From: Methanoculleus sp.
GTDB taxonomy: Archaea > Halobacteriota > Methanomicrobia > Methanomicrobiales > Methanoculleaceae
Direction of reading: 5' to 3'
NCBI RefSeq assembly: GCF_020696975.1
Contig: NZ_JAJGBK010000032.1
Coordinates: 62,001 to 126,000, forward strand
Length of the DNA stretch: 64,000 bases
The position numbers and the translations under genes are program-made. Shown piece by piece: positions 1-64,000 of the stretch. How positions within the stretch are numbered: position 1 is the stretch's first letter; every line of letters begins with the position of its first letter. Under the pieces are notes generated by a model. It was not told the origin of the DNA and did no database searches. It saw nothing but the letters and a program-made list of their open reading frames with translations.

Positions 1-255
1 GCCTACGGGAACGACGGGACGACGCTTGCCCTCCCCTACCAGCCAGAATATATCGGGAAAAACCGCTTCGACCTCGAAGACCGGTACGGTATCAGGGTGA
101 TCCTGCTCGAGATCGCCGCCGCAGAGAGAGGGGGCGGGTTCGTGTATATCACCTACTATAACCCGGACACCGGGCTTGACGAGCTCAAGCTTTGCTACGT
201 CGCTCCGGTGGACGATGAGTGGTTCGTCGGCTCCGGCGTATATGCCGGAGCGTAA
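1..255 (+). CDS. C-terminal fragment of a Cache-domain-like sensor protein (truncated by window start)
   Basis: Frame 1 is open from base 1 to TAA at 253-255; ends ...LKLCYVAPVDDEWFVGSGVYAGA, resembling the end of a Cache sensor domain. Confidence 0.6.
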   Translation, partial: AYGNDGTTLALPYQPEYIGKNRFDLEDRYGIRVILLEIAAAERGGGFVYITYYNPDTGLDELKLCYVAPVDDEWFVGSGVYAGA

Positions 256-425
256 CCCGGATCACCTTTTTTTTGCTCGAGAAGAACTCCCGTCGGGGAT
301 CGCACCCCGCCTGTTTCCACCATCTGACCCCGAACCGGCCAAAGGATCCGGGCCCGACCCGGTACCTCGCTATCGACCTCGGGCTCAACGGCGTTGTGAC
401 GATGGTTGAACCAGGGCGCGATAGT

Positions 426-1163
426 TCACCAGAACCCGGGCACCAGAACGAAGAACGCCCAGCCCATGTACTCGCGGCCGTAGCCGAAGTACTCGTCCTG
501 GATGCGGTGGAGGTAGTCGATCACGAAGTCGCGGTCGGGGTGGTCAGGGTTCTCCCTGAGCCACGAGAGGACCGCCTGCCAGATCCCCGACTCGTAGCCG
601 TCCCAGTCGTCCTGGTTCGACCGGATGACGGCGGCGATATCAAACCCGGCCTCCCGGGCGGTTTCAAGGATCTCGTACTCGGTCAGGACGTCGGGCCACT
701 CCCGGGCGAACTCGGGCGGGGTGCGGTCGGACCGCCAGCAGCGGTCGCCGATGACGATCGTCCCCTCGTCATGGACAAGACTGAGGAGGGAATCAAGCGT
801 CGCCGCAAACCCGCCCCGGATGTGGGACGCGCCGACCGATGCGGCGCAGTCGAACGGCTCGTCGGGGACGTAGTCACGGGCGTCCATGCACCGGACGGCG
901 AGCCTGCCGGCAAGCCCCGCCGCCCGGAACGTCTCCTCCGCCCGGGTGCAGGCGTCCTCCCGGGCCTCGATACCGAGGCCGGATATCCCGTACTCGCGCC
1001 CCCAGAGTTCGAGGATCGTCCCGTTCCCGGACCCGACCTCGACGACACGATATCCCTCCCGGAGCCCGGCGGCCCTCCCCGCGGCGAGCACCTTCTCCGG
1101 TGTCGTGGGGTTCATGATCGCGAGCCCTCCCTGGGTTATGCTGACAAGTTCGTTCTGTTCCAT
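426..1163 (-). CDS. Class I SAM-dependent methyltransferase-like protein
   Basis: ORF with VVEVGSGNGTILELWGREYGISGLGIEARED (SAM-binding motif I); start taken at MEQNELVSITQGG. Confidence 0.8.
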   Translation of the reverse strand: MEQNELVSITQGGLAIMNPTTPEKVLAAGRAAGLREGYRVVEVGSGNGTILELWGREYGISGLGIEAREDACTRAEETFRAAGLAGRLAVRCMDARDYVPDEPFDCAASVGASHIRGGFAATLDSLLSLVHDEGTIVIGDRCWRSDRTPPEFAREWPDVLTEYEILETAREAGFDIAAVIRSNQDDWDGYESGIWQAVLSWLRENPDHPDRDFVIDYLHRIQDEYFGYGREYMGWAFFVLVPGFW

Positions 1164-1317
1164 GCTCCGTGGTCCTCCTGACGGTTGCGTACATGGTGCA
1201 TCTTCAGCCCATATAATCCGTGTAGCATCGCCGGGCAGGGGAGTTCGTGGGCTCTGAAGCACCTGGAAGTGGGAGCGTATGGGAAACTACAAATAGCGCC
1301 GTAAAAGAAGGATCTGT

Positions 1318-1968
1318 ATGCAAGGGCGCCATATCCTGCTCCTGATCTTCCTTGCGGCCGCCGTCGTCATCGCCGGCTGCACGGCGCCGGAGAATACTGC
1401 TCCAGACAGCCAGCCACCTTCCCCCACCCCATCCTCGGCGCCGGTCGAGGCGGTGGGAGCGGGCCAGCCGGCCCCCACACCGGCCGTGCCCGCCCGGGCC
1501 GGCGGGGCACCCCAGAGCGTGGAGTTCGTCGACCCGGCAACCTACCACATCCCGAGCCCGACGCCCACAATCGCGATGACGAAACAGCCAAACGACCTCC
1601 GCGTCCTCGAAGGTATGAGCACGTATGCGGTGGTGACCAGTGAGAAACTCTCTCCTGCGCCCCGGGATTTCGCCACCGAGGCCTACCACATCCCCTTCCC
1701 CTACTGGGCGGTCAACGTGAGCGCGGTGCCGATAGGCGATTTTCCTCTGATCACGGTGGAGATCCGCGATCCAAAGGACCCGAACCGGGTCATCGAGACG
1801 ATCCGCTACTCAAGAAACGAGTTTCCGACATCGGACAGGAAATTCAACGAGAAAGACCAGCGGTTCCTCATCAAAGAGGGGTACAGGGACTACTGCTTTG
1901 TCGTCCATACAGAGTCGATACGATCGTTTAAGATCACCGTCTACGTCCCGACAAAGTACCTTGTCTAG
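1318..1968 (+). CDS. Hypothetical lipoprotein
   Basis: N-terminal signal with lipobox MQGRHILLLIFLAAAVVIAGCTAPE, then a Pro-rich linker. Confidence 0.7.
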   Translation: MQGRHILLLIFLAAAVVIAGCTAPENTAPDSQPPSPTPSSAPVEAVGAGQPAPTPAVPARAGGAPQSVEFVDPATYHIPSPTPTIAMTKQPNDLRVLEGMSTYAVVTSEKLSPAPRDFATEAYHIPFPYWAVNVSAVPIGDFPLITVEIRDPKDPNRVIETIRYSRNEFPTSDRKFNEKDQRFLIKEGYRDYCFVVHTESIRSFKITVYVPTKYLV

Positions 1969-2609
1969 GCGGGAGGGACCTCCCCCACTTCCTCTGCGAC
2001 CCGGAGTCTCTGGTTGTAATCCCCTATCGCGGTGACGTACTCCCGCCACTCCTGATCCGCCCGGGCGAGGTTATCCTCTACCGCGGCGTATGCCTGCATA
2101 TCGTAGGCGGCCGCGGCCGAGGACCAGAGGGAGAAGGCGCGGTTCAGGTGGTCGAGCGCCCGGACGTAGGCTGACTGCGCTTCGAGATACGCATCGGGGA
2201 CCGCGTCGGCACTGATGACCTGCCGATGGTAGGCCGTAACAGCCCCTCCATATTCGGCGATGGCCGCAAACTCCCGCACGGGGGCGTCGGCCTCAGCAAG
2301 CGACGGGTTTGCCGGCCGGGATCTCATATGGGCCGAGACCTTCTCCGAGACCTGCGCAAGGTCGGCTTCCGCTGCCGCCACATGGCTCCCGAACGCCGTG
2401 ACGTCCCGATCATAGGTGTAGTTCTCAAAAAGCGTCCACCCGATGAAGGCGGCGGCTATCACGGCAATCACCACTCCCGCGGCGGTGAGCGCCTTCCTCC
2501 AATCGATGGCGACCTTCGGGAGGCGGGGAATCTTCAGATCCGGGAGGCTCGGGATCTTCAGGTCCGGGAGGTCCGGGAGGCCCGGGATCGGTATCTCCAC
2601 GGCCCTCAC
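1965..2609 (-). CDS. Hypothetical membrane-anchored protein
   Basis: Part of ORF 1965..2792; likely GTG start overlapping the upstream gene's stop; PDLPDLKIPSLPDLKIPRLPK repeats precede one TM segment. Confidence 0.6.
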   Translation of the reverse strand: MRAVEIPIPGLPDLPDLKIPSLPDLKIPRLPKVAIDWRKALTAAGVVIAVIAAAFIGWTLFENYTYDRDVTAFGSHVAAAEADLAQVSEKVSAHMRSRPANPSLAEADAPVREFAAIAEYGGAVTAYHRQVISADAVPDAYLEAQSAYVRALDHLNRAFSLWSSAAAAYDMQAYAAVEDNLARADQEWREYVTAIGDYNQRLRVAEEVGEVPPA

Positions 2610-3565
2610 GCTCCTCCCGCCGCCGGCAGCCGGGCCGGGCTGATACGGTACTCGGCCGGCGCGGGGATGTAGCGGAGCGGGATGATCTCCGGGGTCTCCG
2701 ACCTCACGCTCGGTATACCCGCACCGTTGACGTCGCCGATGGCGAGCGGTCTCCCCCAGCGTGCTGTGGTGGAGGACGAGACGTTCCCCCACTCAAAATC
2801 CGTCCCCTCGATGTAGTAGTAGTGCTTTCCTTCGTATGTGAAATACTTCGGCGTGTACTTCGCGTAATAGGGGTTGAACGCATCCATCCGGATCCCGATG
2901 GCCATGTGGTTCGAGTATTTGAGCAGCACCGTATCGTAGCCGAGAGCGTCAAGCAGCCCTGTCATCAGGATGGCCGCATCCTCGCAGTCCCCCCTCCCGT
3001 CGACGAGCATCTCGACGGGATACTTGGGGTACTCGATACCATCATCCAGGGACCGGACATGCCGCGGGAGGACCCCTTCGATGTAAGAGGTCGTGTTCTC
3101 GTCCTTATCGTAGGGGATCTGCTGGACAAAGAAGACGAGGTTCATCAGCCGGAAGTACTCCTTGTCCGGGTTGTCGACCGGGGGGGCGATCCGGCCGGCA
3201 AGGTCCTCAAGGATCGGCCGGTCGGCGGGGGCGAGGGCATACCTTCCCCAGGCGAGATGGTCGGCATACCGCGGGGTTTCCCGGGCGGCGGAGAAGAGCG
3301 CCTCCGGGACCCGGATCTCCGTCGTGTGGACGCCGCCGTCGATCGACATCCACCGGAACGCCCGGGTGTAGACCTCGCCGTCGTCCGGGAAGGGAGTCGC
3401 GGTCGGCAGGGGTGCCGGCGGCACATATTCAGGCGGGGCCAACACTCCCACTCCAGGGGACCCAAAGCCGATCGGCTCCCCGAGGAGGACCGGTTTCACT
3501 ACGAGGGCGACGACCAGGATCACGATCCCGCCCGCGAGGACGGGGATAACATCCTTCCATTCCAT
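2606..3565 (-). CDS. Transglutaminase-like domain protein, membrane anchored
   Basis: N-terminal TM; GDCEDAAILMTGLLDALGYDTVLL with downstream NHMAIGI, a transglutaminase-like core. Confidence 0.75.
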   Translation of the reverse strand: MEWKDVIPVLAGGIVILVVALVVKPVLLGEPIGFGSPGVGVLAPPEYVPPAPLPTATPFPDDGEVYTRAFRWMSIDGGVHTTEIRVPEALFSAARETPRYADHLAWGRYALAPADRPILEDLAGRIAPPVDNPDKEYFRLMNLVFFVQQIPYDKDENTTSYIEGVLPRHVRSLDDGIEYPKYPVEMLVDGRGDCEDAAILMTGLLDALGYDTVLLKYSNHMAIGIRMDAFNPYYAKYTPKYFTYEGKHYYYIEGTDFEWGNVSSSTTARWGRPLAIGDVNGAGIPSVRSETPEIIPLRYIPAPAEYRISPARLPAAGGA

Positions 3566-3610
3566 AGTAGAACCCCGAGCAACGGCCTCCGGTAGAGATA
3601 TTTGATATCT

Positions 3611-3632
3611 ACCGTTAAAAAACGTTAACGGT
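3611..3632. promoter_or_regulatory. Inverted repeat ACCGTTAA-N6-TTAACGGT upstream of the transglutaminase-like gene
   Basis: Perfect 8-bp arms seen directly in sequence, 46 bp upstream of the 3565 start codon. Confidence 0.4.
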
Positions 3633-3722
3633 TGTGCTCAGGTGTCTTATCATTCCGAAAAGGGTTAATATATGGATGAAACGCAAAAGGGGGGCAGAGT
3701 CTTCCTGCCGTCCGCCCGACCG

Positions 3723-4247
3723 TCACGTTTCCGGGTCCTCGTCGCAGACCTCAAACGCCGGAGAGTAGACGACGGTCCCCCCCGGGGTGCCGGGACGGAG
3801 TTCGAGCACCATGAACGCCTCGTCCGGTACCGGGTACGGCGCCGCAAAACCCTTCTCGTGCGCCGGGGAGAACCCGAACCGGGGGTAATAATCAGGGTGC
3901 CCGAGGACGATGACGGCGCCGTAGCCGAGCCGCCGGGCCTCTTCAAGCCCCCGGCGAATGAGCGCCGACCCGATCCCCTGCCGCTGGAAGAGAGGGTCCA
4001 CCCCCACCGGGGCGAGCGCAAGGACCGTGCCGCCGCCGGTCGTCTCCGTGGGAGTGAAGAGGATATGACCGACGACACGGCCATCCATCTCTGCGACCAG
4101 GGAGAGAGCGGGAACGAACTCCGGCGACTCCCGGAGCATATCGACCAGCCGCGCCTCATTTTCACGGCACGCACGCCGAACCACGTCATGGACCGCCGGG
4201 TAGTCCTCACTCGTCTCAGGCCGGATCCGGACCGGGATGGATCTCAT
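3723..4247 (-). CDS. GNAT family N-acetyltransferase
   Basis: VGVDPLFQRQGIGSALIRRGLEEARRLG acetyl-CoA binding motif. Confidence 0.85.
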   Translation of the reverse strand: MRSIPVRIRPETSEDYPAVHDVVRRACRENEARLVDMLRESPEFVPALSLVAEMDGRVVGHILFTPTETTGGGTVLALAPVGVDPLFQRQGIGSALIRRGLEEARRLGYGAVIVLGHPDYYPRFGFSPAHEKGFAAPYPVPDEAFMVLELRPGTPGGTVVYSPAFEVCDEDPET

Positions 4248-4291
4248 AACTACAGGTAGCCTCCGTTATCTCTTGAGCCTGCCGGAACCGG

Positions 4292-6487
4292 TCAGCGGGG
4301 GAGGCAGGGCTCCTCGAGGCCGGCCGTCTGCCTCCCCGGCCCGGCCGCATACATGCAGACCGAGGGATAGTAGTGCGTGACGTAGTCCTTGAGCATCCGG
4401 AGAGAGCAGAACTGCGGCGCGATGCTCTTGATCGACTCCTTCATCATCCGGACCCACCTGTGCGGGACGTCGACCATCGACCGCGAGTAGTAGAGCGGGG
4501 CTATCTCGTTCTCGATGAGGTCGTAGAGGGTGTTTGCATCCTCCCGTCGCTCCCCCGTGTAGGCGGCGCGGCCCTCGATGCCCCAACCGTTCCTGCCGTT
4601 GTAGCCCTCGATCCACCAGCCGTCGAGGACCGAGAGGTTCAGCACCCCGTTCATCCCCGCCTTCATCCCGCTCGTGCCGCTCGCCTCCATGAGCGGGATG
4701 GGGGTGTTCATCCAGACGTCGACCCCGTGGACCATGTAGCGCGCCAGCCGCTCGTCGTAATCCTCGACAAACGCAATCCGGCCCCCGAACCGGGGGTCCT
4801 GGGCATACTGGTAGATCTCCTGGAGGAGACGTTTGCCGTGCTCGTCGGCCGGGTGAGCCTTCCCGGCAAAGATGAACTGCACCGGCCTCCAGCGGTTGTT
4901 CACGATCCGGTCAAGCCGGTTCAGGTCCTCAAAGATGAGGTTCGCCCGCTTGTACTCGGCGAACCGACGGGCAAACCCTATCGTCAGCGCCGATGTATCG
5001 AGCATGAGCCCTTCGGCCGCGAGGTTCTCGGGCTCGTCCCGGTGTCTCGCCCATTTCTGGCGCTTCCGCTCCCGGATCCGGGAAAAGAGTTTCATCTTCA
5101 GCCACTGGTGCTCGCGCCAGAGGTCCTCATCCGGGATCTCGTCGACCACCTCCCAGATGGCCGGGTTGTCGTAGTCCTCCCGCCAGTTCGGGTGGACCGA
5201 GTCCATGTGCCGGTCAAAGAGCCCCTCGATCCGGTGGTTCAGCCACGTGGGCATGTGGACACCGTTCGTGATGGCGTCGATCGGCACCTCCTCGAGAGGG
5301 AGGTCGGGCCAGAGGGGCTGCCACATCTCCCGGGCGACCTCGCCGTGCTTCTTCGAGACACCGTTATGGAACCGGCTCATCCGGAGGGCAAAGGCCGTCA
5401 TGTTGAACCCGGCGCCCGGATTATGCGGGTCCTCTCCGAGCGCCATGAACTCGTCCCACGAGAGATCGAGCGACGGGCAGTACCCGCGGAAGTACTTCGC
5501 CATCAGGTCTTCGGGGAAGACGTCGTGGGCGGCGGGGACGGGGGTATGAGTGGTGAAGACCGAGGTGCCCCGGACCTGTTCGCGCGCCTGGTCCGGCGGC
5601 ATACCGGCGACCAGCCGCTCGCGGAGCCTCTCAAGGATGGCAAACGCGGAATGGCCTTCATTTAAATGCACCGCCGAGTAGTCGATACCCAGGGTATGGA
5701 GGACCTTCCGCCCGCCGATACCGAGCACCACCTCCTGCCGGAGCCGGCATTCGAGTTCTTTTAAGTAGAGACGGTGGGAGATGCTCCGGTTCTCGGGGAG
5801 GTTCTCGTCGATATGGGTGTCGAGGAGGTAGAGGGGGACCCTTCCCACCTGGACCTTCCAGACCGCGACGTAGATGGGGGGGTCGATCAGGGGGACCTGG
5901 ACCACGAGCTGCCGGCCGTCGTCATCGAGGACCCGGAGGACCGGGGCGGCATCGCGGTCCAGGATCTCGGCAACGTTCTTCTGCCACCCGTCCGCCTCGA
6001 TGTGCTGGTGGAGGTAGCCTTCGGCGTACATAAACCCGACGGCGACCGTCGGGACCCCGAGGTCGCTCGATGCCTTGATATGGTCGCCCGCGAGGATCCC
6101 GAGCCCCCCCGCGTAGAACGGGAGCGAGTGGTGCAGCCCGAACTCGCTTGAGAAGTAGGCGATCGTCAGCGGCACCCGGCCGGGGTAGTGCTGCGCGAAC
6201 CAGCTCGTCCTCGGCTCCATGTACTGTCGGAACCGGTGCATGATGATGTCGTAACGGCGGAGAAACTCAGGGTTCGCTGCCGCCCGCTCAAAGAACCGCG
6301 GCGGGGTCTCAAGGAGCATCCTGACCGGGTTGTGGCGGCTCATCTTCCATTCCGCCCGGTTCAGCAGCTTGAAGAGGACGCTCGCCGAGGAGTGCCAGCT
6401 CCACCAGAGGTTGTACGCGAGGTCGACCACGCCGAATATACGCTCGGGGACGTGGGCGAACCGGTCATAGGGTATCTCCGTCTTCAT
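4292..6487 (-). CDS. glgP: Alpha-glucan (glycogen) phosphorylase family protein
   Basis: 731 aa; AYFSSEFGLHHSLPFYAGGLGILAGDHIKASSDLGVP and PLMEASGTSGMKAGMNGVLNLSVLDGWW. Confidence 0.9.
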   Translation of the reverse strand: MKTEIPYDRFAHVPERIFGVVDLAYNLWWSWHSSASVLFKLLNRAEWKMSRHNPVRMLLETPPRFFERAAANPEFLRRYDIIMHRFRQYMEPRTSWFAQHYPGRVPLTIAYFSSEFGLHHSLPFYAGGLGILAGDHIKASSDLGVPTVAVGFMYAEGYLHQHIEADGWQKNVAEILDRDAAPVLRVLDDDGRQLVVQVPLIDPPIYVAVWKVQVGRVPLYLLDTHIDENLPENRSISHRLYLKELECRLRQEVVLGIGGRKVLHTLGIDYSAVHLNEGHSAFAILERLRERLVAGMPPDQAREQVRGTSVFTTHTPVPAAHDVFPEDLMAKYFRGYCPSLDLSWDEFMALGEDPHNPGAGFNMTAFALRMSRFHNGVSKKHGEVAREMWQPLWPDLPLEEVPIDAITNGVHMPTWLNHRIEGLFDRHMDSVHPNWREDYDNPAIWEVVDEIPDEDLWREHQWLKMKLFSRIRERKRQKWARHRDEPENLAAEGLMLDTSALTIGFARRFAEYKRANLIFEDLNRLDRIVNNRWRPVQFIFAGKAHPADEHGKRLLQEIYQYAQDPRFGGRIAFVEDYDERLARYMVHGVDVWMNTPIPLMEASGTSGMKAGMNGVLNLSVLDGWWIEGYNGRNGWGIEGRAAYTGERREDANTLYDLIENEIAPLYYSRSMVDVPHRWVRMMKESIKSIAPQFCSLRMLKDYVTHYYPSVCMYAAGPGRQTAGLEEPCLPR

Positions 6488-6557
6488 CGCGACGGGGCAT
6501 TACCTGTTGCACCTGATAAGTGCTTCTGTCACGAGGACCGGCCGGGGGAAAACCGGC

Positions 6558-6836
6558 TCATCGCCGCTTTTCACGCTCCATGACCTCGCGGATCTTCCGC
6601 TCCTCCCATTCCCTGCCAAAGACCCGGTCCCCGGCAAAGACGCCGATCGCGTGCAGCGCCAGGCCCACGCCCCAGAAGATGGTCACCCAGTAGAACCAGA
6701 GGCCCCCGGGATCGGTCAGGATGTTGAAGGCGAAGAGGAGGACGTTGACGATGATGTAGGCGGCAAGGTGCACATAGAAGCCCTGCAGCCCCTCGACATA
6801 CTCCTTTGCACGCGCATACCGTTCCTGTTCGTCCAT
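6558..6836 (-). CDS. 2TM domain-containing protein
   Basis: YVHLAAYIIVNVLLFAFNILTDPGGLWFYWVTIFWGVGLALHAIGVF, typical 2TM domain. Confidence 0.75.
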   Translation of the reverse strand: MDEQERYARAKEYVEGLQGFYVHLAAYIIVNVLLFAFNILTDPGGLWFYWVTIFWGVGLALHAIGVFAGDRVFGREWEERKIREVMEREKRR

Positions 6837-7082
6837 GAGGATGTGGTAAACAATCAGAGTAGATATTAATATCTGCTACCGGGCGGCCCGGGCCTGCAGG
6901 GAGCAGAACCTGCGCCTCTCTCCGTCGCCGGCAATATTCGGACAGTAGCGAGGTTCCTTCCGGGATAAAACCGGAAGCGTTCAGAAAGTTTTTGTTAAGT
7001 CACACGCAGTTCAGCCGAAATAGATCGAAAGGTATTATACTGGCCTTGTGCCGATGTTCATCCACCAAAGACCCGGAGGAGC

Positions 7083-7817
7083 ATGACTACAATGCGGCAG
7101 ATGATCGAGGCGGTCGACCTCACGAAGGACTACGGCAGCGTCACCGCGGTGAACAGGGTATCGTTCTCGGTCGCGGAAGGGGAACTCTTCGGCCTGCTCG
7201 GTCCGAACGGCTCGGGCAAGACGACGATGATCCGGATGCTGACCGGACAGGTCCGGCCGACCGCGGGATCGGCCCGGGTGATGGGGCTCGATGTGGCCGA
7301 CGATCCCATCGCGGTCCGCAGACTCGTCGGGATCATCCCCGAGCAGGAGACCCCGCCGAGTTTCCTCACCGCCGAGGAGTACCTCCACTTCGTGGCCCGC
7401 ATCCGCAACCTTGACGCCGTCGAGGAGCGGTGCGACCACTGGTTTGACCTGCTGGAGTTCGGAGAGAAGCGCAACGTCCTCTGCAAAGACCTCTCGCGGG
7501 GCACCCGGCAGAAACTGATGTTTGCGCAGGCCTTCCTCCACCGGCCCCGGCTCGCCCTCATCGACGAACCGCTGATCAACCTGGACCCGATCGTGCAGCG
7601 GACGGTCAAGGACTTCCTGGAGGACTACGTCCAGGACGGCGGGACCGTCTTCCTCTCCACCCACATCCTCGAGATCGCCGCCGAGATCTGCGACCGGATC
7701 GGGGTCATCCATAACGGCAGGCTCCTCTCCTGCGGCCGGACCGAGGACCTTGCCGGGTCCGGCCGCAGCCTTGAACGTTTCTTCCTCGACCTGGTGCGGG
7801 GCGATGCCGGTGCCTGA
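7083..7817 (+). CDS. ABC transporter ATP-binding protein
   Basis: Walker A GPNGSGKTTM; LSRGTRQKLMFAQAFLHRPRLALIDEP signature and Walker B. Confidence 0.9.
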   Translation: MTTMRQMIEAVDLTKDYGSVTAVNRVSFSVAEGELFGLLGPNGSGKTTMIRMLTGQVRPTAGSARVMGLDVADDPIAVRRLVGIIPEQETPPSFLTAEEYLHFVARIRNLDAVEERCDHWFDLLEFGEKRNVLCKDLSRGTRQKLMFAQAFLHRPRLALIDEPLINLDPIVQRTVKDFLEDYVQDGGTVFLSTHILEIAAEICDRIGVIHNGRLLSCGRTEDLAGSGRSLERFFLDLVRGDAGA

Positions 7818-9207
7818 CCTCTTCTTTACAATGATGAAGGAGGAGTGGCGGATGCACTCGACGGTCTTTGGGAGCCGGGGGTTTGCCCTCTTCCCGGTGG
7901 TGGTCGCCACGTTCGCCTTCCTCGGGTCGCTCACCCTCCCGGTCTTCTCGGACGTCCTCCCGCACCAAACGGCAGCCCTCCTGGCGCTGGTCCTCTTCCT
8001 CCTCATGGGCGTGATGGTCGGGTCGTTCGGGCTTATGGGCCGGGAGTTCATGAACCGCCGGTTCGGGCAGGCAAGCCTGATCGCCTACGCCTCCCGGAGC
8101 CTCCCGGTCTCGGAGCGGCGGATATTTGCCGCTTTTTTCGCAAAGGACACCGTCTACTACATCCTGCTCTACGTCCTCCCCTTCGCGGCTGGGTTTACCG
8201 CAGCAACGCCGTTCGTCTCCCTTGACCCGGCGTTGGGCCTCCTCGCGTTCGTCTCGCTCACGCTCGCCTTCCTCATGGGGCTCTCCGCCGTCTGCCTCCT
8301 CTCGACCCTCTACGCACGCTCCGTCCGGCTCCTCATAGGAGCGGCCGCAGTGCTCGCGGTATCCGGGATTGCGGTCTCACATTCCGGCATCCCCGTCTTC
8401 CCCCCATACGCCTTCCTCCTCGACCCGGCCCCCCGACCGCTCGTGCTCGCGCTCCTCCTCATCCTGGTCCCGGCCGCCGCCTCGGTCCTCCTCGTCACCG
8501 TCGACTACCCGGACCGGACGAAGCGGTTTAGAAACAGCCTCGACCCCATCGCCGGGAGGCTCCGCCGCCTCGGGAGCGCGCACTTCATCGCCAAAGACGC
8601 CCTCGACCTCCTCCGGAGCGAAGGCGGCGCCGGGAAGGTGATCTTCTCCTTCCTCCTCCCGCTCGGGTTGATCTGGGTCTGCCTCCGGATCCTGATCCGG
8701 TTCATCCCGGGGATCGACCCCCTGGTCGTCTTTGCGGTCCTCCTCGGTGTGATATCGGCCACCATCTACAACTGGCTGACGGAGTTCGACTCCTTCTCGG
8801 CCTACGCCTTCCTGCCGGTGGAGGTCGCCGGGGTGATCGACGCCAAACTGAAGAGTTACGCCCTCGCAAATCTCCTCCCGCTCGCGGTCCTCGTGCTTGC
8901 GGCGGCGACCTCCGCCGGCGGGGCGGGGTCGTTCCTCCCGGCCCTCGCGACCTTCCTCTCGGTCTCTGCCTACACCCTGGCAGTGACCGTCTACCTCACC
9001 GGCCTCTACCCGAACGTCATGCTCTACCATGCCGGGGTCTTCCTCCGCTACGTCCTCGCGACGAGCCCGGCGCTCCTTCTCCTGATCTTCGCGTCGCTCC
9101 TCAACCCCGCGTACGGGTTTTTAAGCCTCCTCCTCGTCCTGCCGGCGGCGCTCCTCATCGCCCGCGGGCGGACGAGGTGGCGGGCGTGGGAGATGCCGGG
9201 GTATTGA
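7804..9207 (+). CDS. ABC transporter permease (multi-TM)
   Basis: Overlaps the ATPase gene; many hydrophobic segments; start MPVPDLFFTMMKEEWRMHS within ORF 7750..9207. Confidence 0.75.
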   Translation: MPVPDLFFTMMKEEWRMHSTVFGSRGFALFPVVVATFAFLGSLTLPVFSDVLPHQTAALLALVLFLLMGVMVGSFGLMGREFMNRRFGQASLIAYASRSLPVSERRIFAAFFAKDTVYYILLYVLPFAAGFTAATPFVSLDPALGLLAFVSLTLAFLMGLSAVCLLSTLYARSVRLLIGAAAVLAVSGIAVSHSGIPVFPPYAFLLDPAPRPLVLALLLILVPAAASVLLVTVDYPDRTKRFRNSLDPIAGRLRRLGSAHFIAKDALDLLRSEGGAGKVIFSFLLPLGLIWVCLRILIRFIPGIDPLVVFAVLLGVISATIYNWLTEFDSFSAYAFLPVEVAGVIDAKLKSYALANLLPLAVLVLAAATSAGGAGSFLPALATFLSVSAYTLAVTVYLTGLYPNVMLYHAGVFLRYVLATSPALLLLIFASLLNPAYGFLSLLLVLPAALLIARGRTRWRAWEMPGY

Positions 9208-9216
9208 CACTTTCAC

Positions 9217-9237
9217 CCCGCGCACGGCGCGGGTTTT
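9217..9237 (+). terminator. Hairpin CCCGCGC-ACG-GCGCGGG followed by TTTT
   Basis: Perfect 7-bp stem with 3-nt loop directly after the permease stop codon. Confidence 0.55.
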
Positions 9238-9262
9238 AGTCAGGTGCGGGAGACTCCCGGGT

Positions 9263-9640
9263 ATGCTGAAAAGAGCAGGCTACCTCCAGAGGTGCAGGTG
9301 CGCCGCAGTCGATGAAGAGGGGAGAACCTGCCGGATCGTCGAGGTCGTGCTCCACGGCCGGCGGTTCGGGGTCAGGGTCGGGGAACTCCGGCAGGCGCTC
9401 GACGGCCGGCGCCCTGCCCGGGTCGGACCGCTCCGCGATGATTGGGGGATGGTCCTCGGGGGCACGGTCGGCCGCGCGGAGCGGTCTCGGTCGGGAGCGG
9501 CGATCGTCGTTGAACTCGTCACCGGGGAGCGCTACACTGTCCCGGCCGCGGCACTCCGGGCAGTCCTCGCCCGTGCCGCCGCCTTCGCGCCCATCGCCGC
9601 CGTCCTCCCTGCCGGCAGGCGGACTCCCGTCACCGGGTGA
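9263..9640 (+). CDS. Hypothetical protein
   Basis: 125-aa ORF in an otherwise unoccupied interval; no recognised family. Confidence 0.55.
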   Translation: MLKRAGYLQRCRCAAVDEEGRTCRIVEVVLHGRRFGVRVGELRQALDGRRPARVGPLRDDWGMVLGGTVGRAERSRSGAAIVVELVTGERYTVPAAALRAVLARAAAFAPIAAVLPAGRRTPVTG

Positions 9641-9998
9641 CCCCGGCTTCCCGGATCGCGGCCTCCCCGGCATCGCGAAACGCCCTCCCGACGTTCCCCG
9701 GACCGAGGAGCACCCCGCCAAAGATCCTTGAGACGACCAGCGCATGGTTCCCGAGGGCGTGCTTCCGGAGGAGGTCGAGGAGCACCCGCCCCGGGCGGCC
9801 GACCTCGGCGTCGCTCCGGAACTCCTCAACGGAGCCGCATCGCCAGGCGGCGCAGTGGTGGGCCGCTTTCCGGTAGGCCTCCCGGTGGCCGGCAAGGACC
9901 TGCCCGATATCCCCGGGGTCTTCGATCCGGTAGAGGTGCGCGTAGAACCGGGACCGCCGGACCTCGATCACGGCGGTCCCGAGGGGCTCGGCCGTCAC
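9630..9998 (-). CDS. YigZ/IMPACT (UPF0029) family protein
   Basis: RSRFYAHLYRI, AAHHCAAWR and SDAEVGRPGRVLLDLLRKHALGNHALVVSRIFGGVLLGPGNVGRAFRDA. Confidence 0.75.
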   Translation of the reverse strand: MTAEPLGTAVIEVRRSRFYAHLYRIEDPGDIGQVLAGHREAYRKAAHHCAAWRCGSVEEFRSDAEVGRPGRVLLDLLRKHALGNHALVVSRIFGGVLLGPGNVGRAFRDAGEAAIREAGVTR

Positions 9999-10504
9999 GC
10001 CGCCACCCGTCTCCTCGAGTACTCGTCCCAGTGCGCCTCAAGAAATCCCCGCATCCCCCGGCCGGGTTTGTATGGCGGGTATATCCGGCGGTAGGCCGCC
10101 TCGGCCCCGGCGAGGCTCTCCCCGGGCAGGGCATCGGTGTAGGCCACAAGATACAGGAGCCCGATCGCCGCCGATCGAGAGACCCCGAAGCCGCAGTGGA
10201 CCAGCACCGGCCGCCCCGCCGAGAGGCACCGGTCGATGAACGCGAGAGCGGCATCGATCGCCTCTTTGGGGATATCGTCGGGGTCCCGTGAGTCGACCAG
10301 GTTGAGCATCAGCCGGTTCCCCCGCCGGGCGACAAGGTGTTCGGGGTGGTCCGGCGGCACCGTGCCGATCGGCGAGTAGGTGACCGCCAGGCAGTGGTAG
10401 GGACTGCGGCAGGCATGGACCACGCACCAGGTCTCGTGGGTCTCCACAGCGACCTCGTAATCCTCCTGCGTCCCGACATAGAGGTTCGGGTAGATCTCGA
10501 TCAC
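9995..10504 (-). CDS. Dual-specificity protein phosphatase-like protein
   Basis: VLVHCGFGVSRSAAIGLLYL resembles HCxxGxxRS; likely GTG start at 10504. Confidence 0.75.
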   Translation of the reverse strand: MIEIYPNLYVGTQEDYEVAVETHETWCVVHACRSPYHCLAVTYSPIGTVPPDHPEHLVARRGNRLMLNLVDSRDPDDIPKEAIDAALAFIDRCLSAGRPVLVHCGFGVSRSAAIGLLYLVAYTDALPGESLAGAEAAYRRIYPPYKPGRGMRGFLEAHWDEYSRRRVAA

Positions 10505-10520
10505 GGCGTTCGCCCTCCCG

Positions 10521-11447
10521 TCACCGCGCCTCGAGCGCCCAGGCCGCCGCCCCGAGGAGGGGTGCCTGTCCGGCAAGTTCAGAGACGGCGATCCGGGGGA
10601 GGGCAAGGAAGCGGTCGATGCAGGGCTCCATGTGCCGGATCACAACATCCCCGTGGTAGCGGGCGAGCGGTCCGTCGAGGACGAGCACCTCGGGGTTGTA
10701 GGCGACGATGACGCTCGAGACTCCCCGGGCGTTCACCCGGCCGAGCGCCTCCATGAAGGCGAGGGCGACCGGGTCCTCCTCGCGGGCCGCCGCAAAGATC
10801 GCCCGGGTCGAGGAGGCGTCAAACGCGACCGGGCCGGGATCCGCCTCCTCTCGCCATGCCGCAAAGAACCGGGGGATGTTCTTTGCCGAGGCGTAAGCCT
10901 CCCAGTGGCCCCTATACCCGCACCCGCAGACGAGGTTGTAGCGGGTATCGACCGTGATGTGCCCGACCTCCCCGGCGTTCCCGGTCATCCCGAGGAGGAG
11001 TCGGCCGTTCACCACGGCACCGCCGCCGATCCCGGTCGAGAGGGTGACGTAGACGACGTTGTCGGAGCCGCGGGCGGCGCCTGCCCACCGCTCGCCGAGG
11101 ACGCCGGCCCGGGCGTCGTTGATGAGCGCGACCGGCAACCCGAACCGCTCCCGGAGCGGGCCGGTGATCTCCACGACCGGAAATGCCATGTTCGGGGAGT
11201 GTACGACCCACCCGCGGCCGAGGTCCAGGGGCCCGGCCGACGCGACCCCGATCGCCGTGACGTCGCGCCCTTCGGGCAGGGCAAGGAGCGCCTCCACCTC
11301 TGCCATGATCGCGGCGGTGACCACCTCCCCGCCGGACCCCGCGGTCGGGGTCGGAACGGCATCATGGGCGAGAACGGTCGCATCGGGACCCACCAGGGCG
11401 GCGCGGAGGTTGGTCGCGCCGAGGTCAACGGCAATCACGGTCGTCAT
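10521..11447 (-). CDS. ROK family sugar kinase/regulator-like protein
   Basis: MTTVIAVDLGATNLRAALVGPD; STGIGGGAVVNGRLLLGMTGNAGEVGHITVD; CGCGYRGHWEAYAS. Confidence 0.85.
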   Translation of the reverse strand: MTTVIAVDLGATNLRAALVGPDATVLAHDAVPTPTAGSGGEVVTAAIMAEVEALLALPEGRDVTAIGVASAGPLDLGRGWVVHSPNMAFPVVEITGPLRERFGLPVALINDARAGVLGERWAGAARGSDNVVYVTLSTGIGGGAVVNGRLLLGMTGNAGEVGHITVDTRYNLVCGCGYRGHWEAYASAKNIPRFFAAWREEADPGPVAFDASSTRAIFAAAREEDPVALAFMEALGRVNARGVSSVIVAYNPEVLVLDGPLARYHGDVVIRHMEPCIDRFLALPRIAVSELAGQAPLLGAAAWALEAR

Positions 11448-11543
11448 ATGAGTCACCTCTCGTTCTCCTCGAATTACGCGGAGCCCGGGCATAAACCTAC
11501 GCTTCCGTGCCGGAGCAAGGTATATCAACCCCCTGTGCCAACA

Positions 11544-11574
11544 TTTAGGCATACCTAAATTAGGGAAACCTAAA
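11544..11574. promoter_or_regulatory. Twin DtxR/IdeR-like operator dyads upstream of feoA
   Basis: TTTAGG-CATA-CCTAAA (11544-11559) and TTAGG-GAAA-CCTAA (11560-11573), 15-bp periodic, just downstream of TATATCA at 11520-11526. Confidence 0.6.
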
Positions 11575-11583
11575 ATGATCGCC

Positions 11584-11817
11584 ATGGAAGAGATGCTGCT
11601 TGATTTAGAACCGGGCACGCAGGGGACCGTCACCCGGTTTGTCGGAACTCCGAGCTTTATCCGGAAACTCAGAACCATCGGTATCAGGGAAGGCAAGACC
11701 CTCACCGTCGTCGCCCGCCACCCCCTCGGCGGCCCGGTTGTGGTCGATGTGGACGGACGGCAGATAACACTCGGCCGCGGGATGGCCCGGCGGGTCGGCG
11801 TGGCGGTTACCCTATGA
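11584..11817 (+). CDS. feoA: FeoA family ferrous iron transport protein
   Basis: MEEMLLDLEPGTQGTVTRFVGTPSFIRKLRTIGIREGKTLTVVARHPLGGPVVVDVDGRQITLGRGMARRV; start 11584 or 11575. Confidence 0.85.
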   Translation: MEEMLLDLEPGTQGTVTRFVGTPSFIRKLRTIGIREGKTLTVVARHPLGGPVVVDVDGRQITLGRGMARRVGVAVTL

Positions 11818-13529
11818 AGACGATCGTCCTGATGGGCAACCCGAACGTCGGAAAGAGCGGGATCTTCTCGCGGCTGACGGGCACCCGGGTCATCGCCTCG
11901 AACTACCCCGGGACCACCGTCGACGTCTCCCGCGGGGAGATGCAGACCCCGACCGGGCCTGCCGGGGTGATCGACGCGCCCGGCACCTACTCCCTCTCCC
12001 CCTCAAACCCCGCAGAAGAGGTCGCTGCCGTAGTCCTTGATCAGGCGGACCTCGTCGTCAACGTCATCGATGCAACCAACCTGGAGCGGAACCTCTACCT
12101 GACCCTTGAACTCCTGGAACGCGGGGTCTCCGCAGTCGTTGCGCTCAACCTCCAGGACGAGGCGAAGCACCGGGGGATCGCGATCGACGCCGCCGAACTT
12201 GAGCGGCTCCTCGGGGTGCCGGTCGGCCCGACCGTGGGCCTCTTCGGGGAGGGGATACGGGAACTCGTCGAGCGGTTCCGCGAGGCCCGCCCCTCGGGGA
12301 CGGTCCGGCCCATGAGCGAGGAGGAGCGGTGGGCGACGGTCGGCCGGATCACCGGGGCGGTCCAGGTGGTCACCCACCGCCACCCCACCCTCGGCGACCG
12401 GATCGCGGAGGCGAGCATCAAGCCGGTGACCGGAGGCCTGATCGCCGCAGCCGTCATCGCCGCCGCGTTTCTGGCGGTCAGGTGGATCGGGGAAGGGCTG
12501 ATATCGTTCGTCTTCGAGCCGCTCTTCGACCTCTACACCCCGATCGCCATGCAGGCGAGCGACCTCCTCGGTCCCGGCCTCCTGCACGATATCCTGATCG
12601 GACGGTTCATTGAGGGCGGGATCGACTACGAGCAGTCGATGGGGCTTCTGACGACGGGGCTGTATGTCCCGTTCGCCATGATCCTCCCCTACATCGTGGC
12701 CTTCTACATTGTCCTCTCGATCCTCGAGGATACCGGCTACCTCCCCAGGCTCGCGACGCTGGCCGACACCTTCTTCCACCGGCTCGGCCTGCACGGCTAC
12801 GGGATCGTCCCGGTCATCCTGGGGCTCGGGTGCAACGTGCCCGGAGCGCTGGCCAGCCGGGTGCTGGAGACGAAGAAGCAGCGGTTCATCGCCATAACCC
12901 TCGTCTCGATCTCGGTCCCCTGCATGGCCCAGACCGCGATGGTCTTCGGGGTGCTCGGGTCGTTCGGAATGGGCTACGTGGCGATCGTCTTTGGAACCCT
13001 CGCGCTCGTCTACGTCACCGTAGGCCTGCTCCTCGACCGGATGGTGCCGGGGCAGTGCCCGGAGATCTTCTTAGAGATCCCGCCCTACCGGATGCCGGAT
13101 CCCCGGGCCACCGGCATGAAGGCCTGGATGCGGGTGCGCGGGTTTATCAGGGAGGCGGTCCCGTACCTCTTCATCGGCATCCTGCTCGTCAACCTCCTCT
13201 ACGCGGTCGGGTTCTTCGACCTGCTCGCGGCCGTCTTCGCCCCGGTGATGCAGACCTGGCTCGGGCTCCCTGCCGAGGCGACCGCCGCCCTCCTGGTCGG
13301 GTTCCTCAGAAAGGACCTCGCGGTGGGGATGCTCGTCCCCCTCGGGATGACCCCCGAGCAGCTCGTCATCGCGGTGACGATGCTCACGATCTACTTCCCG
13401 TGCGTCGCGGCGTTCGTCGTCCTCCTGCGGGAGATGGGGATGCGGGGGATGCTCACCGCCGCAGGCGTGATGCTGACGGCGGCGCTCCTCGTCGGGGGTG
13501 CGCTGCGGCTGGTGCTGATTGGGTTTTAA
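11814..13529 (+). CDS. feoB: Ferrous iron transporter FeoB
   Basis: GNPNVGKSGIFSRLTGTRVIASNYPGTTVDVSRG G-domain plus multi-TM core GYLPRLATLADTFFHRLGLHGYGIVPVILGLGCNVPG. Confidence 0.95.
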   Translation: MKTIVLMGNPNVGKSGIFSRLTGTRVIASNYPGTTVDVSRGEMQTPTGPAGVIDAPGTYSLSPSNPAEEVAAVVLDQADLVVNVIDATNLERNLYLTLELLERGVSAVVALNLQDEAKHRGIAIDAAELERLLGVPVGPTVGLFGEGIRELVERFREARPSGTVRPMSEEERWATVGRITGAVQVVTHRHPTLGDRIAEASIKPVTGGLIAAAVIAAAFLAVRWIGEGLISFVFEPLFDLYTPIAMQASDLLGPGLLHDILIGRFIEGGIDYEQSMGLLTTGLYVPFAMILPYIVAFYIVLSILEDTGYLPRLATLADTFFHRLGLHGYGIVPVILGLGCNVPGALASRVLETKKQRFIAITLVSISVPCMAQTAMVFGVLGSFGMGYVAIVFGTLALVYVTVGLLLDRMVPGQCPEIFLEIPPYRMPDPRATGMKAWMRVRGFIREAVPYLFIGILLVNLLYAVGFFDLLAAVFAPVMQTWLGLPAEATAALLVGFLRKDLAVGMLVPLGMTPEQLVIAVTMLTIYFPCVAAFVVLLREMGMRGMLTAAGVMLTAALLVGGALRLVLIGF

Positions 13530-13539
13530 GGAGAGGAAG

Positions 13540-13965
13540 ATGCGCCGAAAGACCAAGGAAGAGTACATCGAGATCATCTGCTCCCTTGTGAGGGAGGAGG
13601 GGCGTGCGCAGACCGGGCGGATCGCCGAGGCGATCGACGTCAAACCCCCCTCGGTCACCGAGATGCTCCGAAAACTGGAGCGGGAAGGCCTCATCGTCTA
13701 CGAGTCGTATGCGGGCGCGACGCTGACCCCGGCAGGCGAGGGGATGGCCCGGGAACTCCAGGGACGGCACCGGACGTTCGCGGACCTCCTGGAGATCCTC
13801 GGGGTCGCCGGGGAGACCGCGGAGGTCGACGCCTGCCAGTTCGAGCACCACGTGAGCCCCGAGACCCTGGACCAGCTCCGGCTCTTCCTCAAGTTCCTCA
13901 GGGAAACCCCCGAAGGCCAGCGCAGCCTTTCGGCATTCAGGGAGTTCCGAACGGAGCAGGAGTGA
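13540..13965 (+). CDS. DtxR/MntR-family metal-dependent transcriptional regulator
   Basis: EEYIEIICSLVREEGRAQTGRIAEAIDVKPPSVTEMLRKLEREGLIVYE followed by CQFEHHVSPETLDQL. Confidence 0.9.
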   Translation: MRRKTKEEYIEIICSLVREEGRAQTGRIAEAIDVKPPSVTEMLRKLEREGLIVYESYAGATLTPAGEGMARELQGRHRTFADLLEILGVAGETAEVDACQFEHHVSPETLDQLRLFLKFLRETPEGQRSLSAFREFRTEQE

Positions 13966-13972
13966 GCAGGGG

Positions 13973-14203
13973 TCAGACGTCCTCCCCCACCGCCATGCAG
14001 GGATACTTCTCCCGGGGATACCGGCCCTCTATGGACTCGCGGATGAACTGTTCCTTTGATGCCGCCGTGCGAAGATCGTCATAGACCTCTTTCGGCACGC
14101 CGGCGTAGCGGTAAGAGTTCCCGTTCTCACAGTTGATGAGGAGCGCTTTCGTTGTCGGGTCGTAGCCGACGGACCGTACACCCATGGCTGACTGCTGAGG
14201 CAT
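13973..14203 (-). CDS. KTSC domain protein
   Basis: VRSVGYDPTTKALLINCENGNSYRYAGVPKEVYDDLRTAASKEQFIRESIEGRYPREK; start MPQQSAMG within ORF 13973..14554. Confidence 0.75.
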   Translation of the reverse strand: MPQQSAMGVRSVGYDPTTKALLINCENGNSYRYAGVPKEVYDDLRTAASKEQFIRESIEGRYPREKYPCMAVGEDV

Positions 14204-14271
14204 ACGGCCGGGTGTGGCGGGCGAAGGTGATAGGGGTTGCGGCGGGGTACGCCGGAGGCCGGACCGGCCGG

Positions 14272-14484
14272 TCACCGGACCTTCTCGTAGGGGTAGCGCA
14301 GCCGGATGAAATCGCCGAAGTACCGGCCCTTCGACCGGGCACCGAGAAACCCTTCGTAGACGGCAGCCGGCACCCCGACGTAATGGTAGACCCCGCCGCT
14401 GTGGAACTCGACCTCCAGAATCTCGTCTTCCGGGTCGTAGCCGACCGATTTGATGTTGGTGGACTCGACGGCCTGGCGCTGCAT
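14272..14484 (-). CDS. KTSC domain protein (tandem paralogue)
   Basis: IKSVGYDPEDEILEVEFHSGGVYHYVGVPAAVYEGFLGARSKGRYFGDFIRLRYPYEKVR. Confidence 0.75.
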   Translation of the reverse strand: MQRQAVESTNIKSVGYDPEDEILEVEFHSGGVYHYVGVPAAVYEGFLGARSKGRYFGDFIRLRYPYEKVR

Positions 14485-14637
14485 GAACGGCGGTAGAGGG
14501 GGCGAGGGGGGATAAGGGTTGTGGGCGGTGAGGGGGCCGGGCATCGCAGAACATGAGTGATATCTCAGTTCACTTGCACCGCCGTTCCGACAGGCTCATA
14601 ACCTCGCGGTGCCATCCCGCTCTTCGAGGCTACCGAT

Positions 14638-14925
14638 ATGGCACGAAGAGACGTAACCGCCGATGAAGCAAAGGCGATGGGCGAGCAGCTTGGGATCACC
14701 TGGAAGGAGTTCGACGTCGAAGAGTTCCGGCGCGGGATGGTCGTGGAACTTGAGCACGGTCTCCACGACCCGGTAACGAACGTCACCGACGACGACCTCT
14801 TCCTGACGGCAAAGATTGCGCTTGCGCACTTAAACGAGTTTCCGGACTACTACGACCGGCTTGAGAAGATGGAGGAAGAGGCGGAGGCTTACTGGGCGGA
14901 GCAGAAGGCGACGGCGGCGCGGTGA
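14638..14925 (+). CDS. DUF5661-like protein
   Basis: MARRDVTADEAKAMGEQLGITWKEFDVEEFRRGMVVELEHGLHDPVTNVTDDD..TAKIALAHLNEFPDYYDRLEKME. Confidence 0.7.
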   Translation: MARRDVTADEAKAMGEQLGITWKEFDVEEFRRGMVVELEHGLHDPVTNVTDDDLFLTAKIALAHLNEFPDYYDRLEKMEEEAEAYWAEQKATAAR

Positions 14926-14930
14926 AGCCG

Positions 14931-15278
14931 TCACCACCACGACAGGTCCGCCGGGGCGGCGGGGAGGAGGAGAAGGCTTGCTATCCAGACCGCGGCGAAG
15001 AGGAAGACGGCAACAATACTGCTCTCGCGGTAGGGGATCGCTCCCTCGTTCATCCTCTGTGCCGTGACGTACGCGTCGTACGTGCCGTAGAGCCAGACGG
15101 CCACTCCGGCGGGGGCAAAACCAAGAACCCCGGCAAGTGTTCCGGCGAGGATGAAGAAGCCGCGTGAAAACTGCCCGTTATACGCCTGGCCAAGCCCGGC
15201 AAAGACGAGGGAGAGAAGGGCGGAGAACCCTGGATTCTTTGATTCATGGGTAACTGAAGGGGTAACACCGAAGGCCAT
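14931..15278 (-). CDS. Small TM2-like membrane protein
   Basis: KNPGFSALLSLVFAGLGQAYNGQFSRGFFILAGTLAGVLGF. Confidence 0.6.
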   Translation of the reverse strand: MAFGVTPSVTHESKNPGFSALLSLVFAGLGQAYNGQFSRGFFILAGTLAGVLGFAPAGVAVWLYGTYDAYVTAQRMNEGAIPYRESSIVAVFLFAAVWIASLLLLPAAPADLSWW

Positions 15279-15409
15279 AGCAGACACCGGCACCTGAAAG
15301 GGCGCCGCAAGGAGAAATGCTTTGTGGACGGTCGGGCCTGCACCGGGAGGGCCCGGTGCGGAACGGTCGGCCAGCAACACCTATTGCCGCTCCCCTCCAA
15401 CCATGAGGC

Positions 15410-15619
15410 ATGGAACGGCGCCAGAACACGGAATGGATCGGGATACGGCAACGCCGGGTCATCGATGAGAACGATTACTATGCCGACCGGCTCTATGAGA
15501 GCCAGCGGGCTGCAACCGCCCACGCCCGGCAGCTGGAGCGCCAGGGAAAGGACGTCCTCGTCCTTCCGGCTACCCGCGAAGGGGGGCACCGGGGCTACGC
15601 CGCCTTCTTCAGGAGATAG
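15410..15619 (+). CDS. Hypothetical small protein
   Basis: 69-aa ORF MERRQNTEWIGIRQRRVIDENDYYADRLYESQRAATAHARQLERQGKDVLVLP. Confidence 0.55.
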   Translation: MERRQNTEWIGIRQRRVIDENDYYADRLYESQRAATAHARQLERQGKDVLVLPATREGGHRGYAAFFRR

Positions 15620-15794
15620 GATTCCGATACCACAAGGGCAGCCGCCCGGCTCGCTATCCGGTGGAGGTCAATCTGAGCGCGGGCGGAGGCCTTCGGGCGG
15701 GGTCAATAACAGAGTGGGGGGCGAACCCCATCCACATTCCCCATTCCTTTGTCGGCCCCGGGTCTGATATATTCCCCCTACGCCGGGGGTTTGA

Positions 15795-15818
15795 GGGTTG
15801 AACCGGCCGGTTCAACCC
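15795..15818. terminator. 24-bp perfect palindrome GGGTTGAACCGGCCGGTTCAACCC at 3' end of GNAT gene
   Basis: Exact self-complementarity read from sequence; overlaps the stop of 15812..16399(-). Confidence 0.5.
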
Positions 15819-16399
15819 ACCCGGCACTCCCGGAACGCCGGGACCGTGCACCGCTCCCGCCACTCGTCGCGGAGGACCCCCCAGACGTCGATATCCTCAA
15901 AGACGCCCCACTTCCGGCCGTGCTCCCGGAGGTGCGCCTCGTGCCGCATCCCGCACTTCGCCATCACCCGGCCCGATGCGGGGTTGCGGGAGAAGTGCAT
16001 GGCGTAGACCCGGTGCAGCCCGAGGACGGAGAACCCGCACTCGATCACCGCCCGTGCGGCCTCGGTGGCATACCCCCGGCCCCAGTAAGGTCTCCCCACC
16101 CAGTAACCAAGTTCCCCCCGCCCGTGGCGGCGGTTGATCTCGACGAGCCCGGCCGCTCCCACGAGATCCCCTTTCCCGGCCCGGGTGACGGCGTAGACGG
16201 CGTGCAGCCCCTTCCGGAACCCGGCGGCGTGGGTGGCGATCCAGGCCTCCGCCGCCCCGTCGGGGTAGGGGTACGGGATCTCGAGCGTGCGGGACGCAAC
16301 GGCGTAGTCGCCGGCGAGCCGCTGGACCACGGGGGCGTCCTTTGGGGTGAACGGCCGCAGCACGAGACGGTCGGTCACGAGGATGGGCTGGCCGGTCAT
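15812..16399 (-). CDS. GNAT N-acetyltransferase (RimJ/RimL-like)
   Basis: TDRLVLRPFTPKDAPVVQRL and GELGYWVGRPYWGRGYATEAARAVIECGF. Confidence 0.85.
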   Translation of the reverse strand: MTGQPILVTDRLVLRPFTPKDAPVVQRLAGDYAVASRTLEIPYPYPDGAAEAWIATHAAGFRKGLHAVYAVTRAGKGDLVGAAGLVEINRRHGRGELGYWVGRPYWGRGYATEAARAVIECGFSVLGLHRVYAMHFSRNPASGRVMAKCGMRHEAHLREHGRKWGVFEDIDVWGVLRDEWRERCTVPAFRECRVG

Positions 16400-16956
16400 A
16401 CGGGCATCCTGTGCGCCCCGGGCGGGTTGACGATCCCCCAGACATCAACATCCTCGTAGACACCCCACTTCCGGACATGCTCCCGGAGCCGGCCCTCGTG
16501 CACCATCCCGCACTTCTCCATCACGCGCCCGGAGGCAGGGTTCCTGGAGAAGTGCATGGCATGGATCCGGTGCAGGCCAAGAGCGGAGAACCCGTAGCCG
16601 ATCACCGCCCGGACCGCCTCGGTGGCATACCCCCGGCCCCAGCATGACCGCCCTATCCAGAACCCGAGTTCGCCACGGGCGTGGTCGGGATCGATCTGTA
16701 TCCGGACGCCGCCGATCAGGCTCCCCTCCCGGGCGAGCGTGACGCCAAAGCCCATCCCCTCACCGCGCTCGACGCCCTCGCAGAGGGAGGTGATCCAGAT
16801 CTCCGCGAGGCCGTCCGGGTAGGGGTAGGGGAGGAGGGTTGTCGCGGCAACGGCGTAGTCCCCGCAGAGCCGCTGGACCGTGCGGGCGTCCGCAAGGTTG
16901 AACGGCCGGAGGATGAGGCGGCCGGTCGCGAGGGTGGGCTGCTTCTCCATAGGCAT
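16396..16956 (-). CDS. GNAT N-acetyltransferase (RimJ/RimL-like), tandem paralogue
   Basis: ATGRLILRPFNLADARTVQRLCGDYAVA and GELGFWIGRSCWGRGYATEAVRAVIGYGF. Confidence 0.85.
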   Translation of the reverse strand: MPMEKQPTLATGRLILRPFNLADARTVQRLCGDYAVAATTLLPYPYPDGLAEIWITSLCEGVERGEGMGFGVTLAREGSLIGGVRIQIDPDHARGELGFWIGRSCWGRGYATEAVRAVIGYGFSALGLHRIHAMHFSRNPASGRVMEKCGMVHEGRLREHVRKWGVYEDVDVWGIVNPPGAHRMPV

Positions 16957-17221
16957 ATGCTCATGGCGCCGGCTGGATATAAGTCCTGCCGCACCCCCCG
17001 TCGACCGGCCGGAAACGGCAGCAGAAATGAGTTCCGGCAGGCGTCTCCTCCCCGCGCGATATCACTCCGACTTATACCTTGATCTCTCATTCTTCACGGT
17101 TACGAGGCGTAGTGGCGATAATGGGCGACGTGAACGAGGCAATTCAGATAAGAGCACAAGATATCACCGGTATTCGCAAACCAGCAACCTTTATTAATTT
17201 TTGTTCTGTATTCCAACATGC

Positions 17222-18247
17222 ATGATCAAAGTCGCGATCAACGGGTTCGGCACCATCGGCAAACGGGTAGCCGATGCGGTCGCCGCTCAGCCCGATATGG
17301 AAGTTGTAGGGGTCTCAAAGACCAGCGTCTCTGCGGAAGCGTTCATCGCAAAAGAGCGCGGCTACCCCCTCTACATCTCGGATCTCTCAAAGAAGTCGGC
17401 ATTCGAGAAGGTCGGGCTTGAGGTCGCCGGCGACGTCGAGACGATGCTCAAGGCCGCCGACGTCATCATCGACGCCACCCCCGGCGGCGTCGGGGAGAAG
17501 AACCGGCCGATCTACGAGCGCCTCGGCAAGAAGGCCGTCTTCCAGGGCGGCGAGGACCACGAGGTCGCCGGGTTCTCCTTCAATGCCCACGCAAACTACC
17601 GCGAGGCCGAAGGGCACCAGTTCGCCCGGGTCGTCTCCTGCAACTCCACCGGGCTCGTCCGGCTCATCCACGCGATGGACCAGGCATTCGGGGTCGCACG
17701 GGTCCGGGCGGTGATGGTCCGGCGGGCTGCGGACCCCGACGACGTCAAACGGGGGCCGGTGGACGCGATCGTCCTCAACCCGGCGACCATCCCGAGCCAC
17801 CACGGCCCCGACGTCAAGACCGTCCTGCCGCAGATCGATATCGTCACCCTCGCGATGATCGTCCCGACGACGTTTATGCACATGCACAGCATCCAGATGG
17901 ACTTAAAGAAAGAGACCACCCGCGAAGAGGTGCTGAAGGTCTTTGAGAACCACAGCCGGATCGGGCTCGTCCGTAAGGTTACCGGGATCAAGAGCAACGC
18001 CCAGCTCCGGGAGTACACCCAGGACCTCGGCAGGCCGAGGACGGATCTCTGGGAGAACGGGGTCTTTGAGGAGTCGGTCTCGGTCCTGAACGGCAAGGAG
18101 TTCTACTGCTTCCAGGCCATCCACCAGGAGGCCGACGTCGTCCCCGAGAACGTCGACTGCATCCGCGCCCTGATGGGAACCGTCAAGGATCCGGAAGAAT
18201 CCATCCGGATGACCAACGAAGCGCTCAAGCTCGTCGCCATCGGGTGA
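17222..18247 (+). CDS. gap: Archaeal (type II) glyceraldehyde-3-phosphate dehydrogenase
   Basis: MIKVAINGFGTIGKRVADAVAAQPDMEVVGVSKT; catalytic VVSCNSTGLVRL. Confidence 0.95.
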   Translation: MIKVAINGFGTIGKRVADAVAAQPDMEVVGVSKTSVSAEAFIAKERGYPLYISDLSKKSAFEKVGLEVAGDVETMLKAADVIIDATPGGVGEKNRPIYERLGKKAVFQGGEDHEVAGFSFNAHANYREAEGHQFARVVSCNSTGLVRLIHAMDQAFGVARVRAVMVRRAADPDDVKRGPVDAIVLNPATIPSHHGPDVKTVLPQIDIVTLAMIVPTTFMHMHSIQMDLKKETTREEVLKVFENHSRIGLVRKVTGIKSNAQLREYTQDLGRPRTDLWENGVFEESVSVLNGKEFYCFQAIHQEADVVPENVDCIRALMGTVKDPEESIRMTNEALKLVAIG

Positions 18248-18366
18248 ACGGCCAGGACCGGGGGGGAGAGATAATACTCTCCCTCGCAAAACAGTTTTTC
18301 TGAGGGCGGCAACCCTCAAGCACCGGGAGGTCTGGGACTCCCCCACCGCCCGCGCTTCGCGCTCCT

Positions 18367-18388
18367 CCCGCCCCCTTGCGGGGGCGGG
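18367..18388. terminator. Strong GC hairpin CCCGCCCCC-TTGC-GGGGGCGGG
   Basis: Perfect 9-bp stem with 4-nt loop at the left edge of an AT-rich segment. Confidence 0.45.
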
Positions 18389-18430
18389 CAGTGCGTGGCG
18401 ATATCCTCCATCAGGAATTAGTCGCTAGGC

Positions 18431-18751
18431 TCAAGATTTGGGGCATTTGTAGATAAAGGCCATTACAGCAAGGGCCGCTATGATCAGCCCGACCGTAATA
18501 GCAGATCCCATGTCTTGGGCGGTCTGAGTCTCTGACAACAGTGAGATTTTGGCCACCACAAAGAGAGTTACAAAGGCAAAGATTACCTTTACACCAGCTA
18601 AAGTTAGATTTCCAAAGGATGATGTTCCAATACTAGCGTCCGACCTGATGCACAGGAGGGTTAATTGAGAGATAGTATTCCCCGATGAGCGTGGTGAGGA
18701 ATAATCCCATAACATAAAGAAAACCAAAGACCAGTATCGTAGTTGTTTCAA
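18431..18751 (-). CDS. Hypothetical membrane protein (start uncertain, overlaps neighbour)
   Basis: VKVIFAFVTLFVVAKISL and AITVGLIIAALAVMAFIYK hydrophobic segments; overlaps 18633..19280 out of frame. Confidence 0.35.
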   Translation of the reverse strand: MKQLRYWSLVFFMLWDYSSPRSSGNTISQLTLLCIRSDASIGTSSFGNLTLAGVKVIFAFVTLFVVAKISLLSETQTAQDMGSAITVGLIIAALAVMAFIYKCPKS

Positions 18752-19280
18752 TTTCCACTTGATAGCGATAATTCTGACTTACCGTGTACCCTGCTCCAAG
18801 GAGAGCGACGATAATTTGTGCAGTGATGAGTGAAAAGATAAACGAAAGTATTCTTTCACGATGTTGCTCGATAATGTTTCTCCACTCAGTCTGCGGGAAA
18901 TATGATCGAAAACGAATAATACTGGTTTCCGAAGGATTACCATGAATGCGAATGACCAAGAGTGTGGCCATCGTTGTCGAGATAACAAGTAGGGAAGTGA
19001 TGGAATCAAAAGTCACACTTAAGGTTAATAAAATCACGATATACGACACCATCAGAGGAATAGACAGTAGGAAATAAATTGTCGCAACAAATCTAACCTT
19101 CCGTTTCAAACTTTCGTAGTTCTGCCTATGATATATGCCCAATAGTGATATCTGCGCCGATAACCATGGCATAACAAAGTATAGCGTTAAGCCAAAGAAA
19201 ATAATGACTAGACCAGCAATGGCAATTTCAGGGAGTTCGGGATCTGACGGAATCGGCACTTCTGATATATCTAAAGCCAT
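18633..19280 (-). CDS. Hypothetical multi-TM membrane protein
   Basis: 215 aa with ~5 hydrophobic segments; AT-rich DNA; no recognised family. Confidence 0.6.
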   Translation of the reverse strand: MALDISEVPIPSDPELPEIAIAGLVIIFFGLTLYFVMPWLSAQISLLGIYHRQNYESLKRKVRFVATIYFLLSIPLMVSYIVILLTLSVTFDSITSLLVISTTMATLLVIRIHGNPSETSIIRFRSYFPQTEWRNIIEQHRERILSFIFSLITAQIIVALLGAGYTVSQNYRYQVEIETTTILVFGFLYVMGLFLTTLIGEYYLSINPPVHQVGR

Positions 19281-19288
19281 TCTATCGC

Positions 19289-19480
19289 TCAGGATACCAT
19301 TTTGGAATCCAATTTCATTTGCTTATCTTTCCGCCGATTTATGACTATATTAAATATTACAAACAAATACATAAGAGATAGGCCGATAATGATGTAACTC
19401 TGTAACACAGCCCAGACGCTGGCAGTCCCTAAAAGGAGAGAGCCTATAAACTGTATCACCGAAAAAACATTTTGAGGCAT
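19289..19480 (-). CDS. Hypothetical small membrane protein
   Basis: 63 aa with two hydrophobic segments, same strand and AT-rich segment as 18633..19280. Confidence 0.4.
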   Translation of the reverse strand: MPQNVFSVIQFIGSLLLGTASVWAVLQSYIIIGLSLMYLFVIFNIVINRRKDKQMKLDSKMVS

Positions 19481-19879
19481 CCCTTCGCACCCACCTTCCC
19501 GCTCTTACCCTCTCAAAGATACAAACTATCTACAGATATATAAGATCGCCTATATTCAGTGATAAGGGTGCCTGTACCCCATGATTTTACAAGGCTATAA
19601 CCTGAATCTGAAATTCAGACTTCTCTACATCTCTCACAATGCCTGAATTTCCTTTCATAGGCGACAGCGATAGGGGTATCATCTGCACATCCCCTTTCAA
19701 TAAACTGACAGCGAGGTGATTCCGCTTGCGCGCTTCCAGCAGAAAGACAAAAAATTCAAAGAACCGACCATAACCGATTGGATAGAAAATGTACGTAAGC
19801 CCTACTTAAGGAAAATAGAATCGTGTGCATCGACGCTCCCAGAAGAAGCATTAACTCCCCGGCAAACCCACTTCTTTTC

Positions 19880-20827
19880 ATGGATCCGTACGAACTGGTG
19901 ACGAGGAATACCGTAGAGGTCGTCACCGACGAGGAACTGCGCGCGCTCATCGACCGTCCGGTCAAGCGGGTCTACACCGGCTACGAGCCGAGCGGAGAGA
20001 TCCACCTCGGGCACATGGTGACGGTGAACAAGCTGATGGACCTACAGCAGGCAGGGTTCGAGGTGACCGTGCTCATCGCCGATCTCCACGCCTTCTTGAA
20101 CCGCAAGGGCACCATGGAGGAGATCCGGGAGATCGCCGAGTACAACCGCCTCTGCTTTGAGGGGCTCGGCCTCCGGGGCGCAAAGTATGTCCTCGGGTCG
20201 GATGTGCAGCTCACGCCGGAGTACGAACTCTCGGTCCTGAAACTCTCCCAGGCAATCACCCTCAACCGGGCGAAGAGGAGCATGGACGAGGTCGGACGGC
20301 AGATGGAGAACCCGACGGTCTCGCAGATGGTCTATCCGATCATGCAGATGGTCGATATCGCGACACTCGAAGTGGACGCCGCCGTCGGCGGGATCGACCA
20401 GCGAAAGATTCACATGCTCGCACGGGAACACCTCCCCTCGATCGGGTATCCGGCGCCGGTCTGCATCCACACGCCGATCATCAACGGCCTCGACGGGAAG
20501 AAGATGTCGTCCTCGGCCGGAAACGTCATATCGGTCGCCGACTCCGAAGAGGATATCAAACAGAAGATGAAGAAGGCGTTCTGCCCGCCCGAGGTAGAAA
20601 ACAACCCGGTGCTCGAGATCCTGCACTACCACGTCTTCCCCCGGACCGGGACGGTCACCATCCGCCGGCCCGCGAAGTTCGGCGGGGACCGGGAGTTTGC
20701 GACCTACGAGGACCTCGAGCGGGCTTACGCCGCCGGCGAGGTCCATCCCCTGGACCTGAAGACGGCCGCCGCCGCCCACCTCATCGATATCCTCGCCCCC
20801 GTACACGACTACGTCTGCAGCAGGTGA
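19880..20827 (+). CDS. tyrS: Tyrosyl-tRNA synthetase
   Basis: YTGYEPSGEIHLGHMVTVNKLMDLQQAGFEV (HIGH-like HLGH) and GKKMSSSAGNVI (KMSKS-like). Confidence 0.95.
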   Translation: MDPYELVTRNTVEVVTDEELRALIDRPVKRVYTGYEPSGEIHLGHMVTVNKLMDLQQAGFEVTVLIADLHAFLNRKGTMEEIREIAEYNRLCFEGLGLRGAKYVLGSDVQLTPEYELSVLKLSQAITLNRAKRSMDEVGRQMENPTVSQMVYPIMQMVDIATLEVDAAVGGIDQRKIHMLAREHLPSIGYPAPVCIHTPIINGLDGKKMSSSAGNVISVADSEEDIKQKMKKAFCPPEVENNPVLEILHYHVFPRTGTVTIRRPAKFGGDREFATYEDLERAYAAGEVHPLDLKTAAAAHLIDILAPVHDYVCSR

Positions 20828-20834
20828 TCCGGCC

Positions 20835-21629
20835 GTGAGCCGCGAAGAAGAGCACGAACGATTCGACCGCGAGATCGAGGCGATGGGCGTCAGGATAAAA
20901 GACGCCAATACGGTGAAGGTACGCGACGATGTCTTTGACGAGGTCACCCTGATGGCCCTCTACAAGCTCGTCCACAAGAAACTCCTCTCCGTCATCGGCG
21001 GCCCGATCAGCACGGGAAAAGAGGCGAACGTCTTCTACGGCGAGCGCGACGGGCAGGGGGTCGCGATCAAGATCTACCGTATCCAGACCGCGAACTTCAA
21101 GGCGATGACCGAGTATCTCGCGGGTGACCGCCGGTTCTCGAGTGTCCGCGGGACGCGCAAGGGCCTCATCTTCGCCTGGACAAAAAAGGAGTACAGCAAC
21201 CTCGCCCGGGCGCACGATGCGGGGATCCCGGTCCCCGAACCCCTTGCGTTCGATCGAAACATCCTCTTAATGGGGTTCCTCGGGCGTGACGAGGTGCCGT
21301 ATCCCCAGCTCCGGAACGCCGATATCGAGGATTACGGGGCGGTATACCGGGATATCCTCGGTTACATCCAGCGGCTCTACCAGGAGGCGCGTCTGGTCCA
21401 TGCCGATCTCTCCGAATACAATATCCTCTATCACGAGAAACCCTACCTGATCGATATGGGACAGGCGGTCACCCTGGATCACCCGCGGGCGCCCGCGTTT
21501 CTGGTCCGGGATATAAAGAACCTCAATCGATATTTCTCCCGCTACTGTGATGTGCCGGACGAGCAGGAGATCATCAGCGCAATCACCGGCACCGAACGCC
21601 GGCAGCCCGCACAACCGGGAGAAGGGTGA
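20835..21629 (+). CDS. RIO1-type serine protein kinase
   Basis: ISTGKEANVFYG; LVHADLSEYNILYHEKPYLIDMGQAV. Confidence 0.92.
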   Translation: MSREEEHERFDREIEAMGVRIKDANTVKVRDDVFDEVTLMALYKLVHKKLLSVIGGPISTGKEANVFYGERDGQGVAIKIYRIQTANFKAMTEYLAGDRRFSSVRGTRKGLIFAWTKKEYSNLARAHDAGIPVPEPLAFDRNILLMGFLGRDEVPYPQLRNADIEDYGAVYRDILGYIQRLYQEARLVHADLSEYNILYHEKPYLIDMGQAVTLDHPRAPAFLVRDIKNLNRYFSRYCDVPDEQEIISAITGTERRQPAQPGEG

Positions 21630-21633
21630 GATC

Positions 21634-22176
21634 ATGACCACACAGGAGATGAAAGTTTCAGCCGCAAGGATCGGTGTACTCATCGGCAAGAGCGGGTCGA
21701 CAAAACGCGAGATCGAAGAGAAGACCGGGATAGCCCTCCAGATCGACAGCGAGGAGGGGATGGTGACGATCGAGGGGGAGGATCCCGTCAGCGTCATGAC
21801 GGCGACGAACGTCGTCTCCGCGATCAACCGGGGATTCTCGCCGGAGCGTGCGTTCCGGCTCCTTGAAGACGAGGATATGATGCTCGATGTCCTCGACCTC
21901 GCGGAACTCTCAGGGACGACCCGGCAGCTCGAGCGGCTCCGCGGCCGGATCATCGGGAAGGCGGGGACGTCCCGCGCCCAGATCGAGGATATGACCAGCA
22001 CGGAGATCTCGGTCCAGGGCAAGACCGTCGCGATCATCGGTCTTCCCGACCAGGCCGAGACCGCGAGGAAGGCGATCGAGATGCTGATCCAGGGCGTGCC
22101 CCACGAACACGTCTATGGGTTCCTCGACCGGAAGAAGAAGGAAGCAAAACAGGCGATGCTGGAGTACTATTCGTGA
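21634..22176 (+). CDS. KH-domain RNA-processing protein (Pno1/Dim2-like)
   Basis: IGVLIGKSGSTKREIEEKTGIALQIDSEEGMVTI and GRIIGKAGTSRAQIEDMTSTEISVQGKTVAIIG. Confidence 0.9.
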   Translation: MTTQEMKVSAARIGVLIGKSGSTKREIEEKTGIALQIDSEEGMVTIEGEDPVSVMTATNVVSAINRGFSPERAFRLLEDEDMMLDVLDLAELSGTTRQLERLRGRIIGKAGTSRAQIEDMTSTEISVQGKTVAIIGLPDQAETARKAIEMLIQGVPHEHVYGFLDRKKKEAKQAMLEYYS

Positions 22177-22235
22177 TGCGGCCGGGGCCATGCGACCCCG
22201 CCCATGGCCATAACAATACGTGCAGTCTGCAGTCT

Positions 22236-22254
22236 GCAGTGGAAACGAAGGGGT
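22236..22254 (+). promoter_or_regulatory. ORB-like element a (mini-ORB) immediately upstream of hel308
   Basis: GCAGTGGAAACGAAGGGGT matches the archaeal mini-ORB TGGAAACnAAGGGGT core; preceded by TGCAGTC x2. Confidence 0.55.
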
Positions 22255-22258
22255 ATAC

Positions 22259-24397
22259 ATGGAGATAGCGGGTCTCCCCATCCCGGCGGATCTTGTCGCC
22301 GGCTACGCCCGGTGCGGGATCACCGAACTCTACCCGCCGCAGGCCGCCTGCGTCGAGGCGGGGCTTTTCTCGGGGAAGAACCTCCTCATCTCCATCCCGA
22401 CGGCGAGCGGCAAGACCCTGGTCGCCGAGATGGCGATGCACCACCAGGTGGCGAGCGGGGGCAAGTGCCTCTACATCGTTCCTCTCCGGGCGCTCGCGAG
22501 CGAGAAGTTCGAGGAGTTCTCAGGAAAGGGGCTCCGGATCGGGATCGCCACCGGCGACTTCGACCGCAGGGACGACTATCTCGGGCGAAACGATATCATC
22601 GTCGCAACGAGCGAGAAGGTGGACTCGCTCCTGCGGAACCGGACGCCGTGGCTTACCGATATCAGCCTGCTCGTCGTGGACGAGGCCCACCTCATCGACG
22701 ATCCCTCCCGGGGGGCGACGCTTGAGATGGTGATCGCGAAACTCCGGCACAGGAACCCGGGCATGCAGATCATCGCCCTCTCGGCGACGATCGGGAACCC
22801 TGCCGACCTTGCCGGGTGGCTGGACGCCGCGCTCGTCGAGAGCGACTGGCGGCCGGTCGACCTCCGGGAAGGCGTCTTCTTTGAGGACGCCATCCGGTTC
22901 GCCGAGAGCACCCGGGAGGTCGAGCGCAAAAGCAAGTACGAGGACCTGGACCTCGTCCTCGATACGGTCGCGGAGGGCGGGCAGTGCCTGGTCTTCGTGA
23001 GTTCAAGGAAGAACGCCGAAGCGTTCGCGAAACGCGCGGCTTCAGGCCTGAAACTCGGAAATCCCGTCCTCGCCGGCTACGCCGACAGAATCCGCTCGAA
23101 CGCCGCGACTGATATGGGAAAGACCCTTGCCGCCTGCGTCGCGCAGGGCGCGGCCTTCCACCACGCGGGGCTCTCGCGGGAGGAGCGGCAGATCGTTGAG
23201 GCGGGGTTCCGGGAGGGAGAGATCAAGACGATCGCCTCGACCCCGACCCTCGCGGCCGGCTTGAACCTCCCCGCCCGGCGGGTGATCGTCCGCGACTACC
23301 TCCGGTTCAGCGCCGGGGAGGGGATGCTCCCGATCCCGGTCCGGGAGTACCGGCAGATGGCCGGCCGGGCCGGGCGGCCGCACCTCGACCCCTACGGCGA
23401 GGCGGTCCTGATCGCGAAGTCCGAGGAGATGGTCGAGGAGCTCTTCGCCTGCTACATCGAGGCGGACGCCGAGGATGTCCGGAGCCGGTGCGCCGACGAG
23501 GCGGTCCTCTGCACTCACATCCTCTCCCTCATCGCGACCGGTTTTGCCCGGGAGCGCGACGAGGTGCTCGGGTTCATGGACGGGACGTTCTATGCCCACC
23601 AGGGCGAGAGCCCGCGGGCGCTCTCGCGGGCGGTCCACCGGGCGCTTGAGTTCCTGCGCGAAGCGGAGATGATCACCGAGGTGGGGGAGTGGCTCGAGCC
23701 GACGGAGTACGGGTCGCTCGTCTCCCGGCTCTACATCGATCCGAGGAGCGCCGAGGTGATCGTGACGGCGATGACGGGCCAGAAGGACTACACCGATATC
23801 GGCCTGCTGCACCTCCTTTGCTCGACACCCGATATGCCGACGCTCTTTGTGCGGCGGGACGACATCTATCTCCTCGACCGGTTCCTGGCCGACCACCGCG
23901 ACGACCTCTGGATGGAGATCCCCTGGGACGCGGGCGAGGGGTTCGACCGGAGCCTCAAGACCGCGCTCCTCCTGGCCGACTGGGCAAACGAGGTCGCTGA
24001 GGACGAGATCTGCCGGCGTTACAACGTCGGCCCCGGGGACGTCTACGGTATGGTGGAGAGCGTTGCCTGGCTGGTCCACGCGAGCCGCCACCTTGCCGGG
24101 CTCTTTGCCCCGCACCTCGCGGGCCCCATCGAAGAGATGGAGCTCCGGACCAAGCACGGTATCAAGAAGGAACTCCTGCCCCTCATCAGGCTCCGCGGGA
24201 TCGGGCGCGTCCGGGCGCGCCGGCTCTTTGACAACAACCTTGGATCCATCGAGGCGCTCCGCGCGGCCGGACCGGAGAAGGTCGGGAGAGTCCTCGGGCA
24301 GGGGATTGCCGCCCGGATATTCGAGCAGCTCGAGGGGGCGCGGGAGGAGATCGGGGAGGTCTCTCTGGAGCAGTCGACCCTCTCCCGGTTCGGGTGA
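22259..24397 (+). CDS. hel308: ATP-dependent DNA helicase Hel308
   Basis: [65 protein letters not shown]-terminal [36 protein letters not shown]. Confidence 0.95.
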
Positions 24398-24404
24398 ATA
24401 AGAT

Positions 24405-24920
24405 ATGACAAAACCAGCGTGCGATATCTACCCGGCGGTCTTCACCGTCGATGACAAGATGAGGTTCTTAAACGAGATCCGCACGATCGCCGATGCGTGC
24501 GATACCCATATCATCCTCTTTGACGCCGACCGCCTGGCCGGGCGCGATCACGTGGAGGCGGCGCTCCGGCACGCCTGGCGGTCGTGGACCGGCGGTGAGC
24601 CGATAGCAAACTCGTTCGAGATGGAGGCGCTCCTCTACGCCGCGGGAACCCGGCAGTGCCAGGTGGCCTCGGCCTTCGGGGTCCACCCGGGGGAGAACCA
24701 CTCCTACATCGCCGTCTGCCCCCCGGCGCCGGGGGTCCGCGACCGGCTTGCCGGTCTTGTCCGGTTCGCCGACGGGGACTGGGATGGGATCGAGCCCGCA
24801 AAGCGGGCCCTTCTTGCGGACCTCTTTGATATCACGCCGGAAGAGGTCGCGGTCGTCGGCGAGGACAGGTTCCGCGATCTCGTCCTTGAACGGGTGGCGC
24901 TCCTCGACGTCTACCGCTGA
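24405..24920 (+). CDS. cgi121: KEOPS complex subunit Cgi121
   Basis: HIILFDADRLAGRDHVEAALRHAWRSWTGGEPIANSFEMEALLYAAGTRQCQVASAFGVHPGENHSYIAVCP. Confidence 0.85.
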   Translation: MTKPACDIYPAVFTVDDKMRFLNEIRTIADACDTHIILFDADRLAGRDHVEAALRHAWRSWTGGEPIANSFEMEALLYAAGTRQCQVASAFGVHPGENHSYIAVCPPAPGVRDRLAGLVRFADGDWDGIEPAKRALLADLFDITPEEVAVVGEDRFRDLVLERVALLDVYR

Positions 24921-25408
24921 CCCGCGGAGGCGTGGGTGAGGATGTGCCGGATCTCGGGGATGATGATCTTTTTTGCGGCAAGCGTGACCGCCTTCGTCGA
25001 GCCCGGGGTGCAGAAGACCACCCGGCCGCCGGCGACCCCGGCGATCGCCCGGGAGAGGATCGCGGCGGTCCCGATCTCATCGTAACTCTTGAGCCGGAAG
25101 AGTTCTCCGAACCCGTCGATCGTCTTCTCAAGCAGCGGCGCGACCGCCTCGATCGTCACGTCGTCCGGCGTGAGCCCGGTCCCCCCGGTGACGATGACGC
25201 AGGTGGCGCGCGTAAGCGCCGTCCGGACCTCGGCGCGGATCCGCTCGATATCGTCCGGGACGATGGCGTAGTGGGTCACCTCGATACCCGCAGCGGTGAG
25301 GAGGTCGATGAGGGTCTTCCCGCTGGTATCGCTCTCCGGCTTCCGGCTCGAGGAGACGGTGATGACCGCACCCGTCACAGCGAGGGGCTTAAGATGATTG
25401 CTCTCCAT
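24911..25408 (-). CDS. moaB: Molybdenum cofactor biosynthesis protein MoaB/MogA family
   Basis: CVIVTGGTGLTPDDVTIEAVAPLLEKTIDGFGELFRLKSYDEIGTAAILSRAIAGVAGGRVVFCTPGS. Confidence 0.9.
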   Translation of the reverse strand: MESNHLKPLAVTGAVITVSSSRKPESDTSGKTLIDLLTAAGIEVTHYAIVPDDIERIRAEVRTALTRATCVIVTGGTGLTPDDVTIEAVAPLLEKTIDGFGELFRLKSYDEIGTAAILSRAIAGVAGGRVVFCTPGSTKAVTLAAKKIIIPEIRHILTHASAGQR

Positions 25409-25479
25409 AGGATCTTCCAGTACTCCTGTACCGCGTATTTTACTTCTTTCTATCTCCCGCGAAGCGGGGCGCCATCCCC

Positions 25480-25500
25480 AACCCCTTTGTTTCGACTGGA
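25480..25500 (-). promoter_or_regulatory. ORB element b (left arm of origin)
   Basis: AACCCCTTTGTTTCGACTGGA = reverse complement of TCCAGTCGAAACAAAGGGGTT. Confidence 0.75.
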
Positions 25501-25650
25501 GAGTCAGGGGGGCCCCGGGGGTCGAGGGGGTGGTTGAGGGGGGAGGGGAGGGGAGAGATCCCGGGTTCTTCGGCGGTTAATAGGGTTTATCGTAGTTTTG
25601 CGTAGAGATTCCCGTAAACCGGAGGGGCCAGTCCGGCGGGGGAGGAGAGA

Positions 25651-25850
25651 GGGAGCCGCGGGTTGTTAGTGAGGATCCGGGATGGGAGAGAGGGAGCCGC
25701 GGGTTGTTAGTGAGGATCCGGGATGGGAGAGAGCCGGGATCCCGAGATGACGTTGTGGGTTGTTGATAAAGATCCGGGATGGGAGAGAGCCGGGATCCCG
25801 AGATGACGTTGTGGGTTGTTGATGAGGATCCGGGGTAGGAGAGAACCGTG
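25651..25850. repeat. Degenerate tandem repeats in origin region
   Basis: GGGAGCCGCGGGTTGTTAGTGAGGATCCGGGATGGGAGAGA twice at 41-bp period (25651, 25692), then GAGCCGGGATCCCGAGATGACGTTGTGGGTTGTTGAT twice at 56-bp period (25731, 25787). Confidence 0.85.
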
Positions 25851-26372
25851 ACCGGGGAATGTCGATGAGGATCTGGGGGTGGGAAGATAAGCACTGGAGG
25901 CTACCGATGAGGAGCCGGGCGGGAAGAGGAGGAGCATTCGAGGTTGTCAGTGAGGAGCCAGGGAGGAGGGAGTTCAACCCGATAGCGGTTTGATCGTCCC
26001 CTGACTCTGATTGATCCAGGATCCTTTCGCACCGTTCCCGGGTTTCCTCTTTATTTCCAGCTTTGTATCTTCCTGTTCCTGGTTCTCGTCTCACTACTTT
26101 GGGTTTCTCTTGCCCCCTGCTTCCCGTTCTCCTCTCCTGACTTCCAGCTTCTCGTGCTCCCGGACCTTTTCTCTCTGTCCCTGGTTCTCCTCTTACTGTT
26201 TCAGGTTTTCTCTTTCTGCGCTATTCCTTTTTGTTGTTCCAGTCCTTTTTCCCTGTATTTTTTTTCTTCTCTTCATTTTTTGCTCTTCTTCTTGTACTCT
26301 GTACTGTACCGGTAAAACTTTATATCTTGAGTTTCAGAGGTACACATGACTATCATCATCACTTTTGATTGT

Positions 26373-26394
26373 ATGATACAACCTGGTGTATCAT
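26373..26394. repeat. Inverted repeat ATGATACA-N6-TGTATCAT beside ORB c
   Basis: Perfect 8-bp arms; TATCATCATCAC also occurs as a direct repeat at 26351-26362 and 26389-26400. Confidence 0.7.
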
Positions 26395-26401
26395 CATCAC
26401 G

Positions 26402-26422
26402 TTCCAGTCGAAACAAAGGGGT
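26402..26422 (+). promoter_or_regulatory. ORB element c
   Basis: TTCCAGTCGAAACAAAGGGGT; its 20-bp core TCCAGTCGAAACAAAGGGGT is an exact inverted match to ORB b. Confidence 0.75.
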
Positions 26423-26520
26423 CGGGGCGATCCCGGGATCCCTCCTCCCGGACATCTCCCGGTATCATCCTCCTCACCCGGAGTTCGCCGGGATTCTCCT
26501 GCCAGCCCCTCCCTTTCGAG

Positions 26521-26542
26521 TTCCACTGGAAACGAAGGGGTT
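26521..26542 (+). promoter_or_regulatory. ORB element d
   Basis: TTCCACTGGAAACGAAGGGGTT, ~78 bp upstream of the orc1/cdc6 start. Confidence 0.8.
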
Positions 26543-26619
26543 ATCAGTCACGAAAACGATCATATTAAGGGTCCCTGACACGAAAATCTCCTGTCCGGGT
26601 AACCCCCTCCGGTGACACC

Positions 26620-27903
26620 ATGTCGGACGATAAGACTAATCCAATGGGACTATTCAAAAAATACCTGACCAATAGACGTATATTTAAGAACAGGGAGGTT
26701 CTGCGCCACAGCTATCGTCCTCACATTCTTCCTCACCGGAAACCGCAGATCGACGAGCTCGCCTCTATCCTTGCCCCTGCCCTCACGAACGAGACCCCGT
26801 CAAACATCCTCATCTACGGCAAGACCGGGACCGGGAAGACGGCAACGGTCCGGTACGTGGGGACCGAGCTTGAGAACGCAAGCGCCCTTGCCGGGACGAA
26901 GTGCAAGATCGTCCACCTCAACTGCGAGGTGATCGATACCCAGTACCGTGTCCTCGCCCAGATCGCAAACTGCCTCGACGACGCCGACGAGCACCCGAGC
27001 GACAGTACCCGAAGCCACATCCCGATGACCGGGTGGCCGACCGACCAGGTCTACATGGAGCTCAAGAACCAGCTCGAGAGCAACGGCGGGGTGATGGTCA
27101 TCATCCTCGACGAGATCGACAAACTCGTCAAGAAGAGCGGCGACGACACCCTCTATAACCTCACCCGGATCAACTCCGACCTCAAGTTCGCGAAGGTCAG
27201 CATCATCGGGATCTCAAACGACCTCCGGTTCACCGACTTCCTGGACCCCCGGGTCCTCTCCTCCCTCTCCGAGGAGGAGATCGTCTTTCCCCCCTACAAC
27301 GCCCCGCAGCTCTGCGACATTCTCCAGCAGCGCGCCGAGATGGCCTTCGTCGAGGGGGCGCTCGACGAGACGGTCATCCCGCTCTGTGCGGCGCTCGCGG
27401 CCCAGGAGCACGGCGACGCCCGGCGGGCGCTCGACCTCCTCCGGGTCTCGGGGGAACTTGCGGACCGCGAGAACGCCGCCGGCGTGAGGGAGAAGCATGT
27501 CCGGATGGCCCAGGAGAAGATCGAGACCGACAGCATGGTGGAGTGCGTCTCCACCCTCCCGACCCAGAGCAAGGCGGTCCTCTACGCCATGCTGATCCTC
27601 GAGCAGATGGGCAAACGGATCTTCACGAGCGGGGAGGTCACGGTGGTCTACCGGGAGATCGCGCGGATCATCGATCTCGACGTCCTGACGCACCGCCGGA
27701 TCACGGACCTCATCTCCGAACTCAACATGCTCGGGGTCATCAACACCCGGGTCGTCTCCCGCGGCCGCTACGGCCGGACGAAGGAGATGTGGTTCGATGC
27801 AACGACAAGCAAGATCGAGGAGGTCGTCACGCGCGACCCGAGGCTGGATGACCAGAGGCTCAAAGACCTCGATATCAACCGTTTAAGAGCAATGTTCAGG
27901 TGA
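26620..27903 (+). CDS. orc1/cdc6: Orc1/Cdc6 replication initiator
   Basis: ILIYGKTGTGKTATVRYVG Walker A; VIILDEIDKLV Walker B; SLSEEEIVFPPYNAPQLCDILQQRAEMAF; winged-helix C-terminus. Confidence 0.95.
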   Translation: MSDDKTNPMGLFKKYLTNRRIFKNREVLRHSYRPHILPHRKPQIDELASILAPALTNETPSNILIYGKTGTGKTATVRYVGTELENASALAGTKCKIVHLNCEVIDTQYRVLAQIANCLDDADEHPSDSTRSHIPMTGWPTDQVYMELKNQLESNGGVMVIILDEIDKLVKKSGDDTLYNLTRINSDLKFAKVSIIGISNDLRFTDFLDPRVLSSLSEEEIVFPPYNAPQLCDILQQRAEMAFVEGALDETVIPLCAALAAQEHGDARRALDLLRVSGELADRENAAGVREKHVRMAQEKIETDSMVECVSTLPTQSKAVLYAMLILEQMGKRIFTSGEVTVVYREIARIIDLDVLTHRRITDLISELNMLGVINTRVVSRGRYGRTKEMWFDATTSKIEEVVTRDPRLDDQRLKDLDINRLRAMFR

Positions 27904-27907
27904 GACT

Positions 27908-28399
27908 ATGGACGAGAAGGACCGTATCCTCCTCCACCTCCTGGAGGAGAACTGCCGCACTCCGACAAAAGAACTCGCGGTGCTGGCCGAGATGAGTGAA
28001 GAGGATGTAAAGAGCCGGATCGGCCGGCTCGAGGCCGCCGGTGCCATCCGCCGCTACGGAGCGGTCGTCGACTGGGAGCGGGCCGGGGACGGGAACGTCG
28101 CCGCGGTGCTCGAGCTCAAAGTCTCGCCCGAGCGGGACTTCGGCTACGACCGGATCGCCGAGCGGATCGCCCGGTTCCCGCAGGTCCGGTCGCTCCGGCT
28201 GATGACCGGCGCCTACGACCTCCAGATCCTGGTGACCGGGCCGAGCATGCACGAGATCGCCCGGTTCGTCTCCGAGCAGATCGCTCCCATGGACCGGATC
28301 CGCGAGACGGCGACGCATATCATCATGAAGACCTACAAGGAGAACGGCACCACCTTCGCCGAGCGCGAAGAGGTCGAGCGTCTCCCCTACTCGTTCTGA
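27908..28399 (+). CDS. Lrp/AsnC family transcriptional regulator
   Basis: DRILLHLLEENCRTPTKELAVLAEMSEEDVKSRIGRLEAAGAIRRYGAVVD. Confidence 0.9.
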   Translation: MDEKDRILLHLLEENCRTPTKELAVLAEMSEEDVKSRIGRLEAAGAIRRYGAVVDWERAGDGNVAAVLELKVSPERDFGYDRIAERIARFPQVRSLRLMTGAYDLQILVTGPSMHEIARFVSEQIAPMDRIRETATHIIMKTYKENGTTFAEREEVERLPYSF

Positions 28400-28410
28400 G
28401 GTGAGACGCG

Positions 28411-29571
28411 ATGAGGGATTTCATCTCGGCACGAGCCCGGGCCATACCCCCGTCGGGGATCCGGCGGTTCTTCGACATCGCCCAGACGATGGAAGACGTC
28501 ATCTCCCTGGGTGTCGGGGAGCCGGACTTCGTGACCCCCTGGTGCGTCTGCGAGGCCTCGATCTACTCGATCGAGCAGGGGTCGACCGCCTACACATCAA
28601 ACAAGGGGACCCCCCAGCTCCGGGCCGCCATCAGCCGCTACCTCGACACCCACTTCGGGACCCGGTATGACCCCGAGGAGGAGATCATCGTCACCTGCGG
28701 GGTCTCGGAGGCGGCCGATATCGCTATTAGGGCCGTGACGGACCCGGGCGACGAGGTGCTGGTCGCGGAGCCCTGTTACGTCTCCTACACCCCCTGCGTC
28801 TCCCTCGCCGGCGGCGTCCCGGTCACCGTTCCCTGCCGGGCGGAGGACGAGTTCCGGCTGACGCCCGAGGCGCTTGCGGAGAGCATCACGCCAAAGACGA
28901 AGGCGCTCATCGCGAACTTCCCGAACAACCCCACCGGCGGGGTGATGCAGGAGGCGGACTGGCGCGGTATCGCCGACCTCCTCGTCGACCACGACCTCCT
29001 CCTCATCAGCGACGAGGTGTATGGGGAGCTCACCTACGACGGCAACCACTTCTCGCCGGCGAGGCTCCCGGAGCTCTATGAGCGGACGATCACCTTAAAC
29101 GGGTTCTCGAAGGCCTTCGCCATGACCGGGTGGCGGATCGGCTACCTCTGCGCTCCGCCGGCGATCACCGCGGCGGCCTTGAAGATCCACCAGTACGTCG
29201 CGCTCTGCGCTCCCGTAATGGGCCAGATTGCGGCGTATGAGGCGCTCCGGATCGGGGAGGCCGAGAAGGACGCCATGGTCCGGGAGTACCGCCTCCGGCG
29301 CAACCTCTTTGTCGACGGGTTAAACAAACTCGGTCTTACGTGCCACGTCCCGAAGGGTGCGTTCTACGCCTTCCCCTCGGTGGCGAGCACCGGCATGACC
29401 GATGTCGAGTTCGCCGAGTCGCTCCTGCGCGAACAGCATGTGGCGGTCGTGCCAGGGAGCGTCCTCGGCCCCTCGGGCGCCGGGCACGTGCGGTGCGCCT
29501 ACGCGGTCTCGCGCGACGATCTCAAGGAGGCACTCGCGCGCATGGCAACCTTTCTGGAGTCAATAAAATAA
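28411..29571 (+). CDS. PLP-dependent class I/II aminotransferase
   Basis: [47 protein letters not shown]. Confidence 0.92.
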   Translation: MRDFISARARAIPPSGIRRFFDIAQTMEDVISLGVGEPDFVTPWCVCEASIYSIEQGSTAYTSNKGTPQLRAAISRYLDTHFGTRYDPEEEIIVTCGVSEAADIAIRAVTDPGDEVLVAEPCYVSYTPCVSLAGGVPVTVPCRAEDEFRLTPEALAESITPKTKALIANFPNNPTGGVMQEADWRGIADLLVDHDLLLISDEVYGELTYDGNHFSPARLPELYERTITLNGFSKAFAMTGWRIGYLCAPPAITAAALKIHQYVALCAPVMGQIAAYEALRIGEAEKDAMVREYRLRRNLFVDGLNKLGLTCHVPKGAFYAFPSVASTGMTDVEFAESLLREQHVAVVPGSVLGPSGAGHVRCAYAVSRDDLKEALARMATFLESIK

Positions 29572-29677
29572 ATTAATCTCCATAATTCTCCGGGAGAGAA
29601 AATCATAACTCTTTTATATGAAACTCATGTCCGGATAACGGTTAATTTGCTGTCCGACAGGTGAACGACGGGTGGAG

Positions 29678-29698
29678 AACCCCTTTATTTCCACTGGA
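29678..29698 (-). promoter_or_regulatory. ORB-like element e
   Basis: AACCCCTTTATTTCCACTGGA = reverse complement of TCCAGTGGAAATAAAGGGGTT. Confidence 0.7.
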
Positions 29699-29894
29699 GA
29701 TGTGGATTTATTCGGGGATCCGGAGAGCCGGGATCGCATCATCCCCATTTCCCGGGTATGCATCCGGTCCAGGAAAATGCCGCCAGATCATCGGGTTCGC
29801 ATCCGCGCTCCGATGAGCCGAATTCGATCACAGATCAGCCTGTCAATCCGGAGAAAACTCCACGCAGCAGCCCTGGATGTATAGAAGATGATTT

Positions 29895-29916
29895 TTCCAG
29901 TGGAAATGAAGGGGTT
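29895..29916 (+). promoter_or_regulatory. ORB-like element f
   Basis: TTCCAGTGGAAATGAAGGGGTT; inverted match to e with one mismatch over 21 bp. Confidence 0.7.
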
Positions 29917-30248
29917 CAGATCCGGTGCCGGCCGGGCGTGGGCGATCGCTCATCCCCGGAAGGTAGATATACCAAGGCCGTTCGCCCTCCCGGACGGCCG
30001 GATCTTCGTCACCTGCGGACTTACGATCCCGCCGGGTGCCCGGCCGGGTCCCAGTGGTCCTGGTGCCGTGCCGTAGCGGGAGTGGCGGTCGCTCTGGAGC
30101 GATCTCTGCTCTGCGGGGGCGGAGCGCGGGCCCGGGGAACAAATATGGGCTGAGATGCCCCGGCTGCTTTTAAACCGGGTGGCCGTTTTCCCGGTATCGG
30201 ATTGTAACGTTTATCACCCAGTATCGCTCCATCCTACATGATAGAACA

Positions 30249-31259
30249 ATGAGTTGTACTATTATCGTCGGCGGGTTCTTTGGTGACGAAGGGAAGGGCA
30301 AGATTGTAGCCCACATCGCTCACCAGGACAGACCATCCATCATCTCCCGGGGCGGCGTCGGTCCGAACGCAGGGCATACGGTTCGCATTGGGGAGAAAGA
30401 GTACGGTGTCAGGATGGTTCCCTCCGGGTTCGTCTACCCGGAAGCAGCCCTCATGATCGGGAGCGGCGTGCTCGTCGACCCCCGGGTCTTCCTCCATGAG
30501 GTCGACCTGCTCGGTGTCCGGGACAGGACCTTTATCGACGGGCGGTGCGGCGTCATCGAAGAGGAGCATATCGCCCGGGACAGGGGAAGCGAGCATCTCA
30601 GCAAGAAGATCGGGAGCACCGGGACCGGATGCGGCCCGGCGAACTCGGATCGCGTTCTCCGGACATCCCGGCAGGCAAAAGACGTCCCGGAACTCGCGGA
30701 CTTCATCACCGACGTGGCCCAGGACGTCAACAGCGCTCTCGATAACGGTGAGACGGTCCTTCTTGAGGGGACCCAGGGCTTCGGGATCTCCCTCTACTTC
30801 GGGACCTACCCGTTCGTGACGAGCAAGGATACCTCCGCCTCGCAGATCGCCGCCGACAACGGCGTCGGCCCGACCCGGATCGACGACGTCATCGTCGTCT
30901 TCAAGGCCTACCCGACCCGTGTCGGGGAAGGCCCCTTCTCGACCGAGTTGTCGGTTGAGCGGTCGCACGAACTCGGTATCGAGGAGTTCGGGACCGTCAC
31001 CCACCGGCAGCGCCGGATCGGCACCTGGGACGGGAAGATGGCGCGCTACTCGGCGATGATCAACGGCTGCACCCAGGCGGCGATCACCGGGATCGACCGG
31101 ATCGACCCGGCCTGTTTCGGCGCGACGGAGTACGACCGGCTGAGCCAGAAGGCAAAGGACTTCATCGCTCAGGCCGAGAAAGACATCGGCAAGCCCGTCA
31201 CCCTGATCTCGACGGGCCCCGAGATGTCCCAGATCATCGATCTCCGGAGTGAGTTATGA
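30249..31259 (+). CDS. purA: Adenylosuccinate synthetase
   Basis: IIVGGFFGDEGKGKIVAHIAHQD; GGVGPNAGHTV; EGTQGFGISL. Confidence 0.93.
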   Translation: MSCTIIVGGFFGDEGKGKIVAHIAHQDRPSIISRGGVGPNAGHTVRIGEKEYGVRMVPSGFVYPEAALMIGSGVLVDPRVFLHEVDLLGVRDRTFIDGRCGVIEEEHIARDRGSEHLSKKIGSTGTGCGPANSDRVLRTSRQAKDVPELADFITDVAQDVNSALDNGETVLLEGTQGFGISLYFGTYPFVTSKDTSASQIAADNGVGPTRIDDVIVVFKAYPTRVGEGPFSTELSVERSHELGIEEFGTVTHRQRRIGTWDGKMARYSAMINGCTQAAITGIDRIDPACFGATEYDRLSQKAKDFIAQAEKDIGKPVTLISTGPEMSQIIDLRSEL

Positions 31260-31441
31260 GAAAGGACCTCATAAAGATCCTCTGCTGCCCGGTCTGCAAG
31301 GGCGACCTCGTCCTCTCGGTGACCGACGAGCGCGGCGAGGAGGTACTGGAGGGCACCCTCCGGTGCGCGGTGTGCCGTGTTGATTACCCCATCAACGAAG
31401 GCATCCCGAACCTCCTCCCGGAGACCGCCTCCGAGGACTGA
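31256..31441 (+). CDS. Trm112-family zinc-ribbon protein
   Basis: LIKILCCPVCKGDLVLSV..LRCAVCRVDYPINEGIPNLLPE. Confidence 0.88.
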   Translation: MRKDLIKILCCPVCKGDLVLSVTDERGEEVLEGTLRCAVCRVDYPINEGIPNLLPETASED

Positions 31442-31449
31442 TCCCGTCG

Positions 31450-31989
31450 ATGTCGGAGATACATCTCAACCAGCGGGGCATAAACGCCATCGTGGTCCCT
31501 GACGAGGTCGAGGCGACGCCGGGAAGCGACCTCGCCCTCCATATCATCAACCACGGTCCCCCACTCCACATCACCCTCGCCTCCTCGGACTCTGCGGCCT
31601 TCACCGATTTCTTCCACGAGAACCTCTACGTGAACAAGACCGAGGAGTTCCGTATCCCCGTCCGGGAGAACGCCTACCCCGGGGTCTTCTCGATCGAGGT
31701 CATCGCCGGCTACGGCGCGAAGAGGGCGAAGTTCCGGGTCGCCGTCAGGGAGCGGCCGGAACCAGACCCGGAACCCGTCCCGGAACCGGCCGTCCCGGCC
31801 GCCCCGGCCGCGGCTGTCCCGGCAATAACCCTTCCGGCGCTCCCTCCCCTCCCGGTCCTTGCCCCCGTTGCCGTGGCCCTGGTCCTCTATGGGCTCTGGT
31901 TCGTCTACCGGGTTGATCTCCTGAACGCCGCTTCGTTTGCGGCGCTGCTTATCGGGGTCATCCTCACATGGTCGCGGCAGCGGTCGTAG
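31450..31989 (+). CDS. Hypothetical membrane-anchored protein
   Basis: 179 aa with a beta-rich N-domain, Pro/Ala linker PDPEPVPEPAVPAAPAAAVPA and C-terminal TM segments. Confidence 0.7.
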   Translation: MSEIHLNQRGINAIVVPDEVEATPGSDLALHIINHGPPLHITLASSDSAAFTDFFHENLYVNKTEEFRIPVRENAYPGVFSIEVIAGYGAKRAKFRVAVRERPEPDPEPVPEPAVPAAPAAAVPAITLPALPPLPVLAPVAVALVLYGLWFVYRVDLLNAASFAALLIGVILTWSRQRS

Positions 31990-32888
31990 TCGCCGCGTCG
32001 CTGCTGGTGGACCGGCTGATCGGGGACCCGCAGTCGCGCTACCACCCGGTGGCGCTGCTCGGCCGGTTCATCGGGTGGTGGGGGGTCCCGGGCCGCTACC
32101 CGGTCAGCATCCAGCGCCTGGTCGGGGTCGCGGGAACCCTTCTGACGGTGGCGCTCTTCACCATCCCCTTCGCGCTCGTAGACCTCGCGGCCCCCTGGTT
32201 CCTCTACCTTCTCCTCGCACCCTTCCTCCTCAAGGCCTGTCTCGCCTGGCGGGCGCTCGAGGAGCATGCCGCCGCCGTGGTGCGGGCGCTTGAGGGGGCC
32301 GGGATCGATGCGGGGCGCTCAACGGTCGGGATGATGGTCAGCCGGGATACGGCGCGCCTCGACTCCGAGCACGTCCTCTCGGCGGCGTATGAGTCGATGA
32401 CCGAGAACCTGGTCGACAGCATCATCTCCCCGCTCTTCTACTTCGGGCTCTTCGGGCTTGCCGGGGCCGCCGCCTTCCGGGCGATCAACACCCTGGACGC
32501 GATGCTCGGCTACCGGGACGAGCGGGTTTGGATCGGGTGGTTTGCGGCCCGCACCGACGACGTCGTAAACTTCGTCCCGGCCCGGCTGACCGGTCTCGTC
32601 CTCCTCGCCTACTTTGCGGCAAAAGGCCGGTTCCGACCGGCGTATGCAGCCCTCCGCCGCGATGCGAAGAAGCGGCCGGGGTTCAACGGCGGGATCCCGA
32701 TGGCGATCATCGCCGGCGGTGTCGGGATCCGGCTCGAGAAGCCGGGCGTCTACACCATCGGCGATCCGGAGCGCTCCCTTGCCGAGGGAGGGGCCGGGAT
32801 CGTCGCCGCGGTCCGGGCGGCGACGGTCATCTTTGCTATCCTCGAGATCGCCGCACTATTTTTATTGGGGTCCATGAGCTATACATAG
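31968..32888 (+). CDS. cobD: Cobalamin biosynthesis protein CobD/CbiB
   Basis: [80 protein letters not shown]. Confidence 0.92.
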
Positions 32889-32893
32889 AGGTA

Positions 32894-33790
32894 ATGAAAC
32901 TCGAGGAACTGAGATTTGGCACCGAGCTGATCAAGCGCGGCTTTGCGTCGATGCAGAAGGGCGGCGTCATCATGGACGTGGTCAACGCAGAGCAGGCCGA
33001 GCTCGCCGAAGAGGCCGGTGCCGTCGCCGTCATGGCGCTTGAGAGAGTCCCCGCCGATATCAGAGCGGCCGGGGGCGTGGCCCGTATGGCCGACCCGCAG
33101 AAGATCGCCGAGATCATCGATGCGGTCTCCATCCCGGTGATGGGGAAGGCCCGGATCGGCCACTTCGTCGAGGCGCAGATCCTGGAAGCGCTTGGCGTGG
33201 ACATGGTCGACGAGAGCGAGGTGCTGACCCCGGCGGACGAGCAGTTCCATATCGACAAGACCCGGTTCTCCGTGCCGTTCGTCTGCGGCGCCCGGAACCT
33301 CGGGGAGGCGCTGCGCCGTATCAACGAGGGGGCGGCGATGATCCGGACGAAGGGCGAGGCCGGGACCGGGAACGTCGTCGAGGCGGTCCGGCACATGCGG
33401 GCGATCATGGGCGAGATCCGGAGCCTGCAGGGCCTCTCGAACCAGGAACTCATCGACCGGGCCCGCGATATCGAGGCGCCGGCGGAACTCGTCATCGAGT
33501 GCGCAGAGCGCGGCCGGCTCCCCGTCGTGAACTTCTCCGCCGGCGGGATCGCGACGCCTGCCGACGCGGCGCTGATGATGCAGCTCGGGGCCGACGGTGT
33601 CTTTGTCGGGTCGGGCATCTTCAAGTCCACGAACCCCGAGGCGACCGCCCGGGCGATCGTCGAGGCCGTGAACCACTACGACGACGCGAAGGTGATCGCG
33701 GAGGTGAGCCGGGGGCTCGGCGACGCGATGAAGGGCCTCGACATCCACATGCTCCGCGCAGAAGAGGTGTTGCAGACCCGTGGGCGTTAA
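32894..33790 (+). CDS. pdxS: Pyridoxal 5'-phosphate synthase subunit PdxS
   Basis: [46 protein letters not shown]; start within ORF 32528..33790. Confidence 0.96.
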
Positions 33791-34358
33791 GGTCGGTGTT
33801 CTCGCCCTCCAGGGCGACGTCGCCGAGCATATCACGGCGTTCCGCGAGGCGCTCGCAGACCGGCCGGGTTCAATGGTCGTCTCGGTCCGGCATGCGGAGG
33901 ATCTCGCGGACCTCGACGCCCTCGCGATACCGGGCGGGGAGTCGACGACGATCTCCCGGCTGATGGGAAAGAACGGGCTCTATGAGCCGATCGCGGAGTT
34001 CGAGGGCGGGATCTTCGCCACCTGCGCGGGAATGGTCCTTATCGCCGACCGGGTGGACGACCCCCGGGTCCGGCCCCTCTCCCTCATCCCGATGCATGTG
34101 GCACGCAACGCCTTCGGCCGGCAGGTCGACTCCCGCGAGGCGATGCTCGAGGTTGCCGGGCTCACGGAGCCGTTCCGGGCAGTCTTCATCCGGGCGCCGG
34201 TGGCGACGGACGTTGACCCTCAGGTCCAGGTGCTCGCCCGGATACCGGAGGGGATCGTCGCCGTCCGGCACGGGCCGCACATGGCGTTCGCCTTCCACCC
34301 CGAACTCGGCGGGGATCTCCGGCTGCACCGGATATTTCTCGCGGGGCTCGGGGTATAG
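33780..34358 (+). CDS. pdxT: Pyridoxal 5'-phosphate synthase glutaminase subunit PdxT
   Basis: [31 protein letters not shown]; overlaps pdxS; GTG start. Confidence 0.95.
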
Positions 34359-34475
34359 GCCCCGGTCCCGCTCATCCTGCGGTCCTCCGACGCGAGCCTT
34401 CATACACCGGCACCGCCAACCTCTTTTACTGGATTGAAGCGCCCCGGAGGTTTCCGTCGGGGCGGATGTGTGACC

Positions 34476-34610
34476 ATGACAGGCAACGACAGAGACGACG
34501 AAGGATGTTGTATCGGTTCACGGATGAAGAAGGGTTCCTGCGGCTGCGGTTGCGGCACGCGGAGCGCGCTGAAGGAAAAAAAGGGAGAGGACGGGCCGGC
34601 AGAGGAGTGA
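34476..34610 (+). CDS. Cys-rich 44-aa small protein (candidate)
   Basis: Own translation MTGNDRDDEGCCIGSRMKKGSCGCGCGTRSALKEKKGEDGPAEE*; absent from the supplied ORF track because of size. Confidence 0.45.
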   Translation: MTGNDRDDEGCCIGSRMKKGSCGCGCGTRSALKEKKGEDGPAEE

Positions 34611-34758
34611 TCCTCTTCCAGAGCCCTGGAGCAGTCCGGGCCTCGATCTTGATCAGGGCGTCCCGGTTCCACCCCACTCCCGGCAAAACGGCTGGAGAGC
34701 GCGTCTTTTTGGGAGGCGACAGGAAGATGTTCTGTCGGCATCAATGGAGAAGTATACC

Positions 34759-35163
34759 ATGAAGAAGGAACTCGTCATAGAATGGAACCATATCGGAGAG
34801 GAGATCGAGAAGACCGCCGAAGAGTTTGAGGAGACCGGGATGGCGCTCTCGGCCGTTCTCGCCGAGATCCGGATGCTCCTCGAGATGGAGGGGGTCAGGG
34901 TCCGGATGAATGAGACCGTTCTCCCCGATGATGCCCCCCCGGGATCAGAGAGCCTCCTCTTCAACGGGGTCCCGGTCGAGGACCTTCTCGAAGGGGTCGA
35001 GGTGACCGCCGCAGCCTGCTCCTGCGCAGGGTGCGAGACCTGCGGGGAGGGCTGCGAGGAAGACGCGGAGTGCCGGACGCTCCGCTACAACGGTGAGGCG
35101 TACGAGGCGATCCCGCCGGAACTGCTCGGGCGGGCCGCCGCAAAAGCGCTTGAGCTGGAGTGA
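34759..35163 (+). CDS. DUF2703-like Cys-rich protein
   Basis: MKKELVIEWNHIGEEIEKTAEEFEETGMALSAVLAEIRMLLEMEGVRVRMNETVL..CSCAGCETCGEGC; alternative start 34744. Confidence 0.75.
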   Translation: MKKELVIEWNHIGEEIEKTAEEFEETGMALSAVLAEIRMLLEMEGVRVRMNETVLPDDAPPGSESLLFNGVPVEDLLEGVEVTAAACSCAGCETCGEGCEEDAECRTLRYNGEAYEAIPPELLGRAAAKALELE

Positions 35164-35170
35164 GGGTGTC

Positions 35171-35863
35171 TCAGTCCTCCGGCCCGTAGCGCCGCCGGAG
35201 GATTGCCGGGACCCCTGCCGGGGCTCCGGCAGCTGCATCCGCGAAGGCCGGAGGATCGCCGGCGATGCGGTTCTGGGGGAAGAGCGCCGCCGGGGCCACG
35301 GGGGTTGCCTGCGCCTCCCGCCACTCCCAGACGGCGTCCATCACAGCGTCCGCCGTCGCCATGACGCTCGCGGTCCCGACGTCCACCACGACGGGGTTCC
35401 TGATGTTCCATCGCTCGACGACCGTGTCGAGGAGCCGGCGCCGGACCGTCCAGACCATCGGCGGGTGCGGGTGCGCAAGCAGGTGGTCGAGTTGCTCCGC
35501 CCAGACCGCGCCCTGGAGCTCGAACCTTCCCACCTCGTCGATCGCCACAAGATCGGTCTCGTGCGGGTCCGGCGGTGCGAGCGCCCTGCGGCCGAACGCG
35601 AGCCCCTCGGGCCGGAAGTAGAACCGGCCATGGGCCTCGCACCCGGGATCGGGGTCGACCGAGCAGAGCTCCTCCTGCTTGCCGGTGGCGAGGTCGACCA
35701 GGGTGAACCCCGATCTGCGCCCGTCCCGCATGTGGCCGGGGGCGATGACCCCGTGGACACGCACGTTCAGCCCGACGATGAGCCCGAGGACCAGGTGCAG
35801 GAACGTCGTCTTGCACTGCCCCTGCCCGCCGGTGATGATGAAGACCGGCGCCCGGCGGCTCAT
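35171..35863 (-). CDS. P-loop NTPase, THEP1/DUF2478-like nucleoside-triphosphatase
   Basis: FIITGGQGQCKTTFLHLVLGLI; LVAIDEVGRFELQGAVW; start MSRRAP at 35863. Confidence 0.75.
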   Translation of the reverse strand: MSRRAPVFIITGGQGQCKTTFLHLVLGLIVGLNVRVHGVIAPGHMRDGRRSGFTLVDLATGKQEELCSVDPDPGCEAHGRFYFRPEGLAFGRRALAPPDPHETDLVAIDEVGRFELQGAVWAEQLDHLLAHPHPPMVWTVRRRLLDTVVERWNIRNPVVVDVGTASVMATADAVMDAVWEWREAQATPVAPAALFPQNRIAGDPPAFADAAAGAPAGVPAILRRRYGPED

Positions 35864-36098
35864 CGGAGGAGCCCTCCGCTGCCGAAGATCGGACGGAGAA
35901 TGGTGGATATGTCCCGGCCGGGGAGAATGTTCGCTCCGGAGTACATGCATATACTTCCGGGCTGCTCATATAAATTATTTTTACTTATACGGTTTGTTTA
36001 TGCTATGTAGTTGACACGGTGAACCGCGGTCCCGGTTGCCGGATCTTCCATCAGTATAAGTAGAAAAGCGGGACAATACCATAACGGAGTGAATGATT

Positions 36099-36584
36099 AT
36101 GGCTGAAAAGAGTGTTGTGCTCCATACGACGATGGGCGATATCACGATCCGGCTCTACGACGATATGCCGGTGACCGCGGGGAACTTTGCAAAACTCGCG
36201 AAATCCGGGTTCTACGACGGGACGATCTTTCATAGGGTCATCGCGAACTTCATGATCCAGGGCGGCGATCCCACCGGGACCGGTACCGGCGGGCCGGGCT
36301 ACACCATCACCGACGAGTTCGTGAAGGGCCGCTCGAACCGCCGGGGCACGATCGCGATGGCGAACACCGGCCGCCCGAACACCGGCGGGAGCCAGTTCTT
36401 CATCAACCTGGTCGACAACACCTACCTCGACTGGGACGACCCCCGGACGCCGAGCGCCCACCCGGTCTTTGGCGAGGTGGTGGAAGGGCTCGACGTCGTC
36501 GACAAGATCGGGAAGGTCCGGACGGACTCATCTGACAGGCCCAGGACCCCCGTCCGGATCGAGAAGGCCGAAGTCCTGGAGTAA
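36099..36584 (+). CDS. Cyclophilin-type peptidyl-prolyl cis-trans isomerase
   Basis: GTIFHRVIANFMIQGGDPTGTGTGGPGYTI; NTGGSQFFINL. Confidence 0.95.
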   Translation: MAEKSVVLHTTMGDITIRLYDDMPVTAGNFAKLAKSGFYDGTIFHRVIANFMIQGGDPTGTGTGGPGYTITDEFVKGRSNRRGTIAMANTGRPNTGGSQFFINLVDNTYLDWDDPRTPSAHPVFGEVVEGLDVVDKIGKVRTDSSDRPRTPVRIEKAEVLE

Positions 36585-36595
36585 CCCTTTTTTTT

Positions 36596-37060
36596 ATGAA
36601 CGCGAGTGATACCGACGGGATGCGCCGGCTCGAGGAGCGGATCGGCTACGTCTTCACCGACCGCACCCTGCTTCTCCGGGCGCTCACCCGCCTCGCCTAC
36701 ACCCTGGAGACGGGCCTTCCTCCCGCCGCCCACATGGACGCCCTCGCGACCCTCGGCGACGCGGTCATCAACGTCGTCGTCGTGGAGGCGGTGATCGCGG
36801 ACGGTGCGCACGATAAGGGCGCGATCACCAACCGCAAGATGAACCTGGTGAACATGTCCCGGCTCCGGGCTCTCGCAGAGGATCTCGACCTCGCGGACCA
36901 CGTCCGCTGGGGAAAGGGCGAGGCCGCCCAGAGGGTCTGGACATCCGGCCGGGTCCTCGCCGAGTGCCTGGAGGCGCTCATCGGCGCCGTCTACCTGGAC
37001 GGCGGGATGGAGGCAGCCGCGGGAGTTCTCCGGCGGCTCGGGCTCACGGAGAGGGTGTAA
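36596..37060 (+). CDS. Ribonuclease III-family domain protein
   Basis: RLEERIGYVFTDRTLLLRALTRLAY; DALATLGDAVINVVVVEAV; LAECLEALIGAVYLDGG. Confidence 0.85.
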   Translation: MNASDTDGMRRLEERIGYVFTDRTLLLRALTRLAYTLETGLPPAAHMDALATLGDAVINVVVVEAVIADGAHDKGAITNRKMNLVNMSRLRALAEDLDLADHVRWGKGEAAQRVWTSGRVLAECLEALIGAVYLDGGMEAAAGVLRRLGLTERV

Positions 37061-38342
37061 CCCCCTCCTCGCCTGTCTCCCCCGGCGCCGGAACCGCGGC
37101 CGGCGGGCGCACGAGAAGCCAGGCGGTGGCGAACCCGACCGCGGCAAGGGCCGCGACGAGCGGGAAGACACCGAGGTAGGTCCCGGTCGCCTCCCGGACG
37201 AAGCCTGCAAGCTGCGGGCCGGCGATCGCCCCCGCACCGTAGGCGAGGAAGACGACCCCGTAGCAGCGCGGGTAGTCGCACGTCCCGAAGTAGGAGGCCG
37301 TCGCCGCCGGCGCGATCGCAAGCCAGCCTCCAAGGCAGCCCCAGAGGACGGCGAAGGCGACGATGTAGGCCGGCACCCCCGGCACGAGCCAGATCAGGAG
37401 CGATGCTCCCGCGATCAGCGCGAACGTCAGCATCGCGGCCTTCTGCGGGGTTATCCGGTCGGCGAGGCTCCCGAACCCGGGCCTCCCTAACCCGTTGAAG
37501 ACGGCGAAGAACCCGACGAGGAGCGTCGCGAGCCCCGCATCCACCCCGGCGACCTCGGTCCCGACCGGTTTTGCGATCGAGATCGCGGCAAGCCCCGCAA
37601 GGCAGCCGACGAAGTAGCAGGCAAAGAGCCCGTAGAACGTCCCTGTCTTGAGCATCGCCCGCCGGTCGCACTCGCAGACCGGGACGGTTCCGACCCCGGG
37701 CGCGGGAGGGGTCCAGCCCGCCGGCCGCCAGCCTCCCGGCGGGAACCGGAGCGGCAGGGCGGCGAGGAGGAGGACGGCGATGAGCACCGCCCCGAAGATC
37801 CGGAACGTCGGCATCACGCCGTAGGCGGCGATCAGGGCTCCTGCTGCGTTTGCGGTGACAAACGCCGAGAACCCGAACCCGAGCAGGGCAAGCCCCACCG
37901 CGAGTCCTCGCCGGTCAGGGAACCACCGGGCCGCGACGGCGACTGGCGCCCCGTAGGCGATCCCGACGCCGAGCCCGCCGATGACGCCGTAGACGACGTA
38001 GAGCGCCTCGACCGACGTCGCCGTCGAGGCAAGCAGCCAGCCGAGCCCGGTGAGGAGCCCGCCGACGGCCGTCACCCTCCTCGGGCCGTAGCGCTCGATG
38101 TACTTCCCGGCAAGCGGCATCGCTATCGCAAAGAAGGCGAGGAAGACCGAGAACGGGAGGAGAACCTCCCCGGCCGTCACCTCCCGGCCGAGCGCCGCGG
38201 TGAAGTGCGTGGCAAGCGGCGCCACAAAGACGCTCCAGGAGTAGATGCTCCCGAGACAGAGGTTGATGAGGAGGCCGAGGGCGACAAGCCCCCACCGTCC
38301 CCTCTCTGCAGGGAGGCCGAAGATCGTCGGTGCATCCGGCAT
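37044..38342 (-). CDS. MFS transporter, OFA (oxalate/formate antiporter-like) family
   Basis: INLCLGSIYSWSVFVAPL; YVVYGVIGGLGVGIAYGAPVAVAARWFPDRRGLAVGLALLGFGFSAFV; start MPDAPT within ORF 37044..39131. Confidence 0.88.
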   Translation of the reverse strand: MPDAPTIFGLPAERGRWGLVALGLLINLCLGSIYSWSVFVAPLATHFTAALGREVTAGEVLLPFSVFLAFFAIAMPLAGKYIERYGPRRVTAVGGLLTGLGWLLASTATSVEALYVVYGVIGGLGVGIAYGAPVAVAARWFPDRRGLAVGLALLGFGFSAFVTANAAGALIAAYGVMPTFRIFGAVLIAVLLLAALPLRFPPGGWRPAGWTPPAPGVGTVPVCECDRRAMLKTGTFYGLFACYFVGCLAGLAAISIAKPVGTEVAGVDAGLATLLVGFFAVFNGLGRPGFGSLADRITPQKAAMLTFALIAGASLLIWLVPGVPAYIVAFAVLWGCLGGWLAIAPAATASYFGTCDYPRCYGVVFLAYGAGAIAGPQLAGFVREATGTYLGVFPLVAALAAVGFATAWLLVRPPAAVPAPGETGEEGVTPSP

Positions 38343-38347
38343 AAGGT

Positions 38348-40237
38348 CTACTCCTCCAGCGTCGATATGTCGCCCGGGTCCATGCCGAGCTCGCGGGCTT
38401 TTAAGACCCGGCGCATGATCTTGCCGCTCCGGGTCTTTGGGAGCCGGTCCATGTACTCGATCTCGGCCGGGACCGCGACGGGGCCGAGGTTTTTCTTCAC
38501 GTGCCGGGCGAGTTCCTCGGCAAGATCGTCGCCGGGATTCGCGCCCACGCGGAGGGTGACGAAGGCCTTGATGACGTTCCCCTTCAGGGCGTCGGGCTTC
38601 CCGATGACCGCCGCCTCCGCCACGGCCTCGTGGGAGACGAGGGCGCTCTCGACCTCCGCGGTCCCGATGTTGTGCCCGGCAACGACGATCAGGTCGTCGG
38701 CCCGGCCGATGACCATGATGTAGCCCTCCTCGTCCTTCACCGCAAGGTCGCCTGCGGTGTAGCAGCCAGGAATGGTCTCCCAGTAGGTGCGGTAGCGCTC
38801 GTCGTTCCCGTGGACCGTCCGGAGCATCGCGGGCCAGGGCTCCCGGATGACCAGGAACCCGCCCGTCCCCGGCGGGACGGGGTTGCCCATTCGATCGACG
38901 ACATCGACGACGGCGCCCGGGATGGGTTTGCCGGCAAACCCGGGCTTCATCGCTTCGCCGACCATCGTCGTCACCATGTGCATCCCGGTCTCGGTCTGCC
39001 ACCAGGTGTCCACGACCGGGCACCGCCCGCCGCCGATCCGGTGGTAGTACCACTCGAACGCCTCGGGGTTGAGCGGTTCCCCGACGGAGCCGAGGACCCG
39101 GAGCGTCGAGAGGTTGTACTTCGCCGGCCACTCATCGCCGTAGCGCATGAACATCCGGATCGCCGTCGGGGCGGTGTAGAAGATCGTCACCCCGAGGTCC
39201 TGGACCAGCCGCCAGTAGGCGCCCGGGTCCGGGTAATCGGGCGTCCCTTCGGCGATGACGACGGTCGTCCCGACGGCGAGCGGGCCGTAGACGATGTAGC
39301 TGTGGCCGGTGATCCAGCCGGGGTCGGCGGTGCACCAGAAGACGTCGCTCTCCCTGACGTCGAAGACGCACTTTGTGGTGTAATAGGTCCCGACCATGTA
39401 GCCGGCGCAGGTGTGGACGATCCCCTTCGGCGCCCCGGTCGAGCCGCTCGTATACAGGATGAAGAGCGGGTCCTCGGCATCCATCACCTCCGCCGGGCAG
39501 TCCGGCGCGGCTTCTGCTGTGAGGGCCATGTAGTCGACCTCCCGGGCCGGGTCGAGGTCAGGCCCCCGGCTCTCCCGCCGGAGGACGACGACGCGCTTGA
39601 CGGAGGGTGCACTCGCGAGCGCTTCCGTTGCTATCTCCCGGAGCGGGACGGTCTTTCCCCGCCGGTAGCCGACGTCCGCGGTGACGAGGATCTTTGCCCC
39701 CGCGTCGTTGATCCGCATCGCGAGCGCACCCGCCCCGAACCCGCCGAAGACGACCGAGTGGACGGCCCCGATCCGGGCGCAGGCGAGCATCGCGACGACC
39801 TGTTCGGGGACGAGCGGCATGTAGATGCAGACCCGGTCGCCCTTCCCGACACCGAGGGCCTTCAAACCGTTTGCAAACCGCATCACCTCGCGGTAGAGGT
39901 CTTCGTAGGTGAAGGTCCGCTCAGCCCCATCCTCACCGCGCCAGACGATCGCCGGCTTATCCTTCCGCTCCCCGGCGGCGTGGCGATCCAGGCAGTTGTA
40001 GGTTATGTTCAACTTCGCGTCGACAAACCACCGGGCATACGGGTAGTTCCACTCCCTGACCCGGTCCCATGGTCTGAACCAGGCGAGCTCACGGGCTATC
40101 CGGTCCCAGAACCCCTCCGGATCGCGCATGAACTCGCTGTAAGCCTGCGCGTAATCCGGCACCCGGGCAGCCGCCCTGCACCGGGGATCGGGGGTGTAGC
40201 GCTTCTCCTCCAGTTTCACGGCGAACGTCTGTTCCAT
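38348..40237 (-). CDS. acs: Acetyl-CoA synthetase (AMP-forming)
   Basis: LFILYTSGSTGAPKGIVHTCAGYMVGTYYTTK; DTWWQTETGMHM; RLPKTRSGKIMRRVLKARELG. Confidence 0.95.
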   Translation of the reverse strand: MEQTFAVKLEEKRYTPDPRCRAAARVPDYAQAYSEFMRDPEGFWDRIARELAWFRPWDRVREWNYPYARWFVDAKLNITYNCLDRHAAGERKDKPAIVWRGEDGAERTFTYEDLYREVMRFANGLKALGVGKGDRVCIYMPLVPEQVVAMLACARIGAVHSVVFGGFGAGALAMRINDAGAKILVTADVGYRRGKTVPLREIATEALASAPSVKRVVVLRRESRGPDLDPAREVDYMALTAEAAPDCPAEVMDAEDPLFILYTSGSTGAPKGIVHTCAGYMVGTYYTTKCVFDVRESDVFWCTADPGWITGHSYIVYGPLAVGTTVVIAEGTPDYPDPGAYWRLVQDLGVTIFYTAPTAIRMFMRYGDEWPAKYNLSTLRVLGSVGEPLNPEAFEWYYHRIGGGRCPVVDTWWQTETGMHMVTTMVGEAMKPGFAGKPIPGAVVDVVDRMGNPVPPGTGGFLVIREPWPAMLRTVHGNDERYRTYWETIPGCYTAGDLAVKDEEGYIMVIGRADDLIVVAGHNIGTAEVESALVSHEAVAEAAVIGKPDALKGNVIKAFVTLRVGANPGDDLAEELARHVKKNLGPVAVPAEIEYMDRLPKTRSGKIMRRVLKARELGMDPGDISTLEE

Positions 40238-40251
40238 TGTACCACTTTTAA

Positions 40252-40265
40252 CATGATTAATCATG
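40252..40265. promoter_or_regulatory. Palindrome CATGAT-TA-ATCATG near acs start
   Basis: Perfect palindrome 15 bp upstream of the acs start codon. Confidence 0.45.
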
Positions 40266-40442
40266 CCGAATTGCCCCGGTCAGGACCCCTATGGGTCCGA
40301 TGCCGTGCAAAAGCGGAATGATCTCCCGGGTCCGCCGGCCGTTATGGCCGATCGGTCCGTGGTCGTGCTGCCGTGCATGGGGCCGCGGGCAAACCCGTGC
40401 CGGCCCCGCCGGGCGCCTCCTCCCGTGCGGCGCCCCTATCTT

Positions 40443-40458
40443 ACATGATCTATCATGT
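40443..40458. promoter_or_regulatory. Palindrome ACATGAT-CT-ATCATGT upstream of acs
   Basis: Perfect 7-bp arms; same half-site as 40252-40265. Confidence 0.45.
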
Positions 40459-40539
40459 GAAATTTGTCACGATCAATAATGTAGAATATGGAGATAAATC
40501 TTGCGGTGGGGTGACGGGGTCGGCACTCCGCCTGATATC

Positions 40540-41493
40540 CTACAGCCAGCCCTTCCGGTTGATGGCCACCGCGATGAGCGAGGAGACGATCAGGGAGAGG
40601 ACGAGGATGATGAGGAACCCGTTCGGGTTGTCCTCTAAGGGGACCGGGACGTTCATACCGAGGAAACTCGCGATCATCGTCGGGATCGCGAGGATGATCG
40701 TGATCGACGTGAGGAGTTTCAGGATGTTGTTGAAGTTGTTTGATATGATCGAGGCGAAGGCGTCCATCGTCTCGGTCAGGATCGTCGAGTAGGTGTTCGC
40801 CATCTCGATCGCCTGCTTGTTCTCGATGATGACGTCCTCAAGAAGGTCGGTATCGTCCTCGTACATCCGGAGCGGCTGGAACGTCAGGGTCTTGTCGAGG
40901 ACGATCTGGTTGCTCCGAAGCGACGTCGAGAAGTAGACGAGACTCTTCTTTAGGTTCATCAACTGGATCAGCTCCCTGTTCCGCATCGACTGGTTCAGTT
41001 CGGCCCCGATCCGGTCGGAGACCCGCTCGATCTGGCGCAGGTACTGGAGGAAGTAGGATGCGTTCAAAAAGAGGATCTGCAGGACGAACCGGGTCTTCTT
41101 GAAGGTATAAAACGACTTCACCCGGCCGTTCGCGAAGTCCTGGACGATCGGGTTCTCGCGGAGACAGACCGTGACGATGGTATCGGGCGTAACGATGATT
41201 CCAAGCGGCATCGTTGTGTAGAGGATCGTCTGCTCGGGGTAGGGGATCGGGATGTCGATGACGATCAGGGTGATGCCGCTCTCGGTCTCGGTCCGCGGGC
41301 GCTCCTCCTCGTCGAGCGCCGCCCGGAGGTAATCCCCCGGGACGGAGAGGTTTGCCGCGACCTCCTCGATCTCCTCGATCGAGGGGTTGATCAGGGAGAC
41401 CCAGGAACCGGGCTCGAACCGGCCGGTCTCCTCCGTTTGGGGCACCGGAGTTGTCTCAACCGTCCGATAGATGCGGAGCATGCGGTTTGTCAC
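40540..41493 (-). CDS. CorA-family divalent cation transporter
   Basis: C-terminal ITIILAIPTMIASFLGMNVPVPLEDNPNGFLIILVLSLIVSSLIAV (GMN motif). Confidence 0.92.
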   Translation of the reverse strand: MTNRMLRIYRTVETTPVPQTEETGRFEPGSWVSLINPSIEEIEEVAANLSVPGDYLRAALDEEERPRTETESGITLIVIDIPIPYPEQTILYTTMPLGIIVTPDTIVTVCLRENPIVQDFANGRVKSFYTFKKTRFVLQILFLNASYFLQYLRQIERVSDRIGAELNQSMRNRELIQLMNLKKSLVYFSTSLRSNQIVLDKTLTFQPLRMYEDDTDLLEDVIIENKQAIEMANTYSTILTETMDAFASIISNNFNNILKLLTSITIILAIPTMIASFLGMNVPVPLEDNPNGFLIILVLSLIVSSLIAVAINRKGWL

Positions 41494-41572
41494 CTCCTGA
41501 TCCGTTCACAGGATAGGATTGTCCGCGTGGCGGGAAGAAGGTATGGACTTGTGTGTCGGGTAAAAAAAAGGG

Positions 41573-43597
<2,025 letters not shown>

Positions 43598-43684
43598 CTC
43601 TTTCTATTCCTCCGATTGAGTAATATACAAAGGGATTTCACCCACTTAAATATGCGGAAAAGTCCCGGAGAGATCCGGTGATGG

Positions 43685-45088
43685 TTAACTGAAATCCATC
43701 ACTTCGGGCTGGAGCGTCTGGAGATCGATCACGAACGCGCGCGCGGGCGTAGGATTGATATTCATCTGTTTCTGAAACGATGTCTGCGATTGCCACGTGC
43801 CCGTGTTCACCCCGAGGACCCCCCGGTAGCGGGTGATGCCGCAGATGTGGACGTGGCCCGTGAGGAGGATCTCGGGAAGGGGATCGATGACGAGCCGGTC
43901 GGTCTTCATCGCGGCGATGGGGGTCCGCATCCCGTAGGGAGAGGCGAGCAGCCGGCGTTTCAGCATCTCATCCATGATCTCGCCGGGCCGCTCGTAACTC
44001 GCCCCCGGGATGAGCCCGATCATGTCGTCGATCGACCGGCCGTGGTACATCAGGACCCGGACGCCCTGGAGGTTCAACAGGCAGGGGTTCTCCACGAGGG
44101 TGCAGTTTGCCGGGAACCTTGTGGTGAACTCCGGCGGGATCGCCGGCTGGGGTTCGGCCATCCTGACGACGTCGTGGTTCCCTGGAGCGGCAACGATCCG
44201 GATCCGTGAGGGGAGGTCGCGGAGCATCTCGCCGAAGACGTCATACTGCTCGTAGATGTTCTTGATCGTCAGTTCCTGGTCCTGGCCGGGGTAGATCCCG
44301 ATACCGTCGACGAGGTCGCCGGCGATCAGGAGGTAGCCGGCATCCGAGTCCTGGAGCCAGTCGGCGAACCGGTTCCACCCGTCCTCGAGGAAGGTGTCGC
44401 TTCCCACATGGACGTCGGAGATGAGGACCGCTTTCCCCGGCCGATCGCTCTTGAACGGGGCGTTGTTGATCGGGACGTCGGGCCGGAAGAGCTGTTCGGC
44501 GAAGAAGAGCCCGCCGTCGCTTGAGAGTTTCCCCTTGACCCCGAGCACCTCGTCGGGGAGGATCCGTTCGGCCTCGGCAAACGAGTCGTCCCTCCCTTTG
44601 TTGAAGAGCACCCGGATGGCCCCGGTGGGGTCCTCCACCTCGACGAGCCGGTGCCCCTTCGCGGTCGTCCGGACGTCGGCCACCATCCCGATGACGCTGC
44701 ACTCTTCGTCGCGGTAGCGGTGGGGGGACTTCTGGAGCGCCTCGATCGGCATCACGGTCATCCGGCTGCGGAGCATCCCGGCCAGGTTGTTGTAGCGGTC
44801 CCGGAAGTAGTGGACGGCGTCCTCGTGGCCGCTGACGCTTCCCGTGGTCCCGGCGCTCCCCATGATCACCTCGAGTTCCGGATCGACGAGGAACCGGGTT
44901 CCGTCCCGGACCTTCCGGAGCCCCGGGATATGCTCGGGGGAGACGACCGGGGTGCCGTCGGGGACCCCTGCCGCAATCCGGTCGATGAGCGTAGGATCGT
45001 TTTGCTCGCGGATGTAATCTACGACGTCGGGGTGGACCTGATGCTTCAGCGCAAGGAACCGGCGTACGATCTCGGCGTTGGCGAGCAT
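43685..45088 (-). CDS. polB: DNA polymerase II (PolD) small subunit DP1
   Basis: AVLISDVHVGSDTF; AGDLVDGIGIYPGQDQEL; AAPGNHDVVRMAEPQPAIPPE; YHGRSIDDMIG. Confidence 0.95.
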   Translation of the reverse strand: MLANAEIVRRFLALKHQVHPDVVDYIREQNDPTLIDRIAAGVPDGTPVVSPEHIPGLRKVRDGTRFLVDPELEVIMGSAGTTGSVSGHEDAVHYFRDRYNNLAGMLRSRMTVMPIEALQKSPHRYRDEECSVIGMVADVRTTAKGHRLVEVEDPTGAIRVLFNKGRDDSFAEAERILPDEVLGVKGKLSSDGGLFFAEQLFRPDVPINNAPFKSDRPGKAVLISDVHVGSDTFLEDGWNRFADWLQDSDAGYLLIAGDLVDGIGIYPGQDQELTIKNIYEQYDVFGEMLRDLPSRIRIVAAPGNHDVVRMAEPQPAIPPEFTTRFPANCTLVENPCLLNLQGVRVLMYHGRSIDDMIGLIPGASYERPGEIMDEMLKRRLLASPYGMRTPIAAMKTDRLVIDPLPEILLTGHVHICGITRYRGVLGVNTGTWQSQTSFQKQMNINPTPARAFVIDLQTLQPEVMDFS

Positions 45089-45191
45089 GGACTCATGATA
45101 TTCTCCCCCGGGCAATATGGGTTTATCTTTTTTCGCACTTCGCCTCCGGACAACCTATGTATATGAAGGGATAGCATTTTCTTTAGAGCAA

Positions 45192-45860
45192 ATGTCGGAT
45201 ACCACCTGGCTGCAACGTGTAGCATTGGCCTTTGCGGCGTTCCGGGAGAGCGATCACCCGGTTGTCTCTCTCGCCCGGGACGTCCTCTGGGTCGTCGCGG
45301 TTGTGGGGGGTATCGCCCTTCTCCTCTACCTCTTCGCCGGCACCTGGCCGGCGGTGGTCACGATCGAGTCCGAGAGCATGGTCCCGAACATGAACGTCGG
45401 CGACCTGGTGCTCGTCGTCGACGAGGACCGGTTCGGGAGTCTCGTGACATGGGCCGAGGGGCAACAGACCGGGCATACATCCTTCGGGAACTACGGCGAC
45501 GTGATCATCTACCGGCCGAACGGCGTCGACTCCGTTCACCCGATCATCCACCGGGCGATGACCTACGTCGATACCCCGGCGGTAGTTGAGTCGGGGCTCG
45601 GGGCTTACTACGCCGACCCGCACGGCGGCTACATCACCAAGGGGGACAACAACCCCTATATCGACCAGGGGAACCTCCGGCTCCCGGGCGTCGGGGTTGT
45701 CGAACCGGTCAGGAAGGAGTGGATTGTCGGCAAAGCCCTCGTCGCGGTGCCGCTCATCGGCTACCTCCCCCTGCACCTCGCCGAGTTCGCCGTCGTCGTC
45801 ATCATCCTCATCCTCATCCACGACTTCGTCATTGCGCGCCGGAAAGGGAAAGACGAATAA
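45192..45860 (+). CDS. Archaeal S26 signal peptidase I
   Basis: VVTIESESMVPNMNVGDLVLV; GYITKGDNNPYIDQGNLRLPGVGVVEPVRKEWIVGKAL. Confidence 0.9.
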   Translation: MSDTTWLQRVALAFAAFRESDHPVVSLARDVLWVVAVVGGIALLLYLFAGTWPAVVTIESESMVPNMNVGDLVLVVDEDRFGSLVTWAEGQQTGHTSFGNYGDVIIYRPNGVDSVHPIIHRAMTYVDTPAVVESGLGAYYADPHGGYITKGDNNPYIDQGNLRLPGVGVVEPVRKEWIVGKALVAVPLIGYLPLHLAEFAVVVIILILIHDFVIARRKGKDE

Positions 45861-45883
45861 ATTGAGTTACGAGAGTTAGTACG

Positions 45884-46972
45884 ATGCCGTATCCACTGCA
45901 CGACCTGCTCGACGATGTGCTTGCCGGCCACCGGCTCACGGAAGAGGAGGCCGTCCGCCTCCTTTCGACCCGCGATCGGGACGTCTGGACGATCGCCGCC
46001 GCCGCGGACGAACTCCGCGAGGCGAAGGTCGGCGACCGCGTCACCTACGTCCGGAACCAGAACATCCACGTCACCAACGTCTGCAAGAACCTCTGCGGGT
46101 TCTGCGGGTTCGGGCGGCGGGCGGACGATCCGGAAGCGTTCTGCGACGACATTGCGACCGTGCGGGAGAAGGCCCGGACGGCGATGGCGCGGAGGGTCAC
46201 CGAGATCTGCCTCCTCTCGGGGGTGCACCCCGACTACACGCTCGACTCCTACGTCGACCTCATATCCTGCGTCCGGGAGGCCGCGCCCGGCGTGGATATC
46301 CACACGGCAAGCCCCGACGAGATCGCCTGGGCGGCGGAGCGGAGCGGGGTCTCGACCGTCGCGGTCATCGAGCGGCTCCGCGAGGCGGGGCTCGGGACCC
46401 TCCAGGGGACGGCGGCCGAGATCCTGGTGGACGAGGTCCGGCGGGTGATCTGCCCGAGGAAGTGCGACACGGCGACATGGGCCCGGGTCATCCGCGAGGC
46501 GCACGGCATGGGCATCCGGTCGACAGCGACGATCATGTACGGCTCCTATGAGGGCGAGGCGGACCGCGCCCGACACCTCGCGATCCTCCGCGATATCCAG
46601 GACGAGACCGGGGGGTTCACCGAGCTCGTCCCGCTCTCCTTCATCCATCAAAAGACCCCCCTCTACCGGGCGGGGCAAGCCCCGCCCGGGGCGACCGGCC
46701 GGGAGGATATCCTGATGGTCGCGGTCGCCCGGCTCTTCCTCGACAACTTCGACCACATCCAGGTCTCGTGGGGGAAGGTGGGGACGAAGCTGACCGAGAT
46801 GGCGCTTCTTGCCGGGGCGGACGACCTCGGAGGGACGATGTTCTGCGACGACGTCTCGGTCGATGCCGGCGGCGAGGGCGCCGACTACCTGGACCCGGCC
46901 GAGATGCAGCGGATCGCCGCGGACCTCGGCCGGACCCTCCGGCAGCGGACGACGACCTACGAGATGGTGTGA
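45884..46972 (+). CDS. cofH: CofH-like radical SAM protein (F420 Fo synthase subunit 2), copy 1
   Basis: NQNIHVTNVCKNLCGFCGFGRR (CxxxCxxC); LQGTAAEILVDEVRRVICPRKCDTATW. Confidence 0.85.
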   Translation: MPYPLHDLLDDVLAGHRLTEEEAVRLLSTRDRDVWTIAAAADELREAKVGDRVTYVRNQNIHVTNVCKNLCGFCGFGRRADDPEAFCDDIATVREKARTAMARRVTEICLLSGVHPDYTLDSYVDLISCVREAAPGVDIHTASPDEIAWAAERSGVSTVAVIERLREAGLGTLQGTAAEILVDEVRRVICPRKCDTATWARVIREAHGMGIRSTATIMYGSYEGEADRARHLAILRDIQDETGGFTELVPLSFIHQKTPLYRAGQAPPGATGREDILMVAVARLFLDNFDHIQVSWGKVGTKLTEMALLAGADDLGGTMFCDDVSVDAGGEGADYLDPAEMQRIAADLGRTLRQRTTTYEMV

Positions 46973-46980
46973 ACCCGGGT

Positions 46981-47295
46981 TCACATCCTGTTTAAGGCCT
47001 CTCTCCCCGACATCCCGATCTCGACCCGGCGCTGGACCGCCGGAAGGTTCGCCGCCTTCACCTCGGCATCCATCAGGCCGTCGAGGTTGTCGAGGGTCGA
47101 CTCCTCCGAGACGCCGACGATCGCCGCAGGAACCCCGACGTTCGCCAGCGCCTCGATATCGAACCCGGCAGTCCCGATCATCCCCTCGTCGGTCACCCAG
47201 ACCATCAGGCTGGTGCCCCCGACCGGGATGACGTAGCCGTATGCGTCCTTGTAGCTGAGCCTTGTGCGCTGGTGGCACAGGATCTGTTGAGCCAT
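46981..47295 (-). CDS. DUF1805-family protein
   Basis: LMVWVTDEGMIGTAGFDIEALANVGVPAAIVGVSEESTLDNLDGLMDAEVKAANLPA. Confidence 0.75.
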   Translation of the reverse strand: MAQQILCHQRTRLSYKDAYGYVIPVGGTSLMVWVTDEGMIGTAGFDIEALANVGVPAAIVGVSEESTLDNLDGLMDAEVKAANLPAVQRRVEIGMSGREALNRM

Positions 47296-47415
47296 GGCCG
47301 GCGGGATGCCCCCGATGAATGATAAGTGTTGCGCTCCTCCCGGGTGCGCACCCGAAAGTTCATCTCCTGACCGCGCCCAGAGAGATCATTCCGTCGCGCG
47401 AGACGGTTGAGGTGT

Positions 47416-48510
47416 ATGACCCCGCCACTGCGACAGGTCCTCGAAGACGCGCTCGCCGGCCACCGGCTCACCGAGGAGGAGGCCGTCCGCCTCCTCTCGA
47501 CCTGCGATCGGGACGTCTGGACGATCGCCGCCGCCGCGGACGACCTTCGCGAGGCGAAGGTCGGCGATACCGTCACCTACATCCGGAACCAGAACATCAA
47601 CGTCACCAACCTCTGCGTGAACGCCTGCGGGTTCTGCGGGTTCTCCCGCAAACCGGGCGACCGGGATCTCTTCTGCTACGACGAAGCCGCCGTCCGCGCA
47701 AAGGCCCGGATGGCGGTAAGCCGCAATGTCACCGAGATCTGCACGGTGAGCGGCCTCCACCCGGAGTTCGACGCCCAATCCTACGTCGATATCATATCCT
47801 GGATACACGATGAGGCCCCCGCGGTCCACATCCACGCGAGCAACCCGATGGAGATGGCGTATGCCGCGAGAAAGAGCGGCCTCTCCACCCGGGAAGTGCT
47901 CATCGGGATGAAGCACGCGGGCCTCTCCACCCTCTGCGGGACGGCGGCCGAGATCCTGGTGGACGAGATCCGGCGGGTGATCTGCCCGGAGAAGATCGAC
48001 ACGGCGACCTGGGTCCGGGTCATCAAAGAGGCGCACAATCTCGGGATCCGGTCGACGGCGACGATCATGTACGGTCACTGCGAGAGCGAGGCGGACCGCG
48101 CCCGGCACCTTGCTATCCTCCGCGATATCCAGGACGAGACCGGGGGGTTCACCGAGTTCGTCCCGCTCTCCTTTGTCCACCACAAGACCCCCCTCTACCG
48201 GGCGGGACGCGCCCGGCCCGGGGCGACCGGGAGGGAGGACGTTCTCATGGTTGCCGTCTCGCGCCTTTTCCTGGATAACTTCGACCACATCCAGGCCTCC
48301 TGGGTGAAAGTGGGGACGAAGATGGCCGGGATGGCGCTTCTTGCCGGGGCGGACGACCTCGGCGGAACGCTCTTTGAGGAGAGCATCTCCCGGGAGGCGG
48401 GTGCGCGCGATACCGATTACCTGGACCCGGAGACGATGCGGCAGATGGTCGCGGACCTCGGGCGGACCTTCCGGCAACGGACGACGACCTACGGTCTCGT
48501 ACCGGGTTGA
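47416..48510 (+). CDS. cofH: CofH-like radical SAM protein, copy 2
   Basis: NQNINVTNLCVNACGFCGFSRK; LCGTAAEILVDEIRRVICPEKIDTATWVRVIKEAHNLGIRSTATIMYGH; start MTPPLRQ or upstream M at 47407. Confidence 0.85.
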   Translation: MTPPLRQVLEDALAGHRLTEEEAVRLLSTCDRDVWTIAAAADDLREAKVGDTVTYIRNQNINVTNLCVNACGFCGFSRKPGDRDLFCYDEAAVRAKARMAVSRNVTEICTVSGLHPEFDAQSYVDIISWIHDEAPAVHIHASNPMEMAYAARKSGLSTREVLIGMKHAGLSTLCGTAAEILVDEIRRVICPEKIDTATWVRVIKEAHNLGIRSTATIMYGHCESEADRARHLAILRDIQDETGGFTEFVPLSFVHHKTPLYRAGRARPGATGREDVLMVAVSRLFLDNFDHIQASWVKVGTKMAGMALLAGADDLGGTLFEESISREAGARDTDYLDPETMRQMVADLGRTFRQRTTTYGLVPG

Positions 48511-48636
48511 TCTCCGGGGACGGCCGGGATGCTTCGCCCCGGCTCTCCAATTCATGCCCGAAAAATTATAAATATCGTCAAATCCAGTACGCCTCCTCGT
48601 TACCGGCCGAATCCCGGTGATTGGGAGGTGAAAGAG

Positions 48637-48795
48637 ATGGTAAATGGTCTCATTGGTCTTGCAATCCTCTTCTTTGTACTGGCACTTGTCTTTGCCTTAT
48701 TGGGAGCACGGGGGGTTGCGGGGATGTCGATGTCGATCGCGAAGTGGCTGGTCATCATCTTCATCGTCCTCGCGATCATATCGCTGCTGCTCTGA
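48637..48795 (+). CDS. DUF1328-like small membrane protein
   Basis: [52 protein letters not shown]. Confidence 0.8.
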
Positions 48796-48852
48796 CCGCC
48801 GGCCGGGCTCGTGAGCCGTTTTATGGGGTTACGGGGCCCGGTGTCCCGGTCC

Positions 48853-49404
48853 TCAGTCCTCCGGCCGGAGGTACCTGACGATCGTATCCGCAACCGCTAT
48901 GGCCTTCTGCATCGCCTGCTCGTCGTTGCGGATATCCCCCGGGTTATACCCCCTGCCGCAGACGTAGCCGAGGTACGAGAACTCGTGGGCGTTCAGGAAC
49001 CCCTCCAGCGTCTCAAGCGACCGCTCGCCCCCCCGGTCGGCGCAGACAGCGACGGCTACGGCTCCCCTCCCCGAAAGCCTTCTGTCGTGGAAGAGGGAGT
49101 AGGTCCGGTCGATCAGGTTCTTCGTCTGGCCGTTGATGTCGTAGTAGTAGGTCGGGGCGCCGAGGACCAGCACCTCGCAGTCGATCATCTTCTGCGCGAC
49201 GTCGGCCCAGTCGTCGTCCTCTATTGCGCACCATTTCGCCTCCCGGCAGGCCTCGCAGCCGGTGCAGGGCCGGATATCCATATCGGCAAGCGTCAGGTAC
49301 TCGGTCTTTATACCCGCCTCCCGCACCCGGTCGAGGATGGTGGTGACGAGCGTCGCGGTGTTGCCGTTCCTCCGCATACTTCCGGAGATCCCGAGAACGT
49401 TCAT
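48853..49404 (-). CDS. Iron-sulfur flavoprotein / NADPH-dependent FMN reductase family
   Basis: MNVLGISGSMRRNGNTATLV; CTGCEACREAKWC; VLVLGAPTYYYDINGQTKNLIDR. Confidence 0.85.
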   Translation of the reverse strand: MNVLGISGSMRRNGNTATLVTTILDRVREAGIKTEYLTLADMDIRPCTGCEACREAKWCAIEDDDWADVAQKMIDCEVLVLGAPTYYYDINGQTKNLIDRTYSLFHDRRLSGRGAVAVAVCADRGGERSLETLEGFLNAHEFSYLGYVCGRGYNPGDIRNDEQAMQKAIAVADTIVRYLRPED

Positions 49405-49856
49405 ACCCTACCCTCGCCCCCCTCGTTCTTGATGCTTGTGATCCGGGCATCGAGGTCGAGACTGCGGAATGCCGCGAGGATCTCGGGGACCGGGTCGCCG
49501 GGGCGGTAGAAGAGGTGCGAGGAACAGGCACAGTCGCTGCACCCGAAGTCGGGGACGGAGGCCCTGCCGAGGGCCCGGGCAAGATCGCACTCGCAGTCCC
49601 GTTCCGTCGCGGCGGTGACGGCGGCGGCGAGGGTGAAGCGCGGGGAAAGAAGGAGGTGGTCGATGTGCCACCGGGGAGAACGGTCGCGCTTTTGGGCGAG
49701 CCGGATATGCCGCATTACCCGGATAAGCCCGCCGCTCCCCCGGGCGGAACCCACGTAGATGTGCCGGCCGCGGGCAAACTCCCGCGCCCCGAGGGCCCCG
49801 ATACGGACCTGGCAATCCGGGTTCTCGAGGATGAGGGCGTAGACCCCCTTATCCAT
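49401..49856 (-). CDS. GIY-YIG-like DUF123 protein
   Basis: MDKGVYALILENPDCQVRIGALGAREFARGRHIYVGSARGSGGLIRVMRHIR; CECDLARAL; GCSDCACSSHLFY. Confidence 0.85.
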   Translation of the reverse strand: MDKGVYALILENPDCQVRIGALGAREFARGRHIYVGSARGSGGLIRVMRHIRLAQKRDRSPRWHIDHLLLSPRFTLAAAVTAATERDCECDLARALGRASVPDFGCSDCACSSHLFYRPGDPVPEILAAFRSLDLDARITSIKNEGGEGRV

Positions 49857-50451
49857 AGAACCGGAGCGCCTCCCGCGCGGCCGCGATATGCCTCCCGCCG
49901 CCGCGGGCGACGGGCTCGCCGTGCCCGGGGTAGAGTCCCTCGACATCAAGCGCCGCGAGGCGTTCGATGGATGCCGCAAGTGCGGTCCGGTCCCCGCCCG
50001 GGAAGTCGTAGCGCCCGAAGGACCCGCCCGTAAAGACGGTGTCCCCCGAGAAGAGGACCTTCGCCGCTTCGTCATAGAGGCAGATCCCGCCCGGGGTGTG
50101 ACCCGGGGTGTGGATTACCCGGAGATCGCCGACCCGGTCGCCGTCGGCAAGGACGGTCCGGGGGGCGATCCCGGGCGACCGTGCGCCGAAATGCATCGCG
50201 AGGCTCCGGGTGTCGTCGACGAGGCCTGGCGCGTCCGCAGCGTGGATGCAGACGGCGGCGTCGTTGCAGAGCCGCGCGATCTCTTTGACATGGGCGATGT
50301 GGTCGTAGTGGCCGTGGGTGATGATGATCGTCTCGATCCCTCCCGCATACGGCTCTACCGCCATCGGGAGAACGCCCGCGTCGATGAGGATGTTTCCGTA
50401 AACAAACGAGTTAGCGTAGGTCGTGCCGCTCGCGATCCACCGGACTGGCAT
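49849..50451 (-). CDS. MBL-fold metallo-hydrolase
   Basis: THGHYDHIAHV (HxHxDH), HTPGHTPGGICLY, LFSGDTVFTGGSFGRYDFPGGD, YPGHGEP. Confidence 0.92.
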   Translation of the reverse strand: MPVRWIASGTTYANSFVYGNILIDAGVLPMAVEPYAGGIETIIITHGHYDHIAHVKEIARLCNDAAVCIHAADAPGLVDDTRSLAMHFGARSPGIAPRTVLADGDRVGDLRVIHTPGHTPGGICLYDEAAKVLFSGDTVFTGGSFGRYDFPGGDRTALAASIERLAALDVEGLYPGHGEPVARGGGRHIAAAREALRFYG

Positions 50452-50485
50452 GCAGACTAATATGGCTTCCAGACAAATGGTTCTT

Positions 50486-51766
50486 ATGCACACCCTTGTT
50501 CATGCGTGCCTGCGCGGGGTCCCCCCGGAGGTGGAGACGATCGCCCGGGAGGAGGATCTCGTCCCCCACCGTGCCGCCCGGGCTGTCGCCCGCGGACGGA
50601 TCGTCATCCCGGCAAACCCCGTGCGGCCGCACCGGCTCTGCGCCATCGGTGAAGGCTGCAGGGTCCGGGTCAACGTGAACGTCGGGACGTCGGGCACCCG
50701 GTGCGACGAGGATCTTGAGATCGAGAAGGCGCAGGCAGCCCTCCGGGAGGGGGCGGACGCGCTGATGGACCTCTCGACCGGGGGCGATCTCGTCCGGATC
50801 CGGCAGAGGATCCTGAAACTCGATGCGCCGGTCGGGACGGTCCCGGTCTACGAAGCGGTCCGGCGGGCGGGGAGTGCCGCGGACGTCGACGCCGACCTGC
50901 TCTTCTCCGTCATCCGGGAGCACTGCCGGCAGGGCGTGGACTTCCTGACCCTGCACTGCGGGGTGAACCGCCAGGCGCTCGCGTCGCTCCAGGCCGACCC
51001 CCGGACGATGGGCGTCGTCAGCCGCGGCGGGGCCTTCCACGTCGCGATGATGGCCGCGACCGGCGAAGAGAACCCCCTCTACGCCGAGTACGACTACCTC
51101 CTCGAGATCCTCGCCGAGCACGACGTCGTCGTGAGCCTCGGCGACGGGATGCGCCCGGGTGCGCTCGTGGATGCCGGCCGCCTCGCGAAGACGACCGAGT
51201 ACCTGACGCTCGGCCACCTCGCAAAACGGGCGCTCGCCGCCGGAGTGCAGCGGATGATCGAGGGGCCGGGGCATATCCCGGCCGACCAGATCGGCTACAA
51301 CGTCCGGATGCTCAAGGAGGTGACCGACGGCGCCCCGCTCTACCTGCTCGGCCCGCTTGTGACCGACGTGGCGCCGGGTTACGACCATGTCGTGGGGGCG
51401 ATCGGCGGGGTGATCGCCTGCATGAACGGCGCCGACTTCCTCTGCATGGTCTCACCGGCCGAACACCTGGCGCTCCCGGACGTCCGCGACATCGTGGAGG
51501 GGACGCGGGTGGCGCGGATCGCGGCGCATGTCGGGAGCCTCTCCCGCGCCGCGGGGAAGACGAAGAACCGTGAGATCCGGATGGCGGAGGCCCGCCGGGC
51601 GCTCGACTGGGAGAAGCAGTTCGAGGCGGCGCTCACCCCCGAGGAGGCCAGGCGCATCCACGAGCGGGACGGGGAACTTGAGACCTGCTCGATGTGCGGC
51701 GACCTCTGCGCCGTCAAGATGGTGCGCGAGATCCTTCCGGGCCCGCAAGAGCGAACAGAGCCGTGA
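50486..51766 (+). CDS. thiC: Phosphomethylpyrimidine synthase ThiC
   Basis: RVRVNVNVGTSGTRCD; DFLTLHCGVNRQAL; VMIEGPGHIP-type QRMIEGPGHIPADQI; C-terminal CSMCGDLCAVK. Confidence 0.95.
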   Translation: MHTLVHACLRGVPPEVETIAREEDLVPHRAARAVARGRIVIPANPVRPHRLCAIGEGCRVRVNVNVGTSGTRCDEDLEIEKAQAALREGADALMDLSTGGDLVRIRQRILKLDAPVGTVPVYEAVRRAGSAADVDADLLFSVIREHCRQGVDFLTLHCGVNRQALASLQADPRTMGVVSRGGAFHVAMMAATGEENPLYAEYDYLLEILAEHDVVVSLGDGMRPGALVDAGRLAKTTEYLTLGHLAKRALAAGVQRMIEGPGHIPADQIGYNVRMLKEVTDGAPLYLLGPLVTDVAPGYDHVVGAIGGVIACMNGADFLCMVSPAEHLALPDVRDIVEGTRVARIAAHVGSLSRAAGKTKNREIRMAEARRALDWEKQFEAALTPEEARRIHERDGELETCSMCGDLCAVKMVREILPGPQERTEP

Positions 51767-51789
51767 GAAGGGCCGCTCGCACCCTCTTC

Positions 51790-52197
51790 TCACTTCATCC
51801 CGGACTGCCCATCGATCCAGGCGATGATCGCGTCCCGGCTCCGCCGGTAGGCCGCAAGCACCTTCTCCTCGGTCCCGGCGGCCCGGGCAGGGTCGGGGAA
51901 GTCGACGTGGATCGTCTCTTTTGTCCAGGGGAACATCGGGCAGACACCCCCGGCGCAGAGCGCGATGGCGTAGTCCATCTCTTTGCCGTCGAAGAGGGTG
52001 AGGTCCTTCGCCCGCTGGCCCGAGATGTCTATCCCGATCTCGTCCATCACCCGGACGGCGAGGGGATCGAGGGCGGTCGGGGCAATCCCGGCGGAGCAGA
52101 CCTCGTAGCGGTCGCCGTAGCGGGCGCGGAGGTAGCCTTCCGCCATCTGGGTCCGGGCGGCGTTGTTCGTGCCGATGAAGAGCACTCTCTGCTTCAT
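51790..52197 (-). CDS. Low-molecular-weight phosphatase / arsenate reductase (ArsC) family
   Basis: MKQRVLFIGTNNAARTQMAEGYLRARYGDRYEVCSAGIAPT. Confidence 0.85.
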   Translation of the reverse strand: MKQRVLFIGTNNAARTQMAEGYLRARYGDRYEVCSAGIAPTALDPLAVRVMDEIGIDISGQRAKDLTLFDGKEMDYAIALCAGGVCPMFPWTKETIHVDFPDPARAAGTEEKVLAAYRRSRDAIIAWIDGQSGMK

Positions 52198-52259
52198 GCC
52201 CCTCCCCTCTGCGGCAGGGTGAAAAAAGGTTACGTGACCGGCCTTCCCGGCCCGGTGTA

Positions 52260-52652
52260 TCAGGCCTGCCCCGCGCCGAGGATCCGGACCGCGAGCAGGC
52301 CGGCGTTCTCGCCGTTATCGACCCCGACGCAGGCCACCGGGACGCCTTTTGGCATCTGGACGATCGAGAGGAGGGCATCGATGCCCATCAGTTTCCCGCT
52401 CACGGGGACGCCGATCACCGGCCGCCGTGTCTTCGAGGCCACGACGCCGGGAAGGGCCGCCGAGAGCCCGGCGATCGCGATGAAGACCCGGGCGTCGCTC
52501 CCTTTCACGTAATCGTCGAGCCTCTCCGGGTCCCGGTGCGCCGAGATCACCCGGTAGTCGTAGGAGACACGGTGCTCTTTTAAGACTGTAAACACCTTCT
52601 CTGCGATGGGGCCGTCGGAGGCCGAACCGCAGATCACCGCGACATCAACCAT
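52260..52652 (-). CDS. purE: N5-carboxyaminoimidazole ribonucleotide mutase PurE
   Basis: [42 protein letters not shown]; start within ORF 52260..52874. Confidence 0.93.
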
Positions 52653-52784
52653 CCTCCTTCGGTATGCCCCTGCCCCCTCATCTCTCTGCCGGTATCGCAC
52701 CGTGGAGAGGTTGATAAGAATCCGCATCCAAGTTCCTTGCAGGAACTGCGTCCCGACGTGACGCGACGATATGGACTGATCCAC

Positions 52785-54373
<1,589 letters not shown>

Positions 54374-54431
54374 CGCAAAAAGTGATGATTATCAGTATCC
54401 GGTGCGACTACTACCACAGGAAGGAATTGGA

Positions 54432-54839
54432 ATGACGATAAAACTTGGATTCGTCGTCGCGGAGTTCAACCGCGACATCACCTATATGATGGAGATCGAG
54501 GCACGGGAGCACGCCGGCTTCCTCGGGGCGGAGGTGGCCGAGACGATCTATGTCCCCGGCGCCTACGACATGCCGCTCGCGATCAAGAAACTCCTGACCG
54601 ACGGGACTGTCGACGCCGTCGTCACGATCGGGTGCGTCATCGAGGGCGCGACCCAGCACGACGAGATCGTCGTCCAGCACGCGGCCCGTAAGATAATCGA
54701 CCTCTCCCTTGAGTTCGGAAAACCCGTCTCTCTCGGCATCTCCGGGCCGGGGATGACCCGGATGGAAGCGACCGAGCGTATCGACTACGCGAAGCGTGCC
54801 GTTGAGTCGGCCGTCAAAATGGTCCAGCGATTGGGATGA
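54432..54839 (+). CDS. ribH: 6,7-dimethyl-8-ribityllumazine synthase
   Basis: [53 protein letters not shown]. Confidence 0.94.
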
Positions 54840-55966
54840 AGGGCCTCTCGGATAAGGTTGCGGCGATCGCCCCCTCGGCGACGATCGAGATCTCGAACGC
54901 CGCAAAGAGGATGGCCGCGGAGGGTGTCGACGTCATCAGCCTCTCGATCGGGGAGCCGGACTTCGATACCCCAGAGCACATCAAAGACGCCTGCATCGAG
55001 GCGCTCTCGCGCGGGGAGACCCATTACGCCCCGAGTGCCGGTATCCCGGCCCTGACGGCCGCGATCGCGGAGAAACTCACCCGCGAGAACGGCGTCCCGG
55101 TAAAGCCCGACGAGGTAATCGTCACCTGCGGGGCGAAAGACGCCATCTACGAGGCGATGGAGGCCGTCCTGAACCCGGGAGATGAGGTGCTCATCCTCGA
55201 CCCCTCCTGGGTCTCCTACGAGCCCTGCGCCCGGCTCGCGGGTGCCACAGCCAGGCACCACCCGCTCTCCCCCGAGACCTTCCAGGTCGACGATACGCTG
55301 CTAGACGCCGTCGGCCCCCGGACGAAGCTGATCGTCGTCAACTCCCCCTCGAATCCCTCCGGCGCAGTGCTGAACACGGACTCGCTCCGGCTCATCGCCG
55401 ATATCTGCCGGGACCACGACCTCTACGCGCTCTCGGACGAGATCTACGAGAAACTGGTCTACGGAAAAGAGCACGTCTCCCTCGCCTCCCTCCCTGATAT
55501 GGCGGAGCGGACGATCACCATCAACGGGTTCTCGAAGGCCTACGCGATGACCGGGTGGCGGATCGGCTACGCGGCCGCTCCCCGTCCGATCGTCCGGCAG
55601 ATGGAGAAGGTGCAGCAGCACACCATCTCCCACCCGACGACGTTTGCGATGTTCGGCGCCGTCGCGGCGCTCGAGGGTCTGCAGGACTGTGTTGAATCGA
55701 TGCGCCGCGAGTTCGAGCGCCGGCGCGACTACCTCGTCCCGGCGCTCCGCGATCTCGGCTACACGACCGCTCCCGCAGACGGGGCTTTCTACGCCTACGT
55801 CAACGTCGACGGCGACGATATGGCGATCGCCCGCTCCTGGCTCCGGGACGCCCACGTGGCCGTCACCCCGGGAACTGCGTTCGGCACACCCGGCTGGCTC
55901 CGGCTCTCCTACGCGACATCGATGAAGAACCTCAAAGAGGCCGTCGAGCGGATTGCGCGGGTCTAG
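54836..55966 (+). CDS. PLP-dependent aminotransferase (class I)
   Basis: [77 protein letters not shown]. Confidence 0.94.
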
Positions 55967-57633
55967 GACCCCGCCCTCTTTTCCCCGGATAACCGCTGGG
56001 CCCGCTCGTAGTACGGGACCGCCTCGGCTGAGCGGTCGAGATAGATGAGGGCCATCGCCTTCCCCTTGAGCGCCTCGACGTCATCGGGGCAGATGGCGAG
56101 CGCCCGGTCATAGCACTCGAGCGCCTCCTCGGAGCGCTCCAGGATCACGAGGGCGTTTCCTTTCGTGCTCCAGACCCCGGCATTCCCCGGATCGATCTTG
56201 AGCGCCTGCCCGTAACAGGCGAGGGCTTCGCTGTAGCGCCCGAGGATGAAGAGGGCAAGGCCCTTGTTGTACCAGGCGTCCGCGTTCTCCGGGTGGGCCC
56301 GGACCTCCTGGTCGTAGCAGGCGAGGGCTTTGTCGTAGTCCGAGAGGATCGAGAGGATGCTTGCTTTGTTCTTGCGGATCCGGCGGTTCTCGGGATCGAT
56401 ATCGAGCGCCCGCTCGTAGCAGGCGAGCGCCTCCTCGTACCGCCCGAGCCCGTAGAGCGCGTTCCCGTAGTTGTTCCAGACGACGGTGTTCCCGGTCTCT
56501 GTCCGGAGCACCGTCTGGTAGCAGGCGGCCGCCATCCCGTAATCCCCGAGGGCGTAGTAACTCTCGCCCCGGTGGTAGGACGCCCTCGCATGACCGCTAT
56601 CGAGCCGGAGCGTCTGGTCGAAGCACTCGATCGCCTCCTCGTAGCGTTTCTGGGCAAAGAGGACGAGGCCTTTCTGGTACCAGATCTCCGGGTCGGCCGT
56701 GCTCTCCCTGAGCGCCCGGTCGAGCGAGGCGAGTGCGAGGTCGTAGCGTTTCAGCCTCCTCAGCGCCGTGCCTTTATGGTACCATATCCCCGTAAGGTCG
56801 GGGTTGATCCGGAACGCCCGGTCGTAACAATTGATCGCCTCACCGTAGCGTTCCAGGTGGTGCTGCGCCCGGCCCCGGTTGTACCAGGTCTCGGCGTCGT
56901 CGGGCCGGAGGGCGAGGGCCCGGTCGAACGACGCGATCGCCTCGTCGTAGCGCTCCAGGGCCGCGAGCGTGCAGCCCCGGGTCTGCCAGGCCTCGACGTG
57001 GCCGGGGTCGATCTCGAGCGCCCGCTCGTAACAGTCGAGCGCGTCGTCGTACCGGTTGAGGAGGAGGTGGACCGTCCCCCGGGCATACCAGGCGACCCTG
57101 TTCCCGGGGTCGGCGGCGACGACCCGGTCGTAGCACTCGAGGGCCGCATCGTACCGCCGTTCGGCGGCGAGCGCCGCACCCCGGGCCGTCCAGGCCTCGA
57201 TCCGGTCCGGGTCGATCGCAACGACCCGGTCGTAGCAGGCGATCGCGTCGGACGTCCGCCCGAGCTTCCTGAAAGCGTGCCCCCGGATGAGCCAGGCGCC
57301 TGCCGTCCCGGGGGCGAGTTCCACCGCCCGGCCGCAGTACTCGGCCGCCTCCCGGTAGTGCCGGAGGTTGTAGAGCGCCTCCCCGCCGGCGCACCAGAGG
57401 CGGGCGGAGGTCGGGTCGGCCCGGATGGCCTGTTCGAGACACTCGGCTGCCTCCCGGTAGCGCCTGGCGGTCGTGAGGGCGCGTCCCTTGTAGTAGCGGG
57501 CGGCGGTGGTGCCGGCATCCAGGGTGAGCGCCCGGTCGTAGCAGGCGATGGCCCGGTCGTACTGCCCTTGCTCACAGTAGGCCCGTCCCTCTCTGCACCA
57601 CGCCCCGGCGCTCTTCTTCCAGGGAAGCTCCAT
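55963..57633 (-). CDS. Tetratricopeptide-repeat protein
   Basis: ~15 tandem 34-aa TPR units such as YDEAIASFDRALALRPDDAETWYNRGRAQHHLERYGEAINCYDRAF; start MELPWKKSAGAW. Confidence 0.92.
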   Translation of the reverse strand: MELPWKKSAGAWCREGRAYCEQGQYDRAIACYDRALTLDAGTTAARYYKGRALTTARRYREAAECLEQAIRADPTSARLWCAGGEALYNLRHYREAAEYCGRAVELAPGTAGAWLIRGHAFRKLGRTSDAIACYDRVVAIDPDRIEAWTARGAALAAERRYDAALECYDRVVAADPGNRVAWYARGTVHLLLNRYDDALDCYERALEIDPGHVEAWQTRGCTLAALERYDEAIASFDRALALRPDDAETWYNRGRAQHHLERYGEAINCYDRAFRINPDLTGIWYHKGTALRRLKRYDLALASLDRALRESTADPEIWYQKGLVLFAQKRYEEAIECFDQTLRLDSGHARASYHRGESYYALGDYGMAAACYQTVLRTETGNTVVWNNYGNALYGLGRYEEALACYERALDIDPENRRIRKNKASILSILSDYDKALACYDQEVRAHPENADAWYNKGLALFILGRYSEALACYGQALKIDPGNAGVWSTKGNALVILERSEEALECYDRALAICPDDVEALKGKAMALIYLDRSAEAVPYYERAQRLSGEKRAGS

Positions 57634-57813
57634 CTGGTGATGGATAGCGGTCCTCAGACAAAAGGGTTTCGATAGCAGCCGTGGGTTATCGCCTCTCCGG
57701 GAGAGAAACTTCCCTCTGCCGTCACCCTGTCCCGGGGCTGCATTCCCCCGGTGTGCGGGATCGATTTGGCAACGCATACATGCTCCAGGATCAAAACCCG
57801 GAGTGGGGCAACC

Positions 57814-58482
57814 ATGAAGAGGATGCGTGATATACCGGACCGCGACCGTCCGCGCGAGAAACTGGCAACACGGGGGCCGGAGGCGCTCACCAACGCCGAG
57901 CTGATCGCTCTCCTCCTTGGCCGGGGCACGAAAGGGCGGGATGTCCGGGAGGTTGCGGGCGAGGTCGAACGCTACCTGAAGGATGCCAGAGGCGGTCCGT
58001 CCTACGACGCCCTCCTCGCGATCGACGGTATCGGTTCCGCAAAAGCCTGCGAGATCATGGCCTGTTTCGAGCTCGGGCGGCGGTATCTCGGGGACGATGG
58101 GCTCCACGGGACCCGGATCACCAGCCCCGAGGACATTCTCCCGCTGGTCGCCGAGTTGCGGGACAGGAAGCAGGAGCACTTCCTCTGCATCACCCTCAAC
58201 GGCGCCGGGGAGGTGATCGAGCGCCGGACCGTCACCGTCGGTATCCTGAACCAGAGTCTCGTCCACCCGCGGGAGGTCTTTGCCGAGGCGATCACCGACC
58301 GGGCCGCCTCGGTCATCCTGGTCCACAACCACCCCTCCGGCACGCTCGACCCTTCCACCCAGGATATCGGGATCACCCGGCAACTCGTCGAGGCCGGATC
58401 GATCCTCGGCATCCGGGTGCTCGACCATATCATCGTCACGAAGCGGGGGTATGTCAGCCTCAAAGAACTCGGGCACCTCTAG
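57814..58482 (+). CDS. radC: RadC/JAB-domain protein
   Basis: PREKLATRGPEALTNAELIALLLGRGTKG; VILVHNHPSGTLDPSTQDIGITRQLVEAGSILGIRVLDHIIV. Confidence 0.93.
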   Translation: MKRMRDIPDRDRPREKLATRGPEALTNAELIALLLGRGTKGRDVREVAGEVERYLKDARGGPSYDALLAIDGIGSAKACEIMACFELGRRYLGDDGLHGTRITSPEDILPLVAELRDRKQEHFLCITLNGAGEVIERRTVTVGILNQSLVHPREVFAEAITDRAASVILVHNHPSGTLDPSTQDIGITRQLVEAGSILGIRVLDHIIVTKRGYVSLKELGHL

Positions 58483-58652
58483 TGCGGGAACGGCGCCCTC
58501 ATACCCGCCCGCAAAAGCGGACGGTTCTCTCCCGGTTTTCTTCGGAATTCCGGGAATTCGCGAGATTTCTGCAGATAATCTTCCCGCTCCACTCCCGATC
58601 CCAAAAAAGTTTATCACCCCTCGTCTGCCAAGAGTATACGAGGCAGACTTAC

Positions 58653-59309
58653 ATGAATACTGGATTTCTCCGGGTGCTGCTCGATCCCGGACGTTTCTTT
58701 GAAGCACGTATGCAGGGGGAGCCGAGCCTGAAGGTGCCGGCGCTGATCGCGCTCGTCATCGGGATCATCGGCGCCGTATCGGCCGCACTCTCGGCGAACG
58801 TGACTATCGCAGCCTTCCCCGCCGACATGCAGGCCTTCGGGTCGATCGGGGTGGCGATCGCCGTGGTCGGCGGCATCATCGGGGGATTCTTCACCTGGGT
58901 TGCCTTCGGCATCGTCTTCTACATCGTCTCGATGCTCTTTGTGGGGGATGGCGACCTCAAGCGGACGCTGGAGTTCACGGGCTACGGGCTCCTCCCCCAG
59001 GTCTTTGGGGGCATCATCGGGGCGGTCTTCTCCTACCAGCTCATCTCAAACCTCACGATCCCGACCGCATCGAGACCCGAGGATATCGCGGTGGTGGTGG
59101 AGGCCCTCACCAACGCCATGCTGGCCGATCCCCTCACGCAGATCATCGGGATCATCTCGATCCTCTTCCTGATCTGGAGCGCAAACATCTGGATCTTCGG
59201 CATGAAGTATGCACGCAACCTCTCCACGCGGAACGCCGCCCTCACCGTCGGGATACCCGTGGGGCTGTACATCCTGATTAACCTCGTCACACTCATCGGG
59301 TTGATGTAA
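58653..59309 (+). CDS. Yip1-domain membrane protein
   Basis: MNTGFLRVLLDPGRFFEARMQGEPSLKVPALIALVIGIIGAVSAA with multiple TMs. Confidence 0.75.
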   Translation: MNTGFLRVLLDPGRFFEARMQGEPSLKVPALIALVIGIIGAVSAALSANVTIAAFPADMQAFGSIGVAIAVVGGIIGGFFTWVAFGIVFYIVSMLFVGDGDLKRTLEFTGYGLLPQVFGGIIGAVFSYQLISNLTIPTASRPEDIAVVVEALTNAMLADPLTQIIGIISILFLIWSANIWIFGMKYARNLSTRNAALTVGIPVGLYILINLVTLIGLM

Positions 59310-60443
59310 ATGAGACCTCGTTACCTTATCCTACTCTCAATCTTCTGCGTCATCGCAGCACTCACCGGACCGGCCAGCGCCGGCCCGGCCGACATCACCG
59401 TGACCTCCTCCACGCTCGACCCGCAGGTCCTGATGAAGGGGGATACCGGGACGCTCACGATCGTGATCCAGAACACCGGTGCCGAGACCGTCGCCATCAA
59501 GAGCGCCCGGCTCTACGGCAGCGGGGTCGTTCCCTTAAGCGAACCCTACCCCTCGGTCGGGGAGCTCGGCGCCGGGAACACGAAGACATTCACCTTCACC
59601 GTCCGGGCGGATGGGGGCGAAGGGACGTTCTACCCGCAGTTCGTGCTTGACTTCCGTAACGACGGCAGCCTCCGCCACCCGGTCCCCGTCCAGGTCGAGG
59701 ATACCCCGCTCAGCGCCTCGGTGATCAACAAGCCGGACGCCTTTGCCGAGGGCCGGACGGCCGACATCACCGTCCGGGTCGGCAACCCCCGCCCGAACGC
59801 CGCTTCCGGCGTCCAGGTGATCCCGATAGGAACGGGCTTCACCGCCACCCCGACCGGCGGGTTCGTCGGCGCCCTCGCGCCTGACGCGGCCGGGACGGTC
59901 ACGTTCAACCTGACCCCGACCGCCGAGACGGACGTCACGTTCCAGGTCGTCTGGAGGAACGGCATCAACACCCACACCGCGGATCTCGTGCTGCCGGTCA
60001 CGTTCGGCGAAGACAAACGGCAGGCGGACCCGGTCATCACGAACGTCGAGGTCACCCCCGAGGCCGGGAGGTACCGGGTCGTCGGCGATATATCGAACGC
60101 GGGCCTCGAGTCCGCCCGGTCGGTGGTGATCGCCCCCGGCGCCCCGGCAGCCCCCACCGATCCCTTCCGGATCTATGTCGTCGGAACCCTCGATCCCGAC
60201 GACATCTCCTCGTTTGAGGTGACGTTTAAGGCCGAGAGAAACGTGACCGAGGTCCCGATCGTCGTCGAGTACCGTGACGGCGACGGCAACCGGTATACCG
60301 CGACGACGATGGTCGGGCTCGGCGGTGCAACCCTGCCCGCCGAGGGATCGGGCGGCGATCTCCCGGTCGTTGCCATCATCGTCGTCGTCCTCGTCGCGCT
60401 CGGGATCGCCGGTGCCATCTACTACTCCTGGAGACGGACGTAA
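59310..60443 (+). CDS. Secreted CARDB-like/S-layer-type protein with C-terminal TM anchor
   Basis: Signal peptide; TGTLTIVIQNTGAETVAIKSARLYGSG; C-terminal VVAIIVVVLVALGIAGAIYYSWRRT. Confidence 0.75.
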   Translation: MRPRYLILLSIFCVIAALTGPASAGPADITVTSSTLDPQVLMKGDTGTLTIVIQNTGAETVAIKSARLYGSGVVPLSEPYPSVGELGAGNTKTFTFTVRADGGEGTFYPQFVLDFRNDGSLRHPVPVQVEDTPLSASVINKPDAFAEGRTADITVRVGNPRPNAASGVQVIPIGTGFTATPTGGFVGALAPDAAGTVTFNLTPTAETDVTFQVVWRNGINTHTADLVLPVTFGEDKRQADPVITNVEVTPEAGRYRVVGDISNAGLESARSVVIAPGAPAAPTDPFRIYVVGTLDPDDISSFEVTFKAERNVTEVPIVVEYRDGDGNRYTATTMVGLGGATLPAEGSGGDLPVVAIIVVVLVALGIAGAIYYSWRRT

Positions 60444-60448
60444 CGACG

Positions 60449-61120
60449 ATGCCGGTCATCAGTTTTGATGCGGTCAGGAAGGTCTATCCCCTCCCGGCGG
60501 GCGACGTCGTGGCGCTGGACGGCGTCGATCTCGCCATCGAGGAGGGCGAGTTCGTCCTGATCATGGGGCCGTCGGGGTCGGGGAAGTCGACGCTCCTAAA
60601 CATCATGGGCTCGCTCGACGTCCCGACCTCGGGCGAGGTCACCATCGCCGAAAAGAGGATCAGCAGGATGGACGACGACGAACTGACGCTTCTGCGGCGG
60701 GACCACATCGGGTTCATCTTCCAGCAGTTCAACCTCATCCCGCTCCTCTCGGTGGTCGAGAACGTCGAGTATCCCCTGATCCTGCGTGGCCAGCAGAACG
60801 GGTCCCGCGAGAGGGCACAGGAGGTCCTCGCCGCCGTGGAGATTGCAGAGACGCACTTCTCCCACAAGCCAAACGAGCTCTCGGGCGGGCAGCAGCAGCG
60901 GGTGGCGATCGCGAGAGCACTCGTCAACGACCCCGACTTCCTCCTCTGCGACGAACCGACCGGGAACCTGGACTCAAAGACCGGGACCGCGATCATGACC
61001 CTCCTCGACCGGATGAACCGCGAGGAGGGCAAGACCATCGTCATGGTCACCCACGACCCGCGGATGACCGACTACGCCGACCGGACGATCCGGCTCGTCG
61101 ACGGGAGGGTGGCCGAGTGA
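60449..61120 (+). CDS. MacB/LolD-type ABC transporter ATP-binding protein
   Basis: [65 protein letters not shown]. Confidence 0.96.
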
Positions 61121-62262
61121 CCTTCTTTGACCTCGCCCGCCGGAACGTCACCCGCCACTGGCTCCGGTCGGTCCTCGCGGTCGTCGGGATCGTCATCGGT
61201 GTCGTCGCGATCGCGTCCCTCGGGATCATGGGCAACAGCATCGGCCTGATGTTCGACGACATGGTCAGCGACGTCGGGGATACCCTCATCGTCTCCCCGG
61301 CGATGGGGTCGGGGAGCGACAGACTCACCGACCGGCAGGTCGACGATATCAAGCGGGCGGTTGGCTCAAACCAGGTCATACCCTTTGCGACGACCGTCGA
61401 CAAGATCACCGTCGGCGGGGCATCGAGCGGCGCGATGATCTACGCGATCCCCGCCTCCGATATCCCGTCTCTCCTGGAGACGGAGTCGGGGGGCTACCCG
61501 AGGGATACGGGCGCCGGTTGCCTGATCGGGAGCCAGCTTGCCGCGAACAGCCAGGAGAACGGCCTGAAACTCGGTGCCCGGGTCCGGATCGGCGACGAGA
61601 CCCTCCGGGTGGTTGGCGTCCTCAAAGAGCGGGGGATGGGGTTTGACATCAACCCCGACTACGCCATCGTCGTGCCCTACGCCTGGTACTCGAACCACTA
61701 CAATGAGAAGGAGTACGACCAGGCGATCGTGAAGGTCCGGGACGTCAACGACATCGATGCGGTCAAGGAGTCGATCGATCAGCGGATGAATCGCCGGGAG
61801 GACACCGTCAACGTCATGGATACCCGGGGGATCCTCGAGAGCGTCTTCTCTGCCGCCGACTCGATCACGGTCTTTCTGATGGGGATCGGCGCGGTCTCGC
61901 TCCTTGTCGCCGGGGTCTCGATCTTAAACGTCATGCTGATGTCGGTGACCGAGCGGATCAAGGAGATCGGGGTTCTGCGGAGTATCGGCACCCGCCGGAG
62001 CGAAGTGATGCGGATGTTCATCTACGAGGCCCTCTTCCTCGGGGTTGCGGGCGCCCTCATCGGGGGGGTGCTCAGTTTCGGTGTCGGCTACGTGATGACG
62101 GCGGTCCTCGTCGGGAACCCGGACTTCCTCTTCAACCCGGCAAGCCTCCTCTACATCGTCTTCGGGATGGGGTTCGGCGTCTTCACGAGCGTGGCCTCCG
62201 GGCTCTACCCGGCGTGGAAGGCGGCACAGTTGAACCCGATCCAGGCGCTCCGCCACGAGTGA
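61117..62262 (+). CDS. MacB/FtsX-type ABC transporter permease
   Basis: RNVTRHWLRSVLAVVGIVIGVVAIASLGIMG; VTERIKEIGVLRSIGTRRSEVMRMFIYEALFLG; YPAWKAAQLNPIQALRHE. Confidence 0.94.
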   Translation: MTFFDLARRNVTRHWLRSVLAVVGIVIGVVAIASLGIMGNSIGLMFDDMVSDVGDTLIVSPAMGSGSDRLTDRQVDDIKRAVGSNQVIPFATTVDKITVGGASSGAMIYAIPASDIPSLLETESGGYPRDTGAGCLIGSQLAANSQENGLKLGARVRIGDETLRVVGVLKERGMGFDINPDYAIVVPYAWYSNHYNEKEYDQAIVKVRDVNDIDAVKESIDQRMNRREDTVNVMDTRGILESVFSAADSITVFLMGIGAVSLLVAGVSILNVMLMSVTERIKEIGVLRSIGTRRSEVMRMFIYEALFLGVAGALIGGVLSFGVGYVMTAVLVGNPDFLFNPASLLYIVFGMGFGVFTSVASGLYPAWKAAQLNPIQALRHE

Positions 62263-62267
62263 GGGCC

Positions 62268-62531
62268 TTACCCCATACACTTCTCTTTCTGGCGCTCGAT
62301 ATCCGCGTGGAGCGTCTTGACGGCTTTTCCGGTCCCGGGAGGCGCGCCCGGGAGGAGGGTGAGCCGCTCGTCCTCCCCCTCGGCGATGAGGAGGGCAACC
62401 GGGGTCAGGCTGATGACGGCGGTCCCCCCGCCGTCGATGACGAACGTCCGGATGACGGGGATGATGCACCGGTCGCCGACCCTCCGCCCGCCGCCGACGA
62501 CGAACTCGGTCCCGTCAGGCACCCGCAGCAC
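62268..62531 (-). CDS. Hypothetical small protein
   Basis: 87 aa; VGDRCIIPVIRTFVIDGGGTAVISLTPVALLIAEGEDERLTLL, weakly GerW-like. Confidence 0.6.
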   Translation of the reverse strand: MLRVPDGTEFVVGGGRRVGDRCIIPVIRTFVIDGGGTAVISLTPVALLIAEGEDERLTLLPGAPPGTGKAVKTLHADIERQKEKCMG

Positions 62532-63192
62532 CTCTTCCCGAGACCCGGCGGAGCCGGTCCCTGACCGGTCTCTGCAGGAGAGCCTGCACGACCGGGACGA
62601 GGATCAGGAGCGGGCGGCGGACCTGCAGTTTGAGCACGAACGTCCCCTCAAAGATCCTCCGGTCAAAGACGGGGGTCATCACGAAGTCGATCGCCTCCAC
62701 CGGCCAGAGGGCGTAGCGGGCGGCGGTGCAGTAGCCGTAGACGATCCCGGTATCGGCGGGGCTCCCGAGGCCGAGGGTGATATCCCCCCGGAGCGTCTCA
62801 AGGTAAAGGGACCGCAGGACGGCGTCGAGGATCCTCTCGATCTGGGGCCAGAGGTCGACCGCGGTGGCGAGGAGTTCCTGCGGCGAAGGGGCCGGCCCTC
62901 TCTCCTCGACCCTCTCCTCCTCTACTTCCGGCTTTTCGGCCGCCATCCTGGCTATGTCCCGGGTCACGACCGGGCGGCCGGCGATGAGGACCTCGAGGAC
63001 CTGGACCCCGTCGGCGACCCGGACCCGCGCCCCCACGATGCCCCAGGCTACGACGGCCGTCCCCCGGGCGCTCTCCCGTCTGCAGTCAGCGACCGTCGAG
63101 AGGGTCACCGGAACCAGGTAGAGGGCAAGCAGGACGAGGATGAGGATGACGGCGACAACGAACAGGATCCAAAAGAGAAGCGTCGCTGCCAT
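62515..63192 (-). CDS. DUF2953-like membrane-associated protein
   Basis: N-terminal TM LFWILFVVAVILILVLLALYLVPVTLS; GLGSPADTGIVYGYCTAARYALWP. Confidence 0.75.
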   Translation of the reverse strand: MAATLLFWILFVVAVILILVLLALYLVPVTLSTVADCRRESARGTAVVAWGIVGARVRVADGVQVLEVLIAGRPVVTRDIARMAAEKPEVEEERVEERGPAPSPQELLATAVDLWPQIERILDAVLRSLYLETLRGDITLGLGSPADTGIVYGYCTAARYALWPVEAIDFVMTPVFDRRIFEGTFVLKLQVRRPLLILVPVVQALLQRPVRDRLRRVSGRGAAGA

Positions 63193-63213
63193 GGAGAGGA
63201 AGGGAAGAGACCT

Positions 63214-63654
63214 TTACGCCTCTTCTTCCCCGCTGACCGGGATCTCCCTTCCTTCTTCCGATACCCAGGGCATCTTACCCTTGCGCTGCTGCATCATCTC
63301 CGAGCCTTTCTCGAGCACCTTCTCGACGTGCGGGCCGACGGTCTCGCCGATAGCCGTGACGACCTCGGCGATCTCGCTCTTCTTCTTCAAGGAGATCACC
63401 TGGATGCCCTCGGGGCCGGGAACACCTTTGGTGATGATGATCAGGGCAACGGCCGATATGCCGCCACCGCCACCGGTTCCGGCTCCGCCGTGCTGGCTGC
63501 CCTCCCTGAGTCCTCCTGACCCTTCGCCGGCGCCGAACCCCAACCCGAACTCGGCGACCGGTATGATCACCCGCTCACCGGCATCGACCGGGGCACCGAG
63601 GATTGCGCTCGCGCAGAGTGTTCTTGCCAGCTGATCGACGGTTATCTGGAGCAT
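63214..63654 (-). CDS. GerW/YtfJ-family protein
   Basis: GERVIIPVAEFGLGFGAGEG..GGAGTGGGGGISAVALIIITKGVPGPEGIQVISL; alternative start 63681. Confidence 0.85.
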   Translation of the reverse strand: MLQITVDQLARTLCASAILGAPVDAGERVIIPVAEFGLGFGAGEGSGGLREGSQHGGAGTGGGGGISAVALIIITKGVPGPEGIQVISLKKKSEIAEVVTAIGETVGPHVEKVLEKGSEMMQQRKGKMPWVSEEGREIPVSGEEEA

Positions 63655-63814
63655 TGATTCGCCAGTCACACTATTCACCACAGGTATTCCACTCTCCGGC
63701 CTCGTATATAAGGCTTGGGGTTTCCCGGCGCTCTGGAACGGATGGATGCCCGGCTACGCCCCCCGTGCGGCCGGCTGGCCGATAGGGGGTCGGTATCGTC
63801 CCGGATCGCCCGCC

Positions 63815-64000
63815 TCATAGCAGGATCCGCCCGCCCACGGCGAGTGCGCTGATGATGGCAAGACCAAGGATGGCCACAAGCAGCCGCCGGATCATGGGGT
63901 GGGGAACCCGGCCGAAGACGGCCCTGATCTCCCCCCGGTAGAGGTAGGCAAACAGCCCGGCGATCAGGAAGAAGAATAGCCATTCGCTCGGCTGGGCGAG
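63815..64000 (-). CDS. Membrane protein fragment (truncated by window end)
   Basis: Reverse-strand frame open to the window edge: LAQPSEWLFFFLIAGLFAYLYRGEIRAVFGRVPHPMIRRLLVAILGLAIISALAVGGRILL*. Confidence 0.6.
   Translation of the reverse strand, partial: LAQPSEWLFFFLIAGLFAYLYRGEIRAVFGRVPHPMIRRLLVAILGLAIISALAVGGRILL

Follow-up and report, generated by a model that had tools for sequence, protein, structure and literature searches.

The window, here the whole 64-kb stretch of DNA that was analysed, contains an orc1/cdc6 gene that is followed, in this order, by the genes for an Lrp/AsnC-type regulator and a PLP-dependent aminotransferase, by two ORBs designated e and f, and then by purA (Table 1). 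The orc1/cdc6 product is presumed to be the protein that binds e and f; named relatives at about 90-97% Orc1 identity are mostly members of Methanoculleus. Six ORB matches (<=3 mismatches) were found in the window, against 0.03 expected from shuffles, and the entire 2.29-Mb genome holds only seven ORB-like boxes (<=2 mismatches), six of them within 7.7 kb around orc1. The seventh is a degenerate copy (C31:5232-5250) located ~3 kb from the second orc gene; several Methanoculleus genomes conserve a solitary ORB a few kb from their second orc/cdc6 gene (L128:7896-7917, with equivalents in L129-L137). The outlying member of the orc1 cluster has similar counterparts ~25-45 bp ahead of hel308 in most Methanomicrobiales loci examined; this box may make hel308 subject to Orc1, or part of it may serve for ribosome binding. 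Elsewhere in the window, a low-GC stretch (18001-20000; 48% vs about 65% around it) is possibly acquired DNA.

Table 1. Features of the orc1/cdc6 locus, in window coordinates.
Feature	Position	Strand	Description
ORB-like box	22234-22255	+	outlying cluster member, 3 bp before the hel308 start codon
ORB b	25480-25501	-	left box of the upstream origin core; ORB match
b-c interior	25502-26401		upstream core; includes an AT-rich stretch, the candidate for unwinding (up to 72% AT in 50 bp)
ORB c	26402-26423	+	right box of the upstream origin core; ORB match
ORB d	26521-26542	+	78 bp before the orc1 start; position retained in nearly all f1 loci (Methanoculleus family)
orc1/cdc6	26620-27903	+	NCBIfam NF001625 above cut-off; Cdc6_C winged helix
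Lrp/AsnC-type regulator	27908-28399	+	between orc1 and the aminotransferase gene
PLP-dependent aminotransferase	28411-29571	+	stop codon ~106 bp before e
AT-rich stretch	29565-29655		after the operon; conserved T-tract at 29612-29615
Palindrome	29651-29659		TGTCCGACA; within the 11-bp palindrome CTGTCCGACAG at 29650-29660; 18 bp from e
ORB e	29678-29699	-	AACCCCTTTATTTCCACTGGAG; near-consensus predicted Orc1 box; G-string towards orc1
Inner flank of e	29700-29717		ATGTGGATTTATTCGGGG; conservation 0.91-0.96 over 29698-29715
Central block	29782-29811		centred midway between e and f; conservation 0.83-0.90
Smaller conserved block	29854-29864		genus consensus AAAACTCGATG; conservation 0.84
ORB f	29895-29916	+	TTCCAGTGGAAATGAAGGGGTT; partner of e, with opposite orientation in the Methanoculleus family

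ORB matching confirmed that e and f are an inverted pair with one mismatch over 21 bp (two over 22), as an earlier sequence-only reading had stated, and that their G-strings point outward in the same divergent orientation as those of b and c; in the window, the inverted boxes match the consensus of the local origin. The pair has an outer span of 239 bp, an interior of 195 bp and a start-to-start distance of 217 bp, and lies ~1.8 kb past orc1, beginning ~106 bp beyond the aminotransferase stop codon. The bracketed 239 bp had been described as non-coding, and this description was upheld: two mechanically called open reading frames overlap the interval (29758-30153 on the forward strand and 29843-30142 on the reverse strand), and both are contradicted by the e-f spacing in relatives (216-220 bp), which shifts by 1-2 bp and not in steps of three. 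Nor does the interval behave as an RNA element; it has no Rfam match, RNAalifold detected no covariation (term 0.02), and the central base of ORB f is variable (CACTGG/CAGTGG) largely independently of e.

The position after orc1-lrp-aminotransferase is constant throughout Methanoculleus and its sister genera, and the sister-species comparison that had been set beforehand as a check found the pair strongly conserved: of the 36 loci with both boxes in these genera, 33 have e and f 218 +/- 2 bp apart. In the other three the interval has been altered by a tandem duplication (245 bp), by shortening (195 bp) or by an insertion (1065 bp); the last reflects a transposase-like sequence of ~850 bp between e and f in one species (L049, G008), which retains both boxes. 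The distance from ORB f to purA is free (226-1433 bp). As judged from the alignment of 29 genus loci, the element is one constrained unit of about 270 bp and not two stray boxes, since per-column conservation is high at e (0.98-0.99), at its inner flank, in the central block and at ORB f (about 0.95), and low (mostly 0.3-0.6) past about 29990. The central block is present as a single copy, with no second copy found in the window; it is not a tRNA relic, as ARAGORN recovers only a tRNA-Met at 15452-15530.

Beside e lies a short palindrome, TGTCNGACA, which occurs 12-18 bp from e in relatives. Of 199 genomes of the order, 35 contain the exact palindrome-plus-ORB module (23 Methanoculleus, one sister genus, eight f4, two f2 and one f5; family codes are given below), and the reversed control gave no match; the module occurs once per genome, save for one fragmented assembly with two matches at contig ends. 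A wide regulon site can be dismissed, as TTGTCNGACA has only a handful of occurrences in the genome, about as many as the reversed control. In f3-g10 loci (L078-L080), which lack e, a (+) ORB upstream of orc1 is accompanied by TGTCNGACA ~28 bp beyond its G-string end; since this lineage lacks e yet has the ORB and palindrome upstream of orc1, the pattern suggests that the palindrome-ORB module can move. That the neighbouring Lrp-type regulator might be the palindrome-binding protein is only a guess. The palindrome and the midway central block are new observations of this analysis, and the open-licence literature searched yielded no account of this palindrome, or of ORBs downstream of orc1, for Methanomicrobiales; the genome papers of the order that were checked make no mention of origins or ORBs.

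Across the order, 40 further Methanomicrobiales loci were surveyed (families coded f1-f6, with f1 the Methanoculleus family). The gene order orc1-lrp-aminotransferase is general among them, and a (-) ORB follows the aminotransferase gene in five of the six sampled families (f1, f2, f3-g11, f4 and f5); it was not found in the sampled loci of f6 (Methanoregulaceae), nor in f3-g10. Within the set of named genera, Methanoculleus and Methanofollis have e, and Methanoregula and Methanolinea lack it. The partner box is more variable: it is inverted in f1 only, and in tandem (~180-280 bp) in most f5 loci and some of f2, whereas f4 and f3-g11 lack it. The window has two downstream ORBs; in the order's other families their number ranges from one to four. 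The gene after the (-) box also changes among families, and purA is not next in all of them. This distribution indicates that the single (-) box e is older than the pair; e is an order-level feature and the inverted e/f arrangement a family-level elaboration, because the (-) box occurs in five of six families and its inverted partner only in f1. The absence of e from the sampled Methanoregulaceae and f3-g10 loci further implies that origins of the order do not depend on e for their function. A general Halobacteriota feature it is not, as 20 loci from other orders had neither a (-) ORB after orc1 nor an orc1-lrp-aminotransferase operon.

The relation of e/f to the chromosomal origin was approached through GC skew in a closed congener (G007), sampled in 40 stretches of 20 kb. 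The skew minimum falls at the orc1 locus and the maximum opposite, at 1.22-1.28 Mb, a contrast reached by 4 of 3000 permutations; this supports a single bidirectional chromosomal origin at orc1. Since the skew of G007 points to one origin there, e/f can be assigned to the oriC locus; the resolution of the skew is coarser than 3 kb, and skew alone therefore does not separate b-d from e-f. Base composition differs between the two pairs: the e-f interior in the window is 46% AT (richest 50 bp, 54%), against 72% for the richest 50 bp of b-c, and among f1 loci 50-bp windows reach 66-82% AT in b-c vs 46-66% in e-f intervals of the usual length. The b-c interior of the window is enlarged by tandem repeats of 41 and 56 bp (25644-25848); several sister genera have a b-c interior of about 170-300 bp, against 900 bp here. 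Between e and f, a 50-bp window scan found no AT-rich unwinding region, and because its interior lacks such a stretch, unlike the b-c core, e/f is probably not a second origin. The AT-rich stretch that the sequence-only reading had noted just left of e was confirmed (60% AT over 110 bp vs 37% locally). It lies outside the pair, has its conserved T-tract directly behind the operon, and is weaker or not consistently AT-rich in several relatives; it is probably the transcription terminator of the operon and not an unwinding element.

In canonical archaeal origins, inverted ORBs lie on either side of an AT-rich region (PMC3936714, PMC12141716). Like the orc1-type cores (Sulfolobus oriC1, haloarchaeal oriC1), e/f has inverted ORBs with polarity at an orc1 locus; unlike them, it lacks an AT-rich unwinding region and is not directly adjacent to orc1/cdc6, as two genes intervene. 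A different precedent is oriC2D of Haloarcula hispanica, where 11 ORBs within 722 bp directly follow cdc6E and serve a secondary origin; oriC2D does not support plasmid replication alone, lowers origin activity, and probably titrates Cdc6E (PMC3936714). Three downstream ORBs are also found in Halorubrum lacusprofundi (PMC3936714). With oriC2D the e/f element shares intergenic ORBs downstream of an initiator gene (genus-wide), no expectation of origin activity of its own, and proposed initiator titration; it differs in having two boxes, set past two genes with fixed spacing and a palindrome, at what is apparently the sole origin. The datA locus of Escherichia coli, named as an analogue of oriC2D (PMC3936714), likewise places initiator sites outside the unwinding region, where they lower free initiator, as is proposed for e/f; its initiator and sequence are unrelated, and e/f lies inside the origin locus.

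The favoured reading, held with about even confidence, is that e/f is an accessory control element of the single chromosomal origin, predicted to bind Orc1 and without an unwinding region of its own; it is based on the oriC2D-like position, the missing unwinding region, the near-consensus boxes and the absence of the element in some lineages. Orc1 from the adjacent gene would bind e and f, probably cooperatively, and would be joined by a second protein on the palindrome; Orc1 held at the locus would be less free to fire the upstream b-c/d core, and re-initiation would be limited. Occupancy, cooperativity and the negative direction of control are all conjectural steps in this scheme. The retention of the (-) box in five of six sampled families despite a changing downstream gene speaks for a control element, as do the clustering of boxes around orc1, an e-f spacing that is fixed beside a free f-purA distance, the skew minimum at orc1 in G007 and the palindrome module; against it stand the two boxes, few compared with the 11 of oriC2D, and the fact that simple titration needs no fixed spacing, central block or palindrome. 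The suggestions of the sequence-only reading that e/f might be part of a composite origin or an Orc1-titrating site both fit the orc1-side position, the genus-wide conservation, the single skew origin, the near-consensus boxes and the oriC2D precedent.

The constant e-f distance, together with the central block and the palindrome, goes beyond simple titration and hints at a defined complex. A more specific proposal can be made tentatively, as a possibility that we consider doubtful on balance: the palindrome TGTCNGACA, ORB e, a spaced partner and the central block may form a dedicated two-protein replication-control switch of Methanomicrobiales that gates oriC firing. In Sulfolobus, the ucm is located within the DUE, between ORBs, and UBP has hundreds of binding sites (PMC12141716); the palindrome resembles ucm as a conserved non-ORB motif in an origin, read by a non-Orc1 protein (for the palindrome only proposed), yet it is found outside the pair and has few copies in the genome.

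The same hints of a defined complex are compatible with a positive architectural role in a composite origin, in which Orc1 on e/f touches Orc1 on c/d across the 3-kb operon or adds a helicase-recruitment site; the G-string of e faces orc1 and is convergent with d. Families without e nevertheless retain the same upstream core, and the insertion sequence between e and f is tolerated, which makes this role rather unlikely. Transcriptional control, with Orc1 at e/f regulating the downstream gene or insulating the orc1 operon from it, would find a parallel in ORB d just upstream of orc1, and in f3-g11 a TATA-like stretch and a start codon come soon after e; neither the identity of the downstream gene nor its distance is constant, however, and such a function seems improbable. 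An accessory origin had also been suggested from the sequence; in such an origin, or in a backup one, Orc1 on the two boxes would unwind DNA between or beside them. The inverted pair with outward G-strings, a spacing that resembles the compact b-c core of many relatives, and the AT-rich stretch left of e are all in its favour. This suggestion is not supported: the e-f interior is less AT-rich than b-c of the same family, other families have the partner box in tandem or not at all, and one species tolerates an insertion between the boxes, leaving an accessory origin quite improbable. Relic boxes from a duplicated origin sequence, now without function, would explain partner boxes that vary in orientation and number between families, and are extremely improbable given near-invariant boxes at fixed spacing amid diverged intergenic DNA.

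The limits that archaea set on re-initiation are largely unknown, and the tested case of control by downstream ORBs that was found comes from a haloarchaeon. The e/f element is conserved, short and present only once, and it is naturally missing from at least one lineage; titration or architectural control is therefore directly testable in methanogens. The palindrome provides a starting point in the search for a second origin-binding protein, and if the two-protein switch is real, the complex of Orc1 and the palindrome-binding protein would represent a previously undescribed class of archaeal origin regulator.
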